A DNA stretch of 64,000 nt. It comes from Salipiger bermudensis (GTDB lineage Bacteria > Pseudomonadota > Alphaproteobacteria > Rhodobacterales > Rhodobacteraceae). This document shows positions 1-64,000 of this stretch, piece by piece. The first letter of the stretch is position 1. Every line of letters starts with the position of its first letter. The stretch spans positions 62,001-126,000 of the forward strand of contig NZ_JAHVIA010000009.1 in NCBI RefSeq assembly GCF_019801965.1, in the 5' to 3' direction. The notes below the pieces were generated by a model. That model did no database searches, was not told the DNA's origin, and saw nothing but the letters and a program-made list of their open reading frames with translations. A program made the position numbers and the translations under genes.

Positions 1-195
1 CATCAGCAGCACCGCCAGCTCGTCGCTCCAGATCAGCGGCTGCCCGACGCTGCGCATCACCGCGCCCGCGCCCATGCAGAGCAGCATGGCGAGCAGAAGC
101 AGCGCCGCGAGGCGCAGTTCGGCGGCCGCGAGGCGCGCGTCGAAGGCCTGCAGGCGGCCTGCGGCGGAATCCGGCGAGGAAGATGCGGTCGACAA
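1..195 (-). CDS. TRAP transporter small permease (DctQ-like), N-terminal fragment
   Basis: This reading frame runs off the left edge of the window. Its translation contains a hydrophobic stretch (AALLLLAMLLCMGAG) followed by VMRSVGQPLIWSDELAVLLM-like residues, which matches the first membrane helix and the W-S-D/E-E-L segment typical of DctQ small subunits of TRAP carboxylate importers. No ATG lies at a sensible place in this frame, so a TTG at 195 is my best start and a GTG slightly upstream is possible. It follows the TonB receptor gene on the same strand, but a strong hairpin separates them, so it probably has its own promoter. The large permease and binding protein would lie outside the window. 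Confidence 0.6.
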   Translation of the reverse strand, partial: MSTASSSPDSAAGRLQAFDARLAAAELRLAALLLLAMLLCMGAGAVMRSVGQPLIWSDELAVLLM

Positions 196-227
196 GGAAC
201 CGTGCCCATGATCGAGAAACAGGTAAA

Positions 228-254
228 CCACCGCCCGGACGCGCCGGGCGGTGG
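228..254 (-). terminator. Rho-independent terminator after the TonB receptor gene
   Basis: A perfect 11-bp stem (CCACCGCCCGG paired with CCGGGCGGTGG) encloses a 5-nt loop and is followed on the minus strand by TTTACCTGTTT. It starts 15 bp beyond the stop codon of the receptor gene. Confidence 0.8.
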
Positions 255-268
255 CGGGGTCAAGCGCC

Positions 269-2560
269 TCAGAAGGTCTTGGTCAGGCCGAAATAGTAGG
301 ACCGGCCCGGTTCGTTGTAGGTCTCGGCGCCTTCGCCCGACCGCTTGATCGAGGTGTCGAAGATGTTGGTCACGCCCGCCTTGAGATCGAAGCCGTTGTC
401 GAACTGGTAGGTCATGCCGAGATTGACCAGCGTGTAGGGATCGCGATCCTCGGATTCCTCGGTCTCGTAGCCGGTGGTGCCGGAATACTTCGCCGCTTCG
501 ATCTTGCCGTAATGGGTCAGCGACGGGATCAGCGTCAGCTTGTCGTTGACCCGGTAATCGACCGAGGCGTTGATGGTGTATTCGGGCACCAGCGACAGCG
601 GCACCTCGATCTCGGTGGAATCGTAGCTCTCACCGCCCGTGGTGGTGCCGCCATCGATCTTCACCTTCTGGGTCGAGGAGATCATGTAGGTGCCGTTGAC
701 CGCGAAGCGGAACTGGTCGCTGTAATCCCAGGCGAAGCTGCCCTCGAGGCCCGAGACCTCGGACTCCGGCACGTTTTCCCACTGGTAGAGACGCTGCTGC
801 GCACCGTCGACGGTGGTGGTGCCGATCTGGGTGGTGCCGGCCTGGATCTTGTCGCGGTAATCGTTGTGGAAATAGGTCAGCGTGGCGTTGATGCCCTGCA
901 GCCCGGTGTACTGGATGCCGATTTCCTTGTTGATCGAGGTCTCCGGGTCGAGATCATCATTGCCCAGAACGTAGCACGGCCCGTCGCGGTAATACGGGTA
1001 GGGGCAGCCGTTGCCGCGGGTGGTGTACACGTAGCCGTCCGAGAGCTGGTAGACGGTGGGCGATTTGTAGGCCTGCGCGATGCCGCCCTTGATGGTCCAT
1101 TCCGAGGTCAGGTCGTAGGAGGCGTTGAGCCCGCCCGAGAAGGTCCCGCCGAAGGTGTCGGCGCGGTCGTAGCGCAGCGAGGGGGTCAGCGTCAGCCGGT
1201 CGTTCCAGAGGATGTTTTCCTCGAGATAGATACCCAGCGTGTTCTGCTCGGTGAAGCCGTCGGAGCCGCTGCTGTCGATGCTGCCGTCATCGGTGGTGAT
1301 CGACGAGAACGAGCTGTAGTCGCTCAGGTCGAGCTTTTCCCAGCGATACTCGGCACCGAGCGTCATCTCGGCCGGCCGGTTCGCGAGGGTGTGGCCGATA
1401 TAGGCCTCGGATTTCACCACCACCGATTCAAGGATCGCGGTGTCCCAGTCGTCGGTGCTGCTGATCGAGCCCTCGACGCCGCCCGCCGGGTTCTCCGCCA
1501 GCCGGGTGTTGTCGGTACGCTCGTACTGGATGAAGCTGTTGGTCTCGCCCCAGCCATAGGAGCCGAGATGGGTCAGCGCGAAGGTGCCGCGCTTCATCAC
1601 GTTGGTTTCCTCGCCGTCGTCGGCGAGCGAGACCACGTCCTCGCTGGCGCTGCGCTCGTTGCCGAGCAGCGTGTCGCCGGCATAGATGTTGCCCTGCCGC
1701 GAATAGCCCAGCTCGACATTGAACCGGTTCCGGTCGCTCGGCGTCCAGTCGAGGCGCAACGTGAAGTCCTTGTTGGTGACCCCCTCCGAGCCCGCCTGCG
1801 GGTAGGTGCAGGAGTCCTCGCCGCTGTCGGGATCGATCTCGCAGCTCACCTCGCTCTCGTTGATGTCGGGATCGTCGGCATCGGTCTTGTTGTAGTTGGC
1901 CGAGAAGCGCAGCGCGAAATCGCTGTTGAGGCGCTTGGCCCAGAGCAGGTTGTAGCGCTGGGTCATGCCCTCGTCGCTGCTTTCCGGCATGTCGAAGCTG
2001 GTGCCGAGCTGCAGCAGGTCCTCGTCGGGGGCCTTGGTGATGATGTTGACCACGCCGCCCGCGGCGCCGGAGCCGTAGCGCGCCGCCGCCGGGCCGCGGA
2101 TGACCTCGATGCTCTCGACCATCTCGGCGGGCACCCAGTTGGTGTCGCCGCGGGTGTCGCGCTCGCCCGACCGGCCCTGCTTGACCGAGGTGCGCGACAG
2201 CACCGGCTTGCCGTCGATCAGGATCAGGACGTTTTCCGGCCCCATGCCGCGGATGTCGACCTGCCGCTGGTTGCCGCGCTGGCCCGAGGGCGAGGTGCCG
2301 GAAAGGTTCACGCCGGGCATCTTGCGGATGATCTCGGCAACGTCGTTGACCACCGGCTGACGCTGGATATCTTCCTCGGTGATCGTCGAGACCCCGAGCG
2401 CCTGCTTGATCTGTTCCTCGGCGGTCAGGACGATGGTCCCGAGATCATAGGCGCCGGTGTCGTCTTCGGGGAGGGTCTGTGCCGCGAGCGGCGTCACCGC
2501 CGCAACCGACAACAGGAGAAGGGCCGACCCGGAGGCCAGCCTCGCGCGTGCGCGTGCCAT
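269..2560 (-). CDS. fepA: TonB-dependent catecholate siderophore receptor, FepA family
   Basis: Outer-membrane receptor for ferric catecholate siderophores such as enterobactin, powered by TonB-ExbBD. The 763-residue product starts with a signal peptide (about residues 1-28, ending PLAAQ), then a short TonB-box-like segment (TIVLTA), the plug domain (about 45-165) and a 22-strand barrel ending in the C-terminal aromatic F. The plug carries the FepA-type signatures SGQRGNQRQVDIRGMGPEN, LILIDGKPV and RGPAAARYGSGAAGG. The ATG at 2560 is preferred over an upstream TTG because AAAGGA lies at the right distance from it. It is alone in its transcript: a terminator follows and the gene upstream is divergent. 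The exact siderophore cannot be read from sequence. Confidence 0.93.
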   Translation of the reverse strand: MARARARLASGSALLLLSVAAVTPLAAQTLPEDDTGAYDLGTIVLTAEEQIKQALGVSTITEEDIQRQPVVNDVAEIIRKMPGVNLSGTSPSGQRGNQRQVDIRGMGPENVLILIDGKPVLSRTSVKQGRSGERDTRGDTNWVPAEMVESIEVIRGPAAARYGSGAAGGVVNIITKAPDEDLLQLGTSFDMPESSDEGMTQRYNLLWAKRLNSDFALRFSANYNKTDADDPDINESEVSCEIDPDSGEDSCTYPQAGSEGVTNKDFTLRLDWTPSDRNRFNVELGYSRQGNIYAGDTLLGNERSASEDVVSLADDGEETNVMKRGTFALTHLGSYGWGETNSFIQYERTDNTRLAENPAGGVEGSISSTDDWDTAILESVVVKSEAYIGHTLANRPAEMTLGAEYRWEKLDLSDYSSFSSITTDDGSIDSSGSDGFTEQNTLGIYLEENILWNDRLTLTPSLRYDRADTFGGTFSGGLNASYDLTSEWTIKGGIAQAYKSPTVYQLSDGYVYTTRGNGCPYPYYRDGPCYVLGNDDLDPETSINKEIGIQYTGLQGINATLTYFHNDYRDKIQAGTTQIGTTTVDGAQQRLYQWENVPESEVSGLEGSFAWDYSDQFRFAVNGTYMISSTQKVKIDGGTTTGGESYDSTEIEVPLSLVPEYTINASVDYRVNDKLTLIPSLTHYGKIEAAKYSGTTGYETEESEDRDPYTLVNLGMTYQFDNGFDLKAGVTNIFDTSIKRSGEGAETYNEPGRSYYFGLTKTF

Positions 2561-2661
2561 GCACTGTCCTTTCAAGTTTCGTGACTCGTGCTGGCGATAG
2601 CTGGCGTTTGCCGCCTATGAGCATTCCCTGAGGGGCGGCTCAACCGCTTCGCATAAATCTG

Positions 2662-2681
2662 ACAATATTTGTAGGGATTGT
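2662..2681. promoter_or_regulatory. AT-rich inverted repeat in the fepA/ureidoglycine-hydrolase intergenic region
   Basis: The 316-bp region between the divergent genes is GC-rich except here, where ACAAT and ATTGT face each other across 10 bp inside an AT-rich block of about 35 bp. This lies about 100 bp upstream of the fepA start and is the likely promoter/operator zone. An iron-responsive regulator is expected for such a gene, but I do not recognise a textbook Fur, Irr or RirA box. Confidence 0.3.
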
Positions 2682-2876
2682 TGTATTTATACGACGGCCG
2701 TCTCCTAAGCCCGACACCGGCTCCCGGCGCCGCAGCGGCAGGCAGCGCCGGCGGTGCCGCGAGCGGCCCCGCGCAATTATCAAATTTTCCCTAAAACTGA
2801 TGACCGATACCCGCGGCTTCAACCGGCAATGCCGAGCCGCCATACTCACCCCAGACCGACCAACCCGGAGACCTCG

Positions 2877-3710
2877 ATGTCCGCAAAATACTACGCCCCC
2901 CAGGGCGGGCTTCCCGGCCAGGACCAGCTTCTGACCGACCGTGCCATCTTCACCGACGCCTACGCGGTGATCCCGCGCGGCACCATGCGCGACATCGTCA
3001 CCAGCTTCCTGCCGGGATGGTCCGAGACCCGTCTCTGGATCCTCGCACGCCCGATGACCGGCTTCGCCGAGACCTTCAGCCAGTACATCATGGAAGTGCG
3101 GCCCGGCGGCGGCTCGGATGCGCCCGAGCACGAGGCCGGCGCGCAGGGCGTGCTCTTCGTGGTCGAGGGCGAGGCCACGCTCGAGGTCGGCGGCGAGACC
3201 CACGTGCTGCGCGAAGGCGGCTATGCCTACCTGCCGCCCTCGGCGCAATGGGCGCTGCACAACCGCGCCGAGGGCGTGCTGCGCTTCCACTGGATCCGCA
3301 AGATCTGGCAGCCCGCGCCCGGGCTCGAGGAGCCCGACGTGCTGATCCTCAACGAGCAGGACATCGCCCCCTCCCCGATGCCCGACACCAACGGCGCCTG
3401 GGCCACCACCCGCTTCGTCGACCCGTCCGACCTGCGCCACGACATGCATGTCACAGTGGTGACCTTCGAGCCCGGCGGCGTCATTCCCTTCCTCGAGACC
3501 CACGTGATGGAGCACGGGCTCTACGTGCTCGAGGGCAAGGCGGCCTACCGGCTCAACAATGACTGGGTCGAGGTCGAGGCCGGCGATTTCATGTGGCTGC
3601 GCGCCTTCTGCCCGCAGGCCTGCTATGCCGGCGGCCCGGGCCGCTTCCGCTACCTGCTCTACAAGGACGTCAACCGACACATGCCGCTGCGCCTCGGCGC
3701 CGGCGGCTGA
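2877..3710 (+). CDS. allE: (S)-ureidoglycine aminohydrolase (bicupin)
   Basis: Converts (S)-ureidoglycine to (S)-ureidoglycolate and ammonia in allantoin degradation. The 277-residue protein has two cupin folds (about 60-130 and 185-255). The second carries the Mn-binding set known for the family: Glu, His and His in FLETHVMEHG, and Gln in FCPQACY. ATG 2877 is chosen over upstream in-frame codons because GGAG lies 7 bp before it and MSAKYYAPQGG begins the conserved N-terminus. The gene stands near purine permease, urate hydroxylase and hydroxyisourate hydrolase genes, which supports the ureide assignment. Allantoinase and allantoate amidohydrolase are not in the window. Confidence 0.9.
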   Translation: MSAKYYAPQGGLPGQDQLLTDRAIFTDAYAVIPRGTMRDIVTSFLPGWSETRLWILARPMTGFAETFSQYIMEVRPGGGSDAPEHEAGAQGVLFVVEGEATLEVGGETHVLREGGYAYLPPSAQWALHNRAEGVLRFHWIRKIWQPAPGLEEPDVLILNEQDIAPSPMPDTNGAWATTRFVDPSDLRHDMHVTVVTFEPGGVIPFLETHVMEHGLYVLEGKAAYRLNNDWVEVEAGDFMWLRAFCPQACYAGGPGRFRYLLYKDVNRHMPLRLGAGG

Positions 3711-3719
3711 GCCGGGCAT

Positions 3720-3746
3720 GGCAGGGCCGCCCGCCGCGGCCCTGCC
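3720..3746. terminator. Bidirectional terminator between convergent allE and pit
   Basis: A perfect 11-bp stem (GGCAGGGCCGC with GCGGCCCTGCC) has a 5-nt loop and lies in the 44-bp gap between the two convergent stop codons. There is no long T-tract, so efficiency is uncertain. Confidence 0.6.
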
Positions 3747-3754
3747 CCGCGCGG

Positions 3755-5245
3755 TCAGGAGACCTCGAGCACCCCGCGGATGATCACGAAGATCCCCGCC
3801 GAGAGCAGCGCCGCGGCGGGCACGGTGATGACCCATGCGGCGATGATGGTCAGGAAATGCGAGCGCCGCACCAGCTTACGGCGGCGGCGCTCCTCCGGCG
3901 ACAGCCCGTTTGCCCCGGGGATCGCCGCCCGCGCCCGGCGCATCCGGCGCTCGGCATCCCACTCGCGGAAGAAGCCGACGCCGAACACGCCGCCAACCGC
4001 GATATGGGTCGAGCTCACCGGCAGGCCGAGCCAGCTTGCGACGATGACGGTGATCGCCGCCGACAGCGCCACGCAATAGGCGCGCATCGGGTTGAGCTTG
4101 GTGATCTGGTTGCCGACCATGCGGATCAGCTTGGGTCCGAAGAGGAACAGGCCGAAGGAGATCCCCAGCGCGCCGATCACCATGACCCAGAGCGGGATCC
4201 CGAAGGCATGGGTGAAATCGCCGGTGGTCGAGGCCTGCACGATGGCGGCCAGCGGGCCGACCGCGTTGGCCACGTCATTCGCGCCGTGGGCAAAGCTCAG
4301 GAGCGCCGCCGAGACCACCAGCGGGATGCCGAACAGCACCTTGAGCGAGCGGTTGCGGTTTTCAAGCCCCTCGGACTGGCGGCGGATCACCGGGATCATC
4401 ACCAGCCAGATCGCCAGCCCCGCCGCAAGGCCGATCAGCAGCGCGTCGCCTAGCTCGATCTTGATGATCTTCTTGAGCCCCTTGACCGCGAGATAGGTGG
4501 CAAACGCGCCGCCCATGATGCCCACCAGCACCGGCACCCAGCGTCGGGCCGAGGCGATCTTGTCGGTGGTGTAGATGATGTTCGACTTGATGAACCACAG
4601 GAAGCCCGCGGCGATCAGCCCGCCCAGCAGCGGCGAGATCACCCAGCTTGCGGCGATCGCGCCCATCTGGCCCCAGCTTACCGCGGCAAAGCCCGCCGCG
4701 GCGATGCCCGCGCCCATCACGCCGCCAACCACCGAGTGCGTCGTCGAGACCGGCGCGCCGATCCAGGTCGCGAGGTTGACCCACAGCGCCGAGGCCAGCA
4801 GCGCCGCCATCATCGCGGTGATGAAGCTGGCCGAGCTGCCCATGCTTTCCGGCGCAATGATGCCCTTGGCCACGGTGGAGACCACGTCGCCGCCGGCAAT
4901 CAGCGCCCCGGCGCTCTCGAACACCACCGCGATGGCGATGGCGCCGCCCATGCTCAGCGCGTTGGCGCCCACCGCCGGCCCCATGTTGTTGGCCACGTCA
5001 TTGGCGCCGATGTTGAGCGCCATGTAGGCGCCGAAGGCCGCCGCGATGACCACCACGAGCGTGTTGCTGGCGCCGCCGAAGATCAGCGCCGCGAGTAGCG
5101 CCGCGAAGCCCACGAAGGCCAGCGCCACCCCGAGCCCGATCACCGGACGCTTGGAGAAGGAGGCCGCCTCGTTGAGCTTCGACACGCGGCCAAGGTCGCG
5201 ATCGAGCGTTTCGAGGTGGCTCGGATCGAGGTCGTTTCGTGACAT
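3755..5245 (-). CDS. pit: Inorganic phosphate transporter, Pit family
   Basis: Low-affinity, metal-phosphate:proton symporter of the PiT family in the inner membrane. The 496-residue protein has a soluble N-terminal stretch (about 1-35) and about ten hydrophobic helices. Both diagnostic PiT repeats are present: GANDVANNMGPAVG near residue 80 and the second copy GANDVANAVGPLAAI near residue 320. The hydrophilic charged loop near 430-450 is usual. A triple Pho-box-like repeat lies 40 bp upstream of the start, so the gene is probably under PhoB control. It stands between ureide genes but is transcribed on its own. Confidence 0.93.
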   Translation of the reverse strand: MSRNDLDPSHLETLDRDLGRVSKLNEAASFSKRPVIGLGVALAFVGFAALLAALIFGGASNTLVVVIAAAFGAYMALNIGANDVANNMGPAVGANALSMGGAIAIAVVFESAGALIAGGDVVSTVAKGIIAPESMGSSASFITAMMAALLASALWVNLATWIGAPVSTTHSVVGGVMGAGIAAAGFAAVSWGQMGAIAASWVISPLLGGLIAAGFLWFIKSNIIYTTDKIASARRWVPVLVGIMGGAFATYLAVKGLKKIIKIELGDALLIGLAAGLAIWLVMIPVIRRQSEGLENRNRSLKVLFGIPLVVSAALLSFAHGANDVANAVGPLAAIVQASTTGDFTHAFGIPLWVMVIGALGISFGLFLFGPKLIRMVGNQITKLNPMRAYCVALSAAITVIVASWLGLPVSSTHIAVGGVFGVGFFREWDAERRMRRARAAIPGANGLSPEERRRRKLVRRSHFLTIIAAWVITVPAAALLSAGIFVIIRGVLEVS

Positions 5246-5284
5246 GCTGCGCTCCCGTTCTGTCCCGGGGCGCCTAGCCCGAAT

Positions 5285-5313
5285 GTAACAGTTTCACAAC
5301 AGTTTCGTGACAG
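5285..5313 (-). promoter_or_regulatory. Pho box: three 11-bp direct repeats upstream of pit
   Basis: Read on the minus strand the sequence is CTGTCAC-GAAA-CTGTTGT-GAAA-CTGTTAC, three 7-mers at an exact 11-bp pitch. This is the layout of PhoB sites in alphaproteobacteria (CTGTCAT repeated with 4-bp spacers). Its promoter-proximal end is 40 bp from the pit start codon. In Sinorhizobium PhoB represses the pit operon, so repression under phosphate limitation is a reasonable expectation here. Confidence 0.75.
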
Positions 5314-5378
5314 CACCGCCGTCAGGCGCGTCTTTCTGGCCGCGTCGCGCCCGTGTCCGCCGGGCTCCCGTGCTGGGC

Positions 5379-6794
5379 TCAGGCGCCCGTCGAGCGCCCT
5401 CGCCCCTGCCCCGAGAGCCCGCCCGAAACCTCGTCGGTGCTCTCCGAGGCCAGCTCCTCGGGCAACAGCAGGTTCAGCACGATGGCGATCACTGCCGCCG
5501 GCAGAATGCCAGAGGTCGCCAGCACCTTCACAGTCCCCGGCAGATGCTGCAGCGCCCCCGGCTCGAGCTGCAGGCCGAGCCCCAGCGACAGCGCGATGGC
5601 GAAAATCACCATGTTGCGGCGGTTCCAGGTCACGTCCGACAGCATCGAGATGCCCGCCGCCACCACCATGCCGAACATCACGATGACGCCGCCGCCCAAG
5701 ACCTCGATCGGCACCGAAGAGATCACCGCGCCGATCTTAGGCACCAGCCCGCAGAGGATCAGGAACAGTGCCCCGATGGTCACCACCGTGCGGCTCATCA
5801 CCCCGGTCATCGCGATCAGCCCGACATTCTGCGAGAACGAGGTGTTGGGCAGCGCGCCGAACAGGCCCGAGACCGCGGTGCCGAGCCCGTCGGCGAAGGT
5901 CGCGCCCTGGATCTCGCGGTCGGTCGCCTCGCGCCCCGCGCCGCCCTTGGTGATCCCCGAGACATCGCCCACCGTCTCCACCGCCGACACGAAGGACATG
6001 GCGCAGAAGCCGAGGATCGCCGCGAGAGAGAATTCGAGCCCGAAATGCAGCGGGTTGGGCAGCGCGAAGGGCGCCGCGCGCCCGACGCTGCCGAGATTGA
6101 CCTGCCCCAGAGCGACCGCCAGCGCGTAGCCCGCCAGCAGCCCGATCAGCACCGCCGAGACCGACAGCATCCCGCGCGCGAAGAATTTCATCGCCAGCGT
6201 CACAAGGATCACCGTCCCGGCCATCAGCCAGTTGATCCCCGAGCCGTATTCCGGCGTTCCGATGGCCGGAACCCCGCCGGCGGCGTACTGGATGCCGACC
6301 TTGACCAGCGCCAGCCCGATCATCGTCACCACAAGCCCCGTCACCAGCGGCGGCAGCGCAAAGCGCAAGCGCCCGATGACGAGCCCGAGGCTTGCATGGA
6401 ACAGGCCCCCCACCAGGATGCCCCCCATCAGCACGGCGACGGCCTCGACCCCCTTGCCGGCGACCAGAGGGATCATGATCGGGATGAAGGCAAAGCTGGT
6501 GCCCTGCACGATCGGCAGCCGTGCCCCCACCGGGCCGAAGCCGATCGACTGGAACAGCGTGGCGATGCCGGCGAAGAACATCGACATCTGGATCATGTAG
6601 ATCATCTGCGGGAAATCCGGCGAGTCCGAGCCGAAGCCGAACCCGGCGGCGCCGCAGACGATGATCGCCGGGGTGACGTTGGAGACGAACATCGCCAAGA
6701 CGTGCTGGATGCCGAGCGGCACCGCTTTGATCAGCGGCGGGGTGTAGTCCGGGTCTCGCAGCTGCTCCGGCGTGCCGAGGGATGTGTCTGCCAT
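5379..6794 (-). CDS. NCS2-family purine (xanthine/urate) permease
   Basis: Proton- or sodium-coupled nucleobase importer of the nucleobase:cation symporter-2 family, 471 residues with about 12-14 membrane helices. Family features visible are the QHVLAMFV motif in helix 1, the QGTSFAFI segment, the SAVETVGDVSGITKGG stretch containing the substrate-binding Glu, and PNTSFSQNVGLIAMTGV further on. The neighbourhood (hydroxyisourate hydrolase divergent from it, urate hydroxylase, ureidoglycine aminohydrolase) favours a xanthine or urate substrate over uracil, but specificity is inferred from context only. Confidence 0.9.
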   Translation of the reverse strand: MADTSLGTPEQLRDPDYTPPLIKAVPLGIQHVLAMFVSNVTPAIIVCGAAGFGFGSDSPDFPQMIYMIQMSMFFAGIATLFQSIGFGPVGARLPIVQGTSFAFIPIMIPLVAGKGVEAVAVLMGGILVGGLFHASLGLVIGRLRFALPPLVTGLVVTMIGLALVKVGIQYAAGGVPAIGTPEYGSGINWLMAGTVILVTLAMKFFARGMLSVSAVLIGLLAGYALAVALGQVNLGSVGRAAPFALPNPLHFGLEFSLAAILGFCAMSFVSAVETVGDVSGITKGGAGREATDREIQGATFADGLGTAVSGLFGALPNTSFSQNVGLIAMTGVMSRTVVTIGALFLILCGLVPKIGAVISSVPIEVLGGGVIVMFGMVVAAGISMLSDVTWNRRNMVIFAIALSLGLGLQLEPGALQHLPGTVKVLATSGILPAAVIAIVLNLLLPEELASESTDEVSGGLSGQGRGRSTGA

Positions 6795-7008
6795 GGTCTG
6801 TCGTCTCCCGCTGGATGCCGCTTTCGCCCGCGCCGGGCCGCCTTCGACCCCGCGGTGCAGCTGGTATGTTTTTTGTATTCCCGAAGGGATAGACGAGAAA
6901 ATCCCGCGCCATTTTCAAAAAAATCACGAAGGAGCCTTCGGCAACAGCCGCTTTGCGGCACCCGGGCGCGCGCGGCTAGACTGGCGGCAATTCCTGCAGG
7001 AGCGCGCC

Positions 7009-7365
7009 ATGACCGGCTATCTGACCACCCACGTTCTCGACACCGCCCGCGGCTGCCCGGCCGAGGGGCTGACGATCGAGCTCTTCCGGCTCGACGGCGA
7101 GACCCGGACCCACCTGCGAACGCTCGTCACCAATGCCGATGGCCGCACCGACGAACAGATCCTGCCCGCCGCCGGCTTCGCCACCGGGACATACGAGCTG
7201 CTGTTTCATGCCGGTGCCTATCTCGACGCCTGCGGCGTGCCCGCCGAAAGCCCCCGCTTCCTCGATCTGGTGCCGATCCGCTTCGGCATCTCGGAGCCGG
7301 ACGCGCATTACCACGTGCCGCTGCTGCTCTCGCCCTTCGGCTACTCGACCTATCGCGGCTCCTGA
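7009..7365 (+). CDS. uraH: 5-hydroxyisourate hydrolase (transthyretin-like)
   Basis: Hydrolyses 5-hydroxyisourate, the product of urate oxidation, to OHCU. The 118-residue length is standard for the family. The N-terminal LTTHVLDTARGCPA contains the catalytic His of the HVLD motif, an Arg follows in the central region, and the C-terminal YRGS tetrapeptide is the signature separating HIU hydrolases from true transthyretins. AGGAG precedes ATG 7009. It is divergent from the NCS2 permease, and its last 16 bp overlap the end of the convergent LysR gene. It acts directly downstream of the urate hydroxylase encoded at 8431. Confidence 0.95.
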   Translation: MTGYLTTHVLDTARGCPAEGLTIELFRLDGETRTHLRTLVTNADGRTDEQILPAAGFATGTYELLFHAGAYLDACGVPAESPRFLDLVPIRFGISEPDAHYHVPLLLSPFGYSTYRGS

Positions 7366-8276
7366 GCCGCGCCGGGCGCGAAGGCCGCGGCGATGCGCTC
7401 GATCATGAACTCCATGAAGATCCGCGTCTTCGGATCCTGCCGGCGGCGGTGGGTGAACAGGCAGGCCATCTGGATCGGGGCCGGCGGCGTCGCCTCCGCC
7501 ACCGGCACCAGCGCCCCAGAGGCGAGGTGATCGGCGACCTCGAAGCGCGGCTTCAGCACGATCCCCTGCCCCGACAGCGCCCAGTCGGTCAGCACGTCAC
7601 CATCGTCGCTCTCGTAGCGCCCGGTCACGGCGAAGCGGCGCGGGCCGTCCGGCGTCATCAGCCGCCACTGGAATTCCTGCGCGCCGGGGAAGCGCAGGTT
7701 GAGGCAATCATGCCCCTGCGCGATCAGCGCGTTGCCATCGGCGGGCATCCCGCGCCGGGCGATATAGGCCGGCGCGGCGCAGAGCACGCGATCGACATCG
7801 GCGATCTTGCGCATCCGCAGGTTGCTGTCCTCCGGCTGGCCAAGGAAGAAGGCCAGATCGAGCCCCTCGGTGGTCAGGTCGATCTTGCGGTCCGAGAGCC
7901 GCAGCCGCACGCTCACCTCCGGATACTCCGCGAGAAACTCCGGCACTCGCGGCGCGATCAGCCGCCGCCCCACCCCGAGCGGTGCCGCCACGTAGAGCGA
8001 GCCCTTCAGGTTCTCGGTGACGTTGACGATCTGCGCCTCGGCGCTCTCCACCGCCTCGAGGATCTCGGTGGCGCCGCGATAGAAGCTCTGGCCGTGCTCG
8101 GTCGGCGACAGGCTGCGCGTCGTCCGCTGGAACAGCCGCACGCCCAGATGCTCCTCGAGCTGAGAGATCCGCGCCGAGGTCACCGCCGAGGAAATCCGCA
8201 GATCCCGCCCCGCCGCCGACATGCTGCCCAATTCATAGACACGGACGAAGGTGCGGATGTTGTCGAAGTAGGACAT
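7350..8276 (-). CDS. LysR-family regulator, probably of the urate genes
   Basis: A 308-residue LysR-type regulator: winged HTH at about 1-60 (FVRVYELGSMSAAGRDLRISSAVTSARISQLEEHLGVRLFQRTTR, with the recognition helix over SSAVTSARISQLE) and an effector-binding domain from about 90 to the end. The start at 8276 gives the canonical N-terminus; an ORF extension to 8450 would run into the divergent gene. It is divergent from puuD (154-bp shared region) and convergent with uraH. Both flanking genes belong to urate breakdown, so control by a purine intermediate is the natural guess. Confidence 0.88.
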   Translation of the reverse strand: MSYFDNIRTFVRVYELGSMSAAGRDLRISSAVTSARISQLEEHLGVRLFQRTTRSLSPTEHGQSFYRGATEILEAVESAEAQIVNVTENLKGSLYVAAPLGVGRRLIAPRVPEFLAEYPEVSVRLRLSDRKIDLTTEGLDLAFFLGQPEDSNLRMRKIADVDRVLCAAPAYIARRGMPADGNALIAQGHDCLNLRFPGAQEFQWRLMTPDGPRRFAVTGRYESDDGDVLTDWALSGQGIVLKPRFEVADHLASGALVPVAEATPPAPIQMACLFTHRRRQDPKTRIFMEFMIERIAAAFAPGAAQEPR

Positions 8277-8430
8277 TGTTCGGCTTTTTTTGATGCTCCT
8301 TGGGAATTCCTGAAATACCAGAATAAAATCCGGTGGGATAGGCTGCGCCACGACGCACCGGCCCGACCCGAACGCCGGGCGCCAGCCGCCTGAGACCACC
8401 CGCCGACAGCACCCGAGGGAGCACACCCGC
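8277..8430. promoter_or_regulatory. Divergent LysR/puuD promoter region
   Basis: The 154-bp gap holds an AT-rich block just upstream of the LysR start. Within it TTC and GAA face each other across 11 bp (TTCCTGAAATACCAGAA), fitting the T-N11-A rule for LysR-type operators. No strong -35/-10 pair stands out. Confidence 0.4.
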
Positions 8431-9669
8431 ATGTACGACATGGCCATCATCTGGGACTGGATCGCGTTCAGCGTCCGCTGGCTTCACGTCATCACCGCGA
8501 TGGCCTGGATCGGCGCGTCGTTCTACTTCATCGCGCTCGACCTGATGCTCAAGCCCAACGCCGCGCTGCCCGAGGGCGCGCATGGCGAGGAATGGGAGGT
8601 GCATGGCGGCGGCTTCTACCACACGGTGAAATACATGGTCGCCCCGGCGCGGATGCCCGAGCACCTGACCTGGCACAAGTGGCAGAGCTATTCGACCTGG
8701 CTCTCCGGGGCGGCGCTCCTGATGATCGTCTACTGGGTCGGCGGCGAGCTCTTCCTGCTCGATCCCACCAAGGCCGAGCTGGCGCTGTGGCAGGGCATCG
8801 TGATCTCCGGCGGCTCGCTGACCATCGGCTGGCTGGCCTATGACGCGATGTGCAAGTCGAAGCTCTCCGAGCGCCCGACCCTGCTGATGCTGCTGCTCTT
8901 CGTGATCTTGGTGATCATGAGCTGGGGCTACCACCAGATCTTCACCGGCCGCGCCGCGCTGCTGCATCTCGGCGCCTTCACCGCCACCATCATGACAGGC
9001 AACGTGTTCTTCCAGATCATGCCCAACCAGCGCATCGTGGTGGCCGATCTCAAGGCCGGGCGCACGCCGGATGCCAAGTATGGCAAGATCGCCAAGGTGC
9101 GCTCGACCCACAACAATTACCTGACCCTGCCGGTGGTCTTCCTGATGCTGTCGAACCACTACCCGCTGGCCTTCGCTACCGAGTACGCCTGGATCATCGC
9201 GGCGCTGATCTTCCTCACCGGGGTCACCATCCGGCACTATTTCAACACCATGCACCGCACCGGCAAGGGCCCGCACTGGACCTGGCCGGTCACCGTCGTG
9301 ATCATGGTGCTGATCGCCTGGCTCTCGACCCAACCGGGCATGGACAGCTACGAGGAGAGCGAGGCCCGCGCGCTGACGCCCTATGAAGAGCGCTTCGCCT
9401 CCGCCGCAGGGTTCGAGGAGGCCTATTACGCGGTGATCGGCAACTGCTCCATGTGCCACGGGCGCGAGCCGTCCTGGGACGGACTCAACTGGCCGCCCAA
9501 GGGCGTGGTGCTCGAGACCGAGGCCGATGTCGCCCGCCACGCACGGCAGATCTACATGCAGGCCGGGCGCAGCCACGCCATGCCGCCGCCCAACGCCATC
9601 CAGATGGACCCGGAGGCGCGGCGCCAGATCGTCATCTGGTATCGCGAGGTCACCGCCGGCGAGAGCTGA
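8431..9669 (+). CDS. puuD: Urate hydroxylase PuuD, membrane protein with C-terminal cytochrome c
   Basis: Integral-membrane urate oxidase type: oxidises urate to 5-hydroxyisourate and passes electrons to the respiratory chain through a fused cytochrome c. The 412-residue protein has about eight or nine hydrophobic helices over residues 1-310 (DUF989, beginning WDWIAFSVRWLHVITAMAWIG) with many conserved His, and a periplasmic cytochrome c domain at about 320-405 carrying one CSMCH haem site at residues 339-343. It is divergent from a LysR regulator and close to uraH, the next enzyme. Unlike soluble uricase it does not need oxygen directly. Confidence 0.93.
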   Translation: MYDMAIIWDWIAFSVRWLHVITAMAWIGASFYFIALDLMLKPNAALPEGAHGEEWEVHGGGFYHTVKYMVAPARMPEHLTWHKWQSYSTWLSGAALLMIVYWVGGELFLLDPTKAELALWQGIVISGGSLTIGWLAYDAMCKSKLSERPTLLMLLLFVILVIMSWGYHQIFTGRAALLHLGAFTATIMTGNVFFQIMPNQRIVVADLKAGRTPDAKYGKIAKVRSTHNNYLTLPVVFLMLSNHYPLAFATEYAWIIAALIFLTGVTIRHYFNTMHRTGKGPHWTWPVTVVIMVLIAWLSTQPGMDSYEESEARALTPYEERFASAAGFEEAYYAVIGNCSMCHGREPSWDGLNWPPKGVVLETEADVARHARQIYMQAGRSHAMPPPNAIQMDPEARRQIVIWYREVTAGES

Positions 9670-9708
9670 TCCCGCCACCCGTTCCCTGTTCCCTGTTCCC
9701 TCCCCCGC

Positions 9709-10413
9709 TCAGGGCAGATCGCTGTCGTCGCTCTCCGACAGCCGGCCATGCTTGCGCAGCTGGCGCAGCCGGGTGCGCTGCGCCGCGTCCATATGCGCCC
9801 GCATCGCCGCCTCGGCCCCGGCCCCGTCGCGGGCGCGCAGCGCCTCGACCACGGCCGCGTGCTCGGCGATCACCTCCTGCGCCCGGCGCATCTCGCGCAG
9901 CGGCGTGGGCCCGAGGATCTGCAGCGTCAGCTCGATCGAGCGCACCGATTTCACGAGGTAGCGATTGCGCGCCGCCGCGATCAGCGTGGTGTGGAATTGC
10001 CGGTTCAGCGCGTAGAGCGCCGCGCCGTCGCCGGCGCAGGCCGCCATCTCGTCATTGATCGCCGCCAGTTCCTCGATCTCCACGTCCGAGGCCGCCCGCG
10101 CCGCCAGCCGCGCCGCCGTGCCCTCGAGCACCCAGCGCATCTCGTAGAGCTCCATCAGCTCGGAATAGCTCAGTTGCCGCACGATGACGCCGACCCGCGG
10201 CTTGTGGGTCACCAGCCCCTCCGCCTCGAGCCGTCGCAGCGCCTCGCGCACCGGCGTGCGGCTCATCTGCAGGCGCTCGGCCAGCTCGGTCTCGGTGATC
10301 CTTGTGCCCGGCTCGAGGCGGCCCGAGGTGATCTCCTGCAGCAGAAGCGCGTAGGCTCCGACGGGTTGAGAGGCAGTCACGGAATTCGTGTCGGGACGGG
10401 TTGCATCTGTCAT
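9709..10413 (-). CDS. GntR-family regulator with FCD ligand domain
   Basis: A 234-residue FadR-subfamily regulator. The N-terminal winged helix (about 20-85) includes ITETELAERLQMSRTPVREALRRLEAEGLV, typical of the family, followed by an all-helical FCD domain with the metal/ligand histidine motif near NRQFHTTLIAAA. The start codon at 10413 sits at the edge of a 28-bp palindrome that fills the whole gap to the divergent AbrB-type gene. The regulator therefore probably represses both itself and that neighbour. Confidence 0.87.
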   Translation of the reverse strand: MTDATRPDTNSVTASQPVGAYALLLQEITSGRLEPGTRITETELAERLQMSRTPVREALRRLEAEGLVTHKPRVGVIVRQLSYSELMELYEMRWVLEGTAARLAARAASDVEIEELAAINDEMAACAGDGAALYALNRQFHTTLIAAARNRYLVKSVRSIELTLQILGPTPLREMRRAQEVIAEHAAVVEALRARDGAGAEAAMRAHMDAAQRTRLRQLRKHGRLSESDDSDLP

Positions 10414-10440
10414 GCATCCGTACGTATACACGTGGATACA
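10413..10440. promoter_or_regulatory. 28-bp palindromic operator between the GntR and AbrB-family genes
   Basis: The half-sites TGCATCC and GGATACA surround a GTATAC core, giving a dyad-symmetric site of 28 bp with only a few mismatches. It fills the gap between the two divergent start codons (10413 and 10441). The length and symmetry are right for a dimeric FadR-type regulator. Confidence 0.7.
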
Positions 10441-11532
10441 ATGCGTCAAGATGAGCCCGATATCCTCGCGGTCGCCCCGCCCCCCGAACCGCCGGTGCTG
10501 CGGCGTCGCCTGCTGACGCTGGCGCTCTCGATCGCGGGCGCGCTGGCCTTCGTGCTGCTCTCTCTGCCGCTGCCCTTCCTCTTCGGCCCGATGAGCGCCT
10601 GCCTGCTAGCGGCATTGTTCGGCGCGCGGCTGTTGGGGCTCGGGGTGATCTCGAAGGCGGCGCGGACCATTCTCGGCATCGCGGTCGGCGCCTCGGTGAC
10701 GCCGGACGTGCTGGCCCGGCTGCCGCAGATGGCCGCCTCGGTGGCCTTCATCCCGCCCTATATCGCCGCCATCGCGCTGATCGGGGTGCCGTATTTCCAC
10801 AAGGTCTGCAAATACGACCTCGCCACCGCCTATTTCGCCGCCATGCCCGGCGGGCTGCAGGACATGCTGGCCTTCGGGCAGGATGCCGGCGCCAACGTGC
10901 GTGCCCTGTCGCTGGCCCATGCCACGCGGGTGCTGATCATCGTCACCGTGGCGCCGATGATCATCATCAGCGGCTTCGACCTCAGCCTCGACGCGCCGAT
11001 GGGCGCCGCCGCCTCCGATCTGCCGTGGCACGAGATGGCGCTGATGGTCGCCGCCGGCTGGATCGGCTGGAAGGGCGGCGAGCGCATCGGCCTCTTCGGC
11101 GCCACCATCATCGGGCCGCTGATCGTCACCGCGGCGCTGTCGCTGGGCGGGCTGATCCACACGAGGCCACCCGCCGAGGCGATCCAGACGGCGCAGTTCT
11201 TCATCGGCATGGGCATCGGCGTCGGCTATGTCGGGATCACCCTGCAGGAGCTCCGGCGCGACGTGCTGGCGGGGACGGTCTATGTCCTGATCCTCGCCCT
11301 GCTGGCGCTGGCGGTGACCGAGATGGTAGTGCTGCTGGGCTTCGCCGACCCGCTTGAGGGCTTCCTCGCCTTCGCCCCCGGCGGGCAGGCGGAGATGACG
11401 GTGCTGGCGATCATCGCCGGGGCCGACCTCGGCTTCGTGGTGGTGCATCACCTGCTGCGGGTGTTGCTGGTGGTGACCGGCGCACCGATCGCCGCGCGGC
11501 TCATCGGCGTGAAGCTCGGCAAGCACAGGTAG
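10441..11532 (+). CDS. AbrB-family membrane protein (putative ammonia-monooxygenase-like/transporter)
   Basis: A 363-residue polytopic membrane protein built from two similar halves, each with the AbrB-duplication pattern: LFGPMSACLLAALFGARLLGL near the start and IGPLIVTAALSLGGLIH in the middle, plus MPGGLQDMLAFGQD and APGGQAEMTVLAIIAGAD, the paired PGG-D/E motifs of the family. Its function is not established; neighbours of such proteins often suggest transport. ATG 10441 is directly preceded by the palindrome with no Shine-Dalgarno sequence, so it may be translated from a leaderless message, or the true start may be slightly downstream. Confidence 0.8.
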   Translation: MRQDEPDILAVAPPPEPPVLRRRLLTLALSIAGALAFVLLSLPLPFLFGPMSACLLAALFGARLLGLGVISKAARTILGIAVGASVTPDVLARLPQMAASVAFIPPYIAAIALIGVPYFHKVCKYDLATAYFAAMPGGLQDMLAFGQDAGANVRALSLAHATRVLIIVTVAPMIIISGFDLSLDAPMGAAASDLPWHEMALMVAAGWIGWKGGERIGLFGATIIGPLIVTAALSLGGLIHTRPPAEAIQTAQFFIGMGIGVGYVGITLQELRRDVLAGTVYVLILALLALAVTEMVVLLGFADPLEGFLAFAPGGQAEMTVLAIIAGADLGFVVVHHLLRVLLVVTGAPIAARLIGVKLGKHR

Positions 11533-11576
11533 CGCCGGCGCCCCATGCGCCTTCCCCGCGCCCCGCGCCGCCGTTC

Positions 11577-12839
11577 CTAGCCCGCGTCGCGCCGCGGCGT
11601 CGGCCCTGCCCCGCAGGACAGCACCCCGCGCGCCTCGAGCGCGCGCAGCTCCGCCTCGCCGAGCCCGAGCGCCTCGCGCAGGACCTCCCCGGTGTCGGCC
11701 CCGAGCAGCGAGGGCGGCGACGCCGGCGACGGCCCCTCGCCATCGAAAAGGATCGGCCCGCGCACCAGCCGCAACGGGCCCGCCTCCGGGTGCGTGACCT
11801 CCTCGATCAGGCCATGCGCCGCCACGTGCTCCTGCTCCAGCGCCTCCCCGATCGACAGGATCGGCGCGTTGGGTACGTCGAACTCGGTCAGCCGGGAGAG
11901 CCAGTGCTCGGTCCCCTCCCCTGCCATCGCCGCATGGATCAGCGGCTCGAGCGCGCCTCGATTGGCCAGCCGTGCCTCGTAGGCCGCGAAGCGGGGATCG
12001 TCGATCAGGTCGGCCCGGCCGATGCAGCGCGCGAAATTGTGCCAGAAGCGCTCGGTCAGGCAGGCCACGATGACGTGACCATCTGCGGTCGGAAAGGCGC
12101 CATAGGGCACGATGCTCGGATGCTGCGTCCCCACCGGCTGCGGGCTCTCGCCGCTGACGAAGTAGATCTGCGACAGATAACCCTGCAACGCGATCATGCT
12201 GTCGAGCATCGCAACCTCGACGTGCCGCCCCTGCCCGGTGACGTTGCGCTCGTGCAGTGCGGCGAGCAGGCCGAAGAGCGAGAAAATGCTGCCCGCCATG
12301 TCGCCCAGCGGCAGCCCCAGCTTGTTGGGCGCCTGCCCCGGCTCGCGGTTGACGCTCATCACCCCCGACAGCGCCTGCGCCACGATGTCGAAGGCGGGCT
12401 TGTCGCTATGCGGGCTGTTGGCGCCGAAGCCGGTGATCGAGGCGTAGATCAGCCGCTCGTTGCCGGCGCGCAGGGTCTCGTAGCCGAGACCCAGACGGTC
12501 CATCACGCCGGGGCGGAAATTCTCCAGCACGATATCGCAGGTCGCCGCGAGCTGGCGCGCGATGCGCAGCCCGTCCTCCGACTTGAGATCGAGCGCGATG
12601 CTCTTCTTGCTCCGATTGAGCGCGATGTAGTAGTGGCTGAGCCCGCCCTGGAACGGCGGGAAGTTGCGGGTGTCGTCGCCGCCGCCCATCGGCTCGATCT
12701 TGATGATCTCGGCACCGAGATCGGCCAGCACCATGCTGGCATAGGGCCCCGAGAGGATGCGCGAGAAATCCAGCACCCGGAGGCCGGCAAGCGGGCCTTT
12801 GCGCGCCTCCGCCCGATGGTCGCTCTGGCTGTCGCTCAT
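11577..12839 (-). CDS. CaiB/BaiF (class III) CoA-transferase
   Basis: Family III CoA-transferase, 420 residues, moving CoA between carboxylic acids through an aspartyl-CoA intermediate. Features are LAGLRVLDFSRILSGPYASMVLADLGAEIIKIE at the N-terminus and the catalytic Asp in KPAFDIVAQALSG, then GLPLGDMAGSIF. The start overlaps the stop of the upstream thioesterase gene by 4 bp (ATGA), so the two are translationally coupled. With the IclR regulator, acyl-CoA ligase, dehydratase and TRAP importer it forms a locus for CoA-bound metabolism of an unidentified carboxylate. Confidence 0.9.
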   Translation of the reverse strand: MSDSQSDHRAEARKGPLAGLRVLDFSRILSGPYASMVLADLGAEIIKIEPMGGGDDTRNFPPFQGGLSHYYIALNRSKKSIALDLKSEDGLRIARQLAATCDIVLENFRPGVMDRLGLGYETLRAGNERLIYASITGFGANSPHSDKPAFDIVAQALSGVMSVNREPGQAPNKLGLPLGDMAGSIFSLFGLLAALHERNVTGQGRHVEVAMLDSMIALQGYLSQIYFVSGESPQPVGTQHPSIVPYGAFPTADGHVIVACLTERFWHNFARCIGRADLIDDPRFAAYEARLANRGALEPLIHAAMAGEGTEHWLSRLTEFDVPNAPILSIGEALEQEHVAAHGLIEEVTHPEAGPLRLVRGPILFDGEGPSPASPPSLLGADTGEVLREALGLGEAELRALEARGVLSCGAGPTPRRDAG

Positions 12840-13267
12840 GCGCTTGCCCCCCTGCTCATCCGTTTCATGATCGCCGAGGCCGCCGCCACCGGCGCCTCCC
12901 CGGCGCACAGCTCCGCATCGACGAACAGCAGCGCGCCGCCCGCGTGGCGCAGCGTGGCGCGGGTCTCGAGCAGATCGCCTTCCCGCGCGGCGCCGAGAAA
13001 GCGCGTGTCCATCTGCACCGTCACCACCGGCTGCCGCCCCGCCGCCTTCCACGCGGCAAGCGCCACCGCCTGGTCCAGCAGGCTGGTCAGCACGCCGCCA
13101 TGGACCAGCCCCAGCGGGTTGAGGTGGCGCGCGCCCACCCGCAGCGCCCAGACCTCCTGCGCGCCACGCGCCACCGGCCGCAACAGCGGCCCGATCTCAC
13201 CCATGAACCCCCCGATATCGATCGGCGTCCAGCCCTCGAGGCCGGCCTCCTCCTCACCCATCTCCAA
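12836..13267 (-). CDS. PaaI-type hotdog-fold thioesterase
   Basis: A 143-residue single-hotdog protein. The segment HLNPLGLVHGGVLTSLLDQAVALAAWKA carries the HGG motif and the acidic residue on the central helix that define PaaI-like acyl-CoA thioesterases. It is first in a two-gene operon with the CoA-transferase (4-bp overlap) and lies 9 bp downstream of the IclR gene stop, so all three may be cotranscribed. It probably recycles CoA from dead-end or product thioesters. Confidence 0.85.
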   Translation of the reverse strand: MEMGEEEAGLEGWTPIDIGGFMGEIGPLLRPVARGAQEVWALRVGARHLNPLGLVHGGVLTSLLDQAVALAAWKAAGRQPVVTVQMDTRFLGAAREGDLLETRATLRHAGGALLFVDAELCAGEAPVAAASAIMKRMSRGASA

Positions 13268-13276
13268 GCTCCCCTC

Positions 13277-14068
13277 CTAGCTTCCTGCGTCGATCTGCAG
13301 ATCCTGAACCTCGTCGCGCATGGCACACATGGCCTGCGCCAGCTTCGGGATCTCGCGGTCCTCCAGCCGCTCCGAGATTCCGATCGCCACCAGCGAGCGG
13401 ATCATCCGCCCGCCGGCTCCGAACACCGGCACCGCGATCACCGTGACGCCGGAAATATAGCTGCCCCGGTCGAGCGCGTAACCTCGCGCACGCGCCTCCG
13501 CGACCTCTTCGAGCCAGTGCTCGAAGCTCGGCGGGTGATCCCAGACCAGCTTGTCGAACCGGGCGCGCAGGCTCTCGGGATCGGCCACGTTATGCGCCGC
13601 GAAGAGCCGCCCGGTGGCGCTGATCAGCGCCGGGAAGCGGCTGCCGAGATCGACCTGCAAGCGGAACGGCATGCTCGATTGTGACAGCGCGACCACGATC
13701 ATCTGGCCCGGCTCGGCGAATTGCGTCGCGATGCTGGTGACCCCGAAAGCCTGCGACAGCTCCGAGAGCTTGGGCTGGATCAGCACCGAAAACGTGTTGC
13801 GCTGAAGCGCCGAGCGGGCCAGCGGCAGGATGCCCACGCCGATCGAATAGCGCTTGGTGGCCGAATCGAAATCCACCAGCCCCTCGTCCTGCAACACCCG
13901 CAGGATGTGCAGGCAGGTGCTCGGCACGAGCTCCAGCTCGCGCGCCATCGGGTTGACCCCGACAGGCTCCGCCGAGCGCGCCAGAAACCTCAATATCGCA
14001 AGGGCGCGCGTCACCGCGGGAACCGCCCGCTTGCTGCCTGATGATGCCTGTTCCGTGGTCATGTCCAT
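13277..14068 (-). CDS. IclR-family regulator
   Basis: A 263-residue IclR regulator with N-terminal winged helix (about 15-75; AVTRALAILRFLARSAEPVGVNPMARELELVPSTCLHILRVLQDEGLV) and an effector-binding GAF-like domain. It is divergent from the acyl-CoA ligase gene and immediately upstream of the thioesterase/CoA-transferase pair. That places it to control both arms of the carboxylate locus. Confidence 0.9.
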   Translation of the reverse strand: MDMTTEQASSGSKRAVPAVTRALAILRFLARSAEPVGVNPMARELELVPSTCLHILRVLQDEGLVDFDSATKRYSIGVGILPLARSALQRNTFSVLIQPKLSELSQAFGVTSIATQFAEPGQMIVVALSQSSMPFRLQVDLGSRFPALISATGRLFAAHNVADPESLRARFDKLVWDHPPSFEHWLEEVAEARARGYALDRGSYISGVTVIAVPVFGAGGRMIRSLVAIGISERLEDREIPKLAQAMCAMRDEVQDLQIDAGS

Positions 14069-14087
14069 CCTCGATTTCGCCAGATTT

Positions 14088-14124
14088 CATTGCCTATATA
14101 CAATGATAATAGCGTATTGACAAT
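14088..14124. promoter_or_regulatory. IclR-type operators between the divergent IclR and acyl-CoA ligase genes
   Basis: Two ATTG/CAAT dyads lie in an AT-rich island: CATTG-N8-CAATG at 14088-14105 and ATTGACAAT at 14116-14124. The second contains a TTGACA-like -35 element reading toward the ligase gene. Binding by the adjacent IclR protein is inferred. Confidence 0.5.
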
Positions 14125-14208
14125 GATTGCCTGCGATCCCTACCGTTGTCAACGAACCGGATGCAGCGCCCCGCGCCGCGCCGACCCGCCAACGAGGAGG
14201 CCCCCCAG

Positions 14209-15786
14209 ATGACCAGCCTTGTGGACTTCACGTCCTACGCCGACGCGCAGACGCACTACGCCAAGGACCGGCTGTGGGAGCTGTTCGACGGCACGCGGGA
14301 GCGCTTCAACATCGCCCATGAGTGCATCGACCGGCACGTGGAGGGCGACGCGGTGGCGCTGCGGGTGGCCCATGCGGATGGCCGTGACGAGATCATCACC
14401 TTCGAGGAGCTGTCGCGCCGGTCGTCGCAGATCGCGCATCACCTCGCCGGGCGCGGCATCACCAAGGGCGACCGCGTGGCGGTGATGATCGAGCCGTCGC
14501 TGGCCTTCTACTGCGCGCTCTTCGGCGTCATAAAGGCCGGCGCGGTGGCGGTGCCGATGTTCTCCCTCTTCGGCCCCGACGGCATCCGACTGCGGGTCGG
14601 CGATTGCCGCCCGAAGGTCTTCTTCACCAATGCCGAGAAGGCGCCCGAGGCGATCGAGGGCGGGGCGAAGAACGTCATCACCGTCGACGAGGCCTTCCTG
14701 TCGGGGCTCGACACCCTGCCCGCCCGTTTCGACTGGGACACCTCGGGCAACGATCTCGCGGTGCTGCAATACACCTCCGGCACCACCCGCGCCCTGCCGG
14801 CGGCGGTGCAGCACAGCCACCAGTCGATCGTCACGCTGATGGTCGCGGCGCTCTACGCCACCGGCATCCGCCCCGGCGACCGCTTCTTCTGCCCGTCCTC
14901 CCCGGCCTGGGGCCACGGGCTCTGGCACGGCACGCTGGCGCCGCTCGCCATGGGCGTCTCCACCGGCACCTTCAGCGGCAAGTTCGATCCGGTCCGGCTG
15001 CTGAAGGCGCTGCAGGATTTCCGCATCACCAACCTCACCGCCGCCGCCACCCATTACCGCATGATGCGCAATTCCGGCCAGGCCGAGCGCTTCAGCTACC
15101 AGTTCGACAAACTCTCCTTCACCGGCGAGCCCATCGACAGCGAGACCGCAGCTTATGTCGAGCGGGTCTTCGGAACCAAGGTGCGCTCGATGTACGGCAC
15201 CACCGAGATCGGCGTGATCATCGCCAATTATCCCGGCGCCGACGATCTCGAGGTGCGCGACGGCGCCATGGGCAAGGCGGTGCCGGGGGTCGAGGTCGAG
15301 GTGCAGCGCGCCGATGGCAGCCCCGCCGCGCCGGGCGAGACCGGCGAGCTGATGGTGCGCAAGCGCGGCCAGTGGTTCCCGACCAAGGATCTCGGCCGGG
15401 TCGACGAGGACGGCTATTTCTATCACGGCGGCCGGGCCGACGATGTCATCATCTCTGCCGGCTGGACAATCGGCGCGGTCGAGGTCGAGGACGCCATCCT
15501 GAGCCACCCGGCGGTGGCCGAATGCGGCGTCATCGGCGCCCCCGACCCGGTGCGCGGCCTGATCGTGAAGGCGCACATCATCCTCAAGCGGGCCGCCCCG
15601 CCCGAAGGCGCCGAGGCCGACGCGCTGGTGCAGGACATTCAGGATCACGTCCGCGCCCGGCTCGCCCGCCACGAATACCCCCGCCAGATCGTCTTCGTCA
15701 GCGAGCTGCCGAAGACCCCCGCCGGCAAGGTCAACCGCAAGATCCTGCGCGACCGCGAAGCCGAGGCTTTCGAGACCGCGGAGTGA
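14209..15786 (+). CDS. AMP-forming acyl-CoA synthetase
   Basis: ANL-superfamily acid:CoA ligase, 525 residues. The phosphate-binding loop reads YTSGTTRALPAAV instead of the usual YTSGTTGxPKG, so the Gly and Lys are replaced. Later motifs are intact: YGTTEIG, GELMVRKRGQWFPTKDLGRVDEDGYFYHGGRADDVI and the C-terminal catalytic Lys in PKTPAGKVNRK. AGGAGG lies 8 bp before ATG 14209. It is the first gene of an operon with the MaoC-like and TRAP genes. The substrate is unknown; the TRAP importer suggests an exogenous organic acid. Confidence 0.88.
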   Translation: MTSLVDFTSYADAQTHYAKDRLWELFDGTRERFNIAHECIDRHVEGDAVALRVAHADGRDEIITFEELSRRSSQIAHHLAGRGITKGDRVAVMIEPSLAFYCALFGVIKAGAVAVPMFSLFGPDGIRLRVGDCRPKVFFTNAEKAPEAIEGGAKNVITVDEAFLSGLDTLPARFDWDTSGNDLAVLQYTSGTTRALPAAVQHSHQSIVTLMVAALYATGIRPGDRFFCPSSPAWGHGLWHGTLAPLAMGVSTGTFSGKFDPVRLLKALQDFRITNLTAAATHYRMMRNSGQAERFSYQFDKLSFTGEPIDSETAAYVERVFGTKVRSMYGTTEIGVIIANYPGADDLEVRDGAMGKAVPGVEVEVQRADGSPAAPGETGELMVRKRGQWFPTKDLGRVDEDGYFYHGGRADDVIISAGWTIGAVEVEDAILSHPAVAECGVIGAPDPVRGLIVKAHIILKRAAPPEGAEADALVQDIQDHVRARLARHEYPRQIVFVSELPKTPAGKVNRKILRDREAEAFETAE

Positions 15787-15821
15787 TCCGCCCCGCCACC
15801 GACGTTCGAGGAGAGACGTAG

Positions 15822-16961
15822 ATGAACGACATGACCCAGAGAAAATTTCCCAAGATCACCCAGGAGGGGCTCGACGACCTGCGCCAGCGGGTCGGGGTGA
15901 AGATCGAGAAGACCGTGGAGCCGTGGTGCTACGAGGCGACACGCGACAATATCCGTCACTATGCCCATGGCATCGGCGACGACAATCCGCTCTGGTGCGA
16001 CCCGGACTATGCCGCGGGCACCAAGTATGGCGACGTGATCGCTCTGCCGAGCTTCCTGTTTGCCACCAACCGCATCATCTCCGGCTATGTCGGGGGTCTG
16101 CCGGGGGTGCACGCCATGTGGTCGGGCGCGAACTGGAACTGGCACAAGACGATCACCCGCAACATGGAATTCCGCACCGAAGCCTATCTCAAGGACCTGA
16201 TCGAGCACGAGACCCGCTTTGCCGGCCGCGCCGTGCAGCAGATCTACCACGTCGATTTCTACGACGCGGCGACCGGCGATCTGGTGGCCGATGCCGACAG
16301 CTGGTGCTTCCGAACCGACCGCGACCAGGCGCGCGAGAACGGCACCAAGTATACCGAGGCCAAGGCAAAGGGCCGCAAGGTCTGGAGCCAGGACGAGCTC
16401 GACAGCTACTACAAGTATTACGAGCAGGAGACGGTGCGCGGCGCCGAGACCCGCTACTGGGATAACGTGGCGGAGGGCGAGGAACTGCCCACCATGGTCA
16501 AGGGCCCGATGACGGCCACCGGCTTCATCGCCTACGCCCAGGGCTGGGGCGGGCTCTACATCCGCGCCAACAAGCTCGCCTGGCAGCTGCAGCAGAAGCA
16601 CCCGAGCGCCGGCCCGAAGAACCGCTACGGCATCCCCGATTGCCCCGAGCGGGTGCATTGGGAAGAGGAGTTCGCGCTCGAGGTCGGCGCCCCCGGCGCC
16701 TATGATTACGGCCCCGAGCGAACCTCGTGGCTGACCCACCAGATCACCAACTGGATGGGCGATGACGGCTTCCTGCGCCAGGCCAAGTGCCAGGTCCGCC
16801 GGCACAACCCGGAAGGTGACATCATCCTGATCCACGGCAGCGTGGTGCGGAAATTCGAGGAGGACGGACGCTTCCTGCTGGAGATCCAGCAGCGCGCCGA
16901 ACAGCAGGACGGCGAGCTCTCGGCCATGGGCTCGGCGATCGTCGAGCTGCCGAAGCGCTGA
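15822..16961 (+). CDS. MaoC/FAS1-like double-hotdog dehydratase
   Basis: A 379-residue protein whose N-terminal half (about 30-175) resembles the MaoC/FAS1-like dehydratase domain: YEATRDNIRHYAHGIGDDNPLWCDPDYAAGTKYGDVIALPSF is the hydratase-2-like segment. The C-terminal half looks like a second, more diverged hotdog. Such proteins hydrate or dehydrate enoyl-CoA esters. It lies 35 bp after the ligase gene and before the TRAP genes, so it probably acts on the CoA ester made by the ligase. Confidence 0.8.
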   Translation: MNDMTQRKFPKITQEGLDDLRQRVGVKIEKTVEPWCYEATRDNIRHYAHGIGDDNPLWCDPDYAAGTKYGDVIALPSFLFATNRIISGYVGGLPGVHAMWSGANWNWHKTITRNMEFRTEAYLKDLIEHETRFAGRAVQQIYHVDFYDAATGDLVADADSWCFRTDRDQARENGTKYTEAKAKGRKVWSQDELDSYYKYYEQETVRGAETRYWDNVAEGEELPTMVKGPMTATGFIAYAQGWGGLYIRANKLAWQLQQKHPSAGPKNRYGIPDCPERVHWEEEFALEVGAPGAYDYGPERTSWLTHQITNWMGDDGFLRQAKCQVRRHNPEGDIILIHGSVVRKFEEDGRFLLEIQQRAEQQDGELSAMGSAIVELPKR

Positions 16962-16999
16962 GCGCCCGTCCATCACGCAGCGGCAAGGGAGGAGCGCCG

Positions 17000-17485
17000 A
17001 TGCTTGAGACTGGACTGAGAAAACTCGAGGACATCCTGCACATCGCGGGGTGCCTCTGCCTGGTGCTGGTCGCCGGGCTGATCAATCTCGACATCCTGTT
17101 GCGGCTGTTCGCCAACCGCCCGGTGCAGATCCAGTTCGAACTGACCGAGCTGTTCCTGATGCCGGCGCTGGCCTGCCTGTCGCTGTCGCGGGTGTTCCGC
17201 GATGGCGGCCACCTGGCGCTCGAGCTCACGCCCGAGCGCCTGCCGGGGCTGTTCGGCCGTGTCGTGGCGCGGCTGCGGCTGCTGCTGCCGGCGCTGTTCT
17301 TCGGCGCGGTGACGGTGATGTCGGGCGAGTTCGCCCTCGAGGCGATCCTCAACAACGATGTGGAATACGGGGTGGTCGACTGGCCCCTCGGTTGGGCCTA
17401 TGCGGTCGTCCCCCTGGGATGCGGCGTTCTGGTCCTGAGACTGCTGCACGACGCGCTGAGGAGACGCGAACCGGCAGATTTGTGA
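17000..17485 (+). CDS. TRAP transporter small permease, DctQ
   Basis: A 161-residue membrane protein with four hydrophobic helices. The segment LINLDILLRLFANRPVQIQFELTELFLMPALACLSLSRVFRDGGHLALEL has the DctQ pattern (helix 1, conserved E-L-T-E, then the G-x-H turn). It pairs with the large permease encoded at 18688, with the binding-protein gene between them. GGGAGGAG precedes ATG 17000. Confidence 0.88.
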   Translation: MLETGLRKLEDILHIAGCLCLVLVAGLINLDILLRLFANRPVQIQFELTELFLMPALACLSLSRVFRDGGHLALELTPERLPGLFGRVVARLRLLLPALFFGAVTVMSGEFALEAILNNDVEYGVVDWPLGWAYAVVPLGCGVLVLRLLHDALRRREPADL

Positions 17486-17511
17486 TGATTTCTCAAGGGA
17501 GGAGAGACACC

Positions 17512-18513
17512 ATGACGATCAAGACCAAGGTGATGACGGTGCTGGGCACCGCCCTGGCCCTCGCGGCGGCGCCGCTGGCGGCCGAGACCCTGCGGCTGGG
17601 CGATTTCCAGTCGACGACGCATATCGTGTCGGTCGAGGGCACGACGAAGTGGATGGCGGCGGTGGAGGAGGCCACCGGCGGCGAGATCAGCTTCGAGCAT
17701 TTCCCCTCGCAGCAGGCGGCCAAGTCCAAGGCCCAGCTCGACGCGGTCAACAACGGCATCCTCGATGCCGCGCTCCTGGGTACCCCCTACCATGCCGACG
17801 TGCTGCCGCTGAATTCGGTGGTGGCGCTGCCGGGCTATTACGGCTCCGCCGCCGAGGGCACCCAAGCGCTGCAGACCATGCTCGAGGCCGGCCCGCTGCG
17901 CGACGAGTTCCTCGCCGCAGGGGTGACACCGATCTTCGGCTTCGTGCTGCCGCCCTACCAGGTGCTCGCCAAGACACGCCTCGGCATGCCCGCCGACTGG
18001 GCCTCGCAGGACATCCGCACCTCCGGCTCGACCCAGGCGATGACCGCGCGCAGCCTTGGCGGCGTCGGCATCTCGATCCCCGGCCCCGAGGTCTATACCG
18101 CCGTCGAGCGCGGTCGGCTCGACGCCGTGCTGTTCCCGCTCGCCTCGGTGCCCGGCTACAAGCTCAACGAGGTGGTCAGCCACATCTCGACCAACGGCTC
18201 CTTCGGCGGCTACAGCTTCGTCATGGTGATCCGCAGCGATCTGTTCGACGGGCTGCCCGAAGAGACTCGGGCCAAGCTGGTCAGCCTCGGAGCCGAGACC
18301 GCGGCGCATGTGGCCGAGGCGCAGGATGCCTCCGTCGCCGGGCTCATCGAGCAGTGGAAATCCGAGGGCATCGACACCTACAGCTTCTCCGAGGACGAGC
18401 TCGCCGCGGTGACCGAGGCGGTCAGCGCCGTCAGCACCGACTGGGTCGCGCGCATCGATCATGACGGTGCCGCCTCGGTGCTCGAGACCTACAGCGAACT
18501 GACCGGCCACTGA
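17512..18513 (+). CDS. TRAP transporter substrate-binding protein, DctP
   Basis: A 333-residue periplasmic receptor with a Sec signal peptide (about 1-24, ending LAAET). DctP features include the early KAQLDAVNNGILDAALLGT segment and the Arg in the SGSTQAMTARSLGGVGISIPGPEVYTAVERGRLDAVLFPL region that normally clamps the ligand carboxylate. It lies between the two permease genes, with GGAGGAG upstream of ATG 17512. Expression relative to the next gene is probably set by the hairpin at 18632. Confidence 0.9.
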   Translation: MTIKTKVMTVLGTALALAAAPLAAETLRLGDFQSTTHIVSVEGTTKWMAAVEEATGGEISFEHFPSQQAAKSKAQLDAVNNGILDAALLGTPYHADVLPLNSVVALPGYYGSAAEGTQALQTMLEAGPLRDEFLAAGVTPIFGFVLPPYQVLAKTRLGMPADWASQDIRTSGSTQAMTARSLGGVGISIPGPEVYTAVERGRLDAVLFPLASVPGYKLNEVVSHISTNGSFGGYSFVMVIRSDLFDGLPEETRAKLVSLGAETAAHVAEAQDASVAGLIEQWKSEGIDTYSFSEDELAAVTEAVSAVSTDWVARIDHDGAASVLETYSELTGH

Positions 18514-18631
18514 GCCGCAGCGTTCCGCCCCAAGCAAGACGACCTCCGGGGAGGTTTCGGAGCCCCCCTTCCGAGGCAAGGTCCAGAGTCCGGGCAAGAC
18601 CCGAACAAGGACCGGGGCACGACGATCCAGA

Positions 18632-18660
18632 GGGCAGCCGCCAAAGCCGCGCGGCTGCCC
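18632..18660 (+). promoter_or_regulatory. Intercistronic hairpin between dctP and dctM
   Basis: In the 174-bp gap GGGCAGCCGC and GCGGCTGCCC form a perfect 10-bp stem with a 9-nt loop. It has no T-tract, so it is more likely a partial terminator or mRNA stabiliser keeping binding protein in excess than a full stop. Confidence 0.55.
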
Positions 18661-18687
18661 GATCCTCAAGACGCGCACGGACCCTTC

Positions 18688-19980
18688 ATGCTGACCTTCT
18701 TCGCCATCCTGCTGCTGCTCGCCACCCTGATGGTGTTCCGCGTGCCGATCGCCTTCGCCATGGGCATCGCCGGCAGCGTCGGTCTCGCCGCCCAGCTGGG
18801 CACCCGCCCGGCGCTGGCGGTGCTCGAACGCACCTTCTTCGACACCTCGGCCTCGTTCATCCTCGTGGCCATCCCGCTGTTCATCCTGATGGCGGAGCTG
18901 CTGACCGCCGGAGATGTCACCCGCCGCGCCATCGTCGCCTGCCAGCGCTGGATCGGCCACGTCAAGGGCGGGCTCGCCATCGCCACCGTCGCAGCCTCGG
19001 TGATCCTCGCCGCTCTGGTCGGCAGCTCGACCGCCTCGACCGCCGCGATGGCCGCCTCCGCCTTCCCCGAGATGCGCGCCCACAGGTATTCCGACCGCCT
19101 CGCGGCGGCGGTGGTCAGCGTCGGCGGCACGCTCGCCGTGGTGGTGCCGCCCTCGATCGTGCTGGTGGTCTACGGCGTGCTGACCGAGACCTCGATCGGC
19201 AAGCTGTTCATCGCCGGCATCCTGCCCGGCGTCCTGACTGCGGCAGGGCTCGCGCTGGTGATCAAGATCATCGCCCAGACCACCGACCAGGCGCCGAAGG
19301 GCGACCCGTTCGAGCTCAAGGGCGCGCTGCGCCAGAGCGTTCACGTGATCCCGATGGTGATCCTGCTGCTGGCGGTGATCGGGGCGATCTATGGCGGGCT
19401 CGCCTCGCCCTCGGAGGCGGCGGCGCTCGGGGTCATGGGCTCGCTGATCATCGTGATGCTGCAGCGCACGCTGAACTTCGTGCAGTTCGGCACCTCGGTG
19501 AGCCGCGCCATCCGCGCCACGGTGATGATCGTGGCCATCGTGGCCTGTTCGGCGATCTTCTCCAACTACCTCGCCTTCACCCGCATCACCCATGCCATGC
19601 TGGAATTCGTCGCCACCACCGAGATGCCGCGCGAGGCGATCATGGCGATCATCATCCTCGTGCTGCTGGTCATGGGCATGTTCATGGACCAGCTGGCGAT
19701 CCTGTCGCTGGCGATGCCGCTGGCCTTCCCGACCGCGATGGCGATGGGCTACGACCCGGTCTGGTTCGGCATCGTGGTGACCAAGACCGTCGAGATCGGC
19801 CTGCTGACGCCCCCCCTGGGGCTCAATGCCTACGTCGCGGCGGCGCAGACCCGGGTGCCGCTCGGCACGATCTTCCGCGGCATCCTGCCCTTCCTCGGCA
19901 TGGAGATCATCGTGCTGGTGCTGCTGCTCTCCTTCCCGCAGATCACCCTGTTCCTGCCCGAGCTGATGATGTCGCGCTAA
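18688..19980 (+). CDS. TRAP transporter large permease, DctM
   Basis: A 430-residue channel subunit of the TRAP importer, with about 12 hydrophobic helices. The family motifs are seen in FILVAIPLFILMAELLTAGDVTRR, GGLAIATVAASVILAALVGSSTASTAAM, VPPSIVLVVYGVLTETSIGKLFIAGILPG and GLLTPPLGLNAYV. It completes the DctQ-P-M transporter and ends the operon; a terminator follows. Confidence 0.92.
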   Translation: MLTFFAILLLLATLMVFRVPIAFAMGIAGSVGLAAQLGTRPALAVLERTFFDTSASFILVAIPLFILMAELLTAGDVTRRAIVACQRWIGHVKGGLAIATVAASVILAALVGSSTASTAAMAASAFPEMRAHRYSDRLAAAVVSVGGTLAVVVPPSIVLVVYGVLTETSIGKLFIAGILPGVLTAAGLALVIKIIAQTTDQAPKGDPFELKGALRQSVHVIPMVILLLAVIGAIYGGLASPSEAAALGVMGSLIIVMLQRTLNFVQFGTSVSRAIRATVMIVAIVACSAIFSNYLAFTRITHAMLEFVATTEMPREAIMAIIILVLLVMGMFMDQLAILSLAMPLAFPTAMAMGYDPVWFGIVVTKTVEIGLLTPPLGLNAYVAAAQTRVPLGTIFRGILPFLGMEIIVLVLLLSFPQITLFLPELMMSR

Positions 19981-20002
19981 GCCGCCCGGCAGCCCCGAGA
20001 CA

Positions 20003-20032
20003 AGACCGGCCAGCCCAACCTCTGGCCGGCCT
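20003..20032 (+). terminator. Terminator after dctM
   Basis: CCGGCCAG and CTGGCCGG pair perfectly across an 8-nt loop, with extra pairing beyond a single mismatch. It starts 23 bp after the dctM stop. There is no T-run. Confidence 0.6.
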
Positions 20033-20111
20033 CTCCGCCCTGTCCCGCGCGCCCAGACCCCATCCGGTGCCAACAAGCCGGCCTCCCCCAATCCGCACAG
20101 CCTCGCCCCCT

Positions 20112-20174
20112 TCTCTGGTTGAAAAATACCTCGGGGGAGACGCAGCTCTGCTGCGGCGGGGGCAGCGCCCCTTA
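20112..20174. repeat. Dispersed double-hairpin repeat, copy 1
   Basis: An element of about 60 bp: TTCTCTGGTTGAAAAATA, a CGGGGGAG block, hairpin CGCAG/CTGCG, then GGGGC-AGC-GCCCC. It aligns over its full length with the sequence at 31931-31992, with compensatory stem changes. It lies in a 620-bp gene-free gap. Confidence 0.7.
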
Positions 20175-20558
20175 ACCGGCTGTCGCTTGCACTGCATTTG
20201 GCGCAATGCCGGATGCGCTTCTAGCCCGCCAAAATGGGCGCAGGCCAGGAGCACCCGGCCTTACCGGCTCTTCGTGCCATGGAGACATTCCAAGGTTGAT
20301 CTGGCAGCACATCGAGTCAAATCGCGCGAGGCAGCGCATCCACATCGCAGCTGGCCGAGCCAGATGGCCTCTGCTCATCTGGCCGTCAAGTCGCACACGG
20401 AAAACGACACGGGGCAGCGCTTTGCAGACAGCGCGCCTGTCGCATCGGCGGCAGCGCTTTGACGCGGGTAGAGCGCATCGAGAGCGGCGAGTGCCGAAGA
20501 ACCGATGCCCATAGGGATGTCCTGTCGAACCTCAGGCAGCGCGCGGCATATCAGATGA
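20175..20558. other. Gene-free stretch between the TRAP operon and fdhA
   Basis: The 384 bp contain short overlapping reading frames with no recognisable motif, no ribosome binding sites and no strong hairpin. I see nothing functional here. Confidence 0.5.
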
Positions 20559-20580
20559 CCGCCGCCCCTTGGGGCGACGG
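20559..20580 (-). terminator. Terminator after fdhA
   Basis: CCGCCGCCCC and GGGGCGACGG form a 10-bp stem (one G-T pair) with a minimal loop, 23 bp beyond the fdhA stop on the minus strand. Confidence 0.45.
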
Positions 20581-20602
20581 CCTGACGCTTGCGGAAAGGG
20601 GA

Positions 20603-21784
20603 TCAGGACGCGAGCATACCGTGCGGATCGAGGACGAACTTCTTCGCGACACCGCTATCAAAGCTCTTGTAGCCCTCCGCAGCCTGATCCAGCGGCATGA
20701 TCGTTGCATTGACGATGTCCGCGATCGGCAGGCGGTCGTGCAGGATCGCCTGCATGAGCTGGCGGTTGTATCTCAGCACAGGCGTCTGACCGGTGTGGAA
20801 GCTCTGAGCCTTGGCCCAGCCCAGGCCAAACCGCATCGACAGGTTGCCGGATTTCGCGGCGTCGTCGACCGCGCCGGGATCCTCGGTGACGTATAGCCCG
20901 GGAATGCCGATCCCGCCCGCGACGCGGGTAATTTCCATCATCTGGTTCAACACGATGGCCGGTTGCTCGCCGCCCGAATGGCCGCGCGCCTCGAAGCCGA
21001 CCGCGTCGATCGCCGCGTCAACCTCGGGAGAGCCGGTGATCTCCGCGATCATCTCTGGCAGGTTGTCGCCCTTCGACAGGTCGACCGGTGTGAAACCAAC
21101 CTTGGCCGCGTGGTCGAGACGCTCCTTGTTGAAGTCGCCGATCATCACCACCGCGGCGCCGAGGATGCGCGCCGAGGCCGCCGCCGCGAGGCCCACGGGG
21201 CCTGCACCCGCGACATAGACGATGGACCCGACGCCGACACCCGCCTGCAGGGCGCCGTGGAATCCGGTGGGCAGGATGTCCGACAGCATGGTCAGGTCGC
21301 GGATCTTGGCCAGCGCCTGATCCCGGTCCGGGAACTTCAGCAGGTTGAAATCCGCGTAGGGCACCGTGACATAGCGGGCCTGACCGCCGATCCAGCCGCC
21401 CATGTCGACATACCCATAGGCTCCGCCCGCGCGCTCCGGGTTCACCGTCAGGCAGACGCCCGTGTCCCCCTCGCGGCAGCACCGGCAGCGGCCGCAGGCC
21501 ACGTTGAACGGGACGGAGACGACATCCCCGACCGTCAGCATTTCGACATCGGACCCGATCTCGATCACCTCCCCCGTGATCTCGTGACCGAGCACGAGGC
21601 CCGGCTCGGCGGTCGTGCGCCCGCGCACCATGTGCTGGTCGGAGCCGCAGATATTCGTCGAAATGACCTTCAGGATGACCGCGTGCTCCAGTTTGCGCCC
21701 ATCCGGCGCCTGAAGTTTCGGATCGTCGATCTTCTGAACCTCGACTGACCCAGGGCCAGTGTACACAACCCCGATATTGCTCAT
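20603..21784 (-). CDS. fdhA: Glutathione-independent formaldehyde dehydrogenase
   Basis: Zinc-dependent, NAD-linked medium-chain dehydrogenase of the Pseudomonas putida FdhA type (also active as a dismutase); 393 residues. The catalytic zinc site is in STNICGSDQHMVRG and GLVLGHEITGEV, the structural zinc cysteines in FNVACGRCRCCREGDTGVC, and the Rossmann motif in VYVAGAGPVGLAAAASA. The long insertion and the MSNIGVVYTGPGSVEVQ start are diagnostic against ordinary alcohol dehydrogenases. GGAGGAG lies before ATG 21784. It is monocistronic. Confidence 0.92.
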   Translation of the reverse strand: MSNIGVVYTGPGSVEVQKIDDPKLQAPDGRKLEHAVILKVISTNICGSDQHMVRGRTTAEPGLVLGHEITGEVIEIGSDVEMLTVGDVVSVPFNVACGRCRCCREGDTGVCLTVNPERAGGAYGYVDMGGWIGGQARYVTVPYADFNLLKFPDRDQALAKIRDLTMLSDILPTGFHGALQAGVGVGSIVYVAGAGPVGLAAAASARILGAAVVMIGDFNKERLDHAAKVGFTPVDLSKGDNLPEMIAEITGSPEVDAAIDAVGFEARGHSGGEQPAIVLNQMMEITRVAGGIGIPGLYVTEDPGAVDDAAKSGNLSMRFGLGWAKAQSFHTGQTPVLRYNRQLMQAILHDRLPIADIVNATIMPLDQAAEGYKSFDSGVAKKFVLDPHGMLAS

Positions 21785-22030
21785 GTGCGTCTCCTCCATA
21801 GATCTTGCACAGGCGAGGCGCCTCATGTCGGCATGCGAAGGCATGCAGGGCCTCGTTCGCCGGATGCTATCCTTGGCGATCCGGATCACATGGCGGGAAG
21901 CGACCTCGCCGCGAACGCCCGCGACAGAACGAGTTTTCGTGACCCCGAGGCCATCACCCGAGCGTCCGCACCCAACCCCGTGCAGAGGATCGCCCGAGCG
22001 CTGCGCATCTCCGAGCGCCGGGCAGGATCG

Positions 22031-22495
22031 TCAGCCCCGACCGCGATAGGGCGGAACGCCCTGATCGGGAATCCACACGTCTCGTGGTATGGCACCGGTT
22101 TGCCAGAACACGTCGATCGGAATTCCGCCGCGCGGATACCAGTAGCCGCCGATCCGCAGCCAATCGGGCTCGAGGAAGTCCACCAGCCGGCGTGCAATCG
22201 AGATGGTGCAATCCTCGTGGAATGCGCCGTGATTGCGGAACGACGTGAGGAAGAGCTTGAGCGATTTCGACTCCACCAGCCAAGCGCCGGGAACGTAGTC
22301 GATGACCAGATGCGCGAAGTCGGGCTGCCCGGTCATCGGGCAGAGCGAGGTGAATTCGGGCGCGGTGAAACGCACGTTGTACTGAACGTCCGCCTGCGGG
22401 TTGGCCACCCGTTCCAGCTCGGCCGTCTCGGGGCTTTCGGGAATGCGCGTCTCGCCGCCGAGCTGCTTGAGGTTGCTGTAGATCGTGTCGGTCAT
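22031..22495 (-). CDS. queF: NADPH-dependent preQ0 reductase QueF
   Basis: Reduces 7-cyano-7-deazaguanine (preQ0) to preQ1, the last pathway step before insertion into tRNA. The 154-residue product is the short, single-domain QueF. It has the nucleophilic Cys in [13 protein letters not shown] and the family motif [22 protein letters not shown]. It is the last gene of queC-queD-queE-queF, 17 bp after queE, so all four respond to the riboswitch upstream of queC. Confidence 0.95.
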
Positions 22496-22512
22496 GAAAT
22501 CTCTCCGGAAGA

Positions 22513-23223
22513 TCAGACGCCGCGCTTGTTGCCCCAAATCAGGACATGGAGCTGCGGCAGGATGCGGGGCGCGAACCAGCGGTCCGCCATCGCGGTCTCG
22601 GTCAGCCAGCCAAGCCGGTCGGCGAGCGCCTGCGGATCGACCGGCACCGCCGGATCGACCTCGGGATTGCCGGGCTGCAGGAAGAGCGGCAGCTCGGGGT
22701 GGCGGCTGTGCGCGTCCTTCGCCCATTCGTAGTCGGGCTGGTCGAAGATGACGATCTTCATCACCGTCTCGCGGGCTCCGCGACCCGCTTCGACGCACTG
22801 CGCGAAGAGGCTCCAGTCGACCGTCTCGCCGCTGGACGGCGGCTTCGGCGACAGGACCAGCGTATCGAGATCCGAGAACCACGCCCGCGGCACCGACCCC
22901 TGGGTTTCACAGGCAAAACGGTAGCCCGCGGCGCGCCCCATCGCGATGAGCGGACCGAAATCCTGGATCGCCGGGTTGCCGCCACTGATCGAGACGGTGA
23001 TGGGCTGCCCGTCGGACAGGCGGCGCAGCTCTGCCCAGATCGCGTCGGGCGTCATTGCAGCCCACTGGTGGCGATAGGCGCTCTCCACCGCGTGCAGACT
23101 ATCGCACCACGAACAGCGGTAATCGCACCCGCCGGCACGCACGAAGAGTGTCGGCTCGCCGATCAGCGCGCCTTCGCCCTGGATCGTCGGGCCGAAGATT
23201 TCGGCAATGCGAAGGGTCGTCAT
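22513..23223 (-). CDS. queE: 7-carboxy-7-deazaguanine synthase QueE (radical SAM)
   Basis: Radical-SAM enzyme that contracts 6-carboxytetrahydropterin to 7-carboxy-7-deazaguanine. The 236-residue protein starts with [21 protein letters not shown] and has the [4Fe-4S] motif CDYRCSWC (CxxxCxxC), followed by SISGGNPA, the glycine-rich SAM-binding segment. Its ATG overlaps the stop of queD by 4 bp, so translation is coupled. Confidence 0.95.
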
Positions 23224-23573
23224 GGGCGGTACTCGGCCCAGGTCTTCGGGGTCTCGCTGACCAGAACGGCGCTGGTCTCCGGCCACCGAGCCTTGCACCA
23301 GTCATGGAAGTGCTTGGCCATGTTCTCGGCGGTCGACGGCATGTCGAGCACATCGTTCAGGTGCCGGTGGTCGAACGTGTCGTCGATATAGCTCTTGAGC
23401 GGCTTGAGATCGTGGTAGTCACGCACGAAGCCGTCCTCGTTGAGCGTCTGCGCAGCCAGCTCCACCACCACGATGTAGTTGTGCCCGTGCAGCCGGGCGC
23501 ATTGGTGGTCGTCGGGCAGATGCGCGAGCTGGTGCGAGGCCGAGAAGTGGAATTCCTTTCGGATGCAGAACAT
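23220..23573 (-). CDS. queD: 6-carboxytetrahydropterin synthase QueD
   Basis: Converts 7,8-dihydroneopterin triphosphate to 6-carboxytetrahydropterin. The protein has 117 residues, the usual size. Zinc-binding histidines are in [10 protein letters not shown] and ARLHGHNY, and the catalytic C-terminal part contains FDHRHLN and PTAEN-like [11 protein letters not shown]. It overlaps queC (upstream) and queE (downstream) by ATGA junctions. Confidence 0.95.
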
Positions 23574-24274
23574 CAGCGGGCCTCCCGCTCGGCAACGGCG
23601 CCGGCCCAGAAATCGGGATCGGCATAGGTCGTCGGGTCGGCAATGCCCGCGAGATGGAAGGCTTCGCGCCGCTCGACGCAGGTGCCGCAGCGCCCGCAAT
23701 GAACATCCCCGCCCTTGTAGCAGGACCATGTCTCGACGAAGGGGGCACCGTATTTCGCGCCTTCGATAACGATGTCGGCCTTGGTGCGGTTCACGAACGG
23801 CGTGTAGAGGCGCACGTCAGCATAACCGTCGAGCGCCATACGCTGCATCGCATCAAAGGCCTGCGTGAAGGCGGGACGGCAGTCCGGGTAGATGAAGTGG
23901 TCGCCGCCGTGGACCGCGGTCGCGACGGCATCGTCTCCGTTGGCGGCCGCGACACCGAAGCCGATGGCCAGCATGATCGCGTTGCGGTTCGGCACGACGG
24001 TGATGCGCATCGTCTCTTCGGCGTAGTGCCCATCAGGCACGTCGATGTCATCGGTCAGCGCCGATCCCGTCAGGGCGGCACCAACGGTCCGCATGTCGAT
24101 GAGGTGGTGCGGCACTTCGAGGCGACGCGCGGCCGCGGCGGCGAATTCGAGTTCCTTGCTGTGGCGCTGGCCATAGTCGAAGGACACAAGCCGGGTGAGC
24201 TGATGCTCTTCGGCGATGATGTGGGCGAGCGACACGGAATCGAGTCCGCCCGAGCAGATTACGAGAGTTTTCAT
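23573..24274 (-). CDS. queC: 7-cyano-7-deazaguanine synthase QueC
   Basis: ATP-dependent conversion of the carboxylate to preQ0. The 233-residue enzyme has the PP-loop SGGLDS near the N-terminus, VPNRNAIMLAIG in the centre and the zinc cysteines in SCYKGGDVHCGRCGTC. It is the first gene of the queCDEF operon. Its Shine-Dalgarno region (AAGGG) forms the 3' strand of the preQ1 riboswitch pseudoknot. Confidence 0.95.
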   Translation of the reverse strand: MKTLVICSGGLDSVSLAHIIAEEHQLTRLVSFDYGQRHSKELEFAAAAARRLEVPHHLIDMRTVGAALTGSALTDDIDVPDGHYAEETMRITVVPNRNAIMLAIGFGVAAANGDDAVATAVHGGDHFIYPDCRPAFTQAFDAMQRMALDGYADVRLYTPFVNRTKADIVIEGAKYGAPFVETWSCYKGGDVHCGRCGTCVERREAFHLAGIADPTTYADPDFWAGAVAEREAR

Positions 24275-24280
24275 TCTGGA

Positions 24281-24315
24281 CCCTTGTTTTGTTGACCGGG
24301 TAGGCTGCGACCGGT
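24281..24315 (-). ncRNA. PreQ1-I riboswitch controlling queCDEF
   Basis: On the minus strand a 5-bp P1 stem (ACCGG with CCGGT) encloses TCGCAGCCTAC and is followed by CAACAAAACAAGGG. This is the preQ1-I aptamer, very close to the Thermoanaerobacter tengcongensis example, including its GGGTCGCAG and AACAAAACAAGG segments. The AAGGG at the 3' end is also the ribosome binding site of queC, 6 nt before its ATG. Ligand binding should therefore sequester the site and switch off translation. Confidence 0.9.
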
Positions 24316-24479
24316 GGGGGGCGTGTAGTCGTGATGCCGCGATCACGCAAGAGCACTTCCGGGCGGACCGCGCGGGCCAAGTCTCCTGGCAGCCGCTGTG
24401 TGGCGACATCCAGGTTCGCCCTCCGTCGACAACCTTGCAGCGCTTGCGGCTCTGCGCGGCCATCGGTGAAGCCTGTGGC

Positions 24480-25020
24480 GGAGCGACGTGTCTTGGTCTC
24501 TCAAGCGTGCCGGGGATACGGAACCTGCGGAGAGCGTCCTGCGTCGCTGGATGGGTGAAGCCCCTTCGACACCTGCGATGGCGTTTCCCGAAAGCGGGCA
24601 GCAGCACGCCGAACTGGCGGAGATTGCGGCCCTGAAGAAGGAGGTCGCCAAGCTCAGGAGAGAGCCTGACATACTGAAAAGGCCGCAGCGTTTTTCGCGT
24701 GTGAAGCGACAGGACGGTCGCATTCGTTGCGACGCACAGGGCCCGTCAGCTGGATGTGCGAGATGCTGGGTGTCTACCGGTCAGGATTCCACGCCTAACT
24801 CAAGCGACCGATCAGCGACCGGGCGACCCAGGGCTTGAAGCTCGTCATCGCTCTCGACAGGAGCTTCAAGGCCAGCAATCGCCGCCTACAGCGACCGCCG
24901 CGTCTGGCATGACGTGCCCGAGGAAGAGCGCGCCTTAGGCCCGCACCGGATCGAGCGGCTGATGCGGCAGAATGCTATGAGAGCCCGGCCCGACGCAGCA
25001 TCAGCCGGCCCGCAGCGGAT
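24480..25020 (+). pseudogene. Remnant of an IS3-family transposase (OrfA and OrfB)
   Basis: Broken pieces in one orientation. LRRWMGEA...FPESGQQHAELAEIAALKKEVAKLRREPDILK (about 24537-24684) is the HTH/leucine-zipper end of an IS3 OrfA. After it, out of frame, come GFHA-like residues, then AAYSDRRVWHDV-like sequence and GPHRIERLMRQNAMRARP (about 24940-24990) from the N-terminal part of OrfB. The DDE catalytic core is absent, and several frameshifts and internal deletions are needed to join the parts. No terminal inverted repeats were recognised. The flanking 24316-24479 and 25021-25139 hold nothing I can name. Confidence 0.75.
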
Positions 25021-25139
25021 CGAAGTGCCAGGCCGGCTCGGGCATTCGTGGTGCAAGGTGGTTTCACTCGGTCGGCCGATGCAAAGCGCGGACCGCCCGG
25101 CGGCGGCCGCTTCGACTTCCGGGCCTTCGGAATGAAAGA

Positions 25140-25164
25140 GGGTGCGGCCCGGCAGGCCGCACCC
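25140..25164 (-). terminator. Terminator after the Tat alpha/beta hydrolase
   Basis: A perfect 10-bp stem (GGGTGCGGCC with GGCCGCACCC) with a 5-nt loop, followed on the minus strand by CTCTTTCATT. It lies 20 bp past the stop codon. Confidence 0.75.
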
Positions 25165-25183
25165 CGTCATGCGTCGCGCGTCT

Positions 25184-26272
25184 TCAGGCGAGGTTCTCGC
25201 CGAAAAACGCCTCGAGCTTGTCGAACGGGATGATGTCGACCTGATCGTAGAGATCGACGTGATCCGCACCCTCGATGATCATCAGCTCCTTCGGCTCGGC
25301 CGCAGCGGCCACCGCATCTTCCGAGAAGTAGCGCGAATGCGCCTCGGAGCCTGCGATCACCAGCATCGGACGCGGGCTGATCTCGTCGACATAGGTCAGT
25401 AGCGGCATGTTCATGAAGGACAGCGGGTTGGTCACGGTCCAGCCGTCATTCGAGTTCACCGACCGGGGGTGATAGCCGCGCTCGGGGTCCTTGTAGTAGG
25501 CATGATACATCCGGATCACCGGGTCATCGATCCCGTCGAGGCTGTCCGGCAGACCGCCCGCAAGCGCCGGGCTGTCCGAGGCCGCATCTTCCCAGCGTTG
25601 GCGGCTCATTGCCTCGAGCCCCGCAGCGCGCTGTTCGTCGGTCAGGCTGTCATAGTAGCCCTTCGCCATCACGCGCGACATGTCATACATCGAGGTCGTC
25701 GCGACGGCTTTCACCCGCTTGTCGGCTGCGACCGCGTTCAGCGCCATGCCGCCGAAGCCGCAGATCCCGATGATGCCAAGGCGTTCGCGGTCGACCGCAT
25801 CATGCAGGCCGAGGAAGTCGATCGCGGCCATGAAGTCCTCGGTGTTGATGTCCGGGGAGGCCACCGAGCGCGGCTGACCGCCGCTTTCGCCAACATAGGA
25901 CGGATCGAAGGCCAGCGTCACGAAGCCGCGCTCGGCCATGATCTGGGCGTAGAGACCGGCGGCCTGTTCCTTCACCGCGCCGAAGGGGCCGGCGATGGCG
26001 AGCGCGGGCATCGCGCCATCAAGGCGCTCGGCGGGCATATAGAGATCGCCGACCAGCGTGATGCCATAGCGATTCGTGAACTCGACCTTGGAATGCTCGA
26101 CCGCGTCGCTTTGCGGGAAGGTCTTATCCCACTCGCTGGTCTGGGCGCGCAGCGGCTTGCCAAAGGAAGCCGCGGCGACGGCGGCGGCGCTGACGCCGGC
26201 CATCTTCAGCAGGTTGCGGCGGCGTTCGTTGGGAAGGTCGGTTTCGGCGGAGGTTTGCGGTGTCTCGGTCAT
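25184..26272 (-). CDS. Tat-exported alpha/beta hydrolase (dienelactone-hydrolase-like)
   Basis: A 362-residue protein with a twin-arginine signal (ERRRNLLKMAGVSAAAVAAASF) and an alpha/beta hydrolase domain. The nucleophile elbow reads GICGFGG, so the nucleophile appears to be Cys, as in dienelactone hydrolase, rather than Ser. The catalytic His is probably in EGADHVDLYDQ and the acid residue lies just before it, near IAGSEAHSRYF. It belongs to a poorly characterised YcjY-like group. It is divergent from an MFS transporter and close to a cyclophilin-like protein and an SDR, a neighbourhood suggesting a LysR-controlled accessory cluster. Substrate unknown. Confidence 0.8.
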   Translation of the reverse strand: MTETPQTSAETDLPNERRRNLLKMAGVSAAAVAAASFGKPLRAQTSEWDKTFPQSDAVEHSKVEFTNRYGITLVGDLYMPAERLDGAMPALAIAGPFGAVKEQAAGLYAQIMAERGFVTLAFDPSYVGESGGQPRSVASPDINTEDFMAAIDFLGLHDAVDRERLGIIGICGFGGMALNAVAADKRVKAVATTSMYDMSRVMAKGYYDSLTDEQRAAGLEAMSRQRWEDAASDSPALAGGLPDSLDGIDDPVIRMYHAYYKDPERGYHPRSVNSNDGWTVTNPLSFMNMPLLTYVDEISPRPMLVIAGSEAHSRYFSEDAVAAAAEPKELMIIEGADHVDLYDQVDIIPFDKLEAFFGENLA

Positions 26273-26495
26273 GCGTGATCCCTGTGGTTGCTGTTGCTGC
26301 AACAAAGGTGGGGCGTCGGGACTGCGCGATTAAGACCATGAATCCGCATGTCGTGATGAGGGCTTCTCATGAATGAGGCCGGTGCCGAGACGGCCCTCTG
26401 ACCCATTTCACACATCACTGCATGCAAGATTCACGCATAATCGCGCGCTGCGCCGCCGGATAGAAGAGCGGGAAGACAAACCGACGGAGCAGGCT

Positions 26496-27692
26496 TTGAC
26501 CGATACCCCTCTGGAGCAGACCGACAACGCACCGAGCGGCGCCTGGGGCGCGGTGTGGTCCATGTCACTTTGCGTCGCCATGCTAATCGCCTCGGAGTTC
26601 ATGCCGGTCAGCCTGCTGACGCCGATGGCCGAGGGCCTTGGCGCGACGACGGGGCAGACGGGTCAGGCGATCTCGATCAGCGGGTTGTTCGCCGTGGCCA
26701 CCAGCCTTGCGATCACGACGATCGCGGGCCGGATCAACCGCAAGACGGTGCTGATGGTGCTGACCGGGCTGATGCTGATCTCGCTGATCGTGGTGGCGAT
26801 GGCGCCATCCTTCGCCGTGCTGATGGCAGGTCGGGCGCTGCTGGGCATCTGCGTGGGCGGGTTCTGGTCTCTGGCGACCTCGATCCTCATGCGGCTGGTG
26901 CCGGAGCGTGACGTGCCCCGCGCGCTTGGGCTGATGTATGGCGGACAGGCCATCGCGGCGGCCTTTGCCGCACCGCTCGGCAGCTACCTTGGTGACATCG
27001 TCGGCTGGCGCGGCGTGTTCTGGGCGCTCACGCCGATCGTGGCGCTGAACCTTGTCTGGCACCTGATCGCCCTGCCCTCCCTACCCGTCCGGACGCGCCA
27101 GAGCCTGTCCACCTTCGGCACGCTGCTGCGGCGGCGCTATTTCCGGCGCGGGCTGGTGGCGATCACCTTCACCTGGGGCTCGGCCTTCACCATGTTCACC
27201 TACCTGCGCCCGTTCCTGGAACAGGTCACCGGCGTGGGCGTCGACCTGCTCTCGGTGCTGCTGCTGGTGCTTGGGGCCGCGGGGTTCGTGGGTTCGTCGC
27301 TGTCCGGCCGCATGGTCGGCGGCCGGGTCGAGCGCATGCTGTGCCTGCCCGCGCTGGTGATGGGTGGATGCACGGCGGCCCTGCTGATCGCCGGGGGATC
27401 GGTGATCGCGGCGGGCCTGCTGCTGGCGATCTGGGGCGCGATGAACACCGCCATGTCGGTGATCTGGATGAGCTGGATGTCGCGCAACGTCGATGACCTG
27501 CCGGAGGCGGCAGGCGGACTGATGGTGGCGGTGATCCAGGCGTCGATCCTGCTCGGTGGCGTGATCGGGGGCTTCCTGCTGGACCTGATCTCGATCGAGG
27601 CCACCTTTGCAGGCAGCGTCCTTCTGGCCCTCGTCGCCTTGGTCCTCACCGGCACGGGCCAGAATCTTCTCAAACCGAACACGGAGAGCTGA
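26496..27692 (+). CDS. MFS transporter, DHA1 (AraJ/NepI-like) family
   Basis: Twelve-helix major-facilitator exporter of about 398 residues. Family features are SEFMPVSLLTPMAEGLGATTGQTGQAIS in helix 1 and the following loop, the loop 2-3 segment GRINRKTVLMVLTG, and MAGRALLGICVGGFWSLATS. I chose a TTG start at 26496 because GGAG lies 6 bp before it and the protein then begins close to the first helix; the frame is open back to 26373. It is followed 3 bp later by the cyclophilin-like gene, so the two form an operon. Its substrate is unknown; sugar, nucleoside or drug efflux are all possible. Confidence 0.82.
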   Translation: MTDTPLEQTDNAPSGAWGAVWSMSLCVAMLIASEFMPVSLLTPMAEGLGATTGQTGQAISISGLFAVATSLAITTIAGRINRKTVLMVLTGLMLISLIVVAMAPSFAVLMAGRALLGICVGGFWSLATSILMRLVPERDVPRALGLMYGGQAIAAAFAAPLGSYLGDIVGWRGVFWALTPIVALNLVWHLIALPSLPVRTRQSLSTFGTLLRRRYFRRGLVAITFTWGSAFTMFTYLRPFLEQVTGVGVDLLSVLLLVLGAAGFVGSSLSGRMVGGRVERMLCLPALVMGGCTAALLIAGGSVIAAGLLLAIWGAMNTAMSVIWMSWMSRNVDDLPEAAGGLMVAVIQASILLGGVIGGFLLDLISIEATFAGSVLLALVALVLTGTGQNLLKPNTES

Positions 27693-27695
27693 CCG

Positions 27696-28145
27696 GTGAA
27701 ACGCCCGATCCTTCCGACACGGCGCTCCGTTATCGCGGGCGCGGCATCCACCGTCCTGCTGCCCGCCGTGGCCCGCGCAGAGTCCGGCACAGGGGCCATG
27801 CGGTTGCGGATCAGCTTCGACGATCAACAGGTGATCTATCAGCTGGTCAACAATCCGACGGTGCGTGACCTGATTTCGATGCTGCCGACCGAGCTGGAGA
27901 TCCAGGATTTTTCCAACAACGAGAAGATCGTGCACCTGCCGCGCCGTCTCGACGAAGGCGGCTTCGAGGCCTTCGAGGACGAGACGCCGGGCGATCTGTG
28001 CTATTTTCTCGGCTGGGGCAACCTCGCGCTGTTCCACGATGATTACACCTTCCGCGACGACCTGATCCGGCTGGGCCATATCGAAGGCAGTGTGGCGCCC
28101 CTGCTGCACAAGGGCACCTATCCCGTCCGGATCGAGACGGTATGA
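27696..28145 (+). CDS. Exported cyclophilin-like fold protein
   Basis: A 149-residue protein with a twin-arginine-type leader (TRRSVIAGAASTVLLPAVARA) and a cyclophilin-like beta-barrel domain: RLRISFDDQQVIYQLVNNPTVRDLISMLP, then DFSNNEKIVHLPRRL and GDLCYFLGWGNLALFHDDY, a pattern typical of the bacterial Cyclophil_like family. Its biochemical role is not known; these proteins are not proven prolyl isomerases. It is the second gene after the MFS transporter. Its stop codon abuts the stop of the convergent SDR gene with no gap. Confidence 0.78.
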   Translation: MKRPILPTRRSVIAGAASTVLLPAVARAESGTGAMRLRISFDDQQVIYQLVNNPTVRDLISMLPTELEIQDFSNNEKIVHLPRRLDEGGFEAFEDETPGDLCYFLGWGNLALFHDDYTFRDDLIRLGHIEGSVAPLLHKGTYPVRIETV

Positions 28146-28895
28146 TCAGGGCACAGGCACGCCCGTCATCTCCGAGAAGCGCGCGAGCACCGTGTCCTGA
28201 AACGCCGGGTCCTCGACCTTCGGATCCGGGCGCTGCCTGCGCATGTGGTGCCAGTAGCCGCCCGCTTCGTCGGCACCGGTGGCAAGCCAACATTGGGTCA
28301 CATGCGCCTGATCCAGCGGATCGCCGGCGGAGGCGCCTCCCATGCGCGTCGGCACCCAACCGGGATCGACCGTGTGGCAGGTGACCCCGTCCAGCCTGCG
28401 TGCGAATGCGGCGGCCAGGGCCATGACCATCAGCTTGCTTTCCCCATAGGCGCTGCTCGATGACCACGGGCGACGCGTCCACTCCATATCCTCCAGCACC
28501 TCGCCATGGCCGCGGTGCATCGAACTGCCGGTGAAGATCAAACGCGCCGGTTGCTCTGCCAGTAGGCTGAGCATGTAGGGCGCCAGAGCGTTGACCATCA
28601 GCACCCGCAACAGGCCATCCGGCGTCTCGTTACGCTGCGCATCGATGATCCCAGCGTTATGGATGATCGCATCCATCGGACCGATGGCGTTCAGATATCC
28701 AGCCATGCGTCGCACCGCGGCAAGATCCCCGAGATCCCCTGTCAGCACCTGCGCCTGAGCCGCAAGACCGCTGATATCCTCGGCGCGCTTGGCGTTGCGC
28801 GCGTGCAGGATGACCTCGTGCCCCTGCTCAAGCAGGCGCGTGGCGGCATTCCGTCCGACTCCTGCGGTCGACCCGGTCACGAAAATTCTTGCCAT
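28146..28895 (-). CDS. Short-chain dehydrogenase/reductase
   Basis: A 249-residue SDR with the nucleotide-binding motif TGSTAGVGRNAA, NAG in IIHNAGIID, the catalytic Ser in IFTGSSMHRG, and YGESK supplying Tyr and Lys. The start at 28895 (MARIFVTG) is preferred over an in-frame ATG at 28919 because the Rossmann strand then begins at residue 2. It is divergent from a LysR regulator that probably controls it. Confidence 0.85.
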   Translation of the reverse strand: MARIFVTGSTAGVGRNAATRLLEQGHEVILHARNAKRAEDISGLAAQAQVLTGDLGDLAAVRRMAGYLNAIGPMDAIIHNAGIIDAQRNETPDGLLRVLMVNALAPYMLSLLAEQPARLIFTGSSMHRGHGEVLEDMEWTRRPWSSSSAYGESKLMVMALAAAFARRLDGVTCHTVDPGWVPTRMGGASAGDPLDQAHVTQCWLATGADEAGGYWHHMRRQRPDPKVEDPAFQDTVLARFSEMTGVPVP

Positions 28896-28977
28896 CGCTT
28901 GCCTGTCCTTCTTGCTCATTGTGCAAAATCTGGATGTAATCGCATTCGATAAATCGACAAATCGCAAGAGACATCCC

Positions 28978-29871
28978 GTGCCCCGCGAAAACCTGAACGA
29001 CCTTCGCGCCTTCATCGCCGTGGCGCAGGAAAGCAACTTCACCCGCGCTGCCGCCCGTCTCGGCGTGTCGCAATCCGCGCTGAGCCACACGATCCGCCAA
29101 CTCGAAGAGCGATTGGGCGTGCGCCTGCTGACCCGCACAACGCGCGCGGTGGCCACGACCGAGGCCGGCCAGCGCCTGCTGGACGGAATCAGCCACCACA
29201 TCGGCCAGATCGATGCGCAGCTCGACGAGCTTGGCACCCTGCGCGAGACCCCCGCCGGCACGGTGCGCCTCGTCTCATCGGAGCTGGGCATCAGCCAAGT
29301 TCTGTGGCCAAAGCTGCAACCGCTGCTGCGCGCCAACCCCGATATCAAGGTGGAGATCACGCTGGACAACGGCTTCAACGACATCGTCGCAGAAGGCTTC
29401 GATGCCGGCGTGCGGCGGGGCGAGCACCTGGCCAAGGACATGATCTCGGCCCGGATCGGTGAGCCCCTGCGTTACATCGTCGTCGCCGCGCCTGAGGTCT
29501 TTGAGGCGCACCCGAAACCACAGCATCCGCGCGATCTGGCGGACCTGCCCTGCGTCAACTTCCACCTGCAATCAGCGAAACGCAACTTCCCTTGGGAATT
29601 CCGCGAGGACGGGCATGATCTGCGGGTCAAGGTCGACGGGCAGCTTGCGTTCAACAATATCTTCCTGGTGCTCGACGCAGCGCTTGCCGGCTTCGGCTGC
29701 GCCTACATGTCGGTGGACCTTGCCGAGCCGCATCTGAAGGCCGGTCGCCTGGTGCAGGTGCTCGGGGACTACTGCCCGCTCTTCGACCCGTTCCACCTCT
29801 ACTACCCGAACCGACGCCAGCCCTCGCCCGCGTTCCGCGCTGTTCTGGAGGCGCTGCGGCATAGGAGCTGA
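28978..29871 (+). CDS. LysR-family regulator
   Basis: A 297-residue LysR regulator (CrgA/YafC-like group) starting at GTG 28978: NLNDLRAFIAVAQESNFTRAAARLGVSQSALSHTIRQLEERLGVRLLTRTTR forms the winged HTH, followed by a substrate-binding domain. The divergent SDR gene starts 83 bp away, and the intervening DNA is AT-rich with a repeated ATCGA motif (TCGATAAATCGACAAATCG). It is the only regulator in the 25-30 kb accessory cluster. Confidence 0.88.
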   Translation: MPRENLNDLRAFIAVAQESNFTRAAARLGVSQSALSHTIRQLEERLGVRLLTRTTRAVATTEAGQRLLDGISHHIGQIDAQLDELGTLRETPAGTVRLVSSELGISQVLWPKLQPLLRANPDIKVEITLDNGFNDIVAEGFDAGVRRGEHLAKDMISARIGEPLRYIVVAAPEVFEAHPKPQHPRDLADLPCVNFHLQSAKRNFPWEFREDGHDLRVKVDGQLAFNNIFLVLDAALAGFGCAYMSVDLAEPHLKAGRLVQVLGDYCPLFDPFHLYYPNRRQPSPAFRAVLEALRHRS

Positions 29872-30112
29872 CATGCGCGGGGTCGTCCCTATCACCAGAC
29901 AGAGGCCGACCGTGCCATGCAAAGATGCAAGCGAATGTCCCTGTTTCCCATAGCGCTGGACGGTGGGCTGTGAAGGACCTGCCCCCCTTGGAACCCGCGG
30001 TTATCAGTTCGCTCTGTTCAGGGATTGGTCCTGTACTGACCGTTGGCCGACCAAGGCACGGGACTCTCGGCCCCTCGCTGCCCGTGTAACCTAGACAATA
30101 CAGCGCAGGCGA
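29872..30112. other. Gene-free stretch before the secreted Ser/Gly-rich protein gene
   Basis: No reading frame with family features was found. The segment near 29969-30060 (GGACCTGCCCCCCTTGGAA onward) resembles the end of an insertion sequence but has no partner repeat in the window, so I do not call it an element. Confidence 0.35.
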
Positions 30113-30138
30113 AGGGCGCGAGCCGAAGCCCGCGCCCT
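30113..30138 (-). terminator. Terminator after the secreted Ser/Gly-rich protein gene
   Basis: AGGGCGCG and CGCGCCCT pair over 8 bp with a 10-nt loop, 18 bp downstream of the stop on the minus strand. Confidence 0.5.
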
Positions 30139-30155
30139 CTGCAAATCGCATCAGG

Positions 30156-31409
30156 TCACTCGACTGTGCCAGGCAGAAGCTCGGTGTAGATCTGCGTATG
30201 CACGAGTTCGATCACCTCCAGAGCATCGTCCGCCGCGGCTGCGAAGAGTGCCGCGTAATCGTCGGGGGCGGGAAGCTCGCCGTTGACGGACTCATCTGCA
30301 AGATACGCGTTGATATCCACCGTCGCCGTCACGGGAAGCGCGCCGTCGATCGACACCCAGTAGGTGTAATCGGTCGGATAGTCCCGCGCATACTCGAATG
30401 TCGCGTAATCGTAGTAGTCGCCGGCCTCCACGACACCGGAAATGACGTTCTCGTTCACGAGGTAGTCGAGCGTGATATCCCCTGTCTTGTCGGCCAGGCC
30501 GGCCAGCAGCGATGCGGCGGTGTCCAGCGTGGCCAAGCCGACGGCATCGAGGGCCGCTTCGGTTTCGGATGTCGCGTCGGAAGCAAGCCCGGTCGCGAGA
30601 TCGGTGTAGAGGGCAAGGTTCTCCAGGGGGGAGTCGATCGTGTACCAGACTCCGTCAACGCTGTAGACGATCCTCCCCGACACATCGAGGGCCACGTCCT
30701 CGGCAACCTCCAGCTTGTCCAGAGCTTCCTCCAGAGCGTGATCCGTCACGCTTGCAGGAGACCGCGCCACCGACGACCTTCCGAAATCGACCTCGATGGC
30801 GGCTGTGCCTTCGGGGATCTCCCCGAACTCCGTCGCCACGGTGTCGGTGCAGTCGGCGTCGAGGCAGACGTAGACTTCGGTGATCTCTTCGCCGGTTTCG
30901 GGATCGACGCTGGTCCCGGCGACGATCGGTTCACCAGTTGCGAGATCCCTAAGCAGCACCACGATGTCGCCGTAGAGGTCCCCCTTGCTCGTACCGGAAG
31001 ATGGGTTTCCCGTGCCGGCGCCGGCATGATCATTCAGCTCCGGATTGCCTCCGGCCCATTCCGGCCGGTCGCTGTCTTCGTCGGCCTCTTGCGTCGCAGG
31101 CGCGGCGGGACGCGCCACCTGCACGCCGGCGCTCCCCTGCCCGCGAGAAGAACTCTGTCCCGTGGAACTGCTCCCGGTGTCCACCGACCCGCCGCCGCTC
31201 TTGGCGACACTGCCGCCACTGCTGCTACTGCCGCTGCCACTGCCGCCCCCGGCACTGCCGCCGCTGCCGCCTGAGTCCGAGCTGCCTCCCGAACCATGGC
31301 CTTGCGCCTGCGCGAAATCGACCGTTGCGAGCGAAAGCGCTCCGGCGGCGACCCCTGCCAACAGGACGGTCTTAGCCGAGAGCGCGAGAAACTTACGCGA
31401 TGTGATCAT
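30156..31409 (-). CDS. Secreted Ser/Gly-rich acidic protein of unknown function
   Basis: I do not recognise the family. The 417-residue product has a Sec signal peptide (about 1-35; VLLAGVAAGALSLATVDFAQAQ), then a low-complexity Ser/Gly linker of about 60 residues (GSGGSSDSGGSGG and similar), then an acidic region (NPELNDHAGAGTGNPSSGTSKGDLYGDIVVLLRD) with a single Cys pair (VCLDADC) and a mainly helical, Asp/Glu-rich C-terminal part. RBS GAGGAGGGAAG precedes ATG 31409. A perfect FNR box at the right distance from a -10 element lies upstream. The build suggests an exported or surface protein made at low oxygen; the function is open. Confidence 0.8.
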   Translation of the reverse strand: MITSRKFLALSAKTVLLAGVAAGALSLATVDFAQAQGHGSGGSSDSGGSGGSAGGGSGSGSSSSGGSVAKSGGGSVDTGSSSTGQSSSRGQGSAGVQVARPAAPATQEADEDSDRPEWAGGNPELNDHAGAGTGNPSSGTSKGDLYGDIVVLLRDLATGEPIVAGTSVDPETGEEITEVYVCLDADCTDTVATEFGEIPEGTAAIEVDFGRSSVARSPASVTDHALEEALDKLEVAEDVALDVSGRIVYSVDGVWYTIDSPLENLALYTDLATGLASDATSETEAALDAVGLATLDTAASLLAGLADKTGDITLDYLVNENVISGVVEAGDYYDYATFEYARDYPTDYTYWVSIDGALPVTATVDINAYLADESVNGELPAPDDYAALFAAAADDALEVIELVHTQIYTELLPGTVE

Positions 31410-31474
31410 TGTCTTCCCTCCTCTTAACAGCAGACGAAGCCCCGGTTCCGGGATGGTCCACTGATCCCGCGAGG

Positions 31475-31516
31475 AGTTTAGCGTTTCCCGAGCACATCGA
31501 CGTTGATAGATATCAA
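31475..31516 (-). promoter_or_regulatory. FNR-type (FnrL) activated promoter
   Basis: TTGATAGATATCAA at 31503-31516 matches the consensus TTGAT-N4-ATCAA exactly. A -10-like TAAACT lies at 31475-31480 on the minus strand. If transcription starts near 31468, the FNR site is centred at -41.5, the class II activation position. The start codon of the secreted protein is about 60 nt further. Confidence 0.75.
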
Positions 31517-31930
31517 TTTCAAGATACGTTCTTCCTGAATTCTGTTTCCCTTCGGCGAGACGAGGGCAAGTCTGGGCTTGCAGAGGCCGATCGTCGCGCC
31601 CTGCCCGAACGGGAGCTTTCCGGGAATGCACCTCAGTCAGCTTCTCGCGCAGAGCGGCCCCTGAGAGCGACCGCAGCGAATATCGGCCCTCCTGCCCTTT
31701 GTGACGCTCTCCGATGGACCCGCTGCGTCAGGCACTTAGGCGGCTGCGCGCCGAGACCGCCCTTGCGCTTTGCGAAGCGCGAAGGCCAGATCGCGTGGCA
31801 GGAACCCAACCAAATGGGACACTGAGCCCTGCGCAGTTCTATCTGCGGTCATAGGCAGCAGGAGACGGAGGCGCATTGCAATCAACGGCCGTCCCCCGGC
31901 GCGCCCGAAGGCATCGCCCTCTCCCCGGTC
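31517..31930. other. Gene-free stretch upstream of the FNR promoter
   Basis: The 414 bp contain only short frames without family motifs and one weak hairpin (GCGCTT/AAGCGC at 31765-31780). I see no gene. Confidence 0.4.
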
Positions 31931-31992
31931 TTCTTCTGGCCAAAAATATCCCGGGGGAGTCCGCGGCACGCGGACGGGGGCAGCGCCCCCAG
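31931..31992. repeat. Dispersed double-hairpin repeat, copy 2
   Basis: TTCTTCTGGCCAAAAATA, a CGGGGGAG block, hairpin GTCCGCG-GCA-CGCGGAC, then GGGGGC-AGC-GCCCCC. It matches copy 1 at 20112 in order and spacing. The first hairpin has a different sequence but keeps its pairing. It ends 45 bp before the stop of the initiator gene. Confidence 0.7.
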
Positions 31993-32036
31993 CTACCGAC
32001 GCCAGCCAGCCCGCGGGACAACCGCCGCCACAGCGC

Positions 32037-32720
32037 TCAGCTGTCGACGATCACCTCGTCGATGCCGCCATCCACCGACTGGCAGGCGCTCAGCACGCGC
32101 CCCGCGAGATGGGTGGCGACGTAGCTTGCATGGAAGCGTGAGGGCGCCTTGAGGTGCAGCCGGCCCCCTGCCCTGCCGCCGCGCTCCAGCGCGGCGATCC
32201 AGGCGCCGTAGAGCCCCGGATCCTCGGCATGCAGCAGCGCCTTGGCGAGGGTCCACTCGCTGCCATCGCTGAGGTCCGGCGCGGCGACCCGGCCCTTGAC
32301 CGGCAGCGGCACGATCTTTTCCGGTGCCTCCTCGGTCCCCGAGAGCCGGTGCGCCAGATCGGGCCCGACATCGGCCCAGCGGTCACGGCTGTCCTCGAGG
32401 ATGCGCTCGATCCCGAGCGCGTATTCGCTGACCCGTCCGCGCGCGCCTTGGCGCTTGACCACCAGCCAGCCCATGGCGCGCAGCTTGGCCATCTGCCGCT
32501 TGACCGTGCGCTCGTCGACCTGCCAGAGCCGGGCGATCTCGCGCTGGCCCACGGCAAGCTCGTCGCGGCCCCAGTTGTAGCGGGCGGTGATCAGTGTCAT
32601 CAGGCGCAGAACGAGACGCTGCTGGCCCTTCTCCTGGGCGAGCGCGTAGGCTCCCATCACGGTGAGCAGGTCGTATTTGAAAGCCGCGGCATTGCGCCCG
32701 ACCGGTTTCTTGGCAAGCAT
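32037..32720 (-). CDS. Plasmid replication initiator with DnaA domain I-like C-terminus
   Basis: A 227-residue protein with a winged-helix DNA-binding N-terminal part (DLLTVMGAYALAQEKGQQRLVLRLM, then VGQREIARLWQVDERTVKRQMAKLRAMGWLVVKRQG) and a C-terminal domain (about 155-227: WTLAKALLHAEDPGLYGAWI, LHLKAPSRFHASYVATHL) that follows the pattern of DnaA domain I (W...l...WI..L....L.L.AP.RF..dwv). This is the make-up of the DnaA-like replicon class of Rhodobacterales plasmids. It is divergent from parAB. ATG 32720 is preferred over 32780 as it starts the conserved part. It is smaller than chromosomal DnaA and lacks the AAA+ module. Confidence 0.75.
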   Translation of the reverse strand: MLAKKPVGRNAAAFKYDLLTVMGAYALAQEKGQQRLVLRLMTLITARYNWGRDELAVGQREIARLWQVDERTVKRQMAKLRAMGWLVVKRQGARGRVSEYALGIERILEDSRDRWADVGPDLAHRLSGTEEAPEKIVPLPVKGRVAAPDLSDGSEWTLAKALLHAEDPGLYGAWIAALERGGRAGGRLHLKAPSRFHASYVATHLAGRVLSACQSVDGGIDEVIVDS

Positions 32721-33199
32721 CTGCCGCCCTCGCCTTGAGCCCGGATCCCCGGGTCTGCCTCTGCTCCGGGCTCGTGTCATGGCCCGTGATGGTAAAGGCG
32801 CCGTTAACTCAGCGCTCTTTCCAGCTCGTCACTCATTTGCGTCCTGATATCCGATTCTGTCAAGGCTTCCGGCATTTGCCTCCCGGCCCCCTACCCTTTT
32901 TCGAATGAAAAATTGGGTATCTAGGTATTGGGGGACAGGCAGGGTGACCCCTATTCAGACAAAAATGTCCCCCAATATCTGGCGGTACGCTGCCTGCTGT
33001 CCCCCAATATTTCTGCTCTCTCCTCAAACGCTTGCCGAATCGGGGGGCGAAGCGGTCGGGGCCATGGGCGCCTTGGGAAATGGACGTTTTGCAGAACAAC
33101 CAGAATTGCCGTCCCGACGATAATAGATTTTGTCAAATCTGGCAAATCAGCGTAAATAACGAAGCAGAGCAGATTAACGTCCCCGGGTTTCGGGCAATC
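32721..33199. other. Putative replication origin region
   Basis: The 480-bp gap between initiator and parA contains an AT-rich inverted repeat (TTTTTC-GAAT-GAAAAA, 32897-32912) and three copies of TATTGGGGGACA: plus strand 32926-32937, minus strand 32966-32977 and 32998-33009. These look like iterons for the adjacent initiator beside an unwinding element. No DnaA box was seen. Origin activity is inferred from position and structure. Confidence 0.55.
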
Positions 33200-33246
33200 T
33201 GTCCCCACGGGGACAGCCAACCGGAGCCGCTGTCCCCGCGGGGACA
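33200..33246. repeat. Two 16-bp palindromes upstream of parA
   Basis: TGTCCCCACGGGGACA at 33200-33215 and TGTCCCCGCGGGGACA at 33231-33246 are perfect 7-bp inverted arms with a 2-bp centre, 31 bp apart. The second ends 28 bp before the parA start, where ParA or ParB binding could control the operon. Confidence 0.8.
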
Positions 33247-33274
33247 GTGCAGAGGGATACAGACAGGAGAGCCC

Positions 33275-34579
33275 ATGTTCACCCATGACGACCTCGCGCA
33301 GATGCAGGCGCAATCCCTCAAGATGCAAAGCTGGATCCGGCAGCAGACCTTTTCTCCCGAGCGCGAGAAGCGGCTCAGGCGGTTCTCGAGCTGGGAGGTG
33401 GCCGAGCTGATCCTGCAGGTCAACCAGTCGACCCTGCGGGGCCGGCTCGCCGCCGACCCTTCCCTGCCCCAGGGGCTCGTCGAGGAGGATGGCCGCCAGC
33501 GCTGGTACGCGCTCGAGGAGATCAACGAAATCCGCCGCAAGCTCAAGGTCAACCGCAAGAGCATGATGCCGCCGCGGCCCGCCGGCAAGCGCGCCTTCCG
33601 CGTGGCGATCTCCAACTTCAAGGGCGGCGCCGGCAAGTCGACCGTGGCGCTGCATTTCGCCCATGCCGCGGCGCTCGATGGCTACCGGGTGCTCTGCGTC
33701 GACTTCGATCCGCAGGCGACGCTGTCGCATTCGATGGGGCTCAGCGACATCACCGAGGAGTTCACCGTCTGGGGCATCATGGCGCGAGACCTGATCCGCG
33801 AGACCGACCGTATGAACGCCGCCATGCGCGGCGCCGAGAGCGGCTCCGCCCTGCCCCAGCGCAAGCTGCCCGAGGCGATCACCGGCATGGGGCTACGCGA
33901 TCTGCGGGTGACCGATTTCATCAAGCCCACCAGCTGGCCCACCATCGACGTCATCCCCTCCTGCGCCAACGCCGCATTCGTCGAGTTCGCCTCGGCTCAG
34001 TACCGCCACCTCAATCCCGAGTGGTCGTTCTTCGCCGCGGTGTCGCGCTATCTCGATGCCCTGCCCCCGGATGCCTATGACCTCGTGATCTTCGATTGCC
34101 CGCCGGCCATCGGCTACCAGAGCATGAACGCGGTCTTCGCCGCCGACATGCTCTATATCCCCTCCGGCCCCGGCTACTGGGAATACGATTCCACCACCTC
34201 CTTCATCGGCCAGCTCTCCGAAGCGCTCGCCGATCTGAGCGGCTTCGAGGGGGTTGTCCCCGCGGGGACACTGCAATTGCCCAAGGTCTTCCAGGACGTC
34301 CGCTTCCTGCTGACCCGCTACGAGCCGGGCAACGAGCTGCACCGCGCGATGCGTTCAGCTTTCCAGAAGGTCTGGGAAGACAGGGTAACGGAGAACGCCA
34401 TCGAGATGACCCGCGCGGTCGAACAGTCGGGCCGCTTCCTGAGCTCGATCTACGAGATCGACTATCGTGAGATGACCCGCGAGACCTGGCGCCGGGCGCG
34501 CGCCTCTTTCGATCGCGCCTACGAGGAATTCCGCGGCCACGTGTTGACCGCATGGGACAAGCTGGAGGATGAGGCATGA
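33275..34579 (+). CDS. parA: ParA-family partitioning ATPase
   Basis: Type Ia plasmid-segregation ATPase of 434 residues. An N-terminal DNA-binding region (about 36-95; FSSWEVAELILQVNQSTLRGRL... a MerR-like helix) precedes the ATPase with deviant Walker A KGGAGKST near residue 116-123, the switch I DFDPQATLS and Walker B-like LVIFDCPPAIG. AGGAG precedes ATG 33275; the frame is open further upstream but would include both palindromes. It overlaps parB by 4 bp. A palindrome copy lies within its coding sequence at 34255. Confidence 0.92.
   Translation: MFTHDDLAQMQAQSLKMQSWIRQQTFSPEREKRLRRFSSWEVAELILQVNQSTLRGRLAADPSLPQGLVEEDGRQRWYALEEINEIRRKLKVNRKSMMPPRPAGKRAFRVAISNFKGGAGKSTVALHFAHAAALDGYRVLCVDFDPQATLSHSMGLSDITEEFTVWGIMARDLIRETDRMNAAMRGAESGSALPQRKLPEAITGMGLRDLRVTDFIKPTSWPTIDVIPSCANAAFVEFASAQYRHLNPEWSFFAAVSRYLDALPPDAYDLVIFDCPPAIGYQSMNAVFAADMLYIPSGPGYWEYDSTTSFIGQLSEALADLSGFEGVVPAGTLQLPKVFQDVRFLLTRYEPGNELHRAMRSAFQKVWEDRVTENAIEMTRAVEQSGRFLSSIYEIDYREMTRETWRRARASFDRAYEEFRGHVLTAWDKLEDEA
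34255..34270. repeat. 16-bp palindrome inside parA
   Basis: TGTCCCCGCGGGGACA is perfect and is translated as part of VVPAGT. Confidence 0.8.
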
Positions 34580-35670
34580 GCAAGCGACGCGGTTTTGACA
34601 TCGATTTTCCCGGTAACGCAGACGGCGTCTATACCGGGGCAAAGCCGGCCGAAGCGCCCGAGCCAGCCCGCCCCGAGGGGCGGCGCGGGCCGATGGCGGC
34701 GGCGATCTCCGAAAATGCCGACGCGCTGCGCCAGCGCGCCGAGGCCGAGCGCGCGATCCGGGAAGAGAATGACCGGCTCGCGCATGAGCATGTGCGGCTG
34801 AAGCGCGCCGGGCTGATCACCGACCTGATCCCGCTCGATGCCATCCGCATCGAGAAGCTGACCCGCGATCGCGGCCCGGGCGCCGATCCCGATATCGGCG
34901 AGCTGAAAGACTCTATTCAAGCGATTGGTCTCTCCAACCCGATCCAGGTCGAGCCCTCTGGCGACGGCTACGAGCTGGTCCAGGGCTTCCGCCGCCTGCG
35001 CGCCTATCGCGAGCTCTACGCCGAAACCGGCGATGAGGCCTTCGCCAAGATCCCCGCCGGGCTGATCGCCACCGGCGCCGCGCTCGAGCAGCTCTATCGC
35101 CGCATGGTCGACGAAAACCTCGTCCGCCGCGATATCTCCTTCGCCGAGATGGCGGTGCTGGCGCTGCGCTATGCCGATGATCCCGGCACCTCGGCCGAGG
35201 ATCTGAGCTCGGCCATCGACGTGCTCTTCGCCTCGGCCGGCCGGCAGAAGCGCAGCTACATCCGGCATTTCGGCTCGCTGATCGAACAGGTCGGCGACGC
35301 GCTGCAGCACCCTCAGGCGATCTCGCGCAATCTCGGGCTCGACCTGAACAAGCGGCTCGCGTCGGAGGAGGGCTTCGAGGCCCGGCTGCGCGCGGCGCTC
35401 GAGGGGCTTGGCGAGGTGTCGCCGGATTACGAGGCGGCGGTGCTTCAGGATCTTCTGAAAGCCGCCCCGAAAGCGCCTAAGCCGCGCGCCGGATCGGCGC
35501 GGAATGCCGCCGCCAAGACCACGCTGCGCTGCACTGTCCCCGCGGGGACAGTCCGCTGCGCGGCGCGTGACGGCAAGGTCGAGCTGCAGATGGAGCGCGA
35601 TTTCTCGAGCATCGACCGGCACCGGCTCGAGGCCGCGGTGACCGCATTCATGGCCGCGCTCGACGATTAG
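34576..35670 (+). CDS. parB: ParB-family centromere-binding protein
   Basis: A 364-residue ParB homologue: a variable N-terminal arm with a coiled-coil-like stretch (SENADALRQRAEAERAIREENDRLAHEHVRLK), the ParB/Srx domain (about 85-170; LIPLDAIRIEKLTRDRG, DIGELKDSIQAIGLSNPIQV, YELVQGFRRLRAY with the CTP-binding box altered from GERRxRA to GFRRLRA) and a central HTH region (about 200-290) before a C-terminal dimerisation part. ATGA overlap with parA gives coupled synthesis. It probably binds the TGTCCCC palindromes, one of which is in its own gene at 35535. Confidence 0.9.
   Translation: MSKRRGFDIDFPGNADGVYTGAKPAEAPEPARPEGRRGPMAAAISENADALRQRAEAERAIREENDRLAHEHVRLKRAGLITDLIPLDAIRIEKLTRDRGPGADPDIGELKDSIQAIGLSNPIQVEPSGDGYELVQGFRRLRAYRELYAETGDEAFAKIPAGLIATGAALEQLYRRMVDENLVRRDISFAEMAVLALRYADDPGTSAEDLSSAIDVLFASAGRQKRSYIRHFGSLIEQVGDALQHPQAISRNLGLDLNKRLASEEGFEARLRAALEGLGEVSPDYEAAVLQDLLKAAPKAPKPRAGSARNAAAKTTLRCTVPAGTVRCAARDGKVELQMERDFSSIDRHRLEAAVTAFMAALDD
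35535..35550. repeat. 16-bp palindrome inside parB
   Basis: A perfect copy of TGTCCCCGCGGGGACA; symmetry extends to 20 bp (35533-35552). It encodes TVPAGT near the ParB C-terminus. Confidence 0.8.
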
Positions 35671-35769
35671 GGCAGGGCGAAAATCCGCAGGACAGCTGGC
35701 GGCGCCACGGGAAACCGGGCGCCGCTTCTTTGTCTCTAGGGGGCAGCGTAGAGCCTGATCTTTCTCGCA

Positions 35770-36425
35770 TGTCCCCGCGGGGACAGCATCCGCAACCGAG
35801 CCCGATCGTGGCGCCGATGGCGCGTCCTTTCCTCGCCAAGATCTATGCTCCACATGGCAAAGCTGCGCTTGTTGCTACTGGGACACTTTGCCGAGCGAAC
35901 GAAAGGTGGAGGCTGAAACTCAGGCTCTCACCCGATCAAAGCGTGCTGTCCCCGCGGGGACAGGGCTGCGGATCTGGCCGGGGTGGCCGGGAAATACACG
36001 GCTCCGGTTGCGCGAAGATCAGCGTGTCCCCGTGGGGACAGCCTTTCCAGAGTAGGGGCGAGGGTGCAGTCTCTTGGACCGTGACAGCGCGTTGTCCCCG
36101 AGGGGACACTCCGCCAAGAGAGCGAGAGATGCGGGCTAAACGCAGGCTGTCACCCGGACAAAGTGTGCTGTCCCCACGGGGACAGACCTGCGGATCGGGC
36201 AGGGTGGCCGCGGCAACACATGGCCCCGGTTGCCCTAAGATCCGTGTGTCCCCGCGGGGACAACGTTTCCAGCCGGGGCCAAGGGAGCGGTCTCTTGGCC
36301 GGCGACAGCATGTTGTCCCCGCGGGGACAGCGCCAAGCCCGCTCCGTATTTTGTGCGCGTCACCGAGCGGGAGCGGTGCAGGATGATCCGCCCGTCGCGA
36401 AGAATGACCTGTCCCCGTGGGGACA
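35770..36425. repeat. Array of eight 16-bp palindromes (putative parS/centromere)
   Basis: Perfect copies of TGTCCCC-NN-GGGGACA start at 35770, 35947, 36025, 36093, 36169, 36247, 36314 and 36410. Both 7-bp arms are invariant. The central pair is GC, GC, GT, GA, AC, GC, GC and GT respectively. Spacing is mostly 67-96 bp, close to seven to nine helical turns. No gene lies in 35671-36660. The array directly follows parB, as expected for a partition centromere. Confidence 0.85.
35918..36337. repeat. Tandem duplication of about 222 bp within the palindrome array
   Basis: Unit 1 (35918-36116) and unit 2 (36140-36337) align over their length, each with three palindromes offset by 221-222 bp. Shared landmarks outside the palindromes include the segments CTGCGGATC, CCGGTTGC, TTTCCAG, GTCTCTTGG, CGACAGC/TGACAGC and CGCCAAG. 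The spacer sequence has diverged while the palindrome arms have not. Confidence 0.75.
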
Positions 36426-36660
36426 AGCACGCAGACAGGGCGGCTTTGGCGGCCCACAGGGCATAACGGGCCGGTGGCGGCCTAGCAGAGCCGCCTAGAT
36501 CATTGAAATAACAAGGAAACATCGCGGCGAGCCCGCGCGGCACGGCAGAAACCTGTCAGTCGGGAGCAATCTGGCGCATCTTGCCAGAGCCACCGCCGCC
36601 CGCCGGCATCAGCAGACGGATTGCCGCATCAGCCGGAAGGGCAGGGGGCTCTGCTGCGGC

Positions 36661-37638
36661 TCACTTGCAGACGGGCAGGGGGCGGTCGGGGGCCGGGGTC
36701 AGGGAGGCGCGCCAGCGGTCGATGACGGGCTGCAGCGTGCGCTTCGGCCAGAACCTCGGCGCCCCGATTGCGCTCATGCAGGCGGCGTTCCAGTAGAGAC
36801 CGGCCTGCGCCAGCGACCGGCCGGCCTTGGCCGCGTTTGCCACCGCCTCGATATCGCGCCCCTCGGGGTAGATGTAGAGCGTCGTCGGGTTGCCCTCGAC
36901 GCGCGACAGGATCTCCTGCGAGACGGCGGGCGACCATGTGGTGCAGCCGTTGCTTCGGCCGCCGGTGTAGTTCACCAGGCTGCCATAGGGGACGTAGCCC
37001 TCGTCATCCGCATGCGGGCTCTGCGGGTTCTTGTAGCGGCACTGCCATTTCAGGAACACCGCCGGGTGGCCGCCGATGGCGCGCTCGCGGGCGTTCTCGG
37101 TCTCGCCGGTGCCGTCGAACAGCAGGAAGGTGCGGTAGAACGGCGTGCGCTTGCCGGATTGCGAATAGTAGCCCTTGAACGAGGTCCGGGTCTCGGCAGT
37201 GAGATAGTTGCCGCCCATGGTCAGCTTCGAGCCCTCGGCATTGCTGAAGTTCTTGGCGCATTGCCGGCCGTTGGAGAAATCATGCCCGCTGAGCTTGCGC
37301 CCGTTGCCGTAGCCGGAGGAGACCGCGCGGAAGGTCTGGCTCTGTTCGCAGATCAGGTAGAACCGGCTGCCGGGCGCGCCGGAGGGCGCGGTGCTCGGGC
37401 GGGTGGCATCCATCGCGAGGTAGCACGGGTTTGTCACCTTGCCGCGTGAGAGGTTGGCGCGGTAGAGCGCCCGCGCCCGCTGCAGCACGACCGGGGCGAT
37501 CTGGCCGTCGCCGGTGCCGACGTGACGGTGAAGCCATCCCGGGATCTCGGGGCCGGGCGAGGCGGCGGCCGCGGCCAGTGGCGCGGCGAGGGCCAGGACG
37601 GTCATGGCGGTCGTGGCGAGACGGCGGACGGACTGCAT
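36661..37638 (-). CDS. Exported L,D-transpeptidase catalytic-domain (YkuD_2) protein
   Basis: A 325-residue protein with a signal peptide (about 1-26, ending AAAAASPG). The body fits murein L,D-transpeptidase catalytic-domain proteins: NPCYLAMDATRPS, then the SGYGNGRKLSGHDFSN segment with a conserved His, and GRSNGCTTWSP carrying the presumed catalytic Cys (residue about 235) in the S-x-G-C motif. It probably acts on peptidoglycan in the periplasm, but enzymatic activity of this group is little tested. It is single and lies just beyond the palindrome array. Confidence 0.82.
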   Translation of the reverse strand: MQSVRRLATTAMTVLALAAPLAAAAASPGPEIPGWLHRHVGTGDGQIAPVVLQRARALYRANLSRGKVTNPCYLAMDATRPSTAPSGAPGSRFYLICEQSQTFRAVSSGYGNGRKLSGHDFSNGRQCAKNFSNAEGSKLTMGGNYLTAETRTSFKGYYSQSGKRTPFYRTFLLFDGTGETENARERAIGGHPAVFLKWQCRYKNPQSPHADDEGYVPYGSLVNYTGGRSNGCTTWSPAVSQEILSRVEGNPTTLYIYPEGRDIEAVANAAKAGRSLAQAGLYWNAACMSAIGAPRFWPKRTLQPVIDRWRASLTPAPDRPLPVCK

Positions 37639-37794
37639 CGGGGATCTCCTGCCTGACGTTTTTTACAGTCATAACACGAGTAGACCCCCGTTTGCGCAAT
37701 CAAATATTGTTTCCATTGCACCGCGTCGCTTGCGGGCGACCGGGCGCCGCATCCTTCGCTTGCGTTACAGAGCGACTCGCCTATGGTGCCCGAG

Positions 37795-37918
37795 TTCTCA
37801 GGGCGGGGTGAAATTCCCCACCGGCGGTGACAGCCCGCGAGCGCCCTTCCAAGCGAAGGGGTCTAGCAGATCCGGTGGAATTCCGGGGCCGACGGTGAAA
37901 GTCCGGATGGAAGAGACG
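37795..37918 (+). ncRNA. FMN riboswitch (RFN element)
   Basis: The conserved blocks appear in order: TCTCAGGGCGGGGTGAAATT, CCCCACCGGCGGTGACAG, AGCCCGCGAGCGC, CAGATCCGGTGGAATTCCGG, GCCGACGGTGAAAGTCCGGA and TGGAAGAGA. This is a full FMN aptamer. It is followed by about 75 nt before the ribH start, so it should reduce ribH expression when FMN is plentiful. Confidence 0.95.
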
Positions 37919-37993
37919 TATCGTGCCGGGCGTTCGCGCGCCCTGTGCGTTCGAAAGCTCTGGGACCTTTTGTGATCAACGGAGGGTTCCGAA

Positions 37994-38470
37994 ATGACCG
38001 ATCAGACACAGACCCGTATCGCCTTCATCCGCGCGCGCTGGCATGCCGACATCGTCGACCGTGCGCATGAGGGCTTCCTGGCCGAGGCCGCCGACATCCT
38101 GCCCGGCGCCAGCGTCGATGCCTATGACGTGCCCGGCGCGTTCGAGATGCCGCTGCTGGCCAAGCGGCTGGCCGAGACCGGGCGCTACGACGCCGTGGTC
38201 GCCGCGGCCTTCGTTGTCGATGGCGGCATCTATCGCCACGACTTCGTCGCCGACGCGGTGGTGAAGGGGCTGATGGACGCGCAGATGCAGACCGGTGTGC
38301 CGGTGTTCTCCGTCTCGCTGACGCCGCACCACTACCAGGAGACCGAGGTGCACAACGCCTTCTTCACCGAGCATTTCGTCAAGAAGGGCGCCGAGGCGGC
38401 CCACGCCGTGAAGGGCGTGCTCGACATCGTGGTGCCGGCGCGCGCCGAGCTGTCGGTCGTCAACGGCTGA
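37994..38470 (+). CDS. ribH2: 6,7-dimethyl-8-ribityllumazine synthase, RibH2 type
   Basis: Penultimate riboflavin enzyme, joining 5-amino-6-ribitylaminouracil and dihydroxybutanone phosphate. The 158 residues match the Brucella/Rhizobium type II enzyme (decameric RibH2) rather than the icosahedral type: IAFIRARWHADIVDRAHEGF, DVPGAFEMPLLAKRLA, VVDGGIYRHDFVADAVVKG and LTPHHYQETEVHNAFF with the catalytic His. GGAGGG precedes ATG 37994. It is the only riboflavin gene here and is under the FMN riboswitch. A hairpin follows at 38482. Confidence 0.93.
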   Translation: MTDQTQTRIAFIRARWHADIVDRAHEGFLAEAADILPGASVDAYDVPGAFEMPLLAKRLAETGRYDAVVAAAFVVDGGIYRHDFVADAVVKGLMDAQMQTGVPVFSVSLTPHHYQETEVHNAFFTEHFVKKGAEAAHAVKGVLDIVVPARAELSVVNG

Positions 38471-38481
38471 TATCGCCTCAA

Positions 38482-38512
38482 GCTGCGGGCCGGATCGCGT
38501 CCGGGCCGCAGC
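38482..38512 (+). terminator. Terminator after ribH2
   Basis: GCTGCGG...CCGCAGC with inner pairing (GGA/TCC around TCGCG) makes a 12-13-bp stem with one mismatch, 12 bp after the stop. No T-tract. Confidence 0.55.
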
Positions 38513-38745
38513 GCTGATCCCCGGAGAGGGGCGGCAGGCCGCCGCCGTGCCGGGGCAGGGCCGCAAAGGCCCGACACCTTTCATCACATCAATGCATCAC
38601 TCCACCCGACACCGCCGCGCAGCGCTGCGCAGGCGGGTTTTGGGCTGTGTCCGGCTCCTATCGGGCGTCGCCATGGCAGGGCGGTGCGCTGTGCTTGTCG
38701 TGCCGGATGTTAACATCCTAAATCACAAAATAACAAAAATGATGT

Positions 38746-38771
38746 TGATAAAGTGCGCATCGGTGTTATCA
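38746..38771. promoter_or_regulatory. Inverted repeat upstream of eryH
   Basis: TGATAA and TTATCA face each other across 14 bp in an AT-rich block, 30 bp before the eryH start. It is a candidate site for EryD or the DeoR-type regulator of the locus. The rest of 38513-38745 holds nothing recognisable. Confidence 0.4.
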
Positions 38772-38800
38772 TGTCTCTCGACGACGGAGGAGACGACTCG

Positions 38801-39586
38801 ATGCCAAGCGTTTGGATCGGCACCAGCTGGAAGATGAACAAGACCCTCGCGGAGGCCCGTGCCTGGGCCGAGGGGCTGGCGGCGGCAGAGCTCGATCCGC
38901 GCATCCAGAGCTTCGTGATCCCGCCCTTCACTGCGGTGCGCGAGGTCAAGGCTGTGCTGGCGGAGATGCCGGTTCTTGTCGGTGCGCAGAATATGCACTG
39001 GGCCGATCAGGGTGCCTGGACCGGCGAGATCTCGGCCCCGATGCTGACCGATTGCGGGCTCGAGATCGTCGAGCTCGGCCATTCCGAGCGCCGCGAGCAT
39101 TTCGGCGAGACCGACGAGACCGTGGGCCTCAAGACCGAAGCAGCGGTGCGCCACGGCCTCGTGCCGCTGATCTGCATCGGCGAGACGCTGGCCGACCGCG
39201 AGGGCGGCCGAGCGGCGGAGGTGCTGGCGCGCGAGGTGCGCGGGGCGCTCTCGAAGCTCTCTGATGCTCAGAAGCAGGCGGAGATCTGGCTGGCCTACGA
39301 GCCGGTCTGGGCGATCGGCGAAAACGGCATCCCCGCCACCGCCGACTATGCCGATGCGCGGCAGGCCGAGATCATCGCCGTTGCCGAGGAGATCCTCGGG
39401 CGCCGCATTCCCTGCCTCTATGGCGGCTCGGTCAACCCGGGCAACTGCGCCGAGCTGATCGCCTGTCCGCATATCGACGGGTTGTTCATCGGGCGCTCGG
39501 CCTGGGACGTGGCCGGCTATCTCGACATTCTCGCGCGTTGCAGCGCGGTGCTGGACTCAAACGTCAAGACGGAGGAATTGACATGA
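38801..39586 (+). CDS. eryH: Triose-phosphate-isomerase-like tetrulose-phosphate isomerase (EryH/TpiA2)
   Basis: A 261-residue TIM barrel with TPI active-site elements: GTSWKMNK (catalytic Lys), [16 protein letters not shown] (His) and [12 protein letters not shown] (Glu), plus YGGSVNPGN for phosphate binding. Its place beside eryI and eryABCD shows it is the second TPI of erythritol catabolism, which isomerises a tetrulose phosphate, not the glycolytic enzyme. GGAGGAG precedes ATG 38801, which also gives the canonical N-terminus, so two earlier in-frame ATGs are rejected. It overlaps eryI by 4 bp. Confidence 0.87.
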
Positions 39587-40044
39587 AGATCGCAGTGGCC
39601 GGCGACAGCGCCGGAGAACCCCTCGCCATCGCGCTGGCCGAGTATCTCGCGCAGAACCCCGATTACGAGGTGGCCGAGATCTCGCGCACCGAGGCCGGGC
39701 CCGACGATTTCTACGCCAACCTGTCGGACCGGGTGGCCTCGCAGGTCAAGGACGGCACCTATGACAAGGCGATCCTGTGCTGCGGCACCGGCATCGGCGT
39801 CTGCCTTGCGGCCAACAAGGTGCCCGGCATCCGCGCGGCGCAGACCCACGACACCTATTCCGCCGGCAAGGCCGCGACCTCCAACAACGCCCATATCATC
39901 ACCATGGGCGCGCGGGTGGTGGGCGTCGAGCTGGCCAAGGACATCGCCGACGCGTTCCTCTCGGCCTCCTTCGATCCGATGGGTAAATCGGCGGGCAACG
40001 TGCGCGCCATCGACGCGGTCGACGCCAAGTATCACACGGCTTAA
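39583..40044 (+). CDS. eryI: RpiB-like erythrose-phosphate isomerase (EryI)
   Basis: A 153-residue RpiB/LacAB-family isomerase: [21 protein letters not shown] at the phosphate site, [22 protein letters not shown] with the catalytic Cys, and [24 protein letters not shown]. In Brucella and Rhizobium the matching gene completes conversion of tetrulose phosphate to D-erythrose-4-phosphate. Its start overlaps the eryH stop (ATGA). Confidence 0.87.
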
Positions 40045-40107
40045 ACAGGGGGCATCCCGGCCCGGCGCGCTTTCAGCCGGGCCTCCCCGAGCCACGGAAT
40101 TCCTGCC

Positions 40108-41076
40108 ATGCTGACCCTGCCCAACGACCGCCTGATCACGGCGGAGATCCTGCCCGCCTGCCTGCCCGAAGACGGGGTGGGGCGCATCATCGGCGCGCTG
40201 GCCCACGCGTTGCCCGCCATCGCGGCGCGGCTGGCGGCGGGCAAGCTGCCGGGCAACCCGGCGGAGCTGGTGGGCAACAACGAAAGCGGCGACGCGCAGA
40301 AGGCGCTCGACGTGGGCGCGCATGACCACATCCTCGCCGAGCTGCATGGCTGCGGGGTGCGTCACATGCTCTCCGAGGAAGCCGAGGAGGTCGAGACGCT
40401 CGATCCCGACGGGCTCTACGACATCGCCATCGACCCGATCGACGGCTCGGGCTCGATCGGCATCGGCGCACCGCTGGGCATGCTCTTCGTGATCTACCCG
40501 ACCGGCCCGCGCGATTTCCGCCGGCGCGGTTCGGAGGCGGTCGCCGCGGGCTATGCCTCGTTCGGGCATTCGCTGGATTTCGGCTACACCACGGGGCAGG
40601 GGGTCCGGATCGCGACCTTCGACGGGCAGGATTTCCGCATGAGCGCCCGCGACGTGACGCTGAAGCCGACCGCCTCGACCATCGCCTACAACGCCTCGAA
40701 CGAGCGCCACTGGCCCGAGGGGCTGCAGGCCTGGGCGCGCGATCTGCGCGCCGGCAAGGACGGCCCGCGCGGCCGCGATTTCAACATGCGCTGGCTGGCG
40801 GCGGCGGTGGGCGAGCTGCACCGCATCCTTCTGAAGGGCGGCGCCTTCATCTACCCCGCCGACCGCCGCGAGGGCTACCAGCAGGGCCGGCTTCGGCTGG
40901 CCTACGAGGCGGTGCCCATCGCGCTGATGATCGAGGCCGCCGGCGGCCGCGCCACCGACGGCACCACCCGCATCCTCGACCTGATCCCCGAGACGCCGCA
41001 CCAGAACGTGGCGCTGGCCTTCGGGGCGTCGGACGAGATCGACACCATTGCCCGCTATATCCGGGAGGAGACCTGA
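40108..41076 (+). CDS. fbp: Class I fructose-1,6-bisphosphatase (possibly acting on sedoheptulose bisphosphate)
   Basis: A 322-residue sugar bisphosphatase. The metal site is in EEAEEVE and [27 protein letters not shown] (the usual DPLDGSSN is altered to DPIDGSGS), with C-terminal features [28 protein letters not shown] and [25 protein letters not shown]. It lies 63 bp after eryI and before fba. With that aldolase it could form and hydrolyse sedoheptulose-1,7-bisphosphate from erythrose-4-phosphate and DHAP, besides its gluconeogenic role; that function is inferred. Confidence 0.88.
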
Positions 41077-41080
41077 CCCC

Positions 41081-42115
41081 ATGCCCCGCATCACGCTTCG
41101 CCAGCTGCTCGACCACGCCGCCGAGAACGACTACGCCGTCCCGGCCTTCAACATCTCCAACATGGAGATGGGTCTGGCGATCATGACCGCCGCGCGCGAG
41201 ACCGACGCGCCGGTGATCCTGGCGGCGTCGCGCGGGGCGCGGGCCTATGCCGGCGACGTGCTGCTGGCGCGGCTGATCGACGGGCTGGTCGAGACCTTCC
41301 CGGAGGTGCCGGTCTGCATGCATCTCGACCACGGCAACGATCTGGCGACCTGCGCCACCGCGATCCAGCACGGCTTCACCTCGGTGATGATGGACGGCTC
41401 GCTGTTGGCGGATGGCACGACCCCGGCAGACTATGCCTACAACCGCGACATCACCGCGCGGGTCACCGAGATGGCCCATGCTTGCGGCGTCTCGGTCGAG
41501 GGAGAGCTTGGCGTGCTGGGCTCGCTCGAGACCGGCATGGGCGATCAGGAGGACGGCCACGGCGCCACCGAGAAGCTCTCGGAAGAGCAGCTGCTGACCG
41601 ATCCGGAAGAGGCCGAGCGCTTCGTGCGCGAAACCGGCGTCGACGCGCTGGCGGTGGCGATGGGCACAAGCCACGGCGCCTACAAGTTCACCCGCCAGCC
41701 GGATGGCGAGATCCTCGCGATGAGCGTCATCGAGGAGATCAACCGCCGCCTGCCGGACACCCACCTGGTGATGCACGGCTCGTCCTCGGTGCCCGAGGAT
41801 CTGCGGGTTCTGATCAACAGCTACGGTGGCGACATGCGCCCGACCTGGGGTGTGCCGGTGGAGGAGATCCAGCGCGGCATCCGCTCGGGGGTGCGCAAGG
41901 TCAACATCGACACCGACAACCGGATGGCGATGACGGCGGGGGTGCGCCGGGTGCTGTCGGACAACCCCGGCGAGTTCGACCCGCGCAAGTATCTCAAGGA
42001 AGGCAAGGCGCTGATGACGGCGCTCTGCAAGGCCCGCTTCGAGGCCTTCGGCACCGCCGGCCACGCGAGCAGCATCACGCCCGTCCCGCTGGAGGCGATG
42101 GCGCGGCGGTATTGA
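41081..42115 (+). CDS. fba: Class II fructose-bisphosphate aldolase, Calvin-cycle subtype
   Basis: Zinc-dependent aldolase of 344 residues: [17 protein letters not shown], zinc-binding [28 protein letters not shown] and GTSHGAYKF with a further His, [13 protein letters not shown], and [11 protein letters not shown] for phosphate binding. The long form with [22 protein letters not shown] at the end is the subtype found in Calvin-cycle operons, able in known cases to make sedoheptulose bisphosphate. GGGAGGAG lies before ATG 41081, just 5 bp after the fbp stop, so the two are coupled. Confidence 0.92.
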
Positions 42116-42227
42116 GCGGCGGTCGGGGGCTGAATCTTTAGCGGCGCGGGGGGACCGATGTCTGCGACGCGCAGCAGGCGGTCTGTTCCTGACGTGACCG
42201 TGTGTCGGTCGGCGGCTGCTCCGGCCG

Positions 42228-44153
42228 TCAGCCCTCCGGCGTATACCAGATCGGCGAGGTGAAAGCGCGATCCTGCACGGTCATGGCCGTGCCCTCGGGC
42301 ATCTCCACACCGAAATAGACCGCGTCATAGGCGGTCCAGCGCGGCGATGGGATCTGGATCACGCGCACGTAGTAATACGCCCGCTGCGCTGGGTCGAATT
42401 CCGGGTCTTCCCACCAGCCGCTCAGGACGGCGCGACCGATGTCGTTGGTATAGGTCGCGGTGGTGAGATCGACGGTGTTGCCGACATCCCCGGCACAGGC
42501 GCCGTCCACGATGTCGCGGTCGGCACAGGCGACGTCGTAGATCCGCTCCTTGGTGGCACCGGTGTCGTCGATCCAGCCCTTGATGATCTGGACGCGATCG
42601 AGGTTGGCGCCGTCGGGATCGCGCAGGGCGCGGACGAGGAAGCGCGGCGCCGCGCCGTCGGGACCGGGCCGCAGGTCGCCGCCCATCGGGACGCCGCGCG
42701 CGTAGCCCTCCTTGGCGAAATCGGGCAGGTTCACCTCGGTCTCTTCGAAGTCCCATCCGCCGAACACGCGGACCCGCAGACGGGTGCCGCTGGTGGCGAA
42801 GACCTCGCGCCGCTTCATCGCATCCCAGATCGCTTCACGGGTGTTTTCCGTCGCCCAGACCGCTGCGAGGCCGGAGGCGCCCATGTCGCGGTCGTAGATG
42901 GAGAAGCGCGGATCGACGGCGCTCTCGATGAAGACGCCATCCTTCCGGTGAAGGCCGGGTTCGACGTAGTAGATCTTGCCGAACCAGTTTTCCTCCCGCG
43001 TCGAGGAGATGGCGTTGTGGTTGTCCGTCGAGCCGATCATGCCGAACTTGAACGGGTTGACGCCAAGCCGCGCCTCTTCCGCCATGCCGAGCTTCAGAGC
43101 CTCGCGCGCATACTCGGTCTTCAGCATGCCGGGTTCCTTGGCCACCGTCCCGGTCAGGTTCGACGCATCCATCAGCTCGAAATCCGCAAACGCATCATCG
43201 GGCGACAGCAGCGGGTGCGCCTCGCCGGTGCCCTTGGACTGGGTGACCTCCAGCAGCGGCTCGTAGCGCGCGCGCTTCGTCGCGTAGTCCGCGTCGAACG
43301 GCTCGCCATCGAAGGTTTCGAGCATGAACATCATGCCGTTGGACAGGTTGCCATTGTGCGGGATCGCCAGCACCCGGCCGCCGGTGTTCTGCTCGTAATC
43401 GCCAAGATATTGCCAGAGGTCTTCCGGGTCATCGCTGTTGAAGGCCGAGAACGGCACGACCTGCCGGGTCCTGTCCGCATTGTCGCGGAAAATGACGTTG
43501 CGGTGCAGGTTGTTGCTGCCGGGACCGGAGGTCCACTCGTATCCGATGAAGGCGGTGAACACACCGGGCTCGTTGTAGCGCTCGGCGTTCTCGATCACCT
43601 TGTCCCAGACCCGGATTTGCATCTCGGGGCTGTCGATGGGATCCTTGCCCTCGGCATTCGCCGCGCTCCATTCGTAGGCGGCATCCAGCCCCGTCCCGGC
43701 CTGGAAATAGTCGTACCAGCGGCGTCCGACTTCCGTGTCCAGCAAGATCGGATCGCCGCGATCGAGGTAATCCGCGATGCCGAGATTTTCCGCGTGATCG
43801 GCGACAACCACGAAGTCGAGCGGGCGGATCAGTTTGAACCGCTGGCCGCTCTGGCTTTCCACCTCCTCGCCCCGCGCCACCCGATAGGCGGCGTCTGGCC
43901 CGAGGGTTGCCCCTGCCATGCCGGCATCTGCCGACCAGGAGGTGTGCAGATGGGTATCACCGAAATAGACGTTTTGCGGGAAGTGCTCATCGACGTAGGG
44001 CGAATAGGGTGTGTCGGGGGTGGCGACCCTGTCTTCGCTCAGGGTGAATTCCTGCGCCTGCGCGCAGGTGAGGCTTGCAGCGAATGCGGTGGCGGCGATC
44101 GTCCAGGAAACTGACAGGGTCGTGCTGCGGGTTTGGAAACGCGTGAGCTTCAT
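42228..44153 (-). CDS. Exported DUF3604 (PHP-like metal-dependent) protein
   Basis: A 641-residue protein with a signal peptide (about 1-34, ending CAQAQ). The metal-binding pattern of PHP-type phosphoesterases is visible: FGDTHLHTSWSADAG (HxH), FVVVADHAENLG, NGNLSNG and GSTDNHNA. DUF3604 proteins are common in marine bacteria but have no settled function. It lies alone, convergent with fba, and interrupts the erythritol locus, so it is likely a later insertion or an independent unit. Confidence 0.82.
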   Translation of the reverse strand: MKLTRFQTRSTTLSVSWTIAATAFAASLTCAQAQEFTLSEDRVATPDTPYSPYVDEHFPQNVYFGDTHLHTSWSADAGMAGATLGPDAAYRVARGEEVESQSGQRFKLIRPLDFVVVADHAENLGIADYLDRGDPILLDTEVGRRWYDYFQAGTGLDAAYEWSAANAEGKDPIDSPEMQIRVWDKVIENAERYNEPGVFTAFIGYEWTSGPGSNNLHRNVIFRDNADRTRQVVPFSAFNSDDPEDLWQYLGDYEQNTGGRVLAIPHNGNLSNGMMFMLETFDGEPFDADYATKRARYEPLLEVTQSKGTGEAHPLLSPDDAFADFELMDASNLTGTVAKEPGMLKTEYAREALKLGMAEEARLGVNPFKFGMIGSTDNHNAISSTREENWFGKIYYVEPGLHRKDGVFIESAVDPRFSIYDRDMGASGLAAVWATENTREAIWDAMKRREVFATSGTRLRVRVFGGWDFEETEVNLPDFAKEGYARGVPMGGDLRPGPDGAAPRFLVRALRDPDGANLDRVQIIKGWIDDTGATKERIYDVACADRDIVDGACAGDVGNTVDLTTATYTNDIGRAVLSGWWEDPEFDPAQRAYYYVRVIQIPSPRWTAYDAVYFGVEMPEGTAMTVQDRAFTSPIWYTPEG

Positions 44154-44268
44154 GGACTGACCTCAGGATTATATCAGAAATACGCAGTGCAACCCCAAGG
44201 AGTATCGCATGCGGTTTCCGAGAATTGAAGCTTTCGATCGAAACTGTTCGGCGCTCCAGTGTCGGCGC

Positions 44269-44535
44269 TCAATAATGGAACCGGCACTGCGCGATCTCGA
44301 GCACCTGCGCCGTGCCCTCGCCGCGGACGCGGTAGACCAGCCGGTGCTCGCGGGTGATGCGGCGGGACCACCAGCCGCTCAGGTCACCCTTGAGCGGCTC
44401 GGGCTTGCCGGTGCCGTCATAGGGGTGGCGGCGGCATTCCTCGATCAGCTTGTTGAGCCGCTTCAAGCCCTGCCGGTCGGTGTCCTGCCAGTGGCGGTGC
44501 TCGGCCCAGGCCTTACTTGAGAACGTAATCTTCAT
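44269..44535 (-). CDS. yoeB: YoeB-family mRNA-interferase toxin
   Basis: An 88-residue type II toxin: KITFSSKAWAEHRHWQDTD, then RLNKLIEECRRHPYDGTGKPEPLKGDLSGWWSRRITREHRLVYRV and the C-terminal QCRFHY. The catalytic Glu/Arg/His (E of IEE, R of SRRI, H of the C-terminal CRFHY) match YoeB, which cleaves mRNA at the ribosome. Its start overlaps the antitoxin gene by 23 bp. Confidence 0.95.
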   Translation of the reverse strand: MKITFSSKAWAEHRHWQDTDRQGLKRLNKLIEECRRHPYDGTGKPEPLKGDLSGWWSRRITREHRLVYRVRGEGTAQVLEIAQCRFHY

Positions 44536-44782
44536 CGACGCGCTCGACCTCGAGACCCTCACCCGCATCGAACTCGGCAATGGAGGCACGCAGGCGGGCG
44601 GCGTTGCGCGGCGAGGACAGCAGGTAGAGCGTGGTCTGGATCGCGTCCCACTCTTCCTGCGCCACCATCACCACGCCCTCGCGGCCGGTGCGGGTGATGA
44701 CCAGCTCCTCGCGGTCCTCGACCACCTTGTCGAGCGCCTTGGCGAGGCCGTTGCGGGCGTCTGTATAGGTCATGACATTCAT
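44513..44782 (-). CDS. yefM: YefM-family antitoxin
   Basis: An 89-residue Phd/YefM antitoxin: MTYTDARNGLAKALDKVVEDREELVITR is the DNA-binding fold, followed by the toxin-wrapping C-terminal part (EWDAIQTTLYLLSSPRNAARL, then an acidic tail). GGAGGGATC precedes ATG 44782. A TGTACA operator core lies upstream at 44875. Confidence 0.95.
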   Translation of the reverse strand: MNVMTYTDARNGLAKALDKVVEDREELVITRTGREGVVMVAQEEWDAIQTTLYLLSSPRNAARLRASIAEFDAGEGLEVERVDEDYVLK

Positions 44783-44874
44783 GGCGATCCCTCCCGGAGC
44801 CGGTGTTGCGCCACGCGCCGGACGGGCTGGTCGGGGCAGGGGCGCTGCGGTCTCGATTGATATGGTCAGAATCC

Positions 44875-44880
44875 TGTACA
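44875..44880. promoter_or_regulatory. TGTACA core of the yefM-yoeB operator
   Basis: YefM homologues bind TGTACA hexamers. This one lies 93 bp before the yefM start in an AT-richer patch (TTGATATGG...TGTACATGTCAA) that also has the best promoter-like sequence. Confidence 0.5.
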
Positions 44881-44936
44881 TGTCAAGGGCCGGCGCGGGC
44901 CGCTGGCCCGTGCCGGGGCGGGGGAGTGGCATGAGA

Positions 44937-44959
44937 AAGGGGGCCGCGCGGGCCCCCTT
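44937..44959 (-). terminator. Terminator of the erythritol ABC importer operon
   Basis: A 9-bp perfect stem AAGGGGGCC/GGCCCCCTT with 5-nt loop, followed on the minus strand by TCTC, 26 bp after the binding-protein gene. Confidence 0.75.
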
Positions 44960-44984
44960 CCTGTCGCTGCGTTCAGACGGTCGA

Positions 44985-45935
44985 TCAGGAGGATTGCTCG
45001 AGCGTGAAGGCGGCGGTGTAGTTCTCGACATTGCTGGCGTCGATCAGCAGGCAGTCGAAGAGCTGCTTCTCCTCGGCGACCTTGAGCTCGCCGGTGTTGA
45101 TGAAGTGATCCGCCTGGCGCACCGCTTCCTCGGCGAAGATCGCCACCGGCTGCAGCACGGTGTAGGTCAGCTCGCCGGCCTTGACCGCGTCGACCGCGTC
45201 TGGGGAGCCGTCGAAGCCGCCGACGATCATGCCGTCGAGCTGGCCGGCTTCCTTGAGTGCCGCGATGGCGCCGAGGGCCATCTCGTCATTGCCGGAGATC
45301 ACGCCCTTGATGTCGGGGTTGGCCTGCAGCATCGACTGCATCTTGGAATAGCCCTGGGTGCGGTCCCAGTTGGCGACTTCCTGCGCCTTCTTCTCGAGGT
45401 CGGGATACTGGCTCAGCACGGTCTCGAAGCCGTTCGAGCGGGTCTGGGCATTGTTGTCGGAGGGGGCGCCGAAGAGCTCGACATAGGAGCCCTCGCCGCC
45501 GATCGCCTCGACCCAGGCCATCGCGCCGAGCGCCGCGCCCTGGGCGTTGTTCGAGACGAGCTGCGCCTTGGCGAGGCCGGACTGGTTGATCTCGGCGTTG
45601 ACGATGAACACCGGGATGCCGGCCTCGACCGCCTTCTTCACCGCGCCGACCGAGCCGTCGGCATTGGCCGGGTCGAGGATGATGGCCTTGGCCTGGTTGG
45701 TGATTGCGGTGTCGACGAGATTGCTCTCGGTGTTGGTGTCGCCCTTGTGGGCGGCGACGTTGGCCTCGTAGCCCAGCTCCTCGGCGGTGGCCTTGGCGAC
45801 CTCGCCCTCGGTGAACCAGTAGGGGTTCGAGGGATCGTTGACGATGATCGAGATCAGGCCGTCGGCCATCGCGGCCTGTGCCATGAGCGGCAGGGCGGCG
45901 ACGGTGGCGAGGATTGTGCGGCGGGTGAGTTTCAT
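44985..45935 (-). CDS. eryG: ABC transporter sugar/polyol-binding protein (EryG-like)
   Basis: A 316-residue periplasmic-binding protein of the ribose/LacI-like type with a signal peptide (about 1-24, ending AAMADG). Domain features are IIVNDPSNPYWFTEGEVAKATAEELGYEANVA, AIILDPANADGSVGAVKKAVEAGIPVFIVNAEI and VISGNDEMALGAIAALKEAG. It is the last gene of the importer operon, after two hairpins at 45966-46017. Erythritol as ligand is inferred from the adjacent eryABCD. Confidence 0.88.
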   Translation of the reverse strand: MKLTRRTILATVAALPLMAQAAMADGLISIIVNDPSNPYWFTEGEVAKATAEELGYEANVAAHKGDTNTESNLVDTAITNQAKAIILDPANADGSVGAVKKAVEAGIPVFIVNAEINQSGLAKAQLVSNNAQGAALGAMAWVEAIGGEGSYVELFGAPSDNNAQTRSNGFETVLSQYPDLEKKAQEVANWDRTQGYSKMQSMLQANPDIKGVISGNDEMALGAIAALKEAGQLDGMIVGGFDGSPDAVDAVKAGELTYTVLQPVAIFAEEAVRQADHFINTGELKVAEEKQLFDCLLIDASNVENYTAAFTLEQSS

Positions 45936-45965
45936 GGTTTGGGGTCCTCCCGTTGGGTTTTGGAA

Positions 45966-46017
45966 CTGCCGGAGGTTCCGGCAGAGGGGTTCGGGTGCGG
46001 GGTCTCCTCGCCCCGCA
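45966..46017 (-). promoter_or_regulatory. Two intercistronic hairpins upstream of eryG
   Basis: CTGCCGG/CCGGCAG (45966-45984, 5-nt loop) and TGCGGGG/CCCCGCA (45996-46017, 8-nt loop) lie in the 93-bp gap before the binding-protein gene. They could stabilise that message against decay and raise receptor levels above the membrane parts. Confidence 0.5.
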
Positions 46018-46028
46018 TCCGCGAAATC

Positions 46029-47063
46029 TCAGCGGCCGGTGCGGCCGTATTGCAGGCTGTTGAGCAGCACGGCGAGCACGATCACGGCACCGGTGAAGAC
46101 GGTCTGCCAGTAGGCCGAGACGCCGATGATCACGAGACCGTCGCTCAGGAAGCCGATGACGAAGGCGCCGAGCATGGTGCCGCGGACGTTGCCACGACCG
46201 CCGGTGAGGGCGGCACCGCCGATCACCACCGCGGCAATGGCGGTGAGCTCGTAGGTCGTCCCGGCAGTGGGGCCGGCGGAGGTCAGCTGCGAGCTCAGCA
46301 CGAGGCCGGCGATGGCGGCGCAGATGCCCGAGAGCACGTAGACCGAGACCTTGACCTTGCGGGTCGGCACGCCGGAGAGCTCGGCGGCGCGCTCGTTGCC
46401 GCCCGAGGCGTAGAGCCAGCGGCCGAAGGCGGTGCGGGCCAGCACGAGGCCCACGGTCAGCGCCACCAACGCCAGCACGATGACCCCGATGGGCACGCCG
46501 CCGATGCGGTTGAAGCCGAGCCAGTCGAAGCCGGTATTGCCCAAGGCGGCGTCGCCGCCGAGGTTGTTGTAGGTCAGGCCGTTGGTCATCAGGAGCGCCA
46601 CGCCGCGGGCGACGTAGAGCATGCCGAGCGTGGCCACGAAGGCGGGCACGTTGAAGAAGGCGATGAGCACGCCGTTGATCGCGCCGACGAAGGCGCCGAG
46701 GCAGATGGTCAGCAGCACCACCGCCCAGACCGGCGGGTAGAGGATGACGCCGGCGGCCGGGATTTCGACGCCCTGCATCAGGTAGCCTGCGACCACCCCC
46801 GAAAGCCCCAGCGTGGAGCCCACCGAGAGGTCGATGCCGCCGTTGAGGATCACCAGCAGCATGCCGATGGCCAGCAGGCCGAATATCGCCACGTGGCTCG
46901 ACATGATCAGGAAGTTGCCGACGCTGAAATAGACCGGCGACAGGATCGAGAACACGATGATGATCGCCACGAGGGCGAAGAAGGCGCGGCCTTCGAGAAG
47001 GATCTTTCCGATATTCATGCTGCTGCCACCCGTTGTCGGCTTGGAAGTCGTGATGTCCGCCAT
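46029..47063 (-). CDS. eryF: ABC transporter permease (EryF-like)
   Basis: A 344-residue RbsC-type permease with about ten membrane helices; LVILNGGIDLSVGSTLGLSGVVAGYLM and the coupling region ELTAIAAVVIGGAALTGGRGNVRGTMLGAFVIG are characteristic. GGAGG precedes ATG 47063. It follows the ATPase gene by 11 bp and homodimerises in known relatives. Confidence 0.9.
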   Translation of the reverse strand: MADITTSKPTTGGSSMNIGKILLEGRAFFALVAIIIVFSILSPVYFSVGNFLIMSSHVAIFGLLAIGMLLVILNGGIDLSVGSTLGLSGVVAGYLMQGVEIPAAGVILYPPVWAVVLLTICLGAFVGAINGVLIAFFNVPAFVATLGMLYVARGVALLMTNGLTYNNLGGDAALGNTGFDWLGFNRIGGVPIGVIVLALVALTVGLVLARTAFGRWLYASGGNERAAELSGVPTRKVKVSVYVLSGICAAIAGLVLSSQLTSAGPTAGTTYELTAIAAVVIGGAALTGGRGNVRGTMLGAFVIGFLSDGLVIIGVSAYWQTVFTGAVIVLAVLLNSLQYGRTGR

Positions 47064-47074
47064 GATGGCCTCCC

Positions 47075-48616
47075 TCAGTGGTGCACGGCTTCGCCAGAGG
47101 CGGCCATGATCTGTTCCTTGGTTGCGGTGTGGTCGAACTCGGCGGCGATGCGGCCCCGGTGCATGACGACGATGCGGTGGGCGATGCTCAGGCATTCTCC
47201 GACCTCGGAGGTGGTGTAGACCACCGCCAGGCCGCGCTGCTTCGCGGTCTCGGCCAGAAGCTTGAAGACCTCGGCCTTGGCGCCGATGTCGATGCCGCGC
47301 GACGGCTCGTCGAGCAGGATGACCTCGGGCCGGGTGGCGAGCATCTTGCCGATCACCACCTTCTGCTGGTTGCCGCCCGAGAGCGAGCCGATCATCGCGC
47401 CGCCGCCATCGGTCTTGACGGTGACCTCGCGGATCGAGGTCTCGATCACGGCGCGCTCGGCCTTGCGCGAGGTGAAGAGCCCGCGGGTGAAGGCGCCGAT
47501 CGAGGCCAGCGACAGGTTCTGGCCGACGGTCATGGTCTGCACCAGCCCGTCGCGCTGCCGGTCCTCGGGGACCAGCACCAGGCCGGCCTCTATGCGCTGT
47601 GCGATCGACAGGCGCGAGACGTCCTGCCCGTGCAGCCTGACCGCGCCGCCGCTGGCGGCGAGGCGGCCTGCGGCGCATTCCATCATCTCGGTGCGCCCGG
47701 CGCCCATCAGCCCGTAGATGCAGACGATCTCGCCGGCCTTGACGGAAAGGCTCATGTGGTCGACCACCAGCCCGTGGCCCGAGGGATCGGGCACGCAGAG
47801 CTCTTCGATCGAGAGGGCAGGGGCCCCCATCTCGCTTTCGGGCGGGCTACCGAGGTCGAAATTCTCGCCGACCATGTTGCGCACGATCCACTCGAGATCG
47901 ATCTCGGCGCGCGGTGCCCAGGCGGTCATCTCGCCGTCGCGCAGCACCACCGCGTGATCGGTCACCTCGAGCGCCTCCTCGAGATGGTGCGAGATGTAGA
48001 CGATGCTGACACCCTTGGCGGTCAGGTCGTTGATCACCTTGAACAGCACCTCGACCTCGGAGGCCGAGAGCGCCGAGGTCGGCTCGTCCATGATCAGGAT
48101 GCGCGAGCGGGCCTGAAGGGCGCGGGCGATCTCGACGATCTGCTGCTGACCGAGGCGCAGCTCCTCGACCGGGGTCAGCGGATCGATGTCTTCCTCGAGC
48201 TCTTCCATCAGGGCGCGGGTGACGCGCTCTTCCTCGGCGAAATCGACACCGCGCGCGGTGCGGATCTCGCGGCCCATGAAGATGTTGTCGCGGACGTTGA
48301 GATTGGGGGCCAGCGCCAGCTCCTGGTGGATGATCGAGATGCCCTGCGCCAGCGCGTCATTGGCGCCGCTGAAAGTCACCGGCTGGCCATCGAGCAGGAT
48401 CTGCCCGGAGGTCGGTGTCACGATACCCGAGAGGATCTTCATCAGGGTCGACTTGCCGGCGCCGTTCTCGCCGAAGAGCGTGGTGACCTGGCCGCGGTGG
48501 ATGTCGAAATTGACGCCCTTGAGCGCCTTCACCGCGCCGTAATGCTTGGCGACGTGGCGGGCCGACATCACGACCTCGCCGGTGGCGCCGGGACGGATGG
48601 CCTGCTGCACGGTCAT
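47075..48616 (-). CDS. eryE: ABC transporter ATP-binding protein, two-domain (EryE-like)
   Basis: A 513-residue RbsA/MglA-type ATPase with two nucleotide-binding domains. The first has Walker A GENGAGKST, a LRLGQQQIVEIARAL signature and Walker B RILIMDEPTSALS. The second has a degenerate A loop (GLMGAGRTEM), LSGGNQQKVVIGKML and VILLDEPSRGID, as usual for this class. Its start overlaps the DUF2291 gene stop by 4 bp. Confidence 0.93.
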   Translation of the reverse strand: MTVQQAIRPGATGEVVMSARHVAKHYGAVKALKGVNFDIHRGQVTTLFGENGAGKSTLMKILSGIVTPTSGQILLDGQPVTFSGANDALAQGISIIHQELALAPNLNVRDNIFMGREIRTARGVDFAEEERVTRALMEELEEDIDPLTPVEELRLGQQQIVEIARALQARSRILIMDEPTSALSASEVEVLFKVINDLTAKGVSIVYISHHLEEALEVTDHAVVLRDGEMTAWAPRAEIDLEWIVRNMVGENFDLGSPPESEMGAPALSIEELCVPDPSGHGLVVDHMSLSVKAGEIVCIYGLMGAGRTEMMECAAGRLAASGGAVRLHGQDVSRLSIAQRIEAGLVLVPEDRQRDGLVQTMTVGQNLSLASIGAFTRGLFTSRKAERAVIETSIREVTVKTDGGGAMIGSLSGGNQQKVVIGKMLATRPEVILLDEPSRGIDIGAKAEVFKLLAETAKQRGLAVVYTTSEVGECLSIAHRIVVMHRGRIAAEFDHTATKEQIMAASGEAVHH

Positions 48617-49254
48617 TGCACCGTGACCTCGACCGGGGTGATCAGCCACATTTTCGGATTGATCAGCTTGAAGGCGCCGATGACGGTCATCTGCTTGCCG
48701 GTCAGGGCGGAGGTGTCGATGCCCTCGAGAACGGCGGCCTTCATGGCGCGGTTGATGCCGGCGCCGGCATCCTGGTATTCGATCTGGTTCTTGAATTCGC
48801 CGAAGGCGATGTCGCCCGGGGCGTCGCGCAGATCGGTGCCGTTGATCGCCGGGCCGGTCTGGACCCGGATGCGGACCCCGTCGACGCCCTCGACCGCGAC
48901 ATCGTAGATCCCGCCCTTGCCCTCGCCGACGGTGCCGGTGAGGCGCACCGGCAGCACCGGCATGGCACCGCCGGTGCCGTATTGCGCGGCGGCGGCCGCC
49001 TTGTCCTCGGCCAAGGCAGCGGCCAGCGTCGCCGCATCGACGGCGCGGGCGCTGATGTCGTCGCGGATGCGGGGGAACTGCTCGGCGCCGTAGGCATCGG
49101 GCGAGAAGCCGGCGACGCGGGTGTCCTGCTCTGAGCCGATGGTCACGACGGTGGTGTCGAGCGCCATCGCGGCCACCACGCAGAGCGCCACGGCGCCGAG
49201 GATCAGGCCCCGCCGTCCGACACGCGGTTTGATCGAAATCTCGCTGGCACTCAT
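48613..49254 (-). CDS. DUF2291 membrane-anchored protein of the polyol importer operon
   Basis: A 213-residue protein with one N-terminal hydrophobic segment (about 17-33) and an exported body rich in beta structure; the GFSPDAYGAEQFPRIR motif and NQIEYQDAGAGINRAMK near the C-terminus identify DUF2291. Such genes accompany RbsC-type sugar importers in alphaproteobacteria, but the role is unknown. It is the first gene of the operon, divergent from eryA. Confidence 0.82.
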   Translation of the reverse strand: MSASEISIKPRVGRRGLILGAVALCVVAAMALDTTVVTIGSEQDTRVAGFSPDAYGAEQFPRIRDDISARAVDAATLAAALAEDKAAAAAQYGTGGAMPVLPVRLTGTVGEGKGGIYDVAVEGVDGVRIRVQTGPAINGTDLRDAPGDIAFGEFKNQIEYQDAGAGINRAMKAAVLEGIDTSALTGKQMTVIGAFKLINPKMWLITPVEVTVQ

Positions 49255-49549
49255 GCCCGTCGCTCCTCCCGTCGGGCCCCGTTCTCGGGGCCGGTTGATC
49301 CGTTGCGGGAGGGGGCTGGACAGATCCGGGCAAAGCCTCTCCGGCGGCCTTCGCGGGGCAAAGGCCGGGCAGCGGCGCCCGGATGAGATCCGATGTGGCC
49401 AGACCGGGGTCTGGGCCGTGATCCTCCCGTTTCGCGAGAGCCCCGGTGATCCGGCGATTCTCCCGCTACGACGCTGAACCCTCTGTTTCGCCAGCCTTTT
49501 CCTCCGAATGGTTGGCGAGGGTGTTTGCGTCGCTGTCCTCACCTTAGAT

Positions 49550-49580
49550 GAAATAAATTACGATGGAAGTAAAAAATTAC
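49550..49580. promoter_or_regulatory. Direct-repeat operator candidate between the importer operon and eryA
   Basis: GAAATAAATTAC (49550-49561) and GTAAAAAATTAC (49569-49580) agree in 10 of 12 positions and are 19 bp apart, about two helical turns. They form the only AT-rich island of the 490-bp divergent region 49255-49744, most of which is GC-rich and featureless. EryD or the DeoR regulator are likely ligands. Confidence 0.5.
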
Positions 49581-49692
49581 ACTCGACATGATGCGCCGCG
49601 CCGGTATGGTTGAGGGCGTTCCCCGGGTGTTGCCCGGTGGAATCGCCGCGTCGGCAGGAGGAGCCGGCGGCATCTGGAAAGGGAGGAGCGGC

Positions 49693-49752
49693 ATGGCGCA
49701 GCGGCATTGCCCGGCCGGTCAGACGCATCGTGAGGCGGTGCGGCATGGCTGA
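49693..49752 (+). CDS. Putative 19-residue leader peptide overlapping eryA
   Basis: ATG 49693 follows a strong GGGAGGAG and opens a 19-codon frame (MAQRHCPAGQTHREAVRHG) that ends with TGA at 49750-49752, within the first codons of eryA in another frame. eryA itself has only a weak site (GAGG). The arrangement looks like translational coupling through a leader peptide. It is supported only by position and ribosome binding site. Confidence 0.4.
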   Translation: MAQRHCPAGQTHREAVRHG

Positions 49753-51352
49753 ACGCGACATCATCATCGGCATCGACGCCGGGACCTCGGTCATCAAGGC
49801 GGTGGCATTCACCCTGAGCGGGCGCCAGCTGGCGGCCTCGGCGGTGCCCAACCGCTATCTCGCGACGCCGGACGGCGCCGCGACGCAGGACATGGACCGC
49901 ACCTGGACCGAATGCGCCGAGGCGCTGCGCGGGCTTGGCGACAAGGTCGAGCAGCTCGCCGCGCGCACCGCGGCGCTGGCGGTGACGGGACAGGGCGACG
50001 GCACCTGGCTCGTTGGGGCCGAGGATCGCCCGGTGGGCGACGCCTGGCTCTGGCTCGACGCCCGCGCCGCCGCCACCACCCGCGCGCTGGCGGCGCAGCC
50101 CGGTGACGCGGCGCGCTTCCACGCCACCGGCACCGCGCTCAACACCTGCCAGCAGGGGGCGCAGATGGCGCATATGCAGCGCCATTGCCCGGAGCGGCTC
50201 GACCGCGCCGAGGTGGCGCTGCACTGCAAGGACTGGCTCTATCTCAACCTCACCGGGGTGCGGGCGACCGACCCGTCGGAGGCGAGCTTCACCTTCGGGG
50301 ATTTCCGCACCCGCGCCTATTCCGAGCTGGTGATCGAGGCGCTGGGGCTGAGCGCGCGCCGCCACCTGCTGCCTGAAATCGTCGACGGCAGCCAGACCAC
50401 CCATCCGCTGAGCGCGCGGGCCGCCGCCGCCACCGGGCTGGCCGAGGGCACGCCGGTGAGCCTTGGCTATGTCGACATGGTGATGACGGCGCTCGGGGCG
50501 GGCGTGCATACCGGAACGCCCGGGGCCGCCTGTTCGACCATCGGATCGACCGGCGTCCACATGCAGGCGATGCGCGACGACGCGGTGACGCTGAACGGCA
50601 CCTCCGGTTATGTCATCTGCCTGCCGGATGCGCGCATGGTCACGCAGGTGCAGACCAACATGGCCGCCACGCTCAACATCGACTGGGCGCTGCGCGTCGC
50701 CGCCGACCTGATGAGCGAGACCGGACATCCGCATGATTACGCCGACCTCGTGGCCCGGATCGACGGCTGGCTGGCGCGCTCGGAGCCGGGTCAGATCCTC
50801 TATCAACCCTATGTCTCCGAGGCCGGCGAGCGCGGCCCGATGGTCAATGCCAATGCCCGAGCGGGCCTCGTGGGACTCTCGGCGCATCACCGCTATCCCG
50901 ACATGATCCGCGCGGTCTGCGAGGGGCTGGGGATGGCGGCGCGCGATTGCTACGGCGCCATGGGCCAGCTGCCGCAGGAGCTGCGGCTCACCGGCGGGGC
51001 GGCGCGTTCGGCGGCGCTGCGCGGCATCCTTGCCGCCTCCGTCGGTGCGCCGGTGCGGGTCTCCTCCCGCGAGGAGGCCGGTGCTGCGGGCTGCGCGATG
51101 ATGGCCGCCGTGGCGATCGGTGCCTATCCCGACATGACGGCCTGCGTCGCCGAGTGGGTGACGCCGCTCCTTGGCGACGCCGAGGCGCCGGACCAGGCGC
51201 TCAGCGCCACCTATGCCTCGCTCTACCCGGTCTATGCCGGCGCGCGCGAGGCGCTCGAGCCGGTCTGGGACGGGCTGGCCGAGCACCGCGCGGCGCTGGC
51301 CGCCCCCACAGAGACCAAGGACGCGCCCAAGTCGGCGCAGGGAGGAGCGTGA
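49745..51352 (+). CDS. eryA: Erythritol kinase (FGGY family)
   Basis: A 535-residue FGGY carbohydrate kinase making erythritol-4-phosphate. It has the N-terminal IIIGIDAGTSVIKAVAFTLSG phosphate-binding loop, QDMDRTWTECAEAL, VTGQGDGTWLV and LWLDARAAATT in the first domain, and ELRLTGGAARSAALRGILA in the C-terminal ATP domain. It is the first gene of eryABC, with eryB 1 bp after it. Identity as EryA rather than another polyol kinase rests on the eryB, eryC and eryD neighbours. Confidence 0.9.
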   Translation: MAERDIIIGIDAGTSVIKAVAFTLSGRQLAASAVPNRYLATPDGAATQDMDRTWTECAEALRGLGDKVEQLAARTAALAVTGQGDGTWLVGAEDRPVGDAWLWLDARAAATTRALAAQPGDAARFHATGTALNTCQQGAQMAHMQRHCPERLDRAEVALHCKDWLYLNLTGVRATDPSEASFTFGDFRTRAYSELVIEALGLSARRHLLPEIVDGSQTTHPLSARAAAATGLAEGTPVSLGYVDMVMTALGAGVHTGTPGAACSTIGSTGVHMQAMRDDAVTLNGTSGYVICLPDARMVTQVQTNMAATLNIDWALRVAADLMSETGHPHDYADLVARIDGWLARSEPGQILYQPYVSEAGERGPMVNANARAGLVGLSAHHRYPDMIRAVCEGLGMAARDCYGAMGQLPQELRLTGGAARSAALRGILAASVGAPVRVSSREEAGAAGCAMMAAVAIGAYPDMTACVAEWVTPLLGDAEAPDQALSATYASLYPVYAGAREALEPVWDGLAEHRAALAAPTETKDAPKSAQGGA

Positions 51353-51353
51353 G

Positions 51354-52862
51354 ATGACCCCTGAAGAGCTGGACATGTTCGTCATCGGCGGCGGCATCAA
51401 CGGGGCGGGCTTTGCCCGAGACGCCGCCGGGCGCGGCCTTCGCGTGGCGCTGTGCGAGAAGGGCGATCTGGCCGAGGGCACCTCGTCGCGCTCGGGCAAG
51501 CTGGTGCATGGCGGGCTGCGCTACCTGGAATATTACGAGTTCCGGCTGGTGCGCGAGGCGCTGATCGAGCGCGAGGTGCTGATGAACGCCGCGCCGCACA
51601 TCATCTGGCCGCTGCGCTTCGTGCTGCCGCACTCGCCGCAGGACCGCCCGGCCTGGCTGGTGCGGCTGGGGCTGTTTCTCTACGACCACCTCGGCGGGCG
51701 GCGCAAGCTGCCGGGCACCCGGACGCTCGACCTGCGGCGCGATCCGGAAGGGGCGCCGCTGCTCGACCGCTACACCCGGGGCTTCGAATATTCCGACTGC
51801 TGGGTCGACGACGCGCGGCTGGTGGCGCTCAACGCGCTCGACGCCGCCGAGCGCGGCGCTCTGGTGCTGACCCGCTCGCCCGCCGTCTCGGCGCGGCGCG
51901 AGGACGGGCGCTGGCGCATCACCACGCAGAACAGCCTGACCGGCGAGACCCGCGAGTTCCTCGCCAAGTGCCTGGTCAACGCCGCCGGCCCCTGGGTGAC
52001 CGACGTTCTGACACGCGTGGCGGGCGCGAACTCGACGCGCAACGTGCGGCTGGTCAAGGGCAGCCACATCATCGTGCCGAAATTCTGGGAGGGGCCGCAC
52101 AGCTACCTCGTGCAGAACGACGACAAGCGGGTGATCTTCATCAACGCCTACGAGGGCGACAAGGCGCTGATCGGCACCACCGACATCGCCTACGAGGGCC
52201 GCGCCGAGGATGTCGCCATCGATGATGGCGAGATCGACTACCTGCTGGGCTGCGTGAACCGCTACTTCAAGGAGAAGCTGCGCCGCGAGGACATTCTCGA
52301 GACCTTCTCCGGGGTGCGGCCGCTCTTCGATGACGGACAGGGCAACCCCTCGGCGGTGACGCGGGATTACGTGTTCGATCTCGACGAGACCGGCGGTGCG
52401 CCGCTCCTGAACATCTTCGGCGGCAAGATCACCACTTTCCGCGAGCTCGCCGAGCGTGGCATGCACGAGATTGCCCATGTCTTCCCGACGATGGGCGGCG
52501 ACTGGACAGAGGGCGCGACGCTGCCGGGCGGCGACATGCCCGGCGCCGATTACGATGCCTTCCGCGAGACTCTGAAGGCAGACTTTCCGTGGATGCCGCG
52601 CGACCTGCGCGAGTATTACGGCCGCCGCTACGGCACCCTGACCCGGCGCATCGCCGGCGGGGCGGAGGGGCTCGAGGGGCTGGGCCGGCATTTCGGCGCG
52701 CATCTCTACGAGGCCGAGGTCAGCTGGCTGGTGCAGAACGAATGGGCGATCACCGCCGAAGACATCCTCTGGCGCCGCACCAAGCACCGGCTTGATCTGA
52801 CCGAAGCGGAGATCGCCGCCTTCACCGAGTGGTTCGACCGTGCCCACGCGGAGGCCGCGTGA
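51354..52862 (+). CDS. eryB: Erythritol-4-phosphate dehydrogenase (GlpD-like flavoprotein)
   Basis: A 502-residue FAD enzyme of the glycerol-3-phosphate dehydrogenase family. The dinucleotide motif DMFVIGGGINGAGFARDAAGRG is at residues about 8-30, followed by EGTSSRSGKLVHGGLRYLEYYEF and INAYEGDKALIGTTDIAYEG. It oxidises erythritol-4-phosphate to a tetrulose phosphate and probably feeds electrons to quinones. GGAGGAG lies before ATG 51354. The stop overlaps the eryC start by 1 bp (TGATG). Confidence 0.9.
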   Translation: MTPEELDMFVIGGGINGAGFARDAAGRGLRVALCEKGDLAEGTSSRSGKLVHGGLRYLEYYEFRLVREALIEREVLMNAAPHIIWPLRFVLPHSPQDRPAWLVRLGLFLYDHLGGRRKLPGTRTLDLRRDPEGAPLLDRYTRGFEYSDCWVDDARLVALNALDAAERGALVLTRSPAVSARREDGRWRITTQNSLTGETREFLAKCLVNAAGPWVTDVLTRVAGANSTRNVRLVKGSHIIVPKFWEGPHSYLVQNDDKRVIFINAYEGDKALIGTTDIAYEGRAEDVAIDDGEIDYLLGCVNRYFKEKLRREDILETFSGVRPLFDDGQGNPSAVTRDYVFDLDETGGAPLLNIFGGKITTFRELAERGMHEIAHVFPTMGGDWTEGATLPGGDMPGADYDAFRETLKADFPWMPRDLREYYGRRYGTLTRRIAGGAEGLEGLGRHFGAHLYEAEVSWLVQNEWAITAEDILWRRTKHRLDLTEAEIAAFTEWFDRAHAEAA

Positions 52863-53794
52863 TGGCGCTGCGGCTTTCGCTGAATACCAACCCGCTGGTG
52901 AACCGCTTCGCCGAGCCGGCCGACCTGATCGATTGCGTGGCGCGCGATCTCAGGGTCCGCGACCTACAGTTGACGCATGAGTTCATCAACCCGTCCTGGC
53001 CGGCACCGGTGATCCGGCGTCTGACCCGCGAGATGGGCGCGGCGCTTGACCGCACCGGCGTGCGGGTGACCTCGGGAATGACCGGGCCCTACGGGCGTCT
53101 CAACCATTTCGGCCATCCGGACCGCGACGTGCGGCGCTATTATGTCGACTGGTTCAAGAGCTTCGCCGACATCATCGCCGATCTCGGCGGCAGCTCGGTC
53201 GGCACCCAGTTTGCCATCCTCACCTATCGCGAGCAGGACGATGCGGCGCGGCGCGAGGAGATGATCGACATCGCCATCGAGTGCTGGGCCGAGGTGGCTG
53301 AGCACGGCAAGGCGGCGGGGCTGGACTACGTGTTCTGGGAGCCGATGAGCATCGCGCGCGAGTTCGGCGAGACGATCCCCGAATGCCTTGCGTTGCAGCG
53401 GCGCCTGAGCGCGGCGGGGCTCGCGATCCCGATGTGGATGATGGCCGATATCGACCATGGCGATGTCACCTCCGACGATCCTGCGGATTATGATCCCTAT
53501 GCCTGGGCCCGTGCGGTGCCGAAGGTGTCGCCGATCATCCACATCAAGCAGAGCCTGATGGACAAGGGCGGCCACCGCCCCTTCACCGCCGAGTTCAACG
53601 CCAAGGGCAAGATCCAGCCCGAACCGCTGCTGAGGGCCTTTGCCGAGGGCGGGGCCGAGGACAACGAGATTTGCCTCGAGCTGTCATTCAAGGAGCGCGA
53701 GCCCAACGACCGCGAGGTGATCCCGCAGATCGCCGAGAGCGTTGCGTTCTGGGCGCCACATATCGACACCGGCGCGGCGGAGCTGAAACTCTGA
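52862..53794 (+). CDS. eryC: Tetrulose-4-phosphate racemase EryC
   Basis: A 310-residue xylose-isomerase-like TIM barrel: LSLNTNPLVNRFAEPADLIDCVARDL, VTSGMTGPYGRLNHFGHPDRDVRRYYVDWFKSFADI, YVFWEPMSIAREFGET and MWMMADIDHGDVTS with metal-binding acidic residues. In Brucella EryC is one of the three isomerases that turn the EryB product into D-erythrose-4-phosphate; an older annotation as a dehydrogenase is wrong. It ends the eryABC unit. Confidence 0.9.
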   Translation: MALRLSLNTNPLVNRFAEPADLIDCVARDLRVRDLQLTHEFINPSWPAPVIRRLTREMGAALDRTGVRVTSGMTGPYGRLNHFGHPDRDVRRYYVDWFKSFADIIADLGGSSVGTQFAILTYREQDDAARREEMIDIAIECWAEVAEHGKAAGLDYVFWEPMSIAREFGETIPECLALQRRLSAAGLAIPMWMMADIDHGDVTSDDPADYDPYAWARAVPKVSPIIHIKQSLMDKGGHRPFTAEFNAKGKIQPEPLLRAFAEGGAEDNEICLELSFKEREPNDREVIPQIAESVAFWAPHIDTGAAELKL

Positions 53795-53890
53795 CAGGGT
53801 AGCGCAACCGGGGCTTTTCCCGGACGCGCCCCAGCCGTATCAAGACCGAACCACGCCGTCGGCCCGCGCCGACCCCGACCGAAGGGCGCC

Positions 53891-54826
53891 ATGAACGACA
53901 CCGACGAAACCCTCGCGATCCGCGCCGCCTGGATGCACTACGTGGGCGGGCTCACGCAGGCCAAGGTCGCCAAGCGGCTCGGGCTGCCCTCGGTCAAGGC
54001 GCATCGGCTGATCGCCAAGGCGGTCGCAGAGGGACGGGTGAAGGTCTCGATCGAGGGCGATATCGTCGAATGCGTCGAGCTCGAGGCGCAGCTCTTCGAG
54101 GCCTACGGCCTCAAGCTCTGCGAGGTGGCTCCCGATATCGGCGAGGAAGGCCTGCCGCTCAGGGCGCTGGCGCTGGCGGGCGCCGCTTATCTCAAGCGCC
54201 AGTTCGAGGCCGGCGAGCATTCGGTGATCGGGCTCGGCCACGGCCGTACCCTGGCCGAGATCACGCGGCAATTGCCGCGCATCGATGCCAGCGGGCTGAA
54301 CTTCGTGTCGCTGCTCGGCGGGCTGACGCGGAATTTCTCGGCCAACCCGCATGACGTCATGCACCGTTTGGCGGAAAAGACCGGCGCGCGGGCCTATGTG
54401 ATGCCGGTGCCGTTCTTCGCCAACACCGTCGAGGATCGCGAGGTGCTGCTGTCGCAGCGCGGCGTCGACGAGGTGTTCCGCATGGCGCAGGCGGCGACGC
54501 TGAAGGTGGTCGGCATCGGCACCGCGACGGCGGATGCGCAGCTTGTCTCCTCGGGGATGATCGAGCCGGCGGAGATCGACGCCATCGCGGCGGCCGGCGC
54601 GCAGGGCGAGATGCTGGGAGATTTCTTCGACGCCGGGGGCAATGTGGTGGAAACCACGCTGTCGGCGAGAACCTTGGCGGTGGGCTACGATCCCGAGCGC
54701 GAAGAGGATATCGTTGCGGTCGCGGGCGGGCCGGACAAGGTCGAGGCGATCCGGGCGGTGTTGCGGTCGGGCCGCGTCACCGGGCTGATCACCGACGAGC
54801 GGACGGCGCGCGCGCTTCTGGACTGA
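53891..54826 (+). CDS. eryD: SorC/DeoR-type regulator EryD
   Basis: A 311-residue regulator with an N-terminal HTH (AAWMHYVGGLTQAKVAKRLGLPSVKAHRLIAKAVAEGRVKV) and a C-terminal sugar-binding domain of the SorC family (IGLGHGRTLAEITRQLPR, LLGGLTRNF, VVGIGTATADAQ). In Brucella EryD represses the ery operon and is released by erythritol or an intermediate. It follows eryC by 96 bp in the same direction. Confidence 0.9.
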   Translation: MNDTDETLAIRAAWMHYVGGLTQAKVAKRLGLPSVKAHRLIAKAVAEGRVKVSIEGDIVECVELEAQLFEAYGLKLCEVAPDIGEEGLPLRALALAGAAYLKRQFEAGEHSVIGLGHGRTLAEITRQLPRIDASGLNFVSLLGGLTRNFSANPHDVMHRLAEKTGARAYVMPVPFFANTVEDREVLLSQRGVDEVFRMAQAATLKVVGIGTATADAQLVSSGMIEPAEIDAIAAAGAQGEMLGDFFDAGGNVVETTLSARTLAVGYDPEREEDIVAVAGGPDKVEAIRAVLRSGRVTGLITDERTARALLD

Positions 54827-54870
54827 CGCGATCCACGCGTCGCGACGCATGGACCGAGGGACCGCCGCGC

Positions 54871-55635
54871 ATGAAACGGGACGACCGCAGGCAGCAGATT
54901 CTGGATGCGCTGGTGCGCAACGGGGCGGTGCAGCTCGACGAGCTGGCCGAGCAGTTCGCCGTGTCGAAGATGACCATCCACCGCGATCTCGACGATCTCG
55001 AGGGCGAGGGGCTGCTGCGCAAGATCCGCGGCGGCGCCACCATCGAGCCGGGCTCGCAGTTCGAGAGCGATTTCCGCTTCCGCCACCTGCAGGGGCAGGA
55101 GCTCAAGAGCCGGATGGCGCGCGCCGCGCTGGAGCGGGTCGAGCCGGGGATGACGGTGATGATCAATGACGGCTCCACCGCCACGGTGCTGGGCGAGATG
55201 CTGATCGAGAAGCGGCCGCTGACGGTAATCACCAACAACGACGCGGTGATGGCGGCGCTGAAGGGCGAGGCCGGGATGACGGTTATTGCGCTCGGCGGGC
55301 GCTATTCACCGAAATACAACGCCTGGGTCGGCCGGGTGACCGAGCGCGCGCTGTCGGAGCTGCGCGCCGACCTCGCCTTCATCTCGACCCCGGCGGCGGA
55401 TGGCGCGCGGGTCTATCACATGGATGACGACATCACCCGGGTGAAGCGCGGCATGATGGATGCGGCGGCGCAATCGGTGCTGCTGATCAACCACCTGCGC
55501 TTCGGCCAGACCGCGCTGCACGTTCTGGCCGATGTCTCGGAGTTTGCCGCCGTGGTCACCGACGCGGCGCCCGCCGAGACTACGTGCGAGCAGATCGCAT
55601 CGGCGGGTGCGGCGCTGCTCGTCGCCGATGCCTGA
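54871..55635 (+). CDS. DeoR-family regulator (EryR-like)
   Basis: A 254-residue DeoR repressor: RRQQILDALVRNGAVQLDELAEQFAVSKMTIHRDLDDLEGEGLLRKIRGGAT is the classic HTH and linker, and the phosphosugar-sensing domain follows with MINDGSTATVLGEML and TVITNNDAVMAAL. A second regulator next to eryD is also known in rhizobial erythritol loci. It lies 44 bp after eryD and may control the eryH-eryI branch. Confidence 0.85.
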   Translation: MKRDDRRQQILDALVRNGAVQLDELAEQFAVSKMTIHRDLDDLEGEGLLRKIRGGATIEPGSQFESDFRFRHLQGQELKSRMARAALERVEPGMTVMINDGSTATVLGEMLIEKRPLTVITNNDAVMAALKGEAGMTVIALGGRYSPKYNAWVGRVTERALSELRADLAFISTPAADGARVYHMDDDITRVKRGMMDAAAQSVLLINHLRFGQTALHVLADVSEFAAVVTDAAPAETTCEQIASAGAALLVADA

Positions 55636-55749
55636 CGCGGGGGTGCAGGCGGCGATGCGGGTTTCGGGATCATCGGCGCCTGGCACGAGGACCGGAGCGG
55701 GCGGCGGGCTCCGGGCGATCACGCTGACAGGGCTGCGGGAGGCGGACGG

Positions 55750-56640
55750 ATGACGGATGACACGGGCGGCATGGCGCAGGACTGCAGCTGGGAGCTGGAC
55801 GGGCTGCGCTATGCGGGGCTGGCCTGGGGCCCGGAGGACGGTACGCCGGTGTTGGCGCTGCACGGCTGGATGGACCATGCTGACAGCTTCCGGGCGCTTG
55901 CGCCGCGCCTCGACGGCTGCCGGGTGGTGGCGCTTGATCTGAGCGGGCAGGGGCTGAGCGCCCATCGCGCCCCGCACGCGACCTACAACATCTGGGATGA
56001 CCTGCCGCAAATCGCCGAGCTGCTCGACCGGCTCGGCTGGCAGGATTGCGTGCTGCTCGGCCACTCGCGCGGCGCCAATATCTCGGCGCTCTTCGCCGCC
56101 GCCCAGCCCGCCCGGGTGCGGGCGCTGGTGGCGCTCGATTCGCTGGTGCCGGAGCCCGATCCAGACGAGACCATCGTCACGACGCTGCAGGCCTTCATCG
56201 AGCAGACCCGCAAGCAGAAGGCGCGGCCGCCGCGGCTCTTCGCCTCGTCGGAGGAGTATGTCGCACGGCGGGCGGCGCAGGGCAATTCCCGCGCCACCTC
56301 CGAGGCGTTGGCAGGCCGGGCGCTCGAGCCGCATCCGGAGGGCGTGCGGATGCGCGGCGACGCGCGGCTCTTCGCGCGGTCGGCGGTGAAGCTGAAGCTG
56401 GCGGACGTGGAGGAGGTGCTGCGCGCGCTCCGCTGCCCGGTGCTGAACGTCTGGGCGGATGACGGCATCAAGGGCAGGCGCCCGATGGTGGCAGAGCTGG
56501 CGCGGCGGGCCGGGGCGCTGGTGGCGCAATACGAGGCGGCCGAGGTCGCCGGCGATCACCATGCCCATCTCGACCCGGCGGCGGCGCAGGCGATCGCCGA
56601 GGCGATGCTGGCGTTTCTCGACCGCCACGGCTGCCGCTGA
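55750..56640 (+). CDS. Alpha/beta hydrolase
   Basis: A 296-residue cytosolic hydrolase of the MEST/Serhl-like group. Visible motifs are LALHGWMDHADSF (oxyanion), the nucleophile Ser in LGHSRGAN, an acid in VWADDG and the His in AGDHHAHL. Substrate unknown. It starts 114 bp after the DeoR gene in the same direction, so cotranscription is possible but a role in polyol use is not indicated. Confidence 0.85.
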   Translation: MTDDTGGMAQDCSWELDGLRYAGLAWGPEDGTPVLALHGWMDHADSFRALAPRLDGCRVVALDLSGQGLSAHRAPHATYNIWDDLPQIAELLDRLGWQDCVLLGHSRGANISALFAAAQPARVRALVALDSLVPEPDPDETIVTTLQAFIEQTRKQKARPPRLFASSEEYVARRAAQGNSRATSEALAGRALEPHPEGVRMRGDARLFARSAVKLKLADVEEVLRALRCPVLNVWADDGIKGRRPMVAELARRAGALVAQYEAAEVAGDHHAHLDPAAAQAIAEAMLAFLDRHGCR

Positions 56641-56718
56641 GACACGCGGGCCGCGCGCGCCGATCCGGGCGACCGAACCGATCCGCGCGCGCAAGCCGCC
56701 GCCGGCGGCGGTGCCCGA

Positions 56719-57684
56719 TCACACCAGCCCGGCGAGCCAGAGGTAGAGCGGCAGGCCGATGGTGACGTTGAACGGGAAGGTCACGCCGAGCGACAGGGTG
56801 AGGTAGATCCCGGCCTCGGCCTGCGGCAACGCGATCTTCATTGCCGCCGGCACCGCGATGTAGGAGGCCGAGGCGGCCAGCACCATCAGCAGGAAGAGGC
56901 TGCCGGTCTGCAGGCCGATCGCCGCTCCGAGCCCGAGCGCCAGCACCGCGCCGATGACCGGCATGAGCAGGCCGAAGCCGAACAGGCCGGGGCTCAGCAG
57001 GTGTCGGTTGCGCAGCAGGCTGCGCCCGGCCGAGAGCCCCATGTCGAGCAGGAACAGGCACAGAATGCCGGTGAAGGGCGTGACCACGAAGGGGGCGATC
57101 ATCTCCATGCCCTTGTCCTGGGTCAGGGCGCCGATCACGAAGGCGCCGGCCAGCAGCACGATGGAACCGTTGGCGAAGAGTTCGCGCATCGGCACGCTGC
57201 CGGTCGCGCCCTCGCGCCCGAAGCGATGCGCGATCCACAGCGCCGAGAGGATCGCCGGGACCTCCATCGCGGCGGCCACCGCGACCATGTAGCCGTCGGC
57301 GCCGATGCCGCTGAGCTCGAGCAGGCTGGAGGCGGCAACGAAGGTCACGATCGAGATCGAGCCGTAATGCCCCGCGACGGCGGCGGCGTTGAGCGGGTTG
57401 AGCCGGGTCATGGCGCGCAGCAGCCCGTAGGCGAGGAAGGGGATCAGGAAAGACAGCACCAGCCCGGCGCCAAGCGCGGCGAAGACCTCGGCGTCGAGCC
57501 CGTTATCGGCCAGGCTGTGGCCGCCCTTGAAGCCGATGGCGAGCAACAGGTAGAGCGACATGAATTTCGCCGCTCCCTCGGGGATCGACAGGTCGCTGCG
57601 CAGCACCGCTGCCAGCAGGCCGAGGACAAAGAACAGTATGGTGGGCACCATGAGGTTGCCCACCAGGCTATCGAACATCTGCAT
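56719..57684 (-). CDS. SbtA-like sodium-dependent bicarbonate permease
   Basis: A 321-residue membrane protein with about ten helices in two inverted halves, matching the SbtA/DUF897 family: SLYLLLAIGFKGGHSLA, AVAGHYGSISIVTFVAAS, FLLDMGLSAGRSL and ASASYIAVPAAMKIALPQAEAGIYLTLSLGVTFPFNVTIG. SbtA imports bicarbonate with sodium in cyanobacteria; the role in a heterotroph may be to supply carboxylases. ATG 57684 with GGAG is preferred to an ATG at 57735 that has no ribosome binding site. It is divergent from a LysR gene. Confidence 0.85.
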   Translation of the reverse strand: MQMFDSLVGNLMVPTILFFVLGLLAAVLRSDLSIPEGAAKFMSLYLLLAIGFKGGHSLADNGLDAEVFAALGAGLVLSFLIPFLAYGLLRAMTRLNPLNAAAVAGHYGSISIVTFVAASSLLELSGIGADGYMVAVAAAMEVPAILSALWIAHRFGREGATGSVPMRELFANGSIVLLAGAFVIGALTQDKGMEMIAPFVVTPFTGILCLFLLDMGLSAGRSLLRNRHLLSPGLFGFGLLMPVIGAVLALGLGAAIGLQTGSLFLLMVLAASASYIAVPAAMKIALPQAEAGIYLTLSLGVTFPFNVTIGLPLYLWLAGLV

Positions 57685-57781
57685 GATTGAGGTCTCCGCA
57701 ACAGGTTTTGCGCCTGTTGCCCGGAAATCAGCCATAGCTTAAATACAAATGATATGATCTTTGCATAGCCTGAGGATATGC
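57685..57781. promoter_or_regulatory. Shared promoter of the SbtA-like and LysR genes
   Basis: The 97-bp gap has an AT-rich core (TTAAATACAAATGATATGATC) fitting overlapping promoters and a LysR-type site. Confidence 0.4.
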
Positions 57782-58693
57782 ATGCGCCCGACCCTGCGGC
57801 AGATGGAATATATCGTCACGGTCCACGAGCTTGGCAGCTTCAGCCTCGCGGCGGAGACGCTCAACGTCAGCCAACCGAGCCTGTCGAACCAGGTGGCCGG
57901 GGTCGAGGCCGAGCTTGGCGTGCGGCTGTTCGAGCGCGGCCGGACCGGGGCGCAGACCACGGCGCGCGGGCTGGAATTCGTCACCCGGGCGCGGCGCATC
58001 CTGTCGGAGGTCGCGGCCCTGCGCGCGACGATGCTGTCGGACCTGCCCTTCGGCGGGCGGCTGAGGCTCGGCGCCTTGCCCTCGATCGGGCCCTACCTGC
58101 TGCCGCAGGCGATGAAGGCGCTGCATGCGGCGCAGCCCGAGCTGCGCGTCATCGTGCGCGAGGAAAACACCCTGAACCTTGACGAGGGCCTGCGCAACGG
58201 GCGCTTCGACGCCATCATCTCGACCCCGGAAGACCACCCCAACAGCTTCCAGCACCGGCTTTTCGTCGAGCCGCTCTGGGTGGCGGTGGCGCGGGATCAT
58301 CCGCTGGCGGAACGCGACGCGCTGTCGGCGGCGGATCTCGCCGGGCAGCGGCTCCTGACCCTCGACACCGGGCACCGGCTGGCGCGCATCGTCTACGGCA
58401 TCGCCGGGGCGAGCGGGGCGCTGGTCTCGGATGATTACGAAGGCACAAGCCTCGATTCCATCGTCTTGATGGCGGCGACCGGCGCCGGCATCGGCATCCT
58501 GCCCGACCTCTTCGCGCGCCGTCAGGGTGTCCACCGTAGCGAGGTGCGGGTGATGCCGCTGGCGATGCCAGATGCCGACCGGACCATCAGCCTGCTGGTG
58601 CCCGCGGACCGCTCCGACCGGCTCGCCGGAGAGCTCGCGGCGATCCTGCGCGGGGCGGCGCAGGGGCTCGAGCTCGACGTGCGCGAGGGGTGA
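57782..58693 (+). CDS. LysR-family regulator of the SbtA-like permease
   Basis: A 303-residue LysR regulator resembling the OxyR/CynR branch: PTLRQMEYIVTVHELGSFSLAAETLNVSQPSLSNQVAGVEAELGVRLFERGR is the DNA-binding part, followed by a two-lobed effector domain. The peroxide-sensing cysteines of OxyR are absent, so it is not OxyR itself. GAGG precedes ATG 57782. It is divergent from the bicarbonate permease and presumably controls it. The 270 bp after it (58694-58963) hold no gene. Confidence 0.88.
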   Translation: MRPTLRQMEYIVTVHELGSFSLAAETLNVSQPSLSNQVAGVEAELGVRLFERGRTGAQTTARGLEFVTRARRILSEVAALRATMLSDLPFGGRLRLGALPSIGPYLLPQAMKALHAAQPELRVIVREENTLNLDEGLRNGRFDAIISTPEDHPNSFQHRLFVEPLWVAVARDHPLAERDALSAADLAGQRLLTLDTGHRLARIVYGIAGASGALVSDDYEGTSLDSIVLMAATGAGIGILPDLFARRQGVHRSEVRVMPLAMPDADRTISLLVPADRSDRLAGELAAILRGAAQGLELDVREG

Positions 58694-58963
58694 GGGCGGA
58701 CCGGTCTCTCGTCTCGCTGTGGTGCTGCTCCGAGTGAGCGACGGTGGGGCAGGGCCTGCGCTGCGAGACGGCGCTTTGCCGCGTCTGGTCGCAGGGGCGG
58801 GCGACGGCAGGTGCCGTGCGCGGGGGCTCTCGTTACGTAACCCGACGCGGGGCGCGATGAGCCTTGCCCACAACTCTGGATTGGATCAGGTTACCCGCCG
58901 AGCGAAGGCCAATTCGCCAAGGCTTGGTCCGCGCATTCTGAGACGGCTTCAGAGGATGATCGC

Positions 58964-60289
58964 ATGAAACAGCTCTTTCCCTTCCTTGCCGCCGCCGGCA
59001 TCGCCGCCCTTACCGGGGCCGCGCTTTCGGCTCAGGAGGCCTATACGATCCCCGACGATCTCACCCCGGTTTCGGAATGGCAGTCGGGATTCAGCGCGGA
59101 ACAGGCCGAGGCGTTCAGGCAGAGCTACCAGGCCTCCGACATCTTCACCGGCAATGACCGCACCGCCTTTGCCTTTCTCAACCTCTCTGAGGTGGTGCCG
59201 ACGGGTGTCGTGCCGCGCGGCGGTCCGATCGCGCCGCTCGAGCGGGCGCCGATGGAAGGGGTCGAGGACATCGTCGCGAGCTCCGAACTGGGCGAGATGC
59301 CGCTCGGGGCGCTGATGGCCGATCCGCGGTCGCGGGTGCAGGCGCTCGCGGTGATCCACGAGGGCAAGGTGGTCTACGAGAGCTATCCCGGGATGCCGAG
59401 CGACATGCGCCACCTGTGGTCGTCCTCGGCCAAGACGATCTCGGGGCTGCTGACCCACCAGCTTGCCGAGGAAGGGCTGATCGATCTGCAGGCCAAGGTC
59501 TCGGACTATCTCGATTTCACCGCCGGGTCGCCGATCGGCGAGATCCTCGTCGAAGACGTTCTGCACATGCGCACCGGCATCGACTACGAGGAAAACCAGG
59601 CCAACCGGACCGATCCCGACCACCCGGTCTCCTGGGCCTTTGCCGCCGCCCTCTCCGAGCGTGGCGTGCCGGCGGGCCCGAGCCTGAAGGAGATCATGGT
59701 CGACATCCCGGCCTCGGACCCGCCGGATACCGTCTACGGCTATTCCACCTTCAATACCGAGACGCTGATCTTCATCATCGAGGAGGTCACCGGCAAGCCG
59801 TGGAACTGGGTGGTGAGCGACCGCATCTGGACCAAGGCCGGCATGGAGGGCGACGGCCTGGTGGCGCTGTCGCCGCGGGGCGAGGTTCTCGGCGGTGGCA
59901 TCTTCGCCGGCAGCCTGATGGATTTCGCGCGCTACGGCCTGCTGTTTGCGCCGAGCTGGCAGACCGTGGCCGAAGAGCGCGTCGTCTCGGAAGGCTATTT
60001 CGACGCGGTGCAGGCGGCGGCGGAGCCGTCGATCTATCTCGACAGCGAGTTCGGGCGGAAGATGGTCTCCTATTTTGGCGAGGAGGATGCGCCGATCGGC
60101 GGCTCCTACCAGTGGGACGCGGTCTTCGAGGATGGCGACCTCTACAAGTCGGGTCTGCTGGGGCAGGGGCTCTACGTCTCGCCCGAGACCGACACGGTGG
60201 TGGTCTGGTTCTCGACCACCTGGCAGAACATCCACCCGATGACGGCCTATTCCCGCGCCATCGTCAACGAGCTGTTCCGCGCGCAATGA
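58964..60289 (+). CDS. Exported serine hydrolase, beta-lactamase/esterase (class C-like) family
   Basis: A 441-residue protein with a signal peptide (about 1-23, ending ALSAQE). The active-site SxxK is S154-S-A-K157 in HLWSSSAKTISGLL. The second motif appears as YGYSTFN, and the KTG-like triad may be DGDLYKSGLLGQG near the end. This group includes 6-aminohexanoate-dimer hydrolase and class C beta-lactamase-like esterases. I see no reason to call it a resistance enzyme. Confidence 0.82.
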   Translation: MKQLFPFLAAAGIAALTGAALSAQEAYTIPDDLTPVSEWQSGFSAEQAEAFRQSYQASDIFTGNDRTAFAFLNLSEVVPTGVVPRGGPIAPLERAPMEGVEDIVASSELGEMPLGALMADPRSRVQALAVIHEGKVVYESYPGMPSDMRHLWSSSAKTISGLLTHQLAEEGLIDLQAKVSDYLDFTAGSPIGEILVEDVLHMRTGIDYEENQANRTDPDHPVSWAFAAALSERGVPAGPSLKEIMVDIPASDPPDTVYGYSTFNTETLIFIIEEVTGKPWNWVVSDRIWTKAGMEGDGLVALSPRGEVLGGGIFAGSLMDFARYGLLFAPSWQTVAEERVVSEGYFDAVQAAAEPSIYLDSEFGRKMVSYFGEEDAPIGGSYQWDAVFEDGDLYKSGLLGQGLYVSPETDTVVVWFSTTWQNIHPMTAYSRAIVNELFRAQ

Positions 60290-60353
60290 GGGGCGTCGCG
60301 GAGCCTGCCGTACCGCGGTGCGGGTCGAGCGCGGCGGCCGGGGCGGTGCCGGC

Positions 60354-61019
60354 ATGAAACGGGCGCTGGTGATCGGGGCCTCCGGCGGCATCGGCCGGGC
60401 GATGCTCGACCGGCTCGACTTGGAGGGGATCGAGGCGGTGGGGCTGTCGCGCTCGCAACACGGGCTCGACATCACCAATGAGGCCAGCGTCGCCGAGGCG
60501 CTCGGCGCGCTCGAGGGGACGTTCGATCTGATCTTCGTCGCGACCGGGGCGCTGCGCATCGACGGCGCGGTGCCGGAGAAATCCCTCGACATGATCTCGG
60601 AGACGGCGCTGCTCGACCAGTACCGGGTCAACGCGATCGGGCCGCTGCTGGTGCTGAAACACGCCCGCCGCTTGCTGCCGCGGGATCGGCCCGCGGTGGT
60701 CGCGGTGCTGTCGGCGCGGGTCGGCTCGATCGGCGACAACGGGCTGGGCGGTTGGTATGGCTACCGCGCGGCGAAGGCGGGGGTGAACCAGCTCGTGCAC
60801 AGCGCCGCGATCGAGCTGGCGCGGAAATACCCGCAGCTCTGCTGCGTCTGCCTGCATCCCGGCACCGTGGAGACCCGCTTCACCGAGGGCTACCAGGACC
60901 GCCATCCGACGGTGAGCGCAGAAACCGCGGCGCGGCGGCTCTTCGAGGTCATCGCCGCGCTCGACGCCGGCAAGACCGGCGGGTTCTTCGATTATTCCGG
61001 TGCAGAAATCCCCTGGTGA
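60354..61019 (+). CDS. Short-chain dehydrogenase/reductase (CsgA-like)
   Basis: A 221-residue SDR of the C-factor-like group: ALVIGASGGIGRAMLDRL nucleotide motif, IFVATGALR in place of NNAG, the active-site Ser in VLSARVGSIGD, and Tyr/Lys in WYGYRAAKAGVNQ. Substrate unknown. It starts 64 bp after the serine hydrolase gene and may be in the same transcript. Confidence 0.83.
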   Translation: MKRALVIGASGGIGRAMLDRLDLEGIEAVGLSRSQHGLDITNEASVAEALGALEGTFDLIFVATGALRIDGAVPEKSLDMISETALLDQYRVNAIGPLLVLKHARRLLPRDRPAVVAVLSARVGSIGDNGLGGWYGYRAAKAGVNQLVHSAAIELARKYPQLCCVCLHPGTVETRFTEGYQDRHPTVSAETAARRLFEVIAALDAGKTGGFFDYSGAEIPW

Positions 61020-61212
61020 GAGCGCCTTGGCCGCGTGCGCGCGAAAGCTTGGCGCCGTGATCCCGGCGGGCCCGGCCCGTGCCCGGACGGCTATGGTTGC
61101 GCTGCCACAGCCCCGACAAAGACGCTTCGAGTGCCACGATCTCGTCAAAATTGTCTGTTTTTGAAAGAAAAAATCTCGTCAAAGTTGCCGGGAAGAAGAA
61201 GGAATCACGGAT

Positions 61213-63579
61213 TTGCGCAGACCCGGTCTCGTTATCCTCGTCGTCGCAGCTATCGCGATGTTCGTTCTGGCCGCCGGGGGGATCTGGCTGACGCGGGAGG
61301 GTGGCAGGATCGCCTCGATCTGGGTGGCAAACGCCGCCATCCTCTCGCTCATCCTGGTGCGCGCGCGCGACAGCTCGGTCTACGTGATTGCCGCCGCCTA
61401 CCTGGGCAATATCTGCGCCAATCTCGTCGCCGGGGATCCGCTGCCGATCGCCCTCGTGCTGTCGGCCTGCAACACCATCGAGATCGGCCTGGTGACCGCG
61501 CTGCTGCTGCGCTTCCGGCCCAATATCGATTTCACCGTCCTGCGGGATCTGGCGCTGTTCGTCATTGTCGCGGGGGGCATCGCGCCCTTCGCCTCGGCGC
61601 TGGTGGCTTCGGCCTTCCTGCACCAGTTCGTCGGGGCTCCGTTCTGGCAGGTGCTGGAAAACTGGTACGCCGCGGATGCGCTGGGGCTGCTGGTCTTCGT
61701 GCCGCTTTTCGCGATGGGGCTGGGCTACAAGAACAGCCGCTTCGAGTTTGCGTCGCTGGGGCGGCCCGACGTGCTGACGCTGCTGCTGATGAATGCGATC
61801 GCGGTGTCGGCGATCTTCTGGCAGGACCGGCTGCCGCTGCTGTTCCTGGCGGTGCCGCCGCTGCTGCTCGTGGTGGTGCGGTCGGGCATGGCGGGAACGG
61901 TGATCGCCAACCTGACGATCACCGTCATCGCGATCGCCGCCACGGTCAGCCGGACCGGGCCGATCCTGCTGGTGGATGCGCCGCTGTCGGAGCAGATGAT
62001 CATCCTGCAGCTTTTCCTCGGCACCTGCGTGTTCATCTCGCTGGTGTTCTCGGCCTACCTGGCCGAGCAGAAGCGGCTCGAGGAGCGGCTGCGGCAGGCC
62101 AAGGCGCTGTCGGAGGAGGCGAGCGCCGCGAAGAGTGCCTTCCTGTCGACCGTGAGCCACGAATTGCGCACGCCGCTGACCTCGATCCGGGGCTCGCTCG
62201 GGCTCCTGGCCGGGGGCAAGGCGGGGGAGTTCTCGAGCAAGGCGTCAAAGCTGATCGGCATCGCGCACAACAACAGCGAACGGCTGGTTCACCTGATCAA
62301 CGACATCCTCGACATGGAGAAGATCGAGTCGGGCAAGATGATCTTCGATTTCCAGGAGCAATCGCTGCGCGCGGCGCTCGACCCGGCGCTCGAGACCGCG
62401 CGGGCCTATCTCCCGGACCGGCTGGTGAAGGTCATCGTGGTCGACGACGCGCCCGGGGCGCGGGTCGAGGTCGATGTGGACAGGCTGCACCAGGTGGTCA
62501 GCAACCTGTTCTCCAACGCCATCAAGTTCTCGCCGCGCGAGGGCTTCGTGCAGCTCTGGATGTCTGCCGATCCGGCCGAGGGCACGGCGAAGATCTCAGT
62601 CATCGATCAGGGTCCGGGCATCGCGGAGGAATTCCAGGGCCGACTGTTCGGCAAGTTCGAGCAGTTTGACAGCTCGAACACCCGGCGCGAGGGCGGCACC
62701 GGGCTCGGGCTCAGCATCAGCAAGGCGCTGGTGGAGAAGATGGGGGGCTCGATCAGCGTCGAGACCCAGCCCGGCAAGGGCGCGACCTTCACAGTGACCC
62801 TGCCGCTCGCCGGCATGGCGGAGCCGCAGCGGCTCGGGGAAGAGATCGACGGGCGGCCACGGCTGCTGTCCTACGGGCTCGGTCCGGAGGACGTCTTCGT
62901 CATTGTCGAGCAGCTGGCGGCCGCCGGCTACGGCTTCGATCATGCCTCCAGCTTCGAGCGCCTTGCGGCGATGCTCGAGTCTGAAGCCCACGCGGCGCTG
63001 GCCATCGATCTCGACCGGGTGGCGGATCACCGGCTGGGCGAGCTGCAAGGCCTCGTCGAACGCGCGCATCGCAAGACATTCGTGATCTCCGCCGATGGCG
63101 GCCGGGCGGAGCGCGCCTTCCCAGAAGCGATGCTGCCGGCGGTCGAGCTGATTGCGAAACCGATCGATCCGGCCCAGATCGAGGCCGGTCTGCGCGAGGC
63201 GGCGCCCGACGACGGGCTGGCCGCGCGGCCCCGTATCCTGCATGTGGAGGATGACAGGGGGGTGCTCGAGGTCGTGGCCACCGGGCTTGGCGACGAGATC
63301 GACGTGCGCCGGGCGCACAGCCTTGCCACGGCGCGCGAGGAGCTGCGCAGCGAGCGCTTCGACGCGGTCATTCTCGATCTGGCGCTGCCGGATGGCGAGG
63401 GCACGGCGCTGCTGTCGGAGATCGACGACACGACGCCCGTGCTGGTGTATTCTGCCGCCGAGGTCGAGACCTCGGTGCGGGACAAGGTCTGCGCGGTGAT
63501 GACCAAGACCAGGTCGGCGGAGAACGATGTCGTCTCCGCGATCCACGCGCTTCTCGCCTCGAAGGGCGCAGCAAGGTAA
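61213..63579 (+). CDS. Hybrid sensor histidine kinase with MASE1 membrane sensor and two receiver-like domains
   Basis: A 788-residue kinase. Residues about 1-280 form a MASE1 sensor of about eight helices (GGRIASIWVANAAILSLILV near the start). A short coiled coil (EQKRLEERLRQAKALSEEASAAK) leads to the HisKA domain with H316 in STVSHELRTPLTSIRG and an HATPase with N (LFSNAIKFSP), DQGPGIAEEFQGRLFGKFEQ and GGTGLGLSISK. Next comes a degenerate receiver (about 545-670, lacking a clear phospho-Asp), then an intact one with D722 in VILDLALPDG. The TTG start with AAGGA upstream is preferred. It is followed 5 bp later by a CheY-like gene, its probable partner. Confidence 0.88.
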   Translation: MRRPGLVILVVAAIAMFVLAAGGIWLTREGGRIASIWVANAAILSLILVRARDSSVYVIAAAYLGNICANLVAGDPLPIALVLSACNTIEIGLVTALLLRFRPNIDFTVLRDLALFVIVAGGIAPFASALVASAFLHQFVGAPFWQVLENWYAADALGLLVFVPLFAMGLGYKNSRFEFASLGRPDVLTLLLMNAIAVSAIFWQDRLPLLFLAVPPLLLVVVRSGMAGTVIANLTITVIAIAATVSRTGPILLVDAPLSEQMIILQLFLGTCVFISLVFSAYLAEQKRLEERLRQAKALSEEASAAKSAFLSTVSHELRTPLTSIRGSLGLLAGGKAGEFSSKASKLIGIAHNNSERLVHLINDILDMEKIESGKMIFDFQEQSLRAALDPALETARAYLPDRLVKVIVVDDAPGARVEVDVDRLHQVVSNLFSNAIKFSPREGFVQLWMSADPAEGTAKISVIDQGPGIAEEFQGRLFGKFEQFDSSNTRREGGTGLGLSISKALVEKMGGSISVETQPGKGATFTVTLPLAGMAEPQRLGEEIDGRPRLLSYGLGPEDVFVIVEQLAAAGYGFDHASSFERLAAMLESEAHAALAIDLDRVADHRLGELQGLVERAHRKTFVISADGGRAERAFPEAMLPAVELIAKPIDPAQIEAGLREAAPDDGLAARPRILHVEDDRGVLEVVATGLGDEIDVRRAHSLATAREELRSERFDAVILDLALPDGEGTALLSEIDDTTPVLVYSAAEVETSVRDKVCAVMTKTRSAENDVVSAIHALLASKGAAR

Positions 63580-63584
63580 GCACG

Positions 63585-63950
63585 ATGCCGAAAATTCTCT
63601 ACGTCGACGACGAGAACGACATTCGCGAGATCGCCGAGATGGCGCTCGAGCTCGAGGAGAGCTTCGAGGTCCGGACCGCGGCCTCGGGTCAGGCCGGGCT
63701 CGAGCTGGCGCGCAGTTTCCAGCCCGATCTGATGATGCTCGACGTGATGATGCCCGGAATGGACGGCATCTCGACCTTCGGCGCGGCGCGCAACGATCCG
63801 GCCCTGGCCGATATCCCGATCGTCTTCGTGACGGCGCGCACCCAGACCCACCAGGTGGCGGAGCTCATGGAGCTGGGCGCGCTTGGCGTGATCCCGAAGC
63901 CGTTCGACCCGCTGACGCTGGCCGAGGATATCGAGGCCTTCCTGGCCTAG
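63585..63950 (+). CDS. Single-domain response regulator (CheY-like)
   Basis: A 121-residue receiver: acidic pocket in ILYVDDENDIR, phospho-acceptor D53 in LMMLDVMMPGMDG, T in FVTART and K in PKPFDPLTL. It has no output domain, so it probably passes phosphate on or acts by protein contact. It lies 5 bp after the hybrid kinase gene in one operon. The last 50 bp of the window are non-coding. Confidence 0.93.
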   Translation: MPKILYVDDENDIREIAEMALELEESFEVRTAASGQAGLELARSFQPDLMMLDVMMPGMDGISTFGAARNDPALADIPIVFVTARTQTHQVAELMELGALGVIPKPFDPLTLAEDIEAFLA

Positions 63951-64000
63951 CGGCCCGGCATCATGCGGAGCGAGGGCAGGGGCCGCTGCCTCAGAACTCG

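Follow-up and report, generated by a model that had tools for sequence, protein, structure and literature searches.

The window, the whole 64-kb stretch of Salipiger DNA analyzed here, carries twelve perfect copies of the palindrome TGTCCCC-NN-GGGGACA around and within parAB, and these are very probably the parS sites through which a DnaA-like I replicon would be partitioned by a type Ia ParABS system. The centromere itself is ordinary in kind, being a well-behaved F-like multi-site centromere. What appears to be new is a natural code relating ParB residues to the bases of the palindrome arms, and the occurrence in related genomes of solo ParB proteins with sites dispersed over the chromosome.

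The partition locus and its palindromes

Genes, repeats and putative parS copies lie in the following order:
32037..32723, minus strand: rep, DnaA-like replicase (HTH plus DnaA N-terminal-like domain), from Pfam and homology
32925..33022, no strand assigned: probable rep iterons, one TATTGGGGGACA (reverse) and two TGTCCCCCAATAT, read directly
33200..33215: putative parS copy 1, spacer AC, in an operator-like position upstream of parA
33231..33246: putative parS copy 2, spacer GC, 31 bp past copy 1, directly before the parA start
33275..34579, plus strand: parA, ParA/SopA-type ATPase with N-terminal HTH region (Pfam AAA_31, 2.7e-24; NCBIfam RepA/SopA partition models)
34255..34270: putative parS copy 3, spacer GC, within parA at offset +980, encoding VPAGT
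34576..35670, plus strand: parB, with N-terminal CTPase-type domain, HTH (R223, Q224) and C-terminal domain (Pfam, fold model)
35535..35550: putative parS copy 4, spacer GC, within the 3' part of parB
35770..35785: putative parS copy 5, spacer GC, opening the downstream array
35909..36352: 222-bp tandem duplication, holding copies 6-8 and 9-11
35947..35962: putative parS copy 6, spacer GC
36025..36040: putative parS copy 7, spacer GT
36093..36108: putative parS copy 8, spacer GA
36169..36184: putative parS copy 9, spacer AC
36247..36262: putative parS copy 10, spacer GC
36314..36329: putative parS copy 11, spacer GC
36410..36425: putative parS copy 12, spacer GT, closing the array

By its genes the locus would be classed as type Ia ParABS: ParA has a deviant Walker A motif (KGGAGKS) and an N-terminal HTH recognised by eye, and its gene forms an operon, with a 4-bp overlap, with that of a large ParB (364 aa). 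Pfam ParB_N scores 23.8 bits on this ParB, under the cut-off. The protein is nevertheless placed in the ParB CTPase family by its fold, motifs and HTH, with CTP binding predicted; it contains GFRR (GxRR) and ENLVR (ENxxR), residues G137, R139, R140, E180, N181 and R184 are invariant, and the best Foldseek matches of its structure model (pLDDT 80.5) are Noc-NBS at the top, ParB-CDP and KorB, with SopB-DNA further down the list. The replicase beside parAB is DnaA-N-like, pointing to a DnaA-like I replicon of the genus Salipiger. Its Pfam scores (HTH_Crp_2, 20.0 bits; DnaA_N, 20.1 bits) both fall under the curated cut-offs, and it is 67-88% identical to rep genes in the corresponding position of DnaA-like I plasmids, including 67% to rep of L018, the 285-kb plasmid pMeth_A285, which has been classed as DnaA-like I (PMC3910554). 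The rep-parA-parB synteny and homology are common to the window and DnaA-like I plasmids, and the window parB is only 34% identical to parB of the DnaA-like II plasmid pDSM14862_d (L029). A RepABC operon was rejected, as no repC lies beside parAB and the NCBIfam RepA/RepB models score far under their cut-offs.

All twelve palindromes were re-found where the sequence-only reading had located them, with invariant arms and the same spacer tally (GC seven, AC two, GT two and GA one). Two of them, a doublet, precede parA; parA and parB contain one each, and eight lie downstream of parB. Dinucleotide-preserving shuffles (n=100) gave an expectation of 0 copies versus the 12 observed. The window holds no near-copies with one or two mismatches and three matches with three mismatches, which is chance level; an Rfam scan of the par region found no RNA. 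Between the diverged halves of the 222-bp duplication, the arms are identical at 42 of 42 positions versus 125 of 178 (70%) outside them (Fisher P = 3.6e-6), which indicates that the arms are under purifying selection. All three spacer pairs differ between the halves, a pattern consistent with the earlier suggestion of a dimer that reads nothing but the arms.

A de novo palindrome search around the loci of close relatives likewise recovered palindromes. Across 80 loci the median number of sites is 3, most relatives having 2-4, and twelve is among the largest numbers; at 4 of 80 further loci a perfect palindrome is absent. The site inside parA is present in 62 of the 80 relatives, nearly always at the same +980 offset, and the peptide that it writes shifts by clade along with the arms (VPAGT, FPAGK, LPMGK). 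The comparative evidence agrees with the prior proposal of a ParB centromere made of many sites, some of them operator-like and some within genes. By analogy with known ParABS systems, which supply the model for binding, spreading, ParA-driven movement and autorepression, a ParB dimer would read both TGTCCCC arms and load at the sites, with the highest density on the eight-copy array; loaded ParB would spread and condense into a partition complex to be moved by ParA, so that plasmid copies are distributed to both daughter cells. The leader doublet before parA probably lets ParB help to repress parAB, and the sites inside parA and parB would be old, conserved loading sites.

ParB residue 223 and the sequence of the arms

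Residue 223 opens helix 223-242 of the predicted ParB/Noc/SopB-like fold. This is the predicted recognition helix, and R223, at its start, appears to set the outer arm bases. Arginine at this position goes with TGTCCCC, tyrosine with CTTCCCC, proline with TTTCCCC and lysine with GTTCCCC, and residues 223/224 correspond to the arm with no exception across 48 loci. Among further loci less than 95% identical to these, 63 were assignable; R, Y, P and K again agreed with the arm, one case was a new residue, A, on TTTCCCC, and there was no contradiction. K is paired with GTTCCCC in two distinct parts of the ParB tree. There appears to be a natural code in which one ParB residue accounts for the outer arm bases and a second residue for base 4, although the link is a correlation and is partly by descent.

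The same comparison bears on whether the palindromes belong to the replicase, in origin function or rep regulation, instead of to ParB. In favor of this, the rep iterons carry the heptamer TGTCCCC in common with the parS arm. However, the iteron repeats are also present upstream of rep in relatives with CTTCCCC or GTTCCCC parS arms, and because TGTCCCC is kept there, the iterons are considered an element separate from parS. The palindrome type follows ParB, and no rep lies near the solo parB in genomes with dozens of sites. Rep was therefore rejected as the palindrome reader, its heptamer being constant while the arms change, and a replicase role is almost certainly not the explanation. Weighing against the parS assignment itself are the ParB and DnaA_N scores under the Pfam cut-offs, the five copies off the replicon's contig described below, the four loci without a perfect palindrome, and the contribution of descent to the residue-arm correlation.

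Copies away from parAB

The absence of copies elsewhere, as stated earlier, is true of the window alone: in the genome (4.83 Mb, 32 contigs), five further isolated perfect copies lie on other contigs (C1:628010, C1:798198, C2:548575, C5:65920 and C11:10410), compared with 0 matches for a reversed-pattern control. The 16-mer is hence not confined to the replicon, and some related marine bacteria have dozens of copies. Scattering over the chromosome had been named as an observation that would refute the proposal, and it is partly borne out; the dispersed copies do not refute ParB as the reader, because arm type and residue 223 covary at dispersed sites too. It is a real possibility, though less likely than not, that the five copies arose by chance or are relics of earlier plasmid integration: they are few, the one at C5:65920 has an odd AA spacer, and genome G018 retains four CTTCCCC sites without such a ParB at E <= 1e-40. 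Against this, TGTCCCC sites are present in 26 of the 85 family genomes with ParB versus only 5 of the 211 without it, mostly as one copy; moreover, four of the five copies have the GC spacer, and one is conserved in G088.

Three genomes of the family (G063, G247 and G034) encode a solo ParB, N-terminally shortened and without parA or rep, and hold 82, 63 or 34 genome-wide sites of exactly the arm type predicted by residue 223. TGTCCCC and CTTCCCC sites occur together in no family genome. Many of the dispersed sites in the solo-ParB genomes are intragenic, as in ychF and trmD, without indels relative to solved homologues; a site within a conserved chromosomal gene is common to G000 and G088, and in G063 the chance of VPAGT being written as a site is 2.8e-4. 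The site-bearing intergenic gaps of G247 comprise 13 convergent, 5 co-directional and 0 divergent cases. In G034, where GC skew was too noisy to place ori and ter and the contig start at dnaA-dnaN-recF-gyrB (genes named by eye) was used, the half with dnaA holds 25 of 33 sites (KS P = 0.04 after clustering). These observations argue for the dispersed copies as chromosomal ParB sites under selection, an extension of the parS reading in which a solo ParB would serve a Noc-like or nucleoid-organising network and the few copies of the Salipiger host would be minor anchors or sinks. Taken jointly, this is a serious possibility that stops short of being probable: inspection by eye of the short solo-ParB N-termini shows no obvious membrane helix of the Noc kind, G034 has only weak depletion around ter and a scrambled GC skew, and G064 has 43 copies, AT-spaced in those listed, without such a ParB.

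A mobile repeat of the REP or RPE type, spreading by insertion and dense at parAB by accident, could also leave dispersed perfect copies, and some copies in G247 do have a 12-bp flank in common on one side. For the coding copies such an origin was rejected, since the sites in ychF, trmD and an LpxH-like gene all lack indels. Common flanks are missing in G063, no longer conserved unit surrounds the site in G063 or G001, and the arms follow ParB residue 223; a mobile repeat is thus very unlikely. The possibility that the G247 copies are long terminator hairpins was dismissed, as their outer stems measure just 0-5 bp. The solo ParBs do fit the description of a Noc system as a ParB relative without a ParA partner and with many dispersed sites, but they were rejected as Noc orthologues, scoring 17.6-36.3 bits with NCBIfam TIGR04285 (cut-off 315) and branching with DnaA-like I ParBs.

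Relation to known systems

The F plasmid carries twelve 43-bp repeats with ten 16-bp motifs (PMC6238139, PMC9178275). The window resembles F sopABC, a type Ia ParABS system, in its parA-parB-array order, its 16-bp inverted repeats and the SopB-DNA fold match of its ParB, and departs from it in the irregular spacing of the copies (67-96 bp in the main run), in having sites ahead of parA and within each of the two genes, and in the small arrays of most relatives. The Rhodobacterales DnaA-like I plasmids pMeth_A285 and pPGA1_262 have the same divergent rep/parAB arrangement with homologous proteins, and most relatives carry the same palindrome; the twelve copies of the window are among the largest arrays. 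RK2 KorB and Shigella VirB have the ParB fold and act at several operators each, in roles outside partition or alongside it (PMC12704722, PMC10770331); they share the fold and the multiplicity of sites, whereas the window ParB adjoins parA and solo-ParB sites avoid promoters, at least in G247. SGI1, which carries parS mimics of IncC plasmids (PMC10954446), is likewise a case of plasmid parS copies off the plasmid, but here each copy is a lone 16-mer, in a housekeeping gene or between genes, and the copies do not sit on one mobile island. Noc is a ParB relative without a ParA partner that has widely distributed palindromic sites (PMC7383237). The solo ParBs are similar in both respects, and Noc-NBS is the top fold match of the window ParB; in contrast to Noc, they are alphaproteobacterial, derive from a plasmid ParB and have no membrane helix that could be seen.

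Rhodobacterales may, as a tentative proposal, have repeatedly turned a plasmid partition system chromosome-wide: DnaA-like I ParBs would have lost parA, rep and the N-terminal ParA-facing region and become solo genes, and selection would have built 34-82 cognate 16-bp sites across the genome by point mutation within genes or between convergent ones. The outcome would be an independent system, Noc-like or organising the nucleoid, of which hosts of the ordinary plasmid version, like this Salipiger with its few sites, would represent an early stage. To our knowledge, Noc has been described as confined to Firmicutes. The residue code could forecast cross-talk between plasmids and is amenable to testing with point mutants. 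The solo ParBs and their genome-wide sites in bacteria other than Firmicutes, such as the culturable Actibacterium sp. 188UL27-1, would allow a direct test of how a partition protein turns chromosome-wide.

Sites at the parAB locus

Twelve copies of TGTCCCC-NN-GGGGACA with perfect arms had been described by the sequence-only reading, and every one was recovered at its position; the layout it gave, with two copies upstream of parA and two inside genes, also agrees with the annotation below. None occurred in 100 shuffles of the window (12 vs 0), and a scan of the window at one or two mismatches found no near-copies.

Genes and putative parS sites of the par locus (window coordinates)
32037-32723, minus strand: rep, with weak DnaA_N and HTH matches (Pfam)
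33275-34579: parA, with a clear AAA_31 match (Pfam)
34576-35670: parB, with a ParB N-terminal domain scoring under the Pfam cut-off
parA leader: site doublet, 31 bp apart, from direct reading
Inside parA: single site
Inside parB: single site
Downstream of parB: eight sites

Copies 6-8 and 9-11 are carried by a 222-bp tandem duplication. Because arm bases are identical at 42/42 positions between its halves vs 125/178 for other bases (Fisher P = 3.6e-6), with the spacers differing in 3/3 site pairs, selection in the duplication acts on the arms and not on the spacer. By analogy with established ParABS work, ParB would load onto the array and spread, then be moved by ParA, and the doublet in the parA leader would help repression, autoregulation being part of such systems (PMC9178275). 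In F, sopC contains ten 16-bp motifs along with twelve repeats of 43 bp (PMC6238139).

The window lies on a 206-kb contig (C9) of a 4.83-Mb draft genome in 32 contigs. Its Rep shares 67% identity, and its ParB 59%, with the proteins of pMeth_A285, classed as a DnaA-like I plasmid (PMC3910554), and its ParB is just 34% identical to that of pDSM14862_d, a DnaA-like II plasmid (PMC9025767). In this clade, iteron-like repeats of Rep (TGTCCCCYAATA, 32925-33022) contain the heptamer of the parS arm, and in the rep-parA gaps of L014-L034 this heptamer is retained even in combination with other parS arms; GCGTCC, another conserved motif, lies upstream of both rep and parA. A gene for a secreted YkuD_2 (L,D-transpeptidase-like) protein adjoins the array (36661-37638), and an FMN riboswitch (104 bits, 37790-37922) lies directly 5' of ribH (lumazine synthase, 37994-38470) on this plasmid contig. 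At a distance of a few kb from par, consecutive triosephosphate isomerase and RpiB-type isomerase genes (38753-40044) resemble polyol (erythritol-type) catabolic operons. A second, distant parAB lies on another contig, C14 (ParA 31%, ParB 36%); the 3.8 kb retrieved there contain no TGTCCCC palindrome.

Arm types and ParB residue 223 among relatives

De novo palindrome searches near parAB of plasmid relatives recovered the same element in close ones, in 2 to 18 copies. The 80 site-bearing loci have a median of 3 copies each, and the twelve in the window are close to the top of the range. Sites lie upstream of parA in 48 loci, inside parB in 49, downstream in 54 and inside parA in 62, in nearly all of these at offset 977-983. 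The ParA peptide encoded there follows the site type (VPAGT, FPAGK or LPMGK), which argues that this place is under selection at the DNA level.

Arms are clade-specific (TGTCCCC, CTTCCCC, TTTCCCC, CTTACCC and GTTCCCC). Among 48 aligned ParBs, all 30 from TGTCCCC loci have R at residue 223; this residue is Y in every CTTCCCC and CTTACCC locus, P in 4/4 TTTCCCC loci and K in 3/3 GTTCCCC loci, and is the only position separating the R type fully from the CTT/TTT types. Residue 224 is Q, except for T in the CTTACCC type, whose fourth arm base is A instead of C. The K-GTTCCCC pairing appears twice in the ParB tree, at separate positions; L120 and L121 are long branches in this tree. Of 80 further named loci, 67 were <95% identical to the first set; a perfect palindrome was found in 63 of these and was absent from four, with 0/63 contradicting the residue-arm pairing and one pairing a new residue, A, with TTTCCCC. 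In an AlphaFold model of the window ParB (pLDDT 80.5), residue 223 begins helix 223-242, after helix 210-217, a predicted placement as expected of a recognition helix. Foldseek matched the model to site-bound Noc, ParB-CDP and KorB, and more weakly to SopB-DNA; global TM-scores are low, a consequence of the uncertain placement of domains in the monomer model.

Sites outside the replicon and solo ParB genes

The idea that the 16-mer is confined to its replicon did not hold, as a genome-wide count found a further five perfect copies, spread over four other contigs, mostly within called genes and with a GC spacer in 4/5. One of these sites, in a gene recognised by eye as LpxH-like, is also present in a Salipiger congener (G088); in 17 other congeners the gene has the same length at that place and lacks the site. 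The gene is chromosomal, because two of these 17 have it on contigs >4 Mb. Of 296 family genomes, 85 have a ParB match (E <= 1e-40); TGTCCCC sites are present in 26/85 of these vs 5/211 of the others (Fisher P = 2e-11), and a reversed-pattern control gave one copy in each of two genomes and none in the rest. The 31 TGTCCCC-site and 26 CTTCCCC-site genomes do not overlap (hypergeometric P = 0.05).

Site counts stand out in Actibacterium sp. 188UL27-1 (G063, 82 copies) and G247 (63), in each of which the sole DnaA-like I ParB is a solo gene. That of G063 (L120:8289-9434) adjoins bacteriochlorophyll genes (identified by eye) and has neither parA nor rep within 16 kb; that of G247 adjoins an unrelated repABC-type operon. 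Both proteins carry R223 and lack the first ~80 residues of plasmid ParB, a region whose RRGPMA block is nearly invariant in parA-linked ParBs. G034 has a solo ParB with Y223 on a 4.15-Mb contig, 34 CTTCCCC sites (33 with a GC spacer) and no TGTCCCC sites. With R223 beside TGTCCCC in G063 and G247, Y223 beside CTTCCCC in G034 and no mixed genome, the dispersed type is that predicted by residue 223 of the resident ParB. The G063 locus is possibly the trace of a photosynthesis plasmid returned to the chromosome; a plasmid parB adjoins bchO in Roseobacter ponti, comparable to the G063 arrangement.

Origin and role of the dispersed sites

The genomes compared are drafts, and genes in the retrieved loci were called by a simple choice of ORFs. 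In G063, 33/42 sites examined fall within called genes, 23 in the VPAGT frame. Point mutation under selection is favoured over insertion for such coding copies, because sites in ychF and trmD lie within conserved motifs with no indels relative to solved homologues, and the chance of VPAGT being written as the 16-mer under G063 codon usage is 2.8e-4; trmD of G267 has also gained a site. Sites in G247 lie chiefly in convergent gaps, and some share a 12-bp flank on one side only. Its site-bearing gaps (13 convergent, 5 co-directional, 0 divergent, among loci picked for holding sites) speak against promoter regulation. Four dispersed CTTCCCC-GC-GGGGAAG copies in G018 (C1:944402, C2:781895, C2:884627, C3:58478), where a search at E <= 1e-40 gave no DnaA-like I ParB, are perhaps the remnant of a lost plasmid. 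The ParB-site model does not account for G064, which holds 43 TGTCCCC-NN-GGGGACA copies and no DnaA-like I ParB; its spacer is AT in all copies listed, and 6/6 examined (L169-L174) are intergenic.

On the G034 contig, which begins at dnaA, the dnaA half holds 25/33 sites (KS P = 0.04 with clusters collapsed), a lean that is suggestive only. Orphan ParBs without a ParA motif are widespread (PMC12704722), and Noc has been reported from Firmicutes alone (PMC7383237); the literature searched contained no report of this solo ParB family or its site sets. We hypothesize that the solo ParBs serve a Noc-like or nucleoid role.
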